This document shows, piece by piece, positions 1-36,095 of a DNA stretch of 36,095 nucleotides. Location: NCBI GenBank assembly GCA_945787885.1, contig CALZJF010000024.1, positions 1-36,095 on the forward strand, in the 5' to 3' direction. Each line of letters begins with the position of its first letter. Within the stretch, counting starts at the first letter, position 1. Both the position numbers and the translations under genes were made by a program. The stretch is from an uncultured Bacteroidales bacterium. GTDB lineage: Bacteria > Bacteroidota > Bacteroidia > Bacteroidales > Bacteroidaceae. The notes under the pieces are model-generated. The model was not told where the DNA came from. It worked only from the letters and a program-made list of their open reading frames with translations, and ran no database searches.

Positions 1-25
1 CCCGGTTCGATTCCTGGTGGCACCA
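1..25 (+). tRNA. 3' end of a tRNA gene (partial, cut by window edge)
   Basis: The first bases read as a T arm and the 3' strand of an acceptor stem. A TTCGATT loop (6-12) lies between CCGG and CCTGG stem strands with one C:T mismatch, followed by the seven-base strand TGGCACC and discriminator A25. The next bases are CCT, so the CCA end appears not to be encoded. The matching 5' acceptor strand would be GGTGCCA. Isotype cannot be read because the anticodon lies outside the window; tRNA-Phe is a guess from the T-arm sequence. A strong terminator follows six bases later. Confidence 0.8.
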
Positions 26-30
26 CCTTG

Positions 31-67
31 AACGACTCAGGTTTTCTCCTGAGTCGTTTTTTTTTTT
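31..67 (+). terminator. Rho-independent terminator of the tRNA
   Basis: An 11-bp perfect stem (31-41 with 48-58) with a six-base loop runs directly into an uninterrupted T tract up to 67. It lies just after the tRNA 3' end on the same strand. Confidence 0.92.
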
Positions 68-605
68 ATGTTTTGGGCAATTTGCTATAAACCGCACGGC
101 TGCGCCCCGAAGGGTAGGGTAATCGATATTGTTGATTGGGCGCGAAGTGTAGTAGGGCGGCAAGCGTGCGGACAGTGGCTGCGCCCATCGTGTCGCTCCG
201 CTGCGTTCCGCTTGCCCTGCGCATGACAATGTCATGCCTCTATGGGAAATGCGCGTGCCCCAATCGTGTTGTTGAACATCCTACCCCCGATGTTTCCCTT
301 CTGCGGCATTCTTCGGAGCATGGCGCATGTTCCCACAGCAAGATTTTCGGCTCAGGAACTTCCCCGGTTTTCATCACGTTTTGTATGCCGTCCTTTCGCT
401 TTTGTCCCCTATTCTGCTGAAAAGGGGAGCTTTGGCGAGGTGGGGTAGGGCATTTGTCGCAAGGATTGCGTATATTTGCGCGTCTAATATGCACGTGTAT
501 GTACGTGCGCGGCACTTGTGTGCCTGCGCGTTTGCATAATGAGTAAGCCTCCGGAGGGGAATATGCCCAATGCCCCACGGAGCATCCCGACGGAAGAAAT
601 AAACA
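68..605. other. Long intergenic region before lptD
   Basis: I see no convincing gene in these 538 bases. The short open frames on both strands overlap one another, are rich in Cys, Arg and Pro, and resemble no known family. A possible promoter lies at 453-478, and 485-535 is rich in alternating GT/CG dinucleotides. The stretch could hold a small RNA or a long leader for lptD, but no clear structure was found. Confidence 0.5.
453..478 (+). promoter_or_regulatory. Possible Bacteroidetes-type promoter for lptD
   Basis: TATATTTG (471-478) matches the Bacteroidetes -7 element TAnnTTTG, and TTTG lies at 453-456. The spacer is only 14 bases against the usual 19 or so, so the -33 match may be fortuitous. 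It would give a leader of roughly 120 bases. Confidence 0.35.
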
Positions 606-3600
606 ATGATACGAAGAATACCACAACACCTGTTCACGCTCCTGCTTGCCGTAGTCCTGACGGTCAGTCTGACGGCTGGCTGCGGACCGACGTTGATGAC
701 GACGCCAAACAAGATGGCGGAGGAGGAACGGGAGCAGAATGCCAGCTACGTCGTGACAGACCATGAAGCCGTGAACCCTGACGATGCGGCCGGCCTCGCC
801 GCCGACAGTGCGAAGCTGCAGCACGATGCCGCCGTGGCCGACAGCCTGCGACGAGCATTGGCTGACTCCCTCCTGAACCGCGAGGGCGCAACGGGAGCAC
901 TGTCAGAGAACGACAGTCTGCTCCTTGCCGTCATGGACAGCCTGAGAGCCGCGACGGGCAGCCGCCGCGACACGCTCATCGTCATCGGCGATACGCTGCG
1001 GCGCGACAGCACGGCGGCAGACACCGCCAAGGTGAAGACGGCGAAGAAATCCGGCATTGAAGCCCCCGTCACCTACACCGCCACTGACTCCATCGTCTAT
1101 GAGGCTGCCAGCGGAAACGCCTATCTCTACGGCGATGCCAAGGTGAACTATCAGAACATGGAGCTGCAGGCAGAGCGTATCACGATGAATATGGACTCCT
1201 CGCTCGTGCATGCCGTCGGCGTGACCGACTCGCTGGGCAACGTGAAAGGCAGTCCGGTCTATAATCAAGGCAGCGACAGCTATGAGAGCGACAAGATGGC
1301 GTTCAATTTCAAGACGAAACGCGGATTTATCTCCGGCGTGAAGACGGAGCAGGGCGATGGCTTCTTGCAGAGCGAACGATCGAAACGCATGGACGACGGC
1401 ATGTTCTACGTGGAGAATGCCATATATACCACCTGCGATGCAGAAACCCCCCACTTCGGTCTGAAGGTGACGCGCGGCAAGATCAATCCGGGCAAGGAAG
1501 CCTTCTTCGGTCCGGCCTATCTTGTGGTGGAGGGCGTTCCCCTGCCCCTCGCCGTCCCCTATGGATACTTCCCCTTCACGAAGAGCTATTCGTCGGGAAT
1601 CATCATGCCGACGTATGGCGACGAGATGGCGCGAGGCTTCTATCTCAGGGAGGGCGGCTACTATTGGGCCATCAACGACAAGATAGACCTCAAGCTGCTC
1701 GGCGAAATCTATACGAAAGGCTCGTGGGGCGTAAGCGGCGAGACGCGCTACGTCAAGCGCTACAAGTTTCGCGGCAACGCCATGATTTCCTACCAGAACA
1801 CCGTGAATGGCGATAAGAACATGCCCGACTATACGAAGCAGACGAGCCTGAAAGTGACATGGAGCCATTCGAGCGATGCCAAGGCGAACCCCAACCAGTC
1901 GTTTACGGCGCGCGTGAACTTTGCCTCGCAAAACTATGAGCGCTCGAACCTCAACTCCATGTACAACCCCCTCGCCTATACGCAATCCACGCGAGCATCG
2001 TCAGTCAGCTATAGCCGCAGCATACCCAAAATCGGCATGAGCATCGCCACGTCGGGCAACATCACGCAGAACATGCGCGACTCATCGTTGGCAGTGACGC
2101 TGCCTGACCTCTCTATCTCCGTCTCCAGATTCTATCCCTTCCGCAGAAGGCAGGCAGCGGGCAAGGAGCGATGGTATGAGAAGATTTCCATGTCATACAC
2201 CGGGCAGCTCTCCAACTCCTACAACGGCAAGGAAAACCAGTTGCTGCACTCCAACCTCGCCACTGACTGGAAGAACGGCATGCAGCACCGTGTGCCCATC
2301 GACGCCACCTTCCAGCTCTTCAAATACATCAACATTTCCCCCTCCTTCTCCTTCCGCGACATCATGTACGTGAGCCGCGTGGAGCGCGACTGGGACACGA
2401 AGAAGCAGCGCGAGGTGTGCGACACCGTCTTCGGATTCTACAACCTCTACGACTGGAGCACATCGCTCAGCATGAACACCACGCTCTACGGCTTCTACAA
2501 ACCTTGGAAAAAGCTCTTCGGAGAGAAAATCCAGGTGATTCGCCATGTCTTGAAGCCCACCGTCAGCTTCAGCTATTCGCCCGACTTCACCACCGACCGC
2601 TATGGCTACTACGACACCTACGTGAAGACGGATGCCAACGGCGAGGTCTCCACCGTCAGATATTCGCCCTATCAGGGACTCCTCTATGGATTCCCGAGCG
2701 GAAAGAAGTCAGGAAGCATCAACTTCGGCCTCTCGAACAATTTGGAGATGAAGGTGAAGTCAGACCGCGACACCACGGGCTACCGGAAGATATCCCTCAT
2801 TGATGAGTTTGCCTTCAACATGTCGTACAACATGGCTGCCAAGGTGAGGCCGTGGAGCGACCTGAACATGCGATTCCGACTGAAACTTTCGCCACGCTAC
2901 ACCTTCTCCCTCAACGCCGTCTTTGCCACTTATGCCTATGAGATGGACGAAAATGGAAAAGTGTTTGTGGGCAACAAGACGGAGTACAGCCAAGGCCGCT
3001 TCGGACGTTTCCAAGGCATGAGCCAAAACCTCTCCTATACCATCAACAACCAGAAGGCTATGACCTTCTTCAACCTCCTGCGCGGACGCGGATGGAGCGA
3101 CCTCTTCGCCAACATCGGCGGACGAAAGGACAAGGACGACCGCGAGAACGAGGACGAGGAAAACGATGAAACCTTCGACACCGACGACGGTTCGGACGAT
3201 GCCAACATCGACCCTGACCTCAAGAAAGGAAAGGAAGGAAAGGCGGTGAAGGCGGGCGTTGACGAAGATGGCTATCTCCTTTTCTCCCTCCCTTGGAGCC
3301 TCACGTTCAGCTATGGCATTTCGATGCGCGAGAACACGCAGGCACAGATCAACGTGCGCCGGATGCGCTATCCCTATGCCTTCACCCATACGCTGAGCTT
3401 CTCGGGATTCGTGCGTCTGGCAGAGGGATGGAACGTCTCCTTCACCTCCGGCTACGACTTCAACTATCACGACCTTTCGATGACCACCATATCGCTGAGC
3501 CGCGACTTGCACTGCTTCGAGATGTCGTGCTCCGTCGTGCTGAAACCTTACACCAGCTACAACTTCTCCTTCCGCGCCCGAAGCCAGGAATTGGCCGATG

Positions 3601-3653
3601 CTCTGAAATACGACAAGCGCAGTTCGAGAAGTGCGAATATAAATTGGTACTAA
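606..3653 (+). CDS. lptD: LptD-family LPS assembly outer membrane protein
   Basis: This 1015-residue protein fits the Bacteroidetes LptD (OstA/Imp) family, the outer membrane translocon that receives lipopolysaccharide from the periplasmic Lpt bridge and inserts it into the outer leaflet. The N-terminus is a signal sequence ending LTAGC (Cys26), which reads as a lipobox; this is unusual, as LptD is normally a barrel partnered by the lipoprotein LptE. A Ser/Asp-rich linker follows, then an OstA-like beta-jellyroll from about residue 150 to 290, then a long series of amphipathic strands to the C-terminus that should form the barrel. An Asp/Glu-rich segment at about 838-885 interrupts the strand region and is probably a loop. 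The ATG at 606 follows a purine-rich stretch. lptC lies 22 kb away in the same window. Function is from family resemblance. Confidence 0.85.
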   Translation: MIRRIPQHLFTLLLAVVLTVSLTAGCGPTLMTTPNKMAEEEREQNASYVVTDHEAVNPDDAAGLAADSAKLQHDAAVADSLRRALADSLLNREGATGALSENDSLLLAVMDSLRAATGSRRDTLIVIGDTLRRDSTAADTAKVKTAKKSGIEAPVTYTATDSIVYEAASGNAYLYGDAKVNYQNMELQAERITMNMDSSLVHAVGVTDSLGNVKGSPVYNQGSDSYESDKMAFNFKTKRGFISGVKTEQGDGFLQSERSKRMDDGMFYVENAIYTTCDAETPHFGLKVTRGKINPGKEAFFGPAYLVVEGVPLPLAVPYGYFPFTKSYSSGIIMPTYGDEMARGFYLREGGYYWAINDKIDLKLLGEIYTKGSWGVSGETRYVKRYKFRGNAMISYQNTVNGDKNMPDYTKQTSLKVTWSHSSDAKANPNQSFTARVNFASQNYERSNLNSMYNPLAYTQSTRASSVSYSRSIPKIGMSIATSGNITQNMRDSSLAVTLPDLSISVSRFYPFRRRQAAGKERWYEKISMSYTGQLSNSYNGKENQLLHSNLATDWKNGMQHRVPIDATFQLFKYINISPSFSFRDIMYVSRVERDWDTKKQREVCDTVFGFYNLYDWSTSLSMNTTLYGFYKPWKKLFGEKIQVIRHVLKPTVSFSYSPDFTTDRYGYYDTYVKTDANGEVSTVRYSPYQGLLYGFPSGKKSGSINFGLSNNLEMKVKSDRDTTGYRKISLIDEFAFNMSYNMAAKVRPWSDLNMRFRLKLSPRYTFSLNAVFATYAYEMDENGKVFVGNKTEYSQGRFGRFQGMSQNLSYTINNQKAMTFFNLLRGRGWSDLFANIGGRKDKDDRENEDEENDETFDTDDGSDDANIDPDLKKGKEGKAVKAGVDEDGYLLFSLPWSLTFSYGISMRENTQAQINVRRMRYPYAFTHTLSFSGFVRLAEGWNVSFTSGYDFNYHDLSMTTISLSRDLHCFEMSCSVVLKPYTSYNFSFRARSQELADALKYDKRSSRSANINWY

Positions 3654-3685
3654 TCCACCCTCCCTTTTAACGAAATATATTGAAA

Positions 3686-4414
3686 ATGAAAAAGATACAC
3701 CATCTTAGCCTCGGACTGCTGGCAGCCATGACCGTCGGCAGCACCCTGACCTCCACCTTCACCTCCTGCGTGAGCGACGATGAAGTAGGGCAGCACACCG
3801 CCTATTTCTATCCCGTGCGCCCCAACGGCATGGAGTTTTATGCCGACCAAGTATCTGACACGACCGTCGTCGTCTCCACCGACGACTGGACGGCAGCCGT
3901 CAGAAACCTCATCGGCGATGAAGGATGGCTGAAGATTACGCCTGAAAAGGCGAGCGTTGCCGCAGGCGGAATGCTCTATCAGACCATGAAGTTCCAGTTT
4001 TCCGCGAACAAGACGGGCAAGGCACGCCAAGCACAGGTGGAAGTGGATGTGAAAACCGACAAGATAGATGGCATCAGTCTGCCCGTCACGCAATACGGAT
4101 GGCTGAACATCACCGTGCCAGAGCCACGGTTCACTACCCAAGAGCTCGCCACGGCAGAGGTCGTCTTCAAAGCCAGCGTGAAGGCAGAAGGCGGAAAGGC
4201 GTATCTCTCCTGCCGCGTCTATGCTGATGCCACCTTGCAGAGCGATGCCGAATGGCTCACCATTCCCGACGATGCGAAGACCCTCAAGGAGGGCGCACAC
4301 GGACTGCAGTTTGACGTCGCCGCCAACAACAGTGGGGCTGAGCGTACGGCAAACGTCACGCTGACATCAAACGGCTGCAGCAATACCATCACCTACATAC
4401 AGGCTGCCCAGTGA
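3686..4414 (+). CDS. Lipoprotein with two BACON-like domains
   Basis: The 242-residue protein starts at ATG 3686; an in-frame TTG at 3680 is less likely. A signal peptide ends FTSC, with Cys28 as the probable lipidated residue, followed by SDDE. Two similar modules follow, at about 85-145 and 190-242. Each has a Trp-Leu strand (GWLKI, EWLTI), an N-x-(S/T)-G-x-x-R core (ANKTGKAR, ANNSGAER) and a closing strand with Gln, which resembles the BACON fold of Bacteroidetes surface proteins. BACON domains are thought to bind glycans or mucin or act as spacers; binding here is inference. The stop overlaps the start of the following esterase (GTGA), suggesting coupled translation and a shared job on surface glycans. 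Confidence 0.75.
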   Translation: MKKIHHLSLGLLAAMTVGSTLTSTFTSCVSDDEVGQHTAYFYPVRPNGMEFYADQVSDTTVVVSTDDWTAAVRNLIGDEGWLKITPEKASVAAGGMLYQTMKFQFSANKTGKARQAQVEVDVKTDKIDGISLPVTQYGWLNITVPEPRFTTQELATAEVVFKASVKAEGGKAYLSCRVYADATLQSDAEWLTIPDDAKTLKEGAHGLQFDVAANNSGAERTANVTLTSNGCSNTITYIQAAQ

Positions 4415-6561
4415 AGACCCGACGCAATGCCTTGAGGATGAGGGGAATGAGCCTCATTGTCGCACTGATGAGCGTGCTCCCCATGATGGCCCAGCGCGTG
4501 AAGGTGGCGTGCGTGGGCAATAGTGTGACCTATGGCTACGGGCTGCTGGACCGCGATAGTACGGCATACCCCGTGCAGCTGCAGCGAATGCTCGGCGATG
4601 GCTATGAAGTGGGGAACTTCGGAAAGAGCGGAGCCACCCTGCTGCGTCACGGACACCGCCCCTACACGGAGCAGGAAGAATATCGAAAAGCCTTGGACTT
4701 TGGGGCAGAAATCGTTGTCGTACACCTCGGCCTCAATGATACCGACCCACGAAATTGGCCTAACTATCGCGATGAGTTCGAGCAAGACTATCGCCAACTC
4801 ATAGACAGCCTGCAGGCAGCAGCTCCCGGCGGGAAGTTGAAAAAGCTCGTCGTATGCCTCATGACCCCCATTTTCCATGGTCATCACCGCTTCGAGAGCG
4901 GCACGCGCGACTGGCACGCCGAGATTCAGCAGGCAATTCGCCGCGTGGCAATGTGCTACGATGTGGAGCCGCTCGACCTCTACACACCCCTGCACTGCCG
5001 CCCCGACCTCTTCCCCGACAATCTCCATCCCAATGCCGAAGGCGCACGCATCCTGGCGCAGACCGTCTATGGCGGCATCACGGGCGACTGGGGCGGACTC
5101 GCGCTCGCTGAGGTCTATTCAGATGGCATGGTCGTGCAGCACGATGCGCCCGCACTGGCAGGACGCAGCAATGCTGGCACACACGTCAGCGTGAGCGTCA
5201 AAAAAGGAGGGAAACGCCTTCAGCAGACCGAGTGTGCGGCGGACAACAATGGGCATTGGCGCATACAGCTGGAGCCGCTGCAGCCCGGCGGACCCTACAC
5301 CTTCGACATCACCACGGAGCGGGGGGAGAAAATCACACTCAGCGATGTGCTCGCCGGCGAGGTGTGGCTCTGCTCAGGCCAGAGCAATATGGCGTTCAGG
5401 CTCGACCAGTGTGCCACGGCTGGCAACGATGTGCTGCAAGCCCCCCTCTATGGGCAGCACACGGAGGGTGCCACCATCCGCCTTTTCAATATGCGCGAGC
5501 GATGGGCGACGGACAACAGCGTATGGCCTGAAGAGGCGCGCGACGAAGTGTTGGCTCTGCGCTATTTCAACCCTACGCGCTGGACTCCCTGCAACGCCGA
5601 GACCGCAGCAGCATTCTCTGCCATCGGGTATCACTTCGGACGCGTGCTGGCTGACTCGCTTCAGATGCCTGTCGGACTGATTTGCAACGCTGTGGGAGGT
5701 TCGACCACTGAGGCGTGGGTGGGGCGCACAACGTTAGAGAAAGAATTTCCCACCATACTCCGCTCATGGCTGCAGAACGACTTTATACAAGACTGGGCGC
5801 GCGGAAGAGCTGCGAAGAACTTAGGCATTGAGCAGCAGGCGAATGCCGATGCGGCACGCTTGCGGCACCCCTATCTTCCCGCCTATCTCTTCGAGACAGC
5901 CATTGCGCCCCTCGATGCCTTCCCCATCAAGGGAGTGGCATGGTATCAGGGCGAATCGAACGCCCACAACAAGGATGCCCACGACCGCCTCTTCACGCTG
6001 TTGGTAGATTCATGGCGCATGCAGTGGAATCAGCTCGGACTTCCCTTCTATTTCGTACAGCTCTCCAGCCTTGACCGCCCGTCGTGGCCATGGTTTCGCG
6101 ATGGGCAGCGCATCCTCCAGTCGGAGATTCGCAACACGGGCATGGTGGTCTGCACGGATTTGGGCGACAGCTTAGACGTGCATCCGCGGCGGAAGCGTGA
6201 GGTCGGCGAGCGATTGGCGCGGCAAGTGCTGCACGAACGCTATGGTTTTTCGCACATCGTGCCCTCTGGCCCCCTGCCAGAGACTGCCGTCTTCACCGAA
6301 GGCAAGGTGTTCGTGTATTTCTCCTATGGCGAGGGCATGCAGGGCAGTGATGGCACTGACATCACCACGTTTGAAGTTGCCGGTGCCGACGGGCGCTTCT
6401 ATCCTGCCAAAGTGTGCGCCATCGCCTCCAACCGTCTGGAGATTGCTGCTCCCGAAGTGCCGAATCCCGTCAGCGTGCGCTACGGCTGGCAACCTTTCAC
6501 ACGTGCGAATCTCGTCAATGCAGCAGGTTTGCCCGCTACCACCTTCCGACTCGACAAATAA
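4411..6561 (+). CDS. Two-domain SGNH hydrolase / sialate O-acetylesterase-type enzyme
   Basis: The 716-residue exported enzyme has two esterase domains. Residues 31-225 are an SGNH hydrolase with block I GNS (Ser38), block III GLND (Asn109) and block V DNLH (Asp203, His206). Residues about 230-716 are a SASA/SIAE (DUF303-like) domain with CSGQSNM (Ser325), WYQGESN (511-517) and DVHP (Asp589, His591). Such enzymes remove O-acetyl groups from sialic acids or plant glycans, which lets exo-glycosidases act. The substrate is not readable here; the GH20 hexosaminidase downstream would fit host glycan use. The start is taken as GTG 4411, overlapping the BACON gene's stop; ATG 4438 is an alternative and leaves a better signal peptide ending near MMAQ. 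Both catalytic sets look intact. Confidence 0.85.
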   Translation: MKTRRNALRMRGMSLIVALMSVLPMMAQRVKVACVGNSVTYGYGLLDRDSTAYPVQLQRMLGDGYEVGNFGKSGATLLRHGHRPYTEQEEYRKALDFGAEIVVVHLGLNDTDPRNWPNYRDEFEQDYRQLIDSLQAAAPGGKLKKLVVCLMTPIFHGHHRFESGTRDWHAEIQQAIRRVAMCYDVEPLDLYTPLHCRPDLFPDNLHPNAEGARILAQTVYGGITGDWGGLALAEVYSDGMVVQHDAPALAGRSNAGTHVSVSVKKGGKRLQQTECAADNNGHWRIQLEPLQPGGPYTFDITTERGEKITLSDVLAGEVWLCSGQSNMAFRLDQCATAGNDVLQAPLYGQHTEGATIRLFNMRERWATDNSVWPEEARDEVLALRYFNPTRWTPCNAETAAAFSAIGYHFGRVLADSLQMPVGLICNAVGGSTTEAWVGRTTLEKEFPTILRSWLQNDFIQDWARGRAAKNLGIEQQANADAARLRHPYLPAYLFETAIAPLDAFPIKGVAWYQGESNAHNKDAHDRLFTLLVDSWRMQWNQLGLPFYFVQLSSLDRPSWPWFRDGQRILQSEIRNTGMVVCTDLGDSLDVHPRRKREVGERLARQVLHERYGFSHIVPSGPLPETAVFTEGKVFVYFSYGEGMQGSDGTDITTFEVAGADGRFYPAKVCAIASNRLEIAAPEVPNPVSVRYGWQPFTRANLVNAAGLPATTFRLDK

Positions 6562-6620
6562 GCAGGCCGTTCTTTAGTCCGTCCTGCATCAACTTCACTT
6601 ATTCCCCAAGACATTCCTCC

Positions 6621-7256
6621 ATGCAAATCATCATCGAATGGGTGCTGGCGCACCTGAGCTACTGGGTCATCGTGCTTTTCATGGCCATTGAAAGCTCGTT
6701 CATTCCCTTCCCCTCAGAAGTTATCGTGCCTCCGGCTGCTTGGTTGGCAGCGGTGAGCGGCGACCTGAATATATTTCTCGTGATTCTCTGTGCTACGCTC
6801 GGAGCCCTCATCGGTGCGCTGGTGAATTATGCCCTTGCCCTCTGGCTCGGCCGCCCCATTGTCTATGCCTTTGCCAATAGTCGGTGGGGACACCTCTGCC
6901 TGATAGATGCGCAGAAAGTGGAGACCGCAGAGGCATTCTTCGACCGCCACGGAGCCATCTCCACCTTTGTAGGACGTCTGGTGCCTGCCGTGCGCCAGCT
7001 GATCAGCATACCCGCAGGCTTGGCGCGCATGGGATTGCCCCGCTTCATCTTCTTCACCACCCTCGGAGCAGGCATTTGGAACACGGTGCTCGCACTCCTC
7101 GGCTACTATTGCAGCAAGATTCCCGGATTGGAAACGAAGGAGCAAGTGGTGGAATTGGCAGGACGCTATAGCCACGAGATTGGCTATGTCATCTTCGGCA
7201 TCGTGGCCCTCGTACTCCTCTTTATAATATATAAGATGAGGAAGCAGAGCAAATAA
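6621..7256 (+). CDS. DedA family inner membrane protein
   Basis: This 211-residue polytopic protein has the DedA (VTT/SNARE-associated) signature: an N-terminal re-entrant segment ESSFIPFPSE, then FVGRLVPAVRQLISIPAG with the conserved Arg residues, and four or five hydrophobic segments ending in a short basic tail. DedA proteins are inner membrane transporters or flippases linked to undecaprenyl phosphate or phospholipid recycling and to proton-motive-force maintenance; the exact substrate here is unknown. ATG 6621 is chosen because upstream sequence in the same frame is Arg/Ser/Cys-rich and unlike the family. It lies 59 bases after the esterase and 39 before aroA, so co-transcription is likely. 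Confidence 0.9.
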   Translation: MQIIIEWVLAHLSYWVIVLFMAIESSFIPFPSEVIVPPAAWLAAVSGDLNIFLVILCATLGALIGALVNYALALWLGRPIVYAFANSRWGHLCLIDAQKVETAEAFFDRHGAISTFVGRLVPAVRQLISIPAGLARMGLPRFIFFTTLGAGIWNTVLALLGYYCSKIPGLETKEQVVELAGRYSHEIGYVIFGIVALVLLFIIYKMRKQSK

Positions 7257-7295
7257 GTTTTTTCCCTCCTTCTCCCCTTCCCATCCCCCTCCCCC

Positions 7296-8567
7296 ATGAA
7301 TACAGATAGCCTCGTCCTGCGGTTTCGTCCGCAACTCCGTGCCGACATCAGTCTTCCCCCGTCGAAGAGCATTTCTGCCCGCGCCCTCATCGTACAGGCG
7401 TTGGCAGGGGTGAGCGAGCGTGTGGAAAATCTGTCTGACTGCGACGACACGCTGGCTATGCTGCGCGCTCTGGGCGAAGGCAGACGAGAGGAAATGGTGG
7501 ACATCGGAGCTTCAGGCACTGCCATGCGCTTCCTCACAGCATTCTTTGCCACCCGCGAGGGCGAGGAGCATGTGCTGACGGGAACGCCACGCATGCTGCA
7601 ACGCCCCATCGGCCCCTTGGTGGATGCCTTCAGAAGTCTGGGAGCAGACATTGACTATGCAGGCGAAACGGGATTTCCACCCCTCCGCATACGCGGCAGA
7701 CGTTTGCTGGGCGGACGGGTGAGCATAGCCGCACACGTCAGTAGCCAATACATATCGGCACTGATGATGGTCGGGCCCATCTTGCCTCGTGGTCTGGAGA
7801 TAGAACTGGAAGGCACAGTGGCATCATTGCCCTATATCATCATGACCCAACGCCTGATGGAACAGTGGGGCGCAAGGGTGGAAAGGCGAGGTGCAAGCCT
7901 CTGCGTGAAGCCCGGTGGCTATCAGCCCGTGGCAACCTACCGCATCGAGCCCGACTGGAGTGCCGCCTCCTACTGGTTTTCGCTCGTTGCCCTAAGTCCC
8001 GATGCCAATGCCCGCGTATGGCTGCGAGGGCTGTCGCTCCGGAGCATACAGGGCGATAGCGTCTGCGCCGAACTCTTCAGAACGCTCGGCGTGGACATGC
8101 AGGAGACGGCAGAAGGCATTGTGCTGACGAAAAATGCCGAACCCGAAACGGCTCTCCGTCAGGCATGGTCAGAGAGCGTGCAGACGTTCAGCATGGGAGA
8201 TTGCCCAGACTTGGCGCAGGGACTCGTAGTTGCAGCAGCTTTGCGCGGTGTTCCCTTCCGGATGACGGGACTGGAAAGCCTGAAAATCAAGGAAACCGAC
8301 CGTATAGCCGCCCTTATCAGTGAAATGCGCAAGTTGGGGTGCATCGTCAGGCAGGAGGATGAGGGAACGCTGTCATTCTCGCCCTCCGACTATCGACCGT
8401 CTGCCAGCCCGCCCCGCATTGACACCTTCGATGACCACCGCATGGCTATGGCGTTCGCCCCTGCTGCCTGGCAATTTCCAGGCTTGACCATCATGCAGCC
8501 GCAGGTAGTCACGAAGAGTTATCCCCGATTCTGGCACGACTTGTCATGCCTCTTGCAGGAAGATTAG
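7296..8567 (+). CDS. aroA: 3-phosphoshikimate 1-carboxyvinyltransferase (EPSP synthase)
   Basis: AroA joins shikimate-3-phosphate and phosphoenolpyruvate to make EPSP, the sixth step of the shikimate pathway to chorismate. The 423-residue length is normal. Visible signatures are PSKSISAR (Lys24, Ser25, Arg29), GASGTAMRF (71-79), CPDLAQ (Asp305), KIKETDR (Glu333 to Arg336), DDHRMAMA and a final TKSYPRFW. The GTAMR loop carries Phe79 where E. coli has Pro101, and Ala-Ser replaces Asn-Ala before it. That is the loop known to influence glyphosate sensitivity, but I draw no conclusion on sensitivity. It follows dedA by 39 bases; a repeat-containing gap follows. Confidence 0.95.
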   Translation: MNTDSLVLRFRPQLRADISLPPSKSISARALIVQALAGVSERVENLSDCDDTLAMLRALGEGRREEMVDIGASGTAMRFLTAFFATREGEEHVLTGTPRMLQRPIGPLVDAFRSLGADIDYAGETGFPPLRIRGRRLLGGRVSIAAHVSSQYISALMMVGPILPRGLEIELEGTVASLPYIIMTQRLMEQWGARVERRGASLCVKPGGYQPVATYRIEPDWSAASYWFSLVALSPDANARVWLRGLSLRSIQGDSVCAELFRTLGVDMQETAEGIVLTKNAEPETALRQAWSESVQTFSMGDCPDLAQGLVVAAALRGVPFRMTGLESLKIKETDRIAALISEMRKLGCIVRQEDEGTLSFSPSDYRPSASPPRIDTFDDHRMAMAFAPAAWQFPGLTIMQPQVVTKSYPRFWHDLSCLLQED

Positions 8568-8593
8568 GCGGGAAATGCGGAAAATACTCCTTA

Positions 8594-8650
8594 TATTATG
8601 GGAGTCTGATCTCCTATTATAGGAGTCTGATGATATTACGGGAGTCTGAT
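8594..8650. repeat. Three copies of a 17-bp repeat after aroA
   Basis: TATTAYRGGAGTCTGAT occurs at 8594-8610, 8615-8631 and 8634-8650, with spacers of four and two bases. ACTCC before the first copy and CTCC before the second can pair with the GGAG of the copy that follows, giving small hairpins. No T tract follows, so a simple terminator is unlikely. Confidence 0.85.
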
Positions 8651-8735
8651 GATGATTAGTTCTATTTCCTATCCTATCTTCGCCCATAGCTATACCTTGT
8701 CTTGAGAAACACACCTCTATTCATCCCCAACAAAC

Positions 8736-9146
8736 GTGAACGTACTCCTTCTTTCCCTTTTGGCTTTAGGTATTTTCGCTGCCATCCTGAGCATTGCACG
8801 GCAGTGGTGGCACTCGTTGCATCGTGGCGATGAGGGCGAAACCCACGTGGTGAGGCAACGCCCGACGGACTGCTGCGGACAGCACGAGGTGTGCGAGAAA
8901 GAAAGTCTGCTGGCTGCCGTCAGCAAAGGTGTTGATTATTACGATGATGAAGAGCTCGACCGTTTTGCCAGACGCCCTGCAGAAGCCTACACCACAGCCG
9001 AAGTGGAGGAATTTGAAGAGATACTTTCTACGCTACGCTCTGAGGATGTGGCAGGATGGGTGCGGTCGTTGCAGCTCAGGGAAATAGAGTTGCCCCTCCC
9101 CCTCCGCGACGAAGTAATCCTCATCGTTGGCGAACGGCGCGAATAG
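8736..9146 (+). CDS. Conserved hypothetical membrane-anchored protein
   Basis: The 136-residue protein starts at GTG 8736 and has one hydrophobic segment (residues 2-20), which should anchor it in the inner membrane. The rest is acidic and soluble. A CCGQHEVC cluster at about residues 46-53 could bind metal or be redox active. YYDDEELDRF, EVEEFEEILSTLR and DVAGWVRSLQLREIELP follow. I believe similar proteins sit in many Bacteroidales genomes without a known function, but this is from memory. It lies 74 bases ahead of the PorW/SprE-like gene on the same strand. Confidence 0.7.
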   Translation: MNVLLLSLLALGIFAAILSIARQWWHSLHRGDEGETHVVRQRPTDCCGQHEVCEKESLLAAVSKGVDYYDDEELDRFARRPAEAYTTAEVEEFEEILSTLRSEDVAGWVRSLQLREIELPLPLRDEVILIVGERRE

Positions 9147-9220
9147 TCATGGCGCACGTTGCCCAAATAATTTTTTTTTCATCCCCCCTCCCCCTTGTTT
9201 CTTTTGATTCATAGCTCGAT

Positions 9221-12200
9221 ATGAAGCGTTTCCCCCTGTTCCTGTTGCTTGCTGCTTTGCTGGTAGCGTCCTGCTCCACCAAGAAGAATACGGCATCGTC
9301 GCGAAAGTGGCAAGCTTTCGTGACGCGCTACAACGTCTATTTCAATGCCGAACAAGCCTATATCGAAGGAAGAAGCGCACAGGACAAAGGACTGAAGGAG
9401 AACTATACCGACCTGCTGCCGCTCTTCGGCGTTGGCTACGAAAAGCAACGCTCACTCGGAAAAAGCAATTTCGAGACCGCCGTCACGAAATGTGAGAAGG
9501 CCATTCAGCTACACAGCATCAAGAAAAAGCCTGCCACTGATGCCGGAAAGACGAAGACCGACCGGCAAAAGGCATGGCTCAGCCGCAAGGAGTTCAACCC
9601 GTTCTTGAAAAACGCATGGCTGCTCATGGGAAAGGCGCAGTTTCAGCAGGGAAATTTCTCAGAAGCTGCCGCCACCTTTTCCTATATCACGCGCTTCTAT
9701 GCCCCAGAGCCTGCCGTCGTGGCAGAGGCGCGCGTATGGTTGGCACGATGCTATGCCGAGCTCGATTGGTTCTACGATGCAGAAGATGTGTTGCGCAGAA
9801 TGGAGCGCGACACCTTTCCGCAGCGTCTGAACAGCGAGCGCGACCTCACTATGGCCGACTGGCACATCCGTCAGGAGCAGCTGGAGGACGCTTTGCCCTA
9901 TCTGCAGCGGGCTGCAAGGAAAATGAAGGGGAAAGTGCGCAAGGCGCGACTCTACTATCTGCTCGGACAAACCTATATGGCACTCGATCGCAAGGACGAT
10001 GCCTATAAGGCACTGGGAAAATGTATCGCCCAGAACCCCTCGTACGAGATGACTTTCCACGCCAGAATCTTGCAGACGGAGGCTATCTCTAATGCCGCAA
10101 ATGCCAAATCGATGGTGAAGCGTCTGCGCAGAATGGCGAAGAGCGATATCAATAAGGACTATCTGGATCAGGTGTATTATGCCATTGGCAATATCCATCT
10201 GCTTCAGGGAGATACCGTGGCGGCCGTCAGTGCCTACGAGACGGGACGAAAGAAAGCCACTCAGCGGACACTCGAAACGGCGGTGTTGCTGCTGCGACTG
10301 GGAGAAATCTATTGGGACCAGCGCAGATTCGACAAGGCACAAGGTTGCTATACGGAAGCTATCGGATTGATAGACAAGGAATTTGAAGATTACAACGAAA
10401 TCAATCGGCGCTCGAAAGTGCTGGATGCGCTCGTGCCTCCCACCTCTGCCGTTCATCTTCAGGATTCGCTGCAATGGCTGGCGAGCATCAGCGAAAGTGA
10501 GCGCGAGGCAGCCATTAACCGTGTCATCGAGGAGCTGAAGAAGCGCGAGGAAGAAGAGCGGAAGGCGAAGCGCGATTCCGCAGCTGAGGCCAGACGCGGA
10601 GAAATGGGCGACGACGGCAGCGACGGCGGCAGCAGAAACAATCGTAACGCGGCGGCGGCAGGCGGAAACGGCTCGAAAGAGTGGTATTTCTACAATATCC
10701 CCTTGGTCAATGAGGGCAAGCAAGCCTTCCGGAAAAACTGGGGAAATCGTAAAAACGAGGACGACTGGCGACGCAGCAACCGCACCGTCTTGGCCAACGA
10801 TGCCCATGAAGCATACGATTATGCCGCAGAAGATAGTCTGGAAGCACTGCGACAGGCCACTGCCGACTCCCTGCTTGCGACGGGAATGAGCGAACGAGAG
10901 GTGAAACGATGGTTCAAGGAGCGCGAGGAAGAGGCGGCGGAGGCAGAACGCGCTGCTGCCGAGGAGGAGAAGAACGACCCCGTCAACGATCCGCACCAAA
11001 TGGAATACTATCTGGCACAAATACCATTTACGCCGGAGCAAAAGGCAGAGTCAGACTCCATCATCCGGGAATCGCTCTTCGAAGCTGCCGTCATCGAAAA
11101 AGATCAGTTGGAGGATTTCAGTCTCGCCGCAGAGACCTTCGGACGTTTGCAGCGGGATTTCCCGCAATTCTCCAAGATGGACGAGGTGTGCTATCAGCTC
11201 TTCCTGCTCTATAACCGCTGGAGCGAGAGCGAGCGCAGGCTGGGAAATGCGGCAATGGCAGGGCAATATCGCGCGAAAGCTGATGCCTATCGCGAACAGT
11301 TGCGGACAACGTATCCTGACTATGCCATGACCCCCGTCATCTGCGACCCTGATTTCGAGCGAAATGCCCGATATGGCAGAGAATTGGAGGATTCGCTCTA
11401 TACCCTCGCCTACGACGCTTATCGGAAAGGCAACCGCGAACGTGTGGAAGAGTTGTATGAATATGCTTCTACCACCTTCCCGAAAGGTCTGAACCGCCCG
11501 AAGTTCATATTCGTGCATGCCCTGTCGAGACTCGGTGTGGCCCACGCCGACACCGTAAGTGCGGAGCTGCGAAACTTGGTACAGGAATATCCGAAGAGCG
11601 ATGTCGCAGAGATGGCTGGCATGATCGTCAAAGGCTTGGAGGCTGGGCGCGGCATTGGCAGCGGAAGCTTTGACATAGCCAGCCTTTGGAACAGACGCAC
11701 GGCTGAGACGGCGGCCGACAATGCGGCGGCAGGCGCTGACCGCGCTCTTACGCCCGACCGAGACATTCCCTTCGTTTTCCTTGTGGCGTATCCCACGGGA
11801 ATGAATTTGTTCGACTTGCCAGAGGGCAGTGCGCCATCGGCGAACGATGATATGCTGCTCTACAATCTGGCACGCTTCAACTTCTCGGCTTACGTGTTCC
11901 GAGGCTTCGACATCGTAAAGGACAGGCAGCCCGACATCACGCAGTTCCGCATCAGCGGTTTCCGCTCGTTCGATGATGTGCATGGCTATGCGCAGCGAAT
12001 TTTCCACGAAAAGGAATTGGCTGACGTATTGCGAAAAACGCGTATCGAGCTGATTTCGGAGCAGAATTTGCAGAAACTGGGCTCTCTCTACACCTTTGAA
12101 GACTACAGGCAGTTCTATGATTCTTGCTTCGTTCCTCTCGACATCAACCCCGAACTCCCCTTAGAGTTTGAGCCTGACGATGACGCGGCTGAGGCGGCAG

Positions 12201-12790
12201 ACTATGAGGAGAACGTTCCCGATGCCAGCCTCTATCTGAACCCTGAAGAAAATCTCCCCGAAAACAACGAGGAAGGTGCGGAACAGTCCGTTCGGGAGTC
12301 CGAAGAAATGACGACGGACGACGAGAAGACTGGTACGACCGAAGGGGAAGAGGAGTATTACGATGAGGACGAGCCTTCCCAGTCTGCTGACGACGACGAA
12401 ATCATCGTGGTAGATGATGCTCCGTCAAGGAAGTCCGCGCAAACGGGCAAGGACGACGACGAAATCATCGTGGTAGATGATGCTCCGTCAAGGAAGTCCG
12501 CGCAAACGGGCAAGGACGACGACGAAATCATCGTGGTAGATGATGCTCCGTCAAGGAAGTCCGCGCAAACGGGCAAGGATGATGACGAAATCATCGTGGC
12601 AGATGATGCTCCGTCAAGGAAGTCCGTGCAAACGGGCAAGGATGATGACGAAATCATCGTGGTAGATGATACATCGTCAAAGAAGTCCGCGCAAACGGGC
12701 AAGGACGACGACGAAATCATCGTGGTAGATGACGCTCCGTCAAAGAAGTCCGCGCAAACGGGCAAGGACGATGAGGAGTACGATGAATAA
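9221..12790 (+). CDS. PorW/SprE-like TPR lipoprotein with C-terminal repeats
   Basis: The 1189-residue lipoprotein (lipobox VASC, Cys18) opens with TRYNVYFNAEQAYIEG and NYTDLLPLFGV, the conserved start of PorW (Porphyromonas) and SprE (Flavobacterium). TPR-like helices run to about residue 420. A low-complexity Gly/Asn stretch near 470-485 precedes WYFYN, a WGNRK motif and DDWRRSNR, another hallmark of this family. In type IX secretion PorW/SprE links the outer membrane translocon to the inner membrane motor; homologs also occur where that system is incomplete, and no other type IX gene is in this window. It is longer than the roughly 600-870 residues I recall for characterised members, the excess being charged linkers and an acidic tail of six 21-residue repeats. 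The start follows a poly-T stretch. Confidence 0.75.
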   Translation: MKRFPLFLLLAALLVASCSTKKNTASSRKWQAFVTRYNVYFNAEQAYIEGRSAQDKGLKENYTDLLPLFGVGYEKQRSLGKSNFETAVTKCEKAIQLHSIKKKPATDAGKTKTDRQKAWLSRKEFNPFLKNAWLLMGKAQFQQGNFSEAAATFSYITRFYAPEPAVVAEARVWLARCYAELDWFYDAEDVLRRMERDTFPQRLNSERDLTMADWHIRQEQLEDALPYLQRAARKMKGKVRKARLYYLLGQTYMALDRKDDAYKALGKCIAQNPSYEMTFHARILQTEAISNAANAKSMVKRLRRMAKSDINKDYLDQVYYAIGNIHLLQGDTVAAVSAYETGRKKATQRTLETAVLLLRLGEIYWDQRRFDKAQGCYTEAIGLIDKEFEDYNEINRRSKVLDALVPPTSAVHLQDSLQWLASISESEREAAINRVIEELKKREEEERKAKRDSAAEARRGEMGDDGSDGGSRNNRNAAAAGGNGSKEWYFYNIPLVNEGKQAFRKNWGNRKNEDDWRRSNRTVLANDAHEAYDYAAEDSLEALRQATADSLLATGMSEREVKRWFKEREEEAAEAERAAAEEEKNDPVNDPHQMEYYLAQIPFTPEQKAESDSIIRESLFEAAVIEKDQLEDFSLAAETFGRLQRDFPQFSKMDEVCYQLFLLYNRWSESERRLGNAAMAGQYRAKADAYREQLRTTYPDYAMTPVICDPDFERNARYGRELEDSLYTLAYDAYRKGNRERVEELYEYASTTFPKGLNRPKFIFVHALSRLGVAHADTVSAELRNLVQEYPKSDVAEMAGMIVKGLEAGRGIGSGSFDIASLWNRRTAETAADNAAAGADRALTPDRDIPFVFLVAYPTGMNLFDLPEGSAPSANDDMLLYNLARFNFSAYVFRGFDIVKDRQPDITQFRISGFRSFDDVHGYAQRIFHEKELADVLRKTRIELISEQNLQKLGSLYTFEDYRQFYDSCFVPLDINPELPLEFEPDDDAAEAADYEENVPDASLYLNPEENLPENNEEGAEQSVRESEEMTTDDEKTGTTEGEEEYYDEDEPSQSADDDEIIVVDDAPSRKSAQTGKDDDEIIVVDDAPSRKSAQTGKDDDEIIVVDDAPSRKSAQTGKDDDEIIVADDAPSRKSVQTGKDDDEIIVVDDTSSKKSAQTGKDDDEIIVVDDAPSKKSAQTGKDDEEYDE
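12389..12766 (+). repeat. Six in-frame 63-bp tandem repeats in the PorW/SprE-like gene
   Basis: The units start at 12389, 12452, 12515, 12578, 12641 and 12704. Each encodes 21 residues beginning DDDEIIV and ending QTGK. The first three units appear identical except for synonymous changes at the boundary, while units 4-6 differ at a few codons (Val to Ala, Ala to Val, Ala-Pro to Thr-Ser, Arg to Lys). The length is a multiple of three, so gain or loss of units keeps the frame. Confidence 0.97.
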
Positions 12791-12895
12791 TTACTCCAAA
12801 TAAAGTCGTAAGAATCAGTTTATGACAAGCGTCAAATGTGTAGCTGTGGTGAAAAATCTGTGTTTTTCAACCCTTCTACAGAGCTCCTGCTTCCC

Positions 12896-12979
12896 AAGTA
12901 ATCATTTTCACCCCTAAAAGTGATTATTCTGACCCCAGAAAATGGCCATTTTCCCCTTCAAGATGGTCACTCTGAGAAG
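12896..12979. repeat. Degenerate tandem array, four units of about 21 bp
   Basis: Units at 12896-12915, 12916-12936, 12937-12958 and 12959-12979 share the pattern AARRTRRTCATTYT followed in three of them by ACCCC or TCCCC. The first unit shares the exact 13-mer AAGTAATCATTTT with the array at 24204-24290. Confidence 0.7.
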
Positions 12980-13018
12980 AAAAGTTCAGTAGAAGTAAGG
13001 CATCTTACTGTAAAGGTA

Positions 13019-13199
13019 GGTTCTATAAATTAGCTTGCGATGTATTTGCGACTATCGTGCCGCAGGTTTTTGTTTTTCACGAGGGAGCGTAGCGGGCTAC
13101 GTGACTGAATGAAAGACAAAAAGATACGGTGCGAGAGGCGTGAAGACATCCAAGCAAAACAGAAACACTGCCTTACATTGAAAACTAATTTATAGAACC
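13019..13199. mobile_element. MITE-like non-coding element, copy 1
   Basis: A perfect 15-bp terminal inverted repeat, GGTTCTATAAATTAG at 13019-13033 and its complement at 13185-13199, bounds about 181 bases with no reading frame. A GTAGG/CCTAC match lies just outside, offset by three bases at the right end. Inside are a GTAGCGGGCTAC palindrome and a decayed longer inverted repeat. A second copy, about 94 percent identical over 131 bases by eye, begins at 35967. No clear target-site duplication is visible. The type call is inference from the terminal repeats and the second copy. Confidence 0.75.
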
Positions 13200-13404
13200 A
13201 ACCTACAATAATTTTATTGCCTACTTATCGTTCTCTCAATGACAATACAGGGCCTTCGGATGGATGTTTGGCAGTCGTCCTACCCCATGCCCAAACGCTG
13301 AGGGCAAGCTGTAATGGCAAAGGGAATGTGAAGAGCCGTCGTCGTCATAGCCTGCAACTTCCCTTTCAGCGAATGTGAAAACCTTATTTTCATACACCCC
13401 ATAA

Positions 13405-15018
13405 ATGGAGAATATCAAAATTATGCCTCCCAAGAAAACAACCTCCCCCTCTTCCACGTCCTCGGCTGCCGGAAAATGCCAAGCCTGGGCGGTGTATGCC
13501 GTAGGATTCGTGCTTCTCTTCGTCTTTTGCACCGTAGTTTATGGCGAAGTCTTTGCACAAATAGCGGCAGAAAACTTTGTCTGCGCTGATGCAGAAGCCA
13601 TGACCTATGTGCGCAGGATGCCCTTCGGCATGGTGTTTTGGGCTGCCCGTTATGTCTTGTTGGTCTTTCTGAACAAGTGGGTGGGCGGTCTGCTCATGGC
13701 GCTGCTCCTCACCCTCTCGGCATGGCTTTTTGACCGCACGCTGGCACGGCCTTTCCGCTGCGCTCCAATGTTGCGCGGCATTGGGTTCCTGCCCGTCGTC
13801 GGACTGCTTTCGTGGATGGTCTATCGTGGCTATAACCTGTATTTCCGTTGCGAAATCTCCACCTTCGTCATCCAGGTCTTCCTTCTTTTCTTCGTGAGCC
13901 TCGTTGTTGCTGTCGTCGGATGGCTTGCATTTCGTCGCAATGCCCCCTCGGAGGCTTCAGGAGGCCTGCGCCGGCTGCCTCTTTGCGCCCTCGTGGCTCT
14001 GGCAACCTACGGAGGCCTGACGTGGCAAGCGCTTGTGAAAGGCGAAAATGTGCGCCTCACCTGTGCCATGCAAAACCGTGTGGCGGAGGGAGATTGGGAG
14101 AGCGTAGCAGAATTGGGACGCTCGGCTTATAATCCTACACGCTCCGTGGCAGCCTATTATGCCATTGCACTGCTGCAGCAAAACCAATTGTTGGAACATA
14201 TTTTCGATATTCCTTTTAACTATCCCAAACTGCAGTTGGACTACAATGCAGGCGACGATGAGGGCGTGAACTACATAGCAGACTGTAATTTCTTTGCCGG
14301 GCTCCCCAATAGTGCCTATCGGACTTCGATGGAAAACCTCGTAGTCGTAGGGCCGCGCGTGAATATATATAAGCGCATGGCCCTTTGTGCCATACTCAAC
14401 GATGAGCAGAATCTGGCGCGGCGCTATCTGCATCTCATCGGTAAGATGCCGTTCCAGCAAGATTTTGTAGAGTGCTTTTCGCCCTTTGTGGGGCATATTG
14501 ACCAGTTGCTGAAGGACCCCGTCTTTGCCAACGTATATAGTCGTTACCCCACGGATATAATGATGGAGCAGCATTGTCGGCAGCCCGTCTTCTTGGGCTA
14601 CAACGCCATCATGATGCGAGGCAGCGATGCCAGCCTTGTGACGAGCGTAGCCACCGCCATGTATAGCAAGAGCATGGACAATTTCCTGATGCGAGTCGGC
14701 GTGCTTGCGCAGAAGCAGTCGCTCCCGCTCTGCGTTCAGCAAGCCCTGCTGATAGCCAGTCTGCGGCGCCCCAACCTCCTCGATGCTTATCCGCAAGTGC
14801 GCGATAATGCCATGCTTGCCAGCGAGTTCAAGCGGTTTTCACAAGACATCTCGCCCTTCATAGCCCCAGCCGGCTCTGATGATGAGACGAAACGCGAGTC
14901 GTACCGACGCATTGCTGAGGAACTCCGTGAAGACTGGCTCGGCACCTATTACTATTATTATTACAGTGGAAACATTGACCAGACTGTCAGCAAGTCCGAA
15001 CAGCATGGTGTAAACTAA
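13405..15018 (+). CDS. DUF6057-like polytopic membrane protein
   Basis: The 537-residue protein has about six hydrophobic segments in its first half (near 27-47, 73-90, 92-109, 123-141, 152-176 and 190-208). A soluble C-terminal half follows, rich in helical hairpins such as RSVAAYYAIALLQQNQLLEHIF, which suggests a TPR-like fold. It resembles the uncharacterised DUF6057 family of Bacteroidales; the family name is from memory. The C-terminus has a run of six Tyr (residues about 516-521). The stop is six bases before the next gene, so the two are almost surely one operon. Its function is unknown; the pairing suggests an inner-membrane partner of the downstream lipoprotein. Confidence 0.7.
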   Translation: MENIKIMPPKKTTSPSSTSSAAGKCQAWAVYAVGFVLLFVFCTVVYGEVFAQIAAENFVCADAEAMTYVRRMPFGMVFWAARYVLLVFLNKWVGGLLMALLLTLSAWLFDRTLARPFRCAPMLRGIGFLPVVGLLSWMVYRGYNLYFRCEISTFVIQVFLLFFVSLVVAVVGWLAFRRNAPSEASGGLRRLPLCALVALATYGGLTWQALVKGENVRLTCAMQNRVAEGDWESVAELGRSAYNPTRSVAAYYAIALLQQNQLLEHIFDIPFNYPKLQLDYNAGDDEGVNYIADCNFFAGLPNSAYRTSMENLVVVGPRVNIYKRMALCAILNDEQNLARRYLHLIGKMPFQQDFVECFSPFVGHIDQLLKDPVFANVYSRYPTDIMMEQHCRQPVFLGYNAIMMRGSDASLVTSVATAMYSKSMDNFLMRVGVLAQKQSLPLCVQQALLIASLRRPNLLDAYPQVRDNAMLASEFKRFSQDISPFIAPAGSDDETKRESYRRIAEELREDWLGTYYYYYYSGNIDQTVSKSEQHGVN

Positions 15019-15024
15019 GCAACT

Positions 15025-16596
15025 ATGAAATCTCGTTCAACATTCCTATCCTTGCTCGTACTCGTTCTCCTCGTAGCCTGCAAGCCTGAGGCTGTAGTGC
15101 CTGCCGAGAGCGTTGCCGTTTCAGAAGCGGCTGATATCTATCCTGAATATCGCGATGTGATGGTTCCGCCCAACATCGCCCCCCTCAACTTCATGGTGCG
15201 CGGTGAAGGCGATGCTTTCGTCTGCCAGATGAAGACTGCCCGTGGCGCGAAAGAACTCGTGGCAGCTGCGGGCGACGACGGGAAAATCATCTTCGACACC
15301 TTGGCGTGGCGTGAACTTTTACTGGAGGCACGAGGTGGAGATATTGAGGTCAATGTCTATTCGCACCGTGGAGATGCTTGGCTGCACCATCCTGCCTATA
15401 CCATTTCAGTGGCGAAGGAGGAAATTGACCCCTATCTGACGTATCGTCTCATAGAGCCTTCGTTCGAGTTGTATCGACAGTTGGGCATCTATGAGCGCGA
15501 CATCACCCGTTTTGAAGAGCGCCCCATCTATGAGAACAACGATGTGTATGCCGAGGACGACAATCACTGCATAAACTGCCATACACCACAGCAGTACGGC
15601 GAGACGGGGCTGAGCCTTTTCCACGTGCGTGCCCAGCATGGCGGAACCGTCTTTATTCAGGGCGACAAAGCCCGGCGACTGAATATGCGCAGCGATTCCA
15701 CATTGGGAAATGCCGTCTATCCTGCATGGCATCCTGAGAAACCCTGGATTGTCTTCTCCTCGAACAAGACGGGACAGTCCTTCCATATCGCTGACCACGA
15801 TAAGATAGAGGTGGTGGACTACGCGTCCGACCTCATCTTCTATGACGTTGAAAACAATAAAATCTCTAACGTGCTGAAAACTCCGGTAGAGATGGAGACC
15901 TTCCCCACTTGGGCTCCTGACGGCAAACGCCTCTACTATTGCTCTTGCACCTATCAACCCTTAGCCCATTTGCCCGACACACTCCAAGGCGAGGCCCGCG
16001 ATTTAGCTTGCTCCGACAGTGTGATAGCCAACTATCGTGATGTGCGCTATCGGCTGATGTCGCTCGACTTTGACCCGCAAACCCGTCAATTCTCCACTCC
16101 GACGCTTGTGCTCGACTGTCCAAGCATGGCGAAATCTGCCACGCTCCCCCGCGTTAGTCCTGATGGGCGTTGGTTGCTCTTCACCATGGCAGACTTTGGG
16201 CAGTTCCATATCTGGCACAGTTCGTCCGATCTCTACGTCATTGACCTTCAGGCCATAGCCGCAGGACAGCAGCCTGCCGAGGCAATGCGCCCACTGTCGG
16301 CTGCCAATAGCGACAATGTGGAGAGTTATCATACGTGGAGCAGCAATGGTCGCTGGATAGTCTTCTCCTCGCGGCGCGACGATGGCAGTTATACGCGTCC
16401 CTACATCTGCTATTTCGATGCGGAAGGCCATGACCATAAGCCTTTCCTTCTCCCGCAGGAAGATCCCGAACACAATCTGCTCCGCATGAAGAGCTATAAC
16501 ATTCCGGAGTTCTCGCGCAAACCTGTGGGTGCCACCACAGAGACCATCCGCAATGCCGTCTATGATGACGATGCCGTGCAGCGCGTGCAGAATTAG
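15025..16596 (+). CDS. TolB-like beta-propeller lipoprotein with a c-type heme motif
   Basis: The 523-residue lipoprotein (lipobox LVAC, Cys19) has an N-terminal beta-rich region, a single CINCH heme c attachment motif (Cys182 to His186) and then PD40/TolB-like propeller blades. Examples of the blades are YPAWHPEKPWIVFSSNKTG, FPTWAPDGKRLYYCS, PRVSPDGRWLLFT and YHTWSSNGRWIVFSSRRDDG. The N-terminal region also carries FELYRQLGIYERDITRFEERPIY just before the heme site. Similar proteins in Bacteroidales are annotated only as TolB-like or PD40; the substrate and any electron partner are unknown. It follows the DUF6057-like gene by six bases, and a long hairpin lies downstream. Confidence 0.75.
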   Translation: MKSRSTFLSLLVLVLLVACKPEAVVPAESVAVSEAADIYPEYRDVMVPPNIAPLNFMVRGEGDAFVCQMKTARGAKELVAAAGDDGKIIFDTLAWRELLLEARGGDIEVNVYSHRGDAWLHHPAYTISVAKEEIDPYLTYRLIEPSFELYRQLGIYERDITRFEERPIYENNDVYAEDDNHCINCHTPQQYGETGLSLFHVRAQHGGTVFIQGDKARRLNMRSDSTLGNAVYPAWHPEKPWIVFSSNKTGQSFHIADHDKIEVVDYASDLIFYDVENNKISNVLKTPVEMETFPTWAPDGKRLYYCSCTYQPLAHLPDTLQGEARDLACSDSVIANYRDVRYRLMSLDFDPQTRQFSTPTLVLDCPSMAKSATLPRVSPDGRWLLFTMADFGQFHIWHSSSDLYVIDLQAIAAGQQPAEAMRPLSAANSDNVESYHTWSSNGRWIVFSSRRDDGSYTRPYICYFDAEGHDHKPFLLPQEDPEHNLLRMKSYNIPEFSRKPVGATTETIRNAVYDDDAVQRVQN

Positions 16597-16637
16597 CGTG
16601 CTCTTCTCTTCTTGAAGTGTTCTTCTTTTTCGTAGAA

Positions 16638-16699
16638 CCCATCAAGCCCACGACTCCCCGATTGCATTCATACAATCGGGGAGTCGTGGGCTTGATGGG
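16638..16699. terminator. 27-bp perfect hairpin between convergent genes
   Basis: Positions 16638-16664 pair perfectly with 16673-16699 around an eight-base loop. It sits between the ends of the propeller gene (+) and the Rpn gene (-). Neither side has a clear T tract, so it is a non-canonical terminator, a processing site or a remnant inverted repeat. The inverted repeat is certain; the terminator role is inferred. Confidence 0.6.
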
Positions 16700-16733
16700 G
16701 GTATCAATGAAATATCGCACGAAGGCAGTCTTC

Positions 16734-17864
16734 TCAATTATTGAGCATGGAGTGAATGTTGGCAGGGGTTAATCCCGTCTTCCGGGCCACTTCCTCTATG
16801 GTTGTCCCACTCTCCAACATCATTGTAATCATAGCACGTAGCATTCTGTCCTGCTCTTTAATTTGTTGGTTTTGCTCTCTGAGTTGTCCTTCCTGCTCTC
16901 TGAGTTGTTGGTTTTGCTCTCTAAGCTGTCCTTCCTGCTCTCTGAGCTGTCCTTCCTGCTCTCTGAGTTGTTGGTTTTGTTCTCTAAGCTGTCCTTCCTG
17001 CTCTCTGAGTTGTTGGTTTTGTTCTCTAAGCTGTCCTTCCTGCTCTCTGAGTTGTCCCTCCTGTTCTCTGAGCTGTTTGTCTTGCTCCTGTATTCTTTTT
17101 TCTCGTGCCATGAGTGTCGTGTCGCGGTCTTCGATGGCTTTGAAAAACTCGTCTTCGATGTTCATCTCTTTTCTGGTATGTGGGTTGGCGATAGCTGATT
17201 GTAGGCGGCGGACGATGTATTGCATATCATGGTCGTCAGCATACGAATTTTCGTTTACCTCAATCACATGATGGTCTATGGAGCAGATATTGCTTTGGTC
17301 GAAGATGCTCAACACCTTTTCGAGCCGGTTGTTGATGCGTCCGTGCAGGAGTGGAATTTGCACGATGATGCACTCGTGGGTCAGACTCCCGACGAAAGGG
17401 CTGGGATGCTTCGTCTCCACAAGGTTTCCATTGTAGTCATAAATATTGTGATTGACGTAGATGACGGGTACATTGATGTCCTCCACTTTGTGCCCGAGTA
17501 GATAGACAGCCACCATCGGCAGGGCATGTTTGTCTTGACTGTCCTCTACGATGTTGGCCTTGCTGCTGTATTGTGTTGAAAGATATTGTCGGAATCTCAG
17601 CGTTTCAGTCTCCAACCATGTTTTTTGCAGTTCGATGAGCACAAGACGCTCGCTACCGTCAGCCTCACGCACCGTAGCGCCGAAGTCAATTCTGAACATG
17701 GAGATATTGTTTCGTGTAATGTTTGAATATTCATGAGGCCGTGGTTCCACCTTCAGCACCTCTTTCTTCAGCAGTGCCGAGAGCAGAATCTTTGCGATGC
17801 GTTCGTCCTCTATGAGATACTTGAACACACTGTCATAGATAGGGTTGGCTACAAATAGTTTCAT
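16734..17864 (-). CDS. Rpn-family PD-(D/E)XK nuclease with heptad coiled coil
   Basis: The 376-residue protein belongs to the Rpn/YhgA-like PD-(D/E)XK group, often labelled 'putative transposase'. The start NPIYDSVFKYLIED is typical. Likely catalytic residues are Asp60 (FRIDFG), Glu78 and Gln80 (IELQK). The middle is a helical domain to about residue 250. Residues 264-333 are ten exact heptads QLREQ(EG/NQ), flanked by related heptads, giving a long hydrophilic coiled coil. The C-terminus (GTTIEEVARKTGLTPANIHSM) looks like the small helical motif at the end of many Rpn proteins. E. coli RpnA promotes RecA-independent recombination as a nuclease; the role here is inferred. It lies 61 bases after folB and may be read from the same operon. 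Confidence 0.85.
   Translation of the reverse strand: MKLFVANPIYDSVFKYLIEDERIAKILLSALLKKEVLKVEPRPHEYSNITRNNISMFRIDFGATVREADGSERLVLIELQKTWLETETLRFRQYLSTQYSSKANIVEDSQDKHALPMVAVYLLGHKVEDINVPVIYVNHNIYDYNGNLVETKHPSPFVGSLTHECIIVQIPLLHGRINNRLEKVLSIFDQSNICSIDHHVIEVNENSYADDHDMQYIVRRLQSAIANPHTRKEMNIEDEFFKAIEDRDTTLMAREKRIQEQDKQLREQEGQLREQEGQLREQNQQLREQEGQLREQNQQLREQEGQLREQEGQLREQNQQLREQEGQLREQNQQIKEQDRMLRAMITMMLESGTTIEEVARKTGLTPANIHSMLNN
16866..17075 (-). repeat. Ten 21-bp repeats encoding the QLREQ heptads
   Basis: Ten heptad codon blocks run in the order EG, EG, NQ, EG, NQ and then the same five again. This points to a 21-bp unit that was itself duplicated as a 105-bp block. The repeats are nearly identical at base level and prone to copy-number change without frame loss. 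Confidence 0.95.
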
Positions 17865-17925
17865 GTTGTCAGAATTTTAGTAAAACAGTGCGATTTGCGA
17901 TTACTGTAAACAATGCAGATGCGTG

Positions 17926-18309
17926 CTATCTTTCCGCCGTCAGCGTCACGCTGCATCCCTCGCAGTCAGCCCCCATCGGCGGAGTGTCTTTCCGCAGGCT
18001 GATGGTGGCGGCTGTAATCAGCGGAAAGTCTTGCAAGAGTCGGCGGAGCATTCGCCAGCAAGCATGTTCCAGCAGCTGTGAGGGTTGCAGCATTTCTTCG
18101 CGCAGGGCAGCATACACCTCAGCATAGTTCACCGTTGCCTCCAGATTATCTGTGCGGCAAGCGGTTTCTGCCACATCGGTTTTCAGTCGCAGCGTAGCAT
18201 TGACGGTGAAACTTCCCCCAACGATGCGTTCCTGTGGCATCACTCCGTGGTGGGCCTCGAACCGCATATTCTCTAAGCCTATTGTCACTTCTTTCAGAGT
18301 CATGGTCAT
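17926..18309 (-). CDS. folB: Dihydroneopterin aldolase
   Basis: The 127-residue protein is the folate-pathway enzyme FolB, which cleaves 7,8-dihydroneopterin to 6-hydroxymethyl-dihydropterin and glycolaldehyde. Family motifs are present: IGLENMRFEAHHGVMPQE (catalytic-region Glu27), VNYAEVY (Tyr62), PSQLLEHAC (Glu81, pterin anchor) and ISLRKDTPP (Lys107). The length is usual for this octameric enzyme. It begins nine bases after the stop of the NrdJ-like gene and is the third gene of a tight operon. Confidence 0.92.
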   Translation of the reverse strand: MTMTLKEVTIGLENMRFEAHHGVMPQERIVGGSFTVNATLRLKTDVAETACRTDNLEATVNYAEVYAALREEMLQPSQLLEHACWRMLRRLLQDFPLITAATISLRKDTPPMGADCEGCSVTLTAER

Positions 18310-18318
18310 ATGGCCGGA

Positions 18319-18987
18319 TTAGTCTTCATTCTCCGGTTCGGCGGTATATTTTTTCAGAGCTCTTGCCACCCCCGTCTTCCAGGTGTTGATTGTTTCCGTT
18401 TCGAGTTCGAGCGAATCAATGAGGCGGATGACGTTTTCAATCGGCATTCTGTAGCGCAATACTCCCGAGATGAGTTTGGCATAGTTCCAGTATTCCGGGT
18501 TAAACTTTTCCGACAGTCCCTCGATGGTTGTCTTGTATCCCCGTCGGTTGGCAAACTGGAAGTCATAGCGTTTGGTGCCGTCAGCGTTGTAGTGCTTGAT
18601 GATGTGTCCGGAGCTGCACATCTTCGGCAGTGCGATGCCGTCTTCGTCGTCCAATATTCCCGTAAAGATTTCGTAAGGCCGCCCATCGAGGAGTCCGACG
18701 AATGCCACCCATTTCTCCTTTTTGTTCTGGAAACGCCAGACGTCGCACTCCAACACTTCCGGGCGACGCTCTTTGATGTCATTGCCCTTCGATAGAGCTA
18801 TTTCCGCCAGCATTCCCACGATTTCCCGTCCCTCTTCGCCCAGATGTTGCGGACATTCGAAGTGTTCGCTTTCCGCAGACAGGAAGTTCCGGCAGAGCAT
18901 TTCTGTATATTCTTCAGCCGTATGCCCGTTGTGACGGCGTGCCATTTCGTTGGCTAGAAAAGCCAGATCGGTCGCGTTGATTTTCAT
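18319..18987 (-). CDS. Free-standing NrdJ C-terminal module (class II ribonucleotide reductase-like)
   Basis: From about residue 72 the 222-residue protein reads like the segment near the end of Bacteroidetes adenosylcobalamin-dependent ribonucleotide reductase (NrdJ): RRPEVLECDVWRFQN, KWVAFVGLLDGRPYEIFTG, GYKTTIEGLSEKFNPEYWNY, KLISGVLRYRMPIENV and NTWKTGVARALKKY. The large catalytic barrel and the Cys-rich re-reduction tail that follow or precede this segment in full NrdJ are absent. Residues 1-70 (MKINATDLAFLANEMARRHN onward) are a helical region I do not recognise. The frame is intact, with a proper start, and lies nine bases from each neighbour, so this is a maintained gene and not debris. 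A split class II enzyme exists in Pseudomonas (NrdJa/NrdJb), but no NrdJa partner is seen here. Function is unknown: a regulator, a scaffold or a partner for NrdJ elsewhere are possible. Confidence 0.75.
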   Translation of the reverse strand: MKINATDLAFLANEMARRHNGHTAEEYTEMLCRNFLSAESEHFECPQHLGEEGREIVGMLAEIALSKGNDIKERRPEVLECDVWRFQNKKEKWVAFVGLLDGRPYEIFTGILDDEDGIALPKMCSSGHIIKHYNADGTKRYDFQFANRRGYKTTIEGLSEKFNPEYWNYAKLISGVLRYRMPIENVIRLIDSLELETETINTWKTGVARALKKYTAEPENED

Positions 18988-18996
18988 TTTGTTGGC

Positions 18997-19440
18997 TCAG
19001 TCGTTCATGAGTTTTCTCAAAAAATCGCTCAGTTCGTCGTCCAGTCCCTCCATCAGCTCTCCAGAGATGAGGAACGTGTTGTCATCCACGAGGTAGATAT
19101 CGTCCGTCGTCTCATTCGCATTGTCCTCCAACACGAAGCTGTAGGGGCGCAGGATGCGGATTTCATCTACCAGTGTGCGGTTGTCTTCGAGTATGCGTCT
19201 GAGGCATTTCACCATCTCGTCGTGTAATTTTGCATCATGCTCGAAGCCCCCCCATTCTTTGACGGTGCATGCCGCCAGCTGGCGGTCATCGTCATCGCTG
19301 ATAGTCAGCATCCCGTCAGCAGGGTTCACTCGTATGTAGAGGTCCGTCAGTACAGCCTCGTCTGCCGTTTGTGCCAGTCGTTCTGCTGTTTGTTCGATGG
19401 CTTTGACTATGTCAGCCACCGTATTTGTAGAAAGTTTCAT
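18997..19440 (-). CDS. Small acidic protein, first gene of the NrdJ-like/folB operon
   Basis: I do not recognise a named family for this 147-residue soluble protein. It has an N-terminal helix (residues 5-25), a beta-rich acidic middle (DLYIRVNPADGMLTISDDDD) and a second half with RILRPYSFVLED, DDIYLVDDNTFLISGELM and a helix LDDELSDFLRKLM. It has no signal peptide or membrane segment. Its start lies just downstream of a well-formed promoter, and its stop lies nine bases before the NrdJ-like gene, which suggests the two products act together. Confidence 0.75.
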   Translation of the reverse strand: MKLSTNTVADIVKAIEQTAERLAQTADEAVLTDLYIRVNPADGMLTISDDDDRQLAACTVKEWGGFEHDAKLHDEMVKCLRRILEDNRTLVDEIRILRPYSFVLEDNANETTDDIYLVDDNTFLISGELMEGLDDELSDFLRKLMND

Positions 19441-19464
19441 GTGTATTGTTTATTTATTTGGCAG

Positions 19465-19495
19465 CAAATTTACACTTTCAAAGGCGAAAATCAAA
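19465..19495 (-). promoter_or_regulatory. Promoter for the acidic protein - NrdJ-like - folB operon
   Basis: On the minus strand TTTG (19495-19492), a 19-base spacer and TAAATTTG (19472-19465) match the Bacteroidetes consensus TTTG-N19-TAnnTTTG exactly. The start codon at 19440 is about 25 bases beyond the -7 element. Confidence 0.8.
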
Positions 19496-19501
19496 ATTAT
19501 A

Positions 19502-19533
19502 TTTGGGTTTTTTAGGCAGAAAAACTAACTTTG
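19502..19533 (+). promoter_or_regulatory. Promoter for the GH20 gene
   Basis: TTTG (19502-19505), a 20-base spacer and TAACTTTG (19526-19533) match the Bacteroidetes promoter consensus. The -33 elements of this and the divergent promoter lie back to back, six bases apart. The leader to ATG 19622 would be about 80 bases. Confidence 0.8.
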
Positions 19534-19621
19534 CAACGTATAGAGTTGGCAAAGAGGGTAGATTGTATCGTCCTTTTTTTGCCTCTCTGTGTATTCTTGC
19601 AGATAACCAAAATCCAAACCC

Positions 19622-21607
19622 ATGAGAAAAGCCCTCTTATCCCTTCTCCTCTTAAGTGCCACCGCCTCCGTAGCGCAGCAGGTGGTTCCCTTGCCTCGCC
19701 AGGCAGAAATGTCGCGTCAGCAGGTGTCGCATGCACTGCCAGCGGTCAGTCTTGATGCCTCTGCTCTCCAAGCCGTTCGCACGGCCTCCTATTCCCCTTC
19801 CGATGAAGGCTACACCCTCGATGTCAGTGCCGAAGGCATCCGCATTGATGCCTCCACAGCCTTGGGTCGTCTGCGTGCGCGTCAGACCCTTGAGCAATTG
19901 GCAGACGAGAAAGGTCGCCTCCCCCTCTGCCATATTGAAGATGCTCCCGCCTATGCTTGGCGCGGTGCCATGCTGGATCTGAGCCGGCATTATTTCCCCC
20001 TCTCTTATCTGAAGCGTCAGATTGATGTGCTCTCGCGCTACAAGGTGAACCGTCTTCATCTTCATCTGACGGATGCAGCCGGCTGGCGTATGGAAATCAA
20101 GCGCTATCCGCGTCTGACGAGTTTCGCTGCCTTCCGCACCTTCGATTCCTGGAAGACCTGGTGGAATGGCCGCGATGAGTTTGGCGGCGTTGACGATCCT
20201 CTGCGTCGCAAGTATATGGACGAAGGTGCCGATGGTGCATGCGGAGGCTATTACACCCAAGATGAGTTGCGCGGTCTGGTGGAATATGCTGCCCAGCGTG
20301 GCATCACCATCGTCCCGGAGATTGAGATGCCCGCCCACAGCGAGGAGGTGCTGACCGCCTATCCCGAGCTGAGCTGCACCCATGAGCCATACAAGCAGGC
20401 AGATTTCTGTCCCGGCAGCGTTGCCACCTACGATTTTCTGGAGCACGTTCTGGAAGAAGTCATGGAAGTCTTTCCCTCGCAGTACATCCACGTAGGCGGT
20501 GATGAGGCCGCCAAGGCCAGTTGGGGCAGTTGTCCGCTCTGCCAAAAGAAGATGAGCGAGCTGGGCATCACGGAGCTCCACGGTCTGCAGTCGAATCTCA
20601 TTGCCCACATGGGGCGGTTTCTGGCATCCCACGGACGCCAGTTGATAGGCTGGGACGAGGTGATTGACAAGAATCTCTCTAAGAACACCACTGTCATGGT
20701 GTGGCGCAGTGCCGACTTTGCTGCCGATGCTGTCCGTCAGGGTTACGATGTCATCCTCAGTCCCGGCACCCACTGCTATCTCGATTTCTACCAGGATGCC
20801 CCCGACCGTCAGCCCGAAGCCATTGGCGGTTTCACTACGTTGGAGAAAGTCTATAGTTTTGTTCCTGGTGACAATCTTTCGGCTTCAGAGCGTGCCGCCC
20901 ACGTGAAGGGCGTTCAGGGCAATCTCTGGGCGGAATACGTGCCTACTCCCGCTCATGCCGAATACATGCTCTATCCGCGTATGCTCGCTCTGGCAGAAAT
21001 CGGCTGGAACGGTACGGCGGTGAAAGACTATCCTTCCTTCCGCAGCCGCGCACTGAAGGAGGTGAGATACCTTCGCGCCAATGGCATCAATGCGTTCGAC
21101 CTTGACCGTGAGGTGGGCGACCGTGCGGAGACGCAGACCGAGGTGAAGCATCTGGCTCGCGGATGCCGGGTGACGTATGCTCCCGAAGCGCATTATTATA
21201 CGAAAGCCTATGCCGCTGCCGGCGATGTATCGATGACCGACGGCAAGCGTGGTGGTTGGAACAACAACGACGGGCGTTGGCAGGGATTCATCGATGGCAA
21301 GCAATATCGTTTTGATGTCACCATCGACCTCGGCACCACGAAGCGTTTCTCCACCGTCCAGACAGATTTCATGCAGATGTGTGGCCCGGAAATATTCTAT
21401 CCTGAGACGTATGTTGTCAGCGTTTCCGATGATGGCGAGCATTTCACGGAATTGGGCAGAATGCATCGCGAGTCGAAGCGCACGGTCAATCCCGAAGTCT
21501 CCACCTTCCGTGTGGACCGGAAAGCCCGTGCCCGTTATGTCCGCGTGCAGGCCACTCCTTCCGCTTTCGGTGGGTGGCTCTTTGCCGATGAGGTTGTAGT
21601 GAAGTAG
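19622..21607 (+). CDS. GH20 beta-N-acetylhexosaminidase
   Basis: The 661-residue exported enzyme removes terminal GlcNAc or GalNAc from glycans by substrate-assisted catalysis. It has a signal peptide (cleavage near SVA-QQ, residue 18), a GH20 N-terminal beta domain to about 110 and a TIM barrel opening WRGAMLDLSRHYFPLSYLKR. The barrel also has LHLHLTDAAGWRMEIKRYP and VPEIEMPAH, and the catalytic pair in HVGGDEA (Asp294, Glu295). The last 150 residues resemble an F5/8-type (discoidin-like) carbohydrate-binding domain (YVVSVSDDGEHFTELG, ARYVRVQA). Bacteroidales use such enzymes on mucin and N-glycans. It has its own promoter and stands alone. A 23-bp tandem duplication covers its last codons and stop. 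Confidence 0.95.
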   Translation: MRKALLSLLLLSATASVAQQVVPLPRQAEMSRQQVSHALPAVSLDASALQAVRTASYSPSDEGYTLDVSAEGIRIDASTALGRLRARQTLEQLADEKGRLPLCHIEDAPAYAWRGAMLDLSRHYFPLSYLKRQIDVLSRYKVNRLHLHLTDAAGWRMEIKRYPRLTSFAAFRTFDSWKTWWNGRDEFGGVDDPLRRKYMDEGADGACGGYYTQDELRGLVEYAAQRGITIVPEIEMPAHSEEVLTAYPELSCTHEPYKQADFCPGSVATYDFLEHVLEEVMEVFPSQYIHVGGDEAAKASWGSCPLCQKKMSELGITELHGLQSNLIAHMGRFLASHGRQLIGWDEVIDKNLSKNTTVMVWRSADFAADAVRQGYDVILSPGTHCYLDFYQDAPDRQPEAIGGFTTLEKVYSFVPGDNLSASERAAHVKGVQGNLWAEYVPTPAHAEYMLYPRMLALAEIGWNGTAVKDYPSFRSRALKEVRYLRANGINAFDLDREVGDRAETQTEVKHLARGCRVTYAPEAHYYTKAYAAAGDVSMTDGKRGGWNNNDGRWQGFIDGKQYRFDVTIDLGTTKRFSTVQTDFMQMCGPEIFYPETYVVSVSDDGEHFTELGRMHRESKRTVNPEVSTFRVDRKARARYVRVQATPSAFGGWLFADEVVVK

Positions 21608-21629
21608 AAGATGAGGTTGTAGTGAAGTA
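21587..21629 (+). repeat. 23-bp tandem duplication at the GH20 stop codon
   Basis: GATGAGGTTGTAGTGAAGTA at 21587-21606 recurs at 21610-21629. The first copy encodes the last residues and the TAG stop; the second is untranslated. Confidence 0.95.
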
Positions 21630-21690
21630 ACATAGAAGAGGGGGCAGGAATCCTGCGTCCTCAAGAGTCCGTCTCTCCCGAATACGATAA

Positions 21691-21732
21691 GCGGCCGTTC
21701 TCTCCGGAATGGAGGGAGCGGCCGTTTCGCTT
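21691..21732 (+). terminator. Probable GH20 terminator
   Basis: Two CGGCCG boxes (21692-21697 and 21719-21724) and the inner TCTCC/GGAGG arms form an imperfect GC-rich hairpin. It is followed by the T-rich stretch TTTCGCTT. Confidence 0.6.
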
Positions 21733-21804
21733 GAATAATGATGTGCTTGAATAATGTTGTGCTTGAATAATGTTGTGCTTGAATAATGTTGTGCTTGAAT
21801 AATG
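21729..21804. repeat. 16-bp minisatellite between GH20 and purN
   Basis: GCTTGAATAATGTTGT repeats with starts at 21729, 21745, 21761, 21777 and 21793. The middle three units are identical, the first has ATGT in place of TTGT, and the last is truncated. It lies between convergent genes and no reading frame depends on it. Confidence 0.95.
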
Positions 21805-21895
21805 ACGCCATATGGCTGTCGCAGAGGTTCGAAGCCTTGCTCAGGCGAGAGCAGGAACAGGCGGGAGCAGAGTAGGGCGTGGCTGCGCCGTCATC

Positions 21896-22480
21896 TCATC
21901 CTTCCGCGCACAGCAGACGTTCAATCACCTGTGGGAAGTGTTCCTGCTCCAGCAGGTGAACCTTCCCGGCAATGCTCTCGGGTGTCTCCTCCCCGGGGCG
22001 GAGGGCAACACGGAATTGCGCAATCGCCTCCCCCGAGTCGATGCCCGCATCCACATAGTGGATTGTGATGCCCGTCTCGGTCTCTCCGGCCTCGCAGACC
22101 GCCTCGTGGACGTGGCGGCCATACATCCCCTTTCCGCCGTATTTCGGCAGGAGCGAAGGGTGGATGTTGATGATGCGTCGTGGAAAAGCAGTTGTCAGAT
22201 AGTCGGGAATGCGCAGCAGAAAGCCAGCGAGGACGATGTAGTCTATGTGTGCCAGACGCTCCATGACGCTCTGCGGATTTTCCGCCAGCTCATCGCGCGG
22301 AATGACTGCACACGTCACTCCGAGGCCCGCAGCGCGCTGCAAAGCCCGTGCCTGACTGCGGTTGCTGACAGCCAGTGCCACCTCGATGCGCGGATGATGC
22401 AGGAAGTAGCGTGTGATGTTTTCAAGATTCGTACCCTCGCCGCTGGCAAAGACGGCAAGGCGGATAGGAGATTTTGGCAT
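21896..22480 (-). CDS. purN: Phosphoribosylglycinamide formyltransferase
   Basis: The 194-residue protein is PurN, which transfers a formyl group from 10-formyl-THF to GAR in purine synthesis. SGEGTNLENI binds phosphate; NIHPSLLPKYGGKGMYG holds catalytic Asn105 and His107, and HYVDAGIDSG holds Asp144, matching the E. coli triad Asn106/His108/Asp144. The start at 22480 is chosen because MPKSPIRLAVFASG aligns with the family start; the longer frame upstream is Ser/Pro-rich and overlaps the leader. It follows the phosphatase gene by 55 bases. Confidence 0.95.
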   Translation of the reverse strand: MPKSPIRLAVFASGEGTNLENITRYFLHHPRIEVALAVSNRSQARALQRAAGLGVTCAVIPRDELAENPQSVMERLAHIDYIVLAGFLLRIPDYLTTAFPRRIINIHPSLLPKYGGKGMYGRHVHEAVCEAGETETGITIHYVDAGIDSGEAIAQFRVALRPGEETPESIAGKVHLLEQEHFPQVIERLLCAEG

Positions 22481-22535
22481 AATGAAATAGAAGAGAGAGG
22501 AGGAGGGGAGTGGGGAAGAGTAGGGCAGTGTGAGG

Positions 22536-23009
22536 TTATTCCGAGGTGAGATTCTTGAGCAACTGTGCGCAAGCATCCTCTATGAGGTCAAGTGCCCAGT
22601 CGAAGTCGGCATCGTCGCCATAGTACGGGTCAGGAATCTCCGTCGTCCCTCGGTATCTTTGCAGAAAGTCCGTCAGCATCACCACCTTTTTCGCGTCGCT
22701 CGGACATCGCTGCTGCTTCACGATGTCATGCAGATTCCCGCGGTCCATGACGCAGATAAGGTCGAAACGTCCGAAGTCGGCAGGCGTAAACTGTCGCGCT
22801 CGGCTGCTGAAGTCGTAGCCTCGCAGCGCACCGCGTCGGCGCATACGGCGGTCAGGCAGTTCGCCTGCGTGCCAGTTGCCGATGCCCGCCGAGTCTATGT
22901 AGAAATCCTCAGTTCGCCCAGCTTGCTCCACCATCCGTCGCATGACGCCTTCTGCGGCGGGGCTGCGGCAGATATTGCCCAAGCAGATGAATAGGATTCG
23001 GTGTTGCAT
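22536..23009 (-). CDS. Low-molecular-weight protein tyrosine phosphatase
   Basis: The 157-residue protein has the LMW-PTP P-loop CLGNICRS near the N-terminus (Cys9 nucleophile, Arg15) and the general acid in IPDPYYG (Asp127), with the usual length. Bacterial members dephosphorylate tyrosine kinases of capsule synthesis or other substrates; no kinase is present here. The start at 23009 (MQHRILFICLG) gives the family length; a frame start at 23090 would add 27 residues and run into the preceding Rpn gene. It is followed by purN. Confidence 0.93.
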   Translation of the reverse strand: MQHRILFICLGNICRSPAAEGVMRRMVEQAGRTEDFYIDSAGIGNWHAGELPDRRMRRRGALRGYDFSSRARQFTPADFGRFDLICVMDRGNLHDIVKQQRCPSDAKKVVMLTDFLQRYRGTTEIPDPYYGDDADFDWALDLIEDACAQLLKNLTSE

Positions 23010-23080
23010 CTTCTGTTTGTTTCCGGAGTTTTCCATGTTGTTTGTCATAATTTCAGTCAGCGTTGTCTCTGATTGTGCCT

Positions 23081-23968
23081 TCATTTGCAAAGTTTCATGA
23101 CGGTTTCAATCGGCAGCCCCGTGGCTTTGGCTACAAGTTCCGCAGTCAAGCCTTCTGCTAATAATTGTCTTGCAATATCCAGCTTTGCGGATTCCACCTT
23201 TTCCTGGACTTTTGCCAGCCCTTCTGCCAATCCTTCCGCATATCCCTCCGCTCTCTCTGTCTTCATCACGGCCAGGTTCGTGCGATAGGTGTCTATGCTG
23301 ATGTTGTATTGCTTTAGTTCTTCCGGTGTCATGCGCACCAGTTCGGCAATGTTGCCCACCTTTTCGAAGACGGGTTGTTGCTGCTGGAATGGTATGTTCG
23401 TCTTCATGGTTTCAAGATTTGTGATGTTATACAGCCAATAGTCTATTTGCGTCTTGCAGTCTTCCTCGCGCATATTGCGATAGCTCGGAAGTTCGAGCGT
23501 AAAGACTTTCAGTTTGTCAGTGAATAATTCTCCCGTCTCGTCCACTTTCAGCTGTACAGTGCGTAGCGATTGCGGTTTGAAGCCACTGAGGTGGAAGTTC
23601 AGGAAGCAGATGCAATAGACGGGGGTCAGCCTGAAATCCCACATTTCATCCCCCCTGCTCTCCTGGCTGGAGAAGGAGCGTGAAAGATAGTAGAGGATGC
23701 GGTCTGCGAACAATGTTTGATAGCGGTTCTGCATCTCTACGATAAATTCGCTGCCATCTTCCGTACGGCAGAAGAGGTCATATATTACACCGCGTTCATA
23801 TTTCGACATCCCGCTGAGTTCCTTATCCAGGAAGGTTATCTCTTGAATGGGAGATGCGGGTTGCAGCAAGTCGGTCAGGAAGGCCATCATCACCTCCTTA
23901 TCGCCAAAGACCTTCTTGAAGCCATAGTCTGTCAGTATGTTAATATATCTATTCTCGTTCTTTCTCAT
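23081..23968 (-). CDS. PD-(D/E)XK nuclease family 'transposase' (Rpn-like)
   Basis: This 295-residue protein has the common Bacteroidetes form: NILTDYGFKKVFGDKE start, DLFC (Asp64) and EFIVEMQ (Glu78, Gln80) as the likely nuclease core, and FADRILYYLSRSFSSQ after it. A short coiled coil (AEGYAEGLAEGLAKVQEKV) and a C-terminal LTAELVAKATGLPIETVMKL motif follow. Despite the database name, no terminal repeats or other transposition hallmarks surround it. It differs clearly from the other Rpn protein at 16734-17864, so the two are not recent duplicates. It heads a same-strand run with the phosphatase (71-base gap) and purN. Confidence 0.88.
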   Translation of the reverse strand: MRKNENRYINILTDYGFKKVFGDKEVMMAFLTDLLQPASPIQEITFLDKELSGMSKYERGVIYDLFCRTEDGSEFIVEMQNRYQTLFADRILYYLSRSFSSQESRGDEMWDFRLTPVYCICFLNFHLSGFKPQSLRTVQLKVDETGELFTDKLKVFTLELPSYRNMREEDCKTQIDYWLYNITNLETMKTNIPFQQQQPVFEKVGNIAELVRMTPEELKQYNISIDTYRTNLAVMKTERAEGYAEGLAEGLAKVQEKVESAKLDIARQLLAEGLTAELVAKATGLPIETVMKLCK

Positions 23969-24006
23969 GGTAGTCAGTGGGTTAGGGTAGGGGGGTGTTT
24001 GTGTCG

Positions 24007-24037
24007 CAAAACTACGTATTTCTTTTCAAACTTGCAA
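24007..24037 (-). promoter_or_regulatory. Probable promoter for the Rpn-like - PTP - purN run
   Basis: On the minus strand TAGTTTTG (24014-24007) matches TAnnTTTG. Nineteen bases upstream is TTGC (24037-24034), an approximate -33 box. The start codon at 23968 follows about 40 bases later. Confidence 0.5.
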
Positions 24038-24203
24038 GCAAACGCCGTGCAAACCTGCTGCACGGCTGTCAAATTGTCGAGGAGCAAAGGGTGCGCAGAG
24101 CGTTTGTGCTTGTTTCCTTGTCTGCATTCCTGCCCCGTTTCTCCGCCTTTTTCATGCTGGCGCGCATCCTGCTTCGGCTGGCCGCGCATAGATTCCTGCC
24201 TCC

Positions 24204-24290
24204 AAGTGATTGCTTTGAGGGCCGGAAGTAATCATTTTGAAGGGTAAAACAGGTCAGTTTGGGGGGCGGAAGAGGTCAGTTTTCGGTAGC
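24204..24290. repeat. Degenerate tandem array, four units of about 22 bp
   Basis: Units begin at 24204 (AAGTGATTGCTTTGAGGG), 24226 (AAGTAATCATTTTGAAGGG), 24249 (ACAGGTCAGTTTGGGGGG) and 24270 (AAGAGGTCAGTTTTCGG). The second shares 13 exact bases with the array at 12896-12979. Confidence 0.65.
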
Positions 24291-24388
24291 GCGGCATGAG
24301 AATTTCTCTGAAAATACCGCATTTTGCCGAGCCGCGCTATAAGCGAGGTGTTAATTTGCCGATTATCAACAGCTTTTGACCGTACAAA

Positions 24389-24420
24389 TTTCGCCATATC
24401 ACAGAAAAAACGTACTTTTG
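24389..24420 (+). promoter_or_regulatory. Probable promoter for the OMP-lptC genes
   Basis: TACTTTTG (24413-24420) matches TAnnTTTG; TTTC (24389-24392) lies 20 bases upstream as a near-match -33 box. The leader to ATG 24578 would be about 150 bases. Confidence 0.55.
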
Positions 24421-24577
24421 CCCCCAAATCTGCAATTTCTGCGCCTCCCGTATGCCTTGCGGTGAGGGCGCGTTTATAGAGAGGCGGTGGAAAACAGAAG
24501 GGCTGATGCAGCATGGCATCCCCCCCCCTTCTCGCCTCAGACGGACAACGGTCGCCTCTCCACATAGAACCCACGTT

Positions 24578-25900
24578 ATGAAAAAAATCTTTTCTCTCTC
24601 TGCCATCCTCCTCCTGCTCTCAGGCTTCTGCATGACGCTGCGGGCAGACGACAACGGCATCAACTCCCCCTTCTCGCGCTACGGCATGGGACTTCTCAGC
24701 CGGCAGGGGCAGGGCTTCAATACAGGTATGGCAGGACTGGCGTATGGTATGCGTGACGGACGCGAACTGAACTTCAAAAACCCCGCTTCCTATACCGCCA
24801 TCGACTCCCTCACGTTTCTCTTCGATGCGGGCGTGACGCTGCAGAATGGCAATTTCGATGCAGGCAACGTCTCGTCGAATATCAAGGACGCCACTTTCGA
24901 CTATGTCTCGATGGGCTTCCGCCTCAATCGCTTCTTCGGAATGAGTCTGGGTGTCATGCCCTTTAGCAATGTGGGCTACGAAATCGCTACTGCCGGCGAT
25001 ATTTTCGATGCGGGTTCCATGGGCGAAGTCTATCCCACGAACAGCTATTCGGGTAGCGGCGGCACGCATCAGCTCTATGGCGGTGTGGCGTTTGCCCCCG
25101 TCCGGCCGTTGAGCATCGGCGTGAATGTCAGCTATTTCTGGGGCGTGATGGAGCATTATGCCATCAACTCCTACAGCGATAGCCAGACGCAATCGTTGTC
25201 GCGCGCCTATACCACCGACATCCGCACCTATAAGCTCGACTTCGGCCTGCAGTATCAGCAGCGTCTGGGGCGGCGGCATAGCCTGACGTTCGGCGCAGTC
25301 TATGGCCTCGGCCATGACATCCCCAGCAAGAGCTATTTCATCAATCAGCGTCTGAGCGGCTCTTCCGTCCTCGCCGGCGATACCATCGTGGCAAGGAAGG
25401 CATGGAGCCTGCCGCATACGTTTGGCGCAGGTCTGGCTTGGACGTACAAGGAGCGCCTCCGCGTTGGCGTCGATTATGCCTATGAGCGATGGAGCGCTGC
25501 CACGATGCCCACTCTCTCGCAGGATGCGCAGGGCGCACTGACCTATATGCCATCGTCGGCCGACTATTCTGACTGCCAGAAAATTACGGTAGGACTGGAG
25601 TACGTGCCTGACCCCACGGGGCTCCGTTGGCGCAACCGCATCAGATACCGCGCCGGATTCTCCTTCAGCGACTCCTATACGAAGATTCGCGGCGCAAGCG
25701 GCCCGAAGTCCTATCTCGCCACAGTGGGCGTGTCGCTCCCCATCATCAATCTCCACAGCAATCGCTCCTTCCTCAATGCCGCCCTGCAGTTTGAACGCGT
25801 GAACCCCACCGTGGCAGGACAACTGAAGGAGACGTATCTGCGTCTGAGCCTCGGCGTCTCGTTCAATGAGCGCTGGTTCATGAAGTGGAAGGTGAAATAA
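24578..25900 (+). CDS. FadL/OMPP1-like outer membrane beta-barrel protein
   Basis: The 440-residue protein has a signal peptide (MKKIFSLSAILLLLSGFC, cleavage near LRA-DD), then NSPFSRYGMGLLSRQGQGFNTGMAGLAYGMRDG and NFKNPASYTAIDSLTF. These are the hallmark of a FadL-like OMP family common in Bacteroidetes. Many alternating amphipathic strands follow, ending in a short basic tail. ATG 24578 is preferred over an in-frame start at 24452, whose extension is not signal-like and overlaps the leader. The gap to lptC is 16 bases, so they are co-transcribed. In other Bacteroidales I recall a similar OMP beside lptC. Substrate unknown. Confidence 0.8.
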   Translation: MKKIFSLSAILLLLSGFCMTLRADDNGINSPFSRYGMGLLSRQGQGFNTGMAGLAYGMRDGRELNFKNPASYTAIDSLTFLFDAGVTLQNGNFDAGNVSSNIKDATFDYVSMGFRLNRFFGMSLGVMPFSNVGYEIATAGDIFDAGSMGEVYPTNSYSGSGGTHQLYGGVAFAPVRPLSIGVNVSYFWGVMEHYAINSYSDSQTQSLSRAYTTDIRTYKLDFGLQYQQRLGRRHSLTFGAVYGLGHDIPSKSYFINQRLSGSSVLAGDTIVARKAWSLPHTFGAGLAWTYKERLRVGVDYAYERWSAATMPTLSQDAQGALTYMPSSADYSDCQKITVGLEYVPDPTGLRWRNRIRYRAGFSFSDSYTKIRGASGPKSYLATVGVSLPIINLHSNRSFLNAALQFERVNPTVAGQLKETYLRLSLGVSFNERWFMKWKVK

Positions 25901-25916
25901 TGCTTGACACATCTCC

Positions 25917-26513
25917 ATGCGCACACTGTTCTATCTCTGCTGCCTCGTCGCTGCTGCCTGCGGAGTGATGGCCTGCAGCAATGATGCTCCGCCGCAGGAT
26001 GCCGCCATCGTCAATCGCGAGAAGCTGCCCATCATGGTCAGTCATGGGGTGTCGAAGCTGATCAGCGATTCCGGCATCAATCGTTATAAGGTCATCACGG
26101 AGGAGTGGGCCATCTATGATAAGACGACGCCCCCGCGTCAGGACTTTCTGAAGGGCATTCTGCTGCTTCGCTTCGACAACAAGATGAAGGTGGACATGCA
26201 GATCACTGCCGACACCGCCTACTGGTACGACCAGAATCTATGGGAATTGCGCGGTCGCGTATTCGTCAATAATGAGGCATCGCAGACCACCTATCGCAGC
26301 GAACAGCTCTATTGGGATATGCGCACGCATGAGTTCTACTCCCATGTATGGATGCGCATCGTCACTCCTGAGCGCGACATCGAAGGCAATCGCTTCAAGA
26401 GCAACGAGAACATGACGCGCTACGAGGTGACGCAGGACAAGGGCTCGCTCCCCATGCCCGAGGACAATAAGCAGCCTGCCGACACGGCTGCCGCCCCCAG
26501 TCCGCAGGCGTAG
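25917..26513 (+). CDS. lptC: LptC-family LPS export lipoprotein
   Basis: The 198-residue protein carries a lipobox GVMAC (Cys20) and an LptC/OstA-like jellyroll: a DSG-N-R-YKVITEEW start, then ADTAYWYDQNLWELRGRVFV and SEQLYWDMRTHEFYS. LptC passes LPS from LptB2FG to LptA or the bridge; Bacteroidetes members are often predicted lipoproteins in place of a membrane helix, as here. The last 25 residues are a Pro/Ala-rich tail. It is 16 bases after the OMP gene, and a small hairpin lies downstream. Confidence 0.88.
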   Translation: MRTLFYLCCLVAAACGVMACSNDAPPQDAAIVNREKLPIMVSHGVSKLISDSGINRYKVITEEWAIYDKTTPPRQDFLKGILLLRFDNKMKVDMQITADTAYWYDQNLWELRGRVFVNNEASQTTYRSEQLYWDMRTHEFYSHVWMRIVTPERDIEGNRFKSNENMTRYEVTQDKGSLPMPEDNKQPADTAAAPSPQA

Positions 26514-26527
26514 CGCGCAGCCCTTGT

Positions 26528-26550
26528 GCTCTCAGTCGGCTGCTGAGAGC
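26528..26550 (+). terminator. Possible terminator after lptC
   Basis: GCTCTCAG (26528-26535) pairs with CTGAGAGC (26543-26550) around a seven-base loop, 15 bases after the lptC stop. What follows is C-rich, not a T tract, so this is weaker than the others. Confidence 0.45.
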
Positions 26551-26620
26551 CTCCCGCCTCCCTGTCCTCCGCCTCCCGCTCCCCCGTCTCCTTTCCCCCG
26601 GTCCCCCCTGTGTCAGCCTT

Positions 26621-26648
26621 CGCGCGCACGCGCGTGCGTATATATATA
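26621..26648. other. 28-base alternating purine-pyrimidine tract
   Basis: A perfect py-pu alternation made of CG/CA steps (26621-26638) and then TA steps. It includes the palindrome GCACGCGCGTGC. Such sequence favours Z-DNA or cruciform under supercoiling. Confidence 0.9.
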
Positions 26649-26823
26649 AGGAGTGGGCGCAGCCCCGTAGGCCGCCTCAGCCCCGTTCCGGCTTGTGCAG
26701 GCACACCATCTGAGCAGACACACAGGGCGAGAATGAGGGGGCTTCCACCGCAAGTGAAGCCTCTTTTTAGCCTCAAAATGCAAATAATTAGGAGCGTATG
26801 CCCCGAAAAATAGAAAAAATGCT

Positions 26824-26831
26824 TAATTTTG
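26824..26831 (+). promoter_or_regulatory. Possible -7 element for ppiD
   Basis: TAATTTTG matches TAnnTTTG, but no good -33 TTTG lies 19 bases upstream. It would leave a leader of about 255 bases before ATG 27094. Confidence 0.4.
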
Positions 26832-26877
26832 CGCGTTGAAAATGCTTTTTCTGCGCGTGGAAATCGCATTTTGCGCT
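26830..26877. repeat. Degenerate 21-22-bp repeat before ppiD
   Basis: TGCGCGTTGAAAATGC (26830-26845), TGCGCGTGGAAATCGC (26852-26867) and TGCGCT (26872-26877) recur at a spacing of 20-22 bases. They overlap or lie just after the possible promoter. Confidence 0.6.
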
Positions 26878-27093
26878 GTGCATGGCTCTGGCGGACGTGG
26901 CTCAGGCAGTGGGGATTTCCTCTCCTTGCCGGTGCAGCTCTCCCTGCGGTCATGGCGTTTCCACATGGTCTGCTGCCGGCAGACGGCCCGCGCGAGGTGC
27001 ATGGGCTACGGGAAAGCTCGCCGCTCCCCCCTCGCATCCCCACTTATTCCCTCCCCCTGATTTATAAAACATTAAAAAAATACAAAAAGCAAA

Positions 27094-29241
27094 ATGCCCG
27101 TTATTCAAAAAATCAGAAATCACGGCGTGTGGCTGATCGGAGTAATCGGCCTCGCACTGTTCGCCTTCATCGCAGAGGAATTTTTCCGTTCGTTGGAGAC
27201 GACTTCCAACCACAGCAAGCAGCAAGTGGGAGAGGTCTATGGCGAAACCCTTTCTATTCAGGACTTTCAGGAAATGGTGAACGAAGCCACGGAAGTCTAT
27301 AAACTTCGCAGTGGTCAGAACCTTTCCGACGCCATGCAAGACCAGTTGCGCGATCAGGTGTGGAATGAGTTTGTCGTATATCAGCTCGTGAAGCATGAGA
27401 CCGATGCACTCGGACTCTATGTCACCGATGCCGAAGTGCAGGATGCCCTCGTCAAGGGTACGGCACAGAGCCTTCAGGCCCTCTCCATGTTCCAGAGCCA
27501 GCAGGGACGTTTCGACTACACCGCTCTCCAGACCTTCCTGAAGCAATATAAAGAGCTGAAGGGCAAGGCGCAGGGCGAGCAGTTCGAGCAGATTGAGACC
27601 GTCTATCGCCTGTGGAAGTATGCTGAGAAGCAGCTCCGCAAAGAGCTCCTCCTCAACAAGTATCAGGGACTCTTCTCCATGTCCATCCTGGCCAACCCCA
27701 TCAATGCGCAGGCTGCCTACGACGACCGCACGAACACGACGACTGCCGTTGTGGCTGCTCTCCCCTATGCCGCTATCACCGACAAGGTGGAAGTGACCGA
27801 CGAGGAGCTGAAGGCTGCTTATGAGAAGTATAAGGAAAACTTCCGCCTTGAGTCTGAACTCCGCGATGTGAAGTACATTGACGTGGCTGTCACTGCCAGT
27901 GCTGCCGACAAGAAAGCCCTCGACGAGGAGATGAACGGCATCTACGAGAAGCTCGTGGCCGGAACGGAGCCTGCCGTCGTAGTAGGTGGCAGCAACAGCA
28001 CCGTGCGTTTCGCCGATATGCCCCTCAGTGCCAGCGCATTCCCCTACGATGTGCGTCAGCGTCTCGACTCTATGAGCGTGGGCGAGGTGAAGAAGCCCTA
28101 TCGCAACATGGGCGACAATACGATGAACGTGGTGAAACTGCTCGGCAAGACCACCACTGCCGACTCTATCCTCTATCGTGCCGTCTTCGTGCAGGGCAAG
28201 GATGAGGCGGATGTGCAGCAGCGTCAGGACTCCATCCTCAATGCGCTGCGTGGCGGTGCCAAGATGAAGCAGATAGCCAAGGCTTACGGTCAGAACGCTG
28301 ACTCTGCATGGGTCACCTCCGCACAGCTTGAGCAGGGAGCTTCTCTGCCTGAGAACGTGAAGTTTGCCAAGGCGCTCTATGAGGGCAACGGGCTGACCAC
28401 GCTCGAGCTCAACGGCAATCGCCTCGTCATCGAGATCATGCAGAAGAAGGGAAGCTCGCCCAAGTATCTTGCTGCTGTGGTGAAGTGCAACATCAACTTC
28501 TCCAAGGACACTTACAATGAAGCTAAGAATAAGCTCAACCTCTTCTTGGCTAAGAATAAGGACCTCGCCGCCGTTGAAGCCGCTGCTGCAAAGGCTGGCT
28601 ATCAGGTGGTTAACCTCCCCAACTTCTCTTCTGCCAGCCACAACATCGGTGCTGACGGACGTATGCCTGGCGTGGCAGGCTCGAAGGAAGCCCTCCGTTG
28701 GGTGTTCGATGATGCCAAGGTGGGCGAAGTCTCCAAGATGTACGACTGCGGTGCTGCCAACGACCATATTCTCGTTGTTGGCCTCAGCGCTATCCATGAG
28801 AAGGGCTATATGCCTTGGGATGCTGAAGACGTGAAGTCATTCCTCACCGATGTCGTGACGGCTGAGAAGAAGGCCGAACTGGCCTCGAAGAAGCTCGCCG
28901 GCGTGAAGACCATCGAGGCTGCTAAGGCAAAGGGTGCCGTGGTTGATACGCTGAAGAACAGCAACTTCTTCCTTACTCCCTTCATCGCCGCCACTCAGGC
29001 TCCTGAAGCTAAGGTGGCTGCTGCCCTCGCTGCTACGAAGGCGAACGAAACCTCTGGCGTCGTTCTCGGTACGGCCGGTGCTTACGTGCTGAAGGTCGTT
29101 TCTCACGATAAGGGCACGGGCACGTTTGATAAGACCACCGAGACGAACATGCTCGCTCGTCAGTATGTGCAGATTGCACAGAGCGCATTCCTCGACTTGG
29201 CCCACAATGCGAAAATCGTCGACAACCGCTATAAGTTCTAA
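27094..29241 (+). CDS. ppiD: PpiD-like membrane-anchored peptidyl-prolyl isomerase/chaperone
   Basis: The 715-residue protein has a short cytoplasmic N-terminus (MPVIQKIRNH), one membrane helix (11-30) and a large periplasmic part. A SurA-N-like chaperone region follows (about 40-260: VYGETLSIQDFQEMVNEA, LRDQVWNEFVVYQLV), then a linker VTDEELKAAYEKYKENF. A parvulin-like segment lies around 359-450 (RAVFVQGKDEADVQQRQDSI) and looks degenerate, so it may be mainly a chaperone. PpiD helps exported and outer membrane proteins fold at the inner membrane. ATG 27094 follows an A-rich leader. The gene is followed by a clear terminator. The call is from domain layout and length. Confidence 0.88.
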   Translation: MPVIQKIRNHGVWLIGVIGLALFAFIAEEFFRSLETTSNHSKQQVGEVYGETLSIQDFQEMVNEATEVYKLRSGQNLSDAMQDQLRDQVWNEFVVYQLVKHETDALGLYVTDAEVQDALVKGTAQSLQALSMFQSQQGRFDYTALQTFLKQYKELKGKAQGEQFEQIETVYRLWKYAEKQLRKELLLNKYQGLFSMSILANPINAQAAYDDRTNTTTAVVAALPYAAITDKVEVTDEELKAAYEKYKENFRLESELRDVKYIDVAVTASAADKKALDEEMNGIYEKLVAGTEPAVVVGGSNSTVRFADMPLSASAFPYDVRQRLDSMSVGEVKKPYRNMGDNTMNVVKLLGKTTTADSILYRAVFVQGKDEADVQQRQDSILNALRGGAKMKQIAKAYGQNADSAWVTSAQLEQGASLPENVKFAKALYEGNGLTTLELNGNRLVIEIMQKKGSSPKYLAAVVKCNINFSKDTYNEAKNKLNLFLAKNKDLAAVEAAAAKAGYQVVNLPNFSSASHNIGADGRMPGVAGSKEALRWVFDDAKVGEVSKMYDCGAANDHILVVGLSAIHEKGYMPWDAEDVKSFLTDVVTAEKKAELASKKLAGVKTIEAAKAKGAVVDTLKNSNFFLTPFIAATQAPEAKVAAALAATKANETSGVVLGTAGAYVLKVVSHDKGTGTFDKTTETNMLARQYVQIAQSAFLDLAHNAKIVDNRYKF

Positions 29242-29273
29242 GCCTGCTGACGTAGGTAAAGAAAATGAGAGTC

Positions 29274-29321
29274 GTTCCTTTATATATATATAGGTGTTGT
29301 TCCTTATATATATATAGGTGT
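29274..29321. repeat. Two direct TA-rich repeats after ppiD
   Basis: A 24-base unit from GTTCCTT through a TA run to AGGTGT (29274-29297) recurs with one base fewer at 29299-29321. The block TCCTTATATATATA occurs inverted at about 26640-26653, before ppiD. Confidence 0.85.
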
Positions 29322-29341
29322 AAGGCTCGTTAATTCCTGAA

Positions 29342-29385
29342 AAAAACGGGAAGCCATAAGCGCGAAGCTTGGGCTTCCCGTTTTT
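29342..29385 (+). terminator. Terminator of ppiD
   Basis: CGGGAAGCC (29347-29355) pairs with GGCTTCCCG (29372-29380), flanked by A5 on the left and T5 on the right, giving a 14-bp stem including the A-T pairs. Confidence 0.9.
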
Positions 29386-29616
29386 CGGCTTTGAGCTGTG
29401 GGGCCATGCTGCATCGCGTAGCCTCCGTTCCCTCTCCCTCTCTGCCTTCTCCGCCTCTCCTGCCTCTCTTCGTCTTTCTTTAGCAGTCCCCCTTTTCGCA
29501 GGGCCTGTGCGCTCAGTCGCCGGCAGAGTGCTTCTGCGGGGAGCCGCAAGCCCCCTCCGCAGTTCCTCGCAAGCCTTCGCGCAAGGCGTATGGGGAGGTT
29601 TGTGGGTGATGTATGC

Positions 29617-29646
29617 CTTGAAACTGCAAAAAACTGCGTAACTTTG
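29617..29646 (+). promoter_or_regulatory. Promoter for mfd
   Basis: TAACTTTG (29639-29646) matches TAnnTTTG, with CTTG (29617-29620) 18 bases upstream. The leader to ATG 29761 would be about 110 bases, which argues against starts upstream of 29761. Confidence 0.65.
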
Positions 29647-29760
29647 CATCCAAATGCCGACTGCCACCAGGGAAAGCCGCCGACGGTCAGGCAGAAGCTC
29701 CCTCCGCCTTTCCCTTCATACGCTATACATCAAACCCCGTGGCATCTTGCCACAACCCTC

Positions 29761-32700
29761 ATGCAGATATCAGAAATCCTTCCGCTCTTCGCTCAGCATC
29801 CCTGTGTTTGCGCCTTGGCAGAAAGCCTGCGGCAGCGAAAAGCATCCACCATCGTCCTCGATGGCCTACACGGGTCAGCACCCGCAGTGGTGCTCGCCGC
29901 AGCCTGTGAGGCACAAACCTTCCTCGTCATCTTGCCCGATGAGGAAGAAGCGGGCTATTTCTATAATGACATGGTGCAACTGCTGGGCGACCGCCGTGTG
30001 CTGTTCTTCCCCTCCAGTTATCGCCGTGCCATCAAATATGCCCAGCGCGATGCTGCCAACGAGATTTTGCGCACCGATGTCCTCACCACGCTCGCACAGC
30101 CCACCCCCGAAGGGCTCTTCATCATCACCTCGCCGGCAGCACTGGCAGAGCGGGTTGCACCACGCGAGGAGATGGACGACGCGACACTGAGGGTGCAGAC
30201 GGGGGTAGAATATGATTTGATGCTGCTTGTCAAACGCCTCGAAGAGAGAGGGTTCCGCCGCAAAGACTATGTCTATGAGCCCGGCGAGTTTGCGCTGCGA
30301 GGCAGTATTCTTGATATTTTCAGCTTTTCGTCAGAATACCCCTACCGCCTCGACTTCTTCGGCGATGAGGTAGATAGCATCCGCACCTTCGAGGTGCAGA
30401 CGCAGCTGTCGCGCGAGGTGATGCAGGAAGTGGCAATCGTGCCTGAATGTTGCGGCGGCAACGTGGGACGCAAAGCCACACCTTTGGTGCCTTTCACCGA
30501 TTTCCTGCCTGCCGACACCATCATCGTAGCTCGCAATCTTCCCTTCGTCTCGCAAAAGGTGCAGCAGTATTATGATGAAGGCTTCTCGCGTCAAGCCATC
30601 GCTGAGCGGGAGGCAGAGAGCCGTGCCACCTCTGAGATGGAGCTCGAAGCCATTCGTCAGCAGTTGCGGGCTGACTTTATGCTCGTGGAGGGTAGTGTGA
30701 TTGACAACGGACTACAGAAATACCCTCTCGTCCAGCTCGGCGGACGGGCGAATGATGCCAAAATAATTCGTTTTTTTAGCGAGATTCAGCCTCTTTTTCA
30801 CAAAGACTTCGAGCAACTCAACCAGCGATTCATGGAGAATCGCCGCAGTGGCATTGCCACTTACGTCATGGCAGACAGCGAGAAGCAGACCGAACGTCTG
30901 TGCGAAATCCTGCAAGGTCTTAACGCCGAAGCCCATGCCACGGCTGCCATGCCCGAACTCTTCATTCCCATCCTCCATACCCTCCACGAAGGCTTCACCC
31001 TCTTCGGGGGAAATACGGCATCGGAGCGGAACGGCGGCACAGCCGTCTATACGGACCATCAGATTTTTGACCGTTTCCATAAGTATAACCTCAGGAGTCA
31101 GCATGCGCGCAACTCCAAGATGGCACTGACGCTCAAGGAGCTGATGCAGTTTCAGCCTGGCGATTTCGTCGTTCACGTAGATCACGGCATCGGACAGTTT
31201 GCGGGACTCGTGCGCGAAATCGGTCCTGACGGTCAGATGCGTGAGGTCATCAAAATCAATTATCGCGATGGAGGAGCCGTCCTCGTCAGCATCCATGCCC
31301 TCCACAAACTATCGAAATACAAGGGCCGAGAGGGACAGCCGCCCCGTCTCTCAAGTCTCAGCACCGGAGCCTGGGACCGCATCAAGGAGCGCACGAAGAG
31401 TAAACTCAAGGACATCGCGCGCGACCTTATCCTGCTCTATAGCAAACGCCGCGAAGAAAAGGGGTTTGCCTTCTCATCTGATAATTTCATGCAGCATGAG
31501 TTAGAGGCATCATTCCGCTACGAGGATACTCCTGACCAACTCAAGGTGACGCAGCAGGTAAAGGCAGATATGGAGCGTCCACAGCCCATGGACCGTTTGG
31601 TCTGCGGTGATGTGGGATTCGGCAAGACGGAGATAGCCGTGCGCGCTGCCTTCAAGGCCGCGTGCGACAATAAGCAAGTGGCGGTCATGGTGCCTACGAC
31701 CATTCTCGCGCGGCAGCATTATAACACGTTTGCCAAGCGGCTGAAAAATTTTCCCGTACGTGTGGAATACCTCTCGCGGGCGAGGACTGCGCAGCAGACG
31801 AAGGCCATTCTTGCCGACCTTGCCTTGGGAAAAATCGACATCATCATTGGCACCCACAAGCTCATCGGCAAGACCGTGAAGTTCAAGGATCTTGGTTTGC
31901 TCATCATCGACGAGGAACAGAAGTTCGGCGTCAGCGTCAAAGAGAAACTTCGTCAGATGAAAGCCTCCGTCGATACGCTCACCATGTCGGCAACGCCCAT
32001 TCCGCGCACCCTCCAATTCTCCCTCATGGGAGCCCGCGACCTCAGCGTTATCAGTACGCCGCCGCCCAACCGCCGCCCCATTCAGACGGAGATTCATACC
32101 TTCAGCGGTGAGGTCTTGGCAGATGCCGTCAATTTCGAGCTCTCACGCAATGGGCAAGTCTATATCGTCACCCATAGAATCAGCAGGCTCGACGATATCG
32201 CCGCGCTCATTCGCAAGTATATTCCGGATGCCAGATATGTCATCGGCCACGGACAGATGCCGCCCAAACAGTTGGAGGGCGTGGTAGAGGACTTCATCAA
32301 TCAGGAGTATGATATTCTTCTCTCTACGACTGTCGTTGAAAATGGCATAGATATCCCCAATGCCAATACCATCATCATCGACTCCGCCCATCATTTCGGA
32401 CTCTCCGACCTCCACCAAATGCGCGGGCGTGTGGGGCGCGGCGGTCAGAAAGCCTTCTGCTATCTCCTTGCACCGCCCCTTTCCGCCCTCCCCGACGATT
32501 GTCGCCGTCGTTTGCAAGCCATCGAAAATTTCTCCGACCTCGGCTCTGGCATACACATCGCCATGCAGGACCTCGATATTCGCGGTGCCGGAAATCTCCT
32601 CGGAGCAGAGCAGAGCGGCTTTATTGCCGACTTGGGCTACGAAACCTACCAGAAGATTTTGGCAGAAGCTGTGGCAGAACTTCACAACGAAATGCCCGAA

Positions 32701-33240
32701 TATGCCGAAGAGGCTGAGCCGGAGACGAGCGAAGAGCCTCGTGCGCCCATTACGCTTGATGCCGACGGCACGGCATTCGTGGCAGAGTGCAACATTGAAT
32801 GCGACCTTCGTGCCTACTTCCCCGAAACTTATGTCCCCGGTGCTGGCGAACGCATGCTGCTCTATCGCGAGCTCGACGGTTTGACTGACGAAACGCACAT
32901 TGCCGCCTTCCGCGAGCGTCTGATTGACCGTTTCGGACCGCTCGTCCCTGAGGCAGAAGAGCTTTTGCGCGTCATTCCCCTTCGGCAGTTGGCGCGGCGC
33001 TGCGGCGTGGAGCGCATCGTGCTGCGTCAATCGTCAATGACGCTCTATTATGTCTCTAACGATGCCAGCCCCTTCTACCGAACGGCGTGCTTCTCGCGCA
33101 TCTTCGCCCAGATAACTTCCATGGCGAGTGCCGGACGATGCTCCATTTCCAATCAGCCCGGAAAGTATTACGTTCGCTTCAGGAACATCCGCACCGTGGC
33201 AGAAGCCGAGCGCATTCTCCGAAAGCTCCTCGGAGAGTAG
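29761..33240 (+). CDS. mfd: Transcription-repair coupling factor
   Basis: The 1159-residue protein is Mfd, the ATP-driven translocase that removes RNA polymerase stalled at DNA damage and recruits UvrA. The N-terminal UvrB-homology region is clear (DYVYEPGEFALRGSILDIFSF, EYPYRLDFFGDEVDSIRTF). An RNAP-interacting (CarD-like) domain follows, with FQPGDFVVHVDHGIGQFAG and KYKG. Then comes the RecG-type motor: Walker A VCGDVGFGKTE (Lys622), DEEQ box (Asp717-Gln720), TMSATPIPRTL, and motif VI DLHQMRGRVGRGGQKAFCYLL. The C-terminal regulatory domain is about 1010-1159. ATG 29761 gives the family length; an earlier in-frame start at 29590 precedes the promoter. The next gene begins 78 bases after the stop. 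Confidence 0.97.
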   Translation: MQISEILPLFAQHPCVCALAESLRQRKASTIVLDGLHGSAPAVVLAAACEAQTFLVILPDEEEAGYFYNDMVQLLGDRRVLFFPSSYRRAIKYAQRDAANEILRTDVLTTLAQPTPEGLFIITSPAALAERVAPREEMDDATLRVQTGVEYDLMLLVKRLEERGFRRKDYVYEPGEFALRGSILDIFSFSSEYPYRLDFFGDEVDSIRTFEVQTQLSREVMQEVAIVPECCGGNVGRKATPLVPFTDFLPADTIIVARNLPFVSQKVQQYYDEGFSRQAIAEREAESRATSEMELEAIRQQLRADFMLVEGSVIDNGLQKYPLVQLGGRANDAKIIRFFSEIQPLFHKDFEQLNQRFMENRRSGIATYVMADSEKQTERLCEILQGLNAEAHATAAMPELFIPILHTLHEGFTLFGGNTASERNGGTAVYTDHQIFDRFHKYNLRSQHARNSKMALTLKELMQFQPGDFVVHVDHGIGQFAGLVREIGPDGQMREVIKINYRDGGAVLVSIHALHKLSKYKGREGQPPRLSSLSTGAWDRIKERTKSKLKDIARDLILLYSKRREEKGFAFSSDNFMQHELEASFRYEDTPDQLKVTQQVKADMERPQPMDRLVCGDVGFGKTEIAVRAAFKAACDNKQVAVMVPTTILARQHYNTFAKRLKNFPVRVEYLSRARTAQQTKAILADLALGKIDIIIGTHKLIGKTVKFKDLGLLIIDEEQKFGVSVKEKLRQMKASVDTLTMSATPIPRTLQFSLMGARDLSVISTPPPNRRPIQTEIHTFSGEVLADAVNFELSRNGQVYIVTHRISRLDDIAALIRKYIPDARYVIGHGQMPPKQLEGVVEDFINQEYDILLSTTVVENGIDIPNANTIIIDSAHHFGLSDLHQMRGRVGRGGQKAFCYLLAPPLSALPDDCRRRLQAIENFSDLGSGIHIAMQDLDIRGAGNLLGAEQSGFIADLGYETYQKILAEAVAELHNEMPEYAEEAEPETSEEPRAPITLDADGTAFVAECNIECDLRAYFPETYVPGAGERMLLYRELDGLTDETHIAAFRERLIDRFGPLVPEAEELLRVIPLRQLARRCGVERIVLRQSSMTLYYVSNDASPFYRTACFSRIFAQITSMASAGRCSISNQPGKYYVRFRNIRTVAEAERILRKLLGE

Positions 33241-33318
33241 CCCCGTTCCCCGTGCTTTCAAACGCTCGCCCTCTTCCCATCATCACGAATCTTTAACCCC
33301 ATACATTATCCTGATAGT

Positions 33319-35580
33319 ATGAAAAAAATAATCACCATGGCGTTCTGCCTTTTCTGCACCGCAGGCGCAAGTTTTGCCGCCGATGCCGCCGATGCTGCTG
33401 CCCCAGCCGCCGCTCCCGAGTCAGTCGCTGCACCCTCTTTGCGCGACATCGTCGATGGAAAGTACGGAGCAGAGTATATCTACGGCGTCAATCCGCTGAA
33501 CGATGGAGTCAGCTACAGCCAGCTCTCTGCCGATGGCAGGCAAATCGTCATCTCCAGCTTCCGCACGGGTAAGCAGACGGGCATTATTTTCGATGTCGCA
33601 AATGTGCGCAGCGATGTGAAGTTGGAACGCATTGACGGTTATATCATGAGTCCGGACGAGAAGAAAATCCTCATCAAGACGCAGACTCAGAAGATTTACC
33701 GCCGTACGGACAAGGCCGTCTATTATATATATGAGGTGGAGAGCCGCATCATGACGCCCCTCTCAGACGGCGGACCGCAGACTTCCCCCCTCTTCTCCCC
33801 CGACGGCAATGTCGTTGCCTTTGCGCGCGACAACAATCTTTTCGTCGTCAAGCTCCTTTTCAACAATGCCGAGACTCAGGTGACGAAAGACGGCAAGCGC
33901 AATGAAATCATCAACGGCATCCCCGACTGGGTGAACGAGGAGGAATTTTCCACCGCACGCAGCTTCGACTTCACCGCCGACTCCAAGGTGCTCTGCTGGG
34001 TGCGCTACGATGAAAGCCAAGTGCCCGTCTATGACATGCAGATGTGGAAGGGACAATACCCCACGCTCAGCGAAAACGACCAGTACCCCACCGACTATTC
34101 CTATAAATACCCCATCGCCGGCGAGCAGAATGCTACCGTGACCGTGCATTCCTTCGAGCTGAAGAGCCGAGCCACGCGTCAGCTCGACGTGCCCCTCGAT
34201 GCCGACGGCTATATACCTCGCATCGTCGCCACGTCCGACCCTACGAAACTCGCCGTCGTCACCCTGAATCGCCATCAGGATGAGATGAACCTTTACATGG
34301 TCAATCCCCTCTCCGGCAACGCTCGCTTGGCAGTCAAGGAGCACAACGACCGCTATCTGCGCGAATCCGCCTACACCGCGCTCCGCTTCTACAAGGACGG
34401 CTTCGCCATGCTCTCTGAGCGAACGGGCTATCAGCACCTCTACTGGTATAACCTCAATGGCCAACTCCTGCGCACCGTGACGAAGGGCGACTTTGAAGTG
34501 TCAGCGTTCTATGGCTACGACGCAGCAACCCAGAGCTTCTACTACGCCTCCCACGAGGACGGGCCGCTGCAGACCACTATCTGCCGTGCTGACCGCAGTG
34601 GCCGCGTCACGCGTCTGTCAGCCGAGAAGGGTCAGAACAGTGCCGTCTTCTCCAAGTCGCTGAAGTATTTCATGAACGTTTGGAGCAATCTCGACACCCC
34701 GCCCGTCACCACCCTGCGCGATGGCAATGGCAAGCTTCTGGCAACGCTCATTGACAATGCCAGCCTGAAGCAGAAGGTCGATGCCTTCAGCGGTCAGCGC
34801 GAACTCTTCTCGTTCGTCACGCCCGATGGCGTGCAGCTCAACGGCTGGATGGTGAAACCGCGCAACTTCGATGCTTCGAAGCGTTATCCCGTCATCATGT
34901 ATCAGTACAGCGGCCCGGGTTCGCAGGAAGTGCAAGAGGGCTGGGGCAATGGCTTCTATTCAGGCCTCGTCTTCGAGAGCTTCATGGCAGCTCAGGGCTA
35001 TATCTTCGTCTGCGTCGATGGCCGTGGCACGGGTGCCCGCGGTGCAGAATTTGAGAAATGCACCTATCTGCGTCTGGGCGAACTGGAGAGCCACGACCAG
35101 GTGGAGACGGCTCTCTGGCTCACCCGCCAGCCCTACGTCGATGCTTCGCGCATAGCTATCTGGGGCTGGAGCTTCGGCGGCTTCAACACTCTCATGTCGA
35201 TGAGCGAAGGCCGTCCCGTCTTCCGCTGCGGAGTCGCAGTGGCAGCCCCCAGCAACTGGCGCTACTACGACACCGTCTATACCGAGCGTTATATGCGCAC
35301 GCCGCAGGAAAATGAAAACTATGATGCCGTCAGCCCCATCGGACGTGCCGACAAACTCAGCGGCGACCTCCTTCTCATTCACGGCACTGCCGACGACAAT
35401 GTCCACTTCCGCAATTGCACTGAGGTGAGCGAAGCCTACGTGCAGGCAGGCAAGCAGTTCCAGATGCAGGTTTACACGAACCGCAATCATTTCATCATGG
35501 GCGGCAACACTCGCTACCACCTCTTCCAGCGCATCGTAGATTTCTTCAACGATAAGCTACAGCCTCGGTCGGCTCAGTAA
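33319..35580 (+). CDS. Dipeptidyl peptidase IV-type serine peptidase (S9B)
   Basis: The 753-residue exported peptidase has a signal peptide (cleavage near SFA-AD), an Ala-rich linker, a DPP IV beta-propeller (about 60-490) and an alpha/beta hydrolase domain. The catalytic triad is visible: GWSFGG Ser618, HGTADDN Asp692 and NRNH His724, with Ser-Asp and Asp-His spacings of 74 and 32, close to human DPP4. The substrate N-terminus-binding double Glu appears in DWVNEEEF (Glu207-209), where the usual Tyr is Asn206. It should release X-Pro or X-Ala dipeptides from peptides in the periplasm, serving amino acid and peptide nutrition. Related Bacteroidetes enzymes include prolyl tripeptidyl peptidases, so exact specificity is uncertain. 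A strong terminator follows. Confidence 0.92.
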   Translation: MKKIITMAFCLFCTAGASFAADAADAAAPAAAPESVAAPSLRDIVDGKYGAEYIYGVNPLNDGVSYSQLSADGRQIVISSFRTGKQTGIIFDVANVRSDVKLERIDGYIMSPDEKKILIKTQTQKIYRRTDKAVYYIYEVESRIMTPLSDGGPQTSPLFSPDGNVVAFARDNNLFVVKLLFNNAETQVTKDGKRNEIINGIPDWVNEEEFSTARSFDFTADSKVLCWVRYDESQVPVYDMQMWKGQYPTLSENDQYPTDYSYKYPIAGEQNATVTVHSFELKSRATRQLDVPLDADGYIPRIVATSDPTKLAVVTLNRHQDEMNLYMVNPLSGNARLAVKEHNDRYLRESAYTALRFYKDGFAMLSERTGYQHLYWYNLNGQLLRTVTKGDFEVSAFYGYDAATQSFYYASHEDGPLQTTICRADRSGRVTRLSAEKGQNSAVFSKSLKYFMNVWSNLDTPPVTTLRDGNGKLLATLIDNASLKQKVDAFSGQRELFSFVTPDGVQLNGWMVKPRNFDASKRYPVIMYQYSGPGSQEVQEGWGNGFYSGLVFESFMAAQGYIFVCVDGRGTGARGAEFEKCTYLRLGELESHDQVETALWLTRQPYVDASRIAIWGWSFGGFNTLMSMSEGRPVFRCGVAVAAPSNWRYYDTVYTERYMRTPQENENYDAVSPIGRADKLSGDLLLIHGTADDNVHFRNCTEVSEAYVQAGKQFQMQVYTNRNHFIMGGNTRYHLFQRIVDFFNDKLQPRSAQ

Positions 35581-35643
35581 TCCGACGGAGCAATTGAGCT
35601 CCGGTGCAGTAGATTGAAGTCCGCTCTGCCCTTTGACTTCCAA

Positions 35644-35686
35644 CAATAAAGGCTCTCTGACATCCGATGTCAGAGAGCCTTTATTG
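35644..35686. terminator. Strong, likely bidirectional terminator
   Basis: A 21-base arm (35644-35664) is perfectly complementary to 35666-35686 around a centre at 35665. It includes AATAAAGG/CCTTTATT and CTCTCTGACATC/GATGTCAGAGAG. It lies 63 bases after the DPP IV stop. Confidence 0.88.
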
Positions 35687-35795
35687 TGCGATAGGGCGAC
35701 GTTTGCCGCGCCCGTTGTGAATAAGTAGGTAATGATAATTGTTTTATGGCAAGTATGGTAAGAAAAATGATGGTTTGTCTGTTTGAACGCTCTAT

Positions 35796-35964
35796 TTTGT
35801 GCATCTTTTAGCCTTGGAGACAGTCGCATAGCCCTCAATACTACAAGCTCGCTCCTTTATTTCAAGACAAAAGCCTGCATACACTTTCTTTGCGCATATA
35901 TTAAGCCTTGAAGACAGTCACGGTTCACCTATAATATGGGAAGCTATGCTCCTTTATTTCAAGA
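35796..35964. repeat. Diverged tandem duplication of about 95 bp
   Basis: AGCCTTGGAGACAGTC (35810-35825) and AGCCTTGAAGACAGTC (35904-35919) are followed in both copies by GCTCCTTTATTTCAAGA (35851-35867 and 35948-35964). Similar TTGYGCAT stretches precede both. The middles differ. Confidence 0.7.
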
Positions 35965-35966
35965 TA

Positions 35967-36095
35967 GGTTCTATAAATTAGCTTGTGATGTATTTGCGAC
36001 TATCGCACCGTAGGTTTTGTTTTTCACGAGGGAGCGTAGTGGGCTACGTGACTGAATGAAAGACAAAAACCTACGGTGCGAGAGGCGTGAAGACA
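35967..36095. mobile_element. MITE-like non-coding element, copy 2 (cut by window edge)
   Basis: The terminal repeat GGTTCTATAAATTAG (35967-35981) begins a stretch matching copy 1 (13019 onward) with about seven substitutions and one indel over 131 bases. An internal 16-bp perfect inverted repeat (36003-36018 with 36066-36081) encloses a GTAGTGGGCTAC near-palindrome; the same arms are decayed in copy 1. The right end lies outside the window. Confidence 0.75.

Follow-up and report, generated by a model that had tools for sequence, protein, structure and literature searches.

A NrdJ C-terminal module probably kept by selection after loss of the catalytic barrel in Bacteroidaceae

Why would a bacterium keep the C-terminal part of a ribonucleotide reductase (RNR) as a gene of its own? 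The question is raised by a 222-aa open reading frame (nt. 18319–18987, minus strand) in the window, that is, the whole 36,095-nt stretch of contig CALZJF010000024.1 that was analyzed, one of 96 contigs of a 2.7-Mb genome that is 91% complete. The frame is intact and lies 9 bases from each of its neighbors: an upstream 147-aa protein gene (nt. 18997–19440, minus strand; no family above cut-off; neighborhood cluster c8), common to part of the window gene's clade, and downstream folB, encoding dihydroneopterin aldolase (nt. 17926–18309, minus strand; PF02152, E = 3.9e-27; TIGR00525 above cut-off). Residues ~71–217 share ~70–79% identity, far beyond chance, with the region preceding the Cys-rich tail of full NrdJ, the adenosylcobalamin-dependent (class II) RNR, from the same bacterial family. 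The window gene carries neither the catalytic alpha/beta barrel nor the radical cysteine (NPCxE), and its protein ends after this module, the C-terminal zinc finger and redox cysteine pair being absent. The original prediction had claimed a match to the NrdJ C-terminal region, the absence of both the barrel and the Cys-rich tail, and an intact gene in a tight operon, all of which are borne out.

Searched against the genus, the window protein reached identities of up to 78% with frames of ~850–900 aa, and a short frame from the same genus (G053) is 86% identical to it over the full length. Identity, together with the shared folB neighborhood, indicates common descent of the window module (residues 71–217, alpha+beta; nt. 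18337–18777, minus strand) with the NrdJ C-terminal module. AlphaFold2 returned a predicted model of the entire window protein with a mean pLDDT of 87.8, and residues 71–217 are probably the domain that the class II RNR literature calls IscU-like. The Pfam TSCPD profile (PF12637) scored 15.3 bits against the window protein, below its curated cut-off of 22.8, and matched, at E-values of up to 1 (best 0.0004), 94 of the 100 modules aligned, those of full NrdJ included. NCBIfam profiles gave no match to the window protein, and searches of PDB sequences, using either the protein by itself or a profile, returned nothing convincing. When the module was compared with 15 IscU sequences by hhalign, 42 of 60 shuffles scored as high; IscU was also absent among the VIA-align matches listed for the window protein, an absence that does not exclude an IscU fold. 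As sequence relatives of the module, both PUR-alpha and IscU are unsupported by profile comparison.

The first 70 residues (nt. 18778–18987, minus strand), with helices predicted at residues 5–19, 24–34, and 51–69, had been described as unrelated to NrdJ, a view we would now revise, as they are probably a diverged NrdJ N-terminus. Taken singly, the N-terminus of the window protein gave no score against NrdJ, and its kinship is recognizable via the group profile only: the profile of window-type N-termini (n = 7) scored 31.2 against nine NrdJ N-termini, with 0 of 150 column shuffles as high (best 17.7). Among the barrel-less modules encoded as separate genes (orphans), 21 of 51 N-termini matched NrdJ at E = 0.01 or better; L025 and L054 match at 1e-16 and 1e-11, and in genus g134 four of the five orphans examined match by BLASTP. 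Profile probabilities against NrdJ were 97.7 for group 3 (4 orphans), 89.2 for group 0 (27), and 77.7 for the window's group (7), and in the shuffle controls groups 0 and 2 scored above all 150 shuffles each and group 3 above all 40. Group 1 (13 orphans) gave no NrdJ signal by profile, with 26 of 150 shuffles as high; one of 40 group-1 shuffles had reached a probability of 99.8, which was unrepeated in a 150-shuffle rerun of groups 0, 1, and 2 and was taken as an artefact. An unrelated N-terminal domain is thus rejected by profile matches to NrdJ for groups 0, 2, and 3, but not for group 1. One orphan frame (L005, from genome G034) has no ATG ahead of the module.

Leftovers of NrdJ are also seen at the opposite end of some orphans. 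In six from genus g144 (L196–L198, L208–L210), the four zinc cysteines remain and both presumed redox cysteines are gone, the latter assigned by spacing to Cys-933 and Cys-945 of Stackebrandtia nassauensis NrdJ as given in the available text of PMC5704485. The same pattern occurs in L112, L211, and L212, while L054 has lost one cysteine of the presumed pair. As for the full NrdJ of g144, two (L213, L214) have all six tail cysteines and one (L215) does not keep the full set.

Profiles for NrdJ_Z (TIGR02504) and PF02867 found no match in the whole 91%-complete source genome; neither NrdJ nor NrdA was seen there, and class III NrdD (PF13597; 698-aa frame), encoded on a different contig from the orphan, was the only RNR found. 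Since the source genome shows no NrdJ, the orphan is hardly a partner of the full enzyme. In the genus, a barrel-less module (frames of 160–342 aa, classed by inspection of the frames) was carried by 22 of 58 genomes and a full NrdJ (above cut-off) by 25, with both in one (G002) and neither in 12; the last comprise a 538-aa frame (G020), a frame at a contig end (G050), two long frames with decayed barrels (G041, G056), and eight genomes without a match. This mutual exclusion has a Fisher p of 1.8e-6, which serves as a guide only, given that species are not independent. NrdD was matched in 55 of the 58, the source genome among them. The check proposed earlier, whether genomes with the orphan also have full nrdJ, therefore came out at 1 of 22 carriers, and with no NrdJ in the source genome this contradicts two of the earlier suggestions, a decoy and an allosteric or assembly partner for a complete NrdJ.

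The family sampled (f1) is probably Bacteroidaceae in the wide sense, as close relatives bear the names Prevotella, Xylanibacter, Alloprevotella, and Bacteroidaceae. The module was found in 220 of its 241 genomes. Restricting the count to the 149 genomes of at least 90% completeness gives 144 with the module and 116 with any NrdJ_Z match, class I cross-matches included. With no module at all in 8 of the 58 genus genomes and 5 of these 149, it is not strictly indispensable. Full NrdJ occurs together with a nitroreductase-module fusion in G295 and G335. Three orphan carriers (G003, G007, G010) have a class I RNR, assigned by the NLCxE motif as explained in the available text of PMC9669993. A further orphan carrier, G423, is a single contig listed as 99% complete and is absent from the NrdJ_Z matches. 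In G003 and G007, the class I NrdA gene adjoins a 317-aa ORF (L220, nt. 4243–5193, minus strand; L221, nt. 441–1391, plus strand) that resembles NrdB and is a candidate for it.

Across the order, 134 of 149 sampled genomes (147 from families other than the host's) carry the module, mostly as a single copy within frames of ~840–960 aa. No true orphan was shown outside the host family, where two short frames checked were contig-end cuts and three genomes were left out (G152, a 93-aa frame; G068, a 624-aa frame; G126, two pieces). Short orphan-like frames in G254, G396, G242, G106, and G186 were likewise discarded as NrdJ cut by contig ends. Because the module in the order lies mostly inside long frames, with no true orphan shown outside the family, sequence comparison shows full NrdJ to be the ancestral state.

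Gene neighborhood adds to this picture. Where enough sequence was available, folB lay within 600 bases downstream at 17/34 full, 43/69 orphan, and 13/21 fusion loci of the family (16/34, 38/70, and 12/21, respectively, under a stricter count), while in other families it stood beside NrdJ at 1 of 28 loci, there 560 bases away; at the g144 orphan loci L196–L198, folB was not seen in the sequence examined. Given that the order as a whole has full NrdJ and that folB often follows either form, the orphan is best read as an nrdJ whose barrel was lost in place. At 39 of 68 orphan loci, a divergently oriented nitroreductase gene is found no more than 2.5 kb upstream; such a gene also accompanies 5 of the 23 full NrdJ loci for which sufficient upstream sequence was available. 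Furthermore, an NfsA-like nitroreductase is joined to the NrdJ module in a clade of 21 members (support 97, starred), loci L017, L019, L202, and L203 among such fusions; the fused nitroreductase of L017 matches PRK10765 at E = 1.4e-29, below that profile's cut-off.

Long frames of the family capture intermediate stages of this loss. We scored the intermediates (INTERMEDIATES) by the share they keep of the residues invariant across eight full NrdJ, of which 398 lie in the barrel and 116 belong to the module. The radical-cysteine motif NPCxE is absent from L111 (153/398 barrel and 114/116 module residues kept), L112 (147/398 and 108/116), L211 (210/398 and 111/116), and L212 (212/398 and 111/116), and L113, a 538-aa frame, keeps 66/398 and 106/116. 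In L215 the motif is present as NPCGE (320/398 and 109/116) with the presumed redox pair lost, and in L128, which is without the tail, as NPCAE (202/398 and 106/116). All 13 listed cysteines are retained in 11 of the 20 long frames compared; L217 and L218, which stop inside the module, were left out of the interpretation. Among the long frames compared, the barrel decays while the module does not, and the sequences of this one family form a graded series of working enzyme, decayed barrel, stub, bare module, and fusion.

The trees show that barrel loss happened several times. In the module tree (154 rows), at least nine changes separate full and barrel-less forms, and placing all 91 barrel-less rows in a single clade is rejected (p-AU = 1e-7). 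A genus tree (50 rows) gives seven changes, with 5–8 in bootstraps and at least four forced by starred branches. The module trees were built on 150 columns, which leaves the exact counts soft. With full NrdJ ancestral, these changes are most simply losses. The window gene itself falls in a starred clade of the genus tree made up of 14 barrel-less rows, for which a single old loss, followed by retention of the module, is the simplest account.

Comparison with G053 shows how unevenly the locus has changed: dN is 0.015 for the module and 0.257 for the N-terminus (dS near 3, saturated), and among the neighbors 0.184 for FolB, 0.147 for the 147-aa protein, and 0.069 for the product of a 661-aa gene at 19622, placing the module ~12 times below FolB. 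Over pairs with dS of 0.1–1.5, the median dN/dS was 0.147 for orphan modules (466 pairs, 70 sequences), 0.107 for full NrdJ modules (95 pairs, 61 sequences), and 0.071 for fusion modules (51 pairs, 21 sequences), so the orphan modules are slightly relaxed yet clearly constrained. Mean column entropy was 0.64 in orphan modules, 0.43 in 33 full NrdJ of the family, and 0.71 in all 61 full NrdJ. These substitution patterns indicate that the module is under strong purifying selection. The possibility raised at the outset that relatives are decaying fragments thus stands in part, as they are products of barrel loss, and falls in part, as their module is strongly conserved; the proposal of a domain reused for another task is supported, with nucleotide binding as a conjectural part of it. 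A further mark is Cys81 (codon nt. 18745–18747, minus strand), which is specific to the host's family: it is present in 97% of 125 family modules (34 full, 70 orphan, 21 fusion), and the position is alanine in 26 of 27 NrdJ from other families.

A 161-aa ORF (nt. 18310–18795, plus strand) lies antisense to the module, with which it overlaps, and relatives have it open as well. Rather than a gene, it is probably a by-product of module conservation, because against L090 its dN is high (0.27) and its dS very low (0.17). Two repeats were also noted in the window. A 376-aa protein gene (nt. 16734–17864, minus strand) contains ~10 copies of a 21-base repeat (nt. 16848–17087) encoding a heptad-like REQEGQL/REQNQQL stretch, the copy number of which may vary between strains, and a 16-base tandem repeat (nt. 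21729–21804; 4.8 copies at 98%), possibly a variable-number spacer element, lies between the 661-aa gene (end 21607) and the next plus-strand ORF.

We consider it probable (roughly 0.75) that the gene is a class II RNR remnant left in place, the module of which has a second, RNR-independent function kept by selection; the evolutionary part of this account we hold slightly more firmly than the whole. The class II RNR gene probably lost its barrel in place, leaving a fast-diverging N-terminal stub and the kept C-terminal module. Comparison among genomes shows that barrel, radical cysteine, and presumed redox cysteines are lost and the module retained in genomes with other RNR classes. In the ancestor of the family, the module may have gained its second function while still inside NrdJ, at roughly the time when folB became the neighbor of nrdJ and Cys81 appeared; both features would then mark the family where this took place. 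Once class II catalysis became dispensable, the second function would keep the module, alone or fused to a flavin nitroreductase. As to what that function is, a binding or oligomerization scaffold, responsive to purine (deoxy)nucleotides and with another protein as its target, is our first guess by analogy, and a doubtful one, made because the corresponding Stackebrandtia NrdJ domain is needed for dATP/dGTP-stimulated oligomerization according to the available text of PMC5704485. A more specific version, in which the tail domain is a purine- or pterin-nucleotide sensing scaffold working with FolB and the flavin nitroreductase, with Cys81 in the site and the enzyme repeatedly stripped off, so that a ribonucleotide reductase was turned step by step into a non-reductase protein, is unlikely.

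Other explanations draw on some of the same observations. A role for the module in pterin/folate chemistry, with FolB and an adjoining or fused nitroreductase-type flavoprotein, would suit the frequency of folB beside orphan, full, and fusion loci and its rarity in other families, as well as the nitroreductase upstream of more than half of the orphans and its fusion in the clade of 21; however, adjacency may reflect shared expression only, few full NrdJ loci (5/23) have the nitroreductase, and L196–L198 show no folB in the sequence examined, and we regard this reading as unlikely. The module might instead serve the remaining NrdD/NrdG as an allosteric or assembly partner, given that NrdD is matched in 55 of the 58 genus genomes and is the only RNR found in the source genome, and a domain that assembled one RNR could pass to another. 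That is slightly less likely again, as the orphan adjoins folB with nrdD on a separate contig in the source genome, and the carriers G003, G007, and G010 also have class I RNR. Both readings rank close behind the nucleotide-responsive scaffold as ideas of the module's function.

Readings that deny the module a function of its own, or return it to class II RNR, fare much worse. It is very improbable that the module is a mere relic keeping folB translated or transcribed: the 9-base gap to folB in the window and the retention of the 3′ part of nrdJ would suit such a leader, but leaders need no protein constraint and the module has the lower dN (0.015 against 0.184 for FolB), folB is missing from the 600 bases downstream at 26 of 69 orphan loci, and the fusion clade shows tight constraint (dN/dS of 0.071). 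Still harder to credit is a decaying pseudogene on its way out, in spite of its derivation by loss from a larger gene and the fast divergence of the N-termini, for L111, L112, L113, L128, L211, L212, and L215, with barrel or tail damaged, keep 106–114 of 116 module residues, the window clade most simply retained the module since one old loss, and the orphan dN/dS median is 0.147. A NrdJb-like partner of a class II RNR, full or split, that escaped assembly, as an incomplete genome in 96 contigs might allow, is scarcely conceivable: NrdJ_Z and PF02867 have no match, the exclusion holds across genomes, the single-contig G423 carries the orphan without a NrdJ_Z match, and the RNR matches of G003, G007, and G010 are class I by NLCxE.

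Under the preferred reading of a remnant with a second function, catalysis and redox cysteines were repeatedly removed with the domain kept, and therefore part of the domain's function would be independent of the reductase. Among Prevotella-group bacteria of the gut and rumen, the conserved separate tail gene suggests a second job of the tail, and the graded series makes this hidden function testable, with carriers including Xylanibacter ruminicola and Prevotella ruminicola (L034, L041, L058). A nucleotide- or folate-linked function, if found, would tie DNA-precursor supply to another pathway. For annotation, ORFs with a barrel-less NrdJ module should not be counted as reductases.

Some herpesvirus homologues of the RNR large subunit are not known to have RNR activity, the protein being kept for a non-RNR task. 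The present case is similar in keeping an RNR protein for such a task, but there it is a large-subunit scaffold, whereas here it is a tail domain without the barrel, in bacteria. In S. nassauensis NrdJ, the C-terminal cysteine-rich domain (CRD) has six cysteines, acts as an electron carrier, and is needed for higher oligomers, as described in the available text of PMC5704485. The window module shares the post-barrel position and corresponds to the part of the CRD ahead of the zinc finger; unlike that CRD, which is part of a working enzyme, the window gene is without barrel, zinc finger, and redox pair. Pseudomonas aeruginosa NrdJb is likewise a C-terminal NrdJ part encoded as a separate gene, which mediates dithiol exchange and depends on the presence of NrdJa within the cell (available text of PMC4520616); in contrast, the 91%-complete source genome has no NrdJa match, and the six-cysteine tail with its zinc finger is absent from the window gene. 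In the accessible portion of PMC9669993, an IscU-like domain is described ahead of the zinc finger of class II enzymes with long C-termini; the only separate copies mentioned there are the NrdJb of split enzymes, and a role for the folded domain of these tails is said not to be reported in the RNR literature. The predicted strand and helix order of the window module is compatible with this domain, although the module differs in an extra strand-rich part (residues 126–155) and in having no IscU profile match. Searches of the open-access literature yielded no description of barrel-less NrdJ modules or of a domain kept after reductase loss, which is not proof of absence. Split NrdJa/NrdJb and the IscU-like domain are already known, and what appears to be new is the repeated retention of the domain after reductase loss, via visible intermediates.
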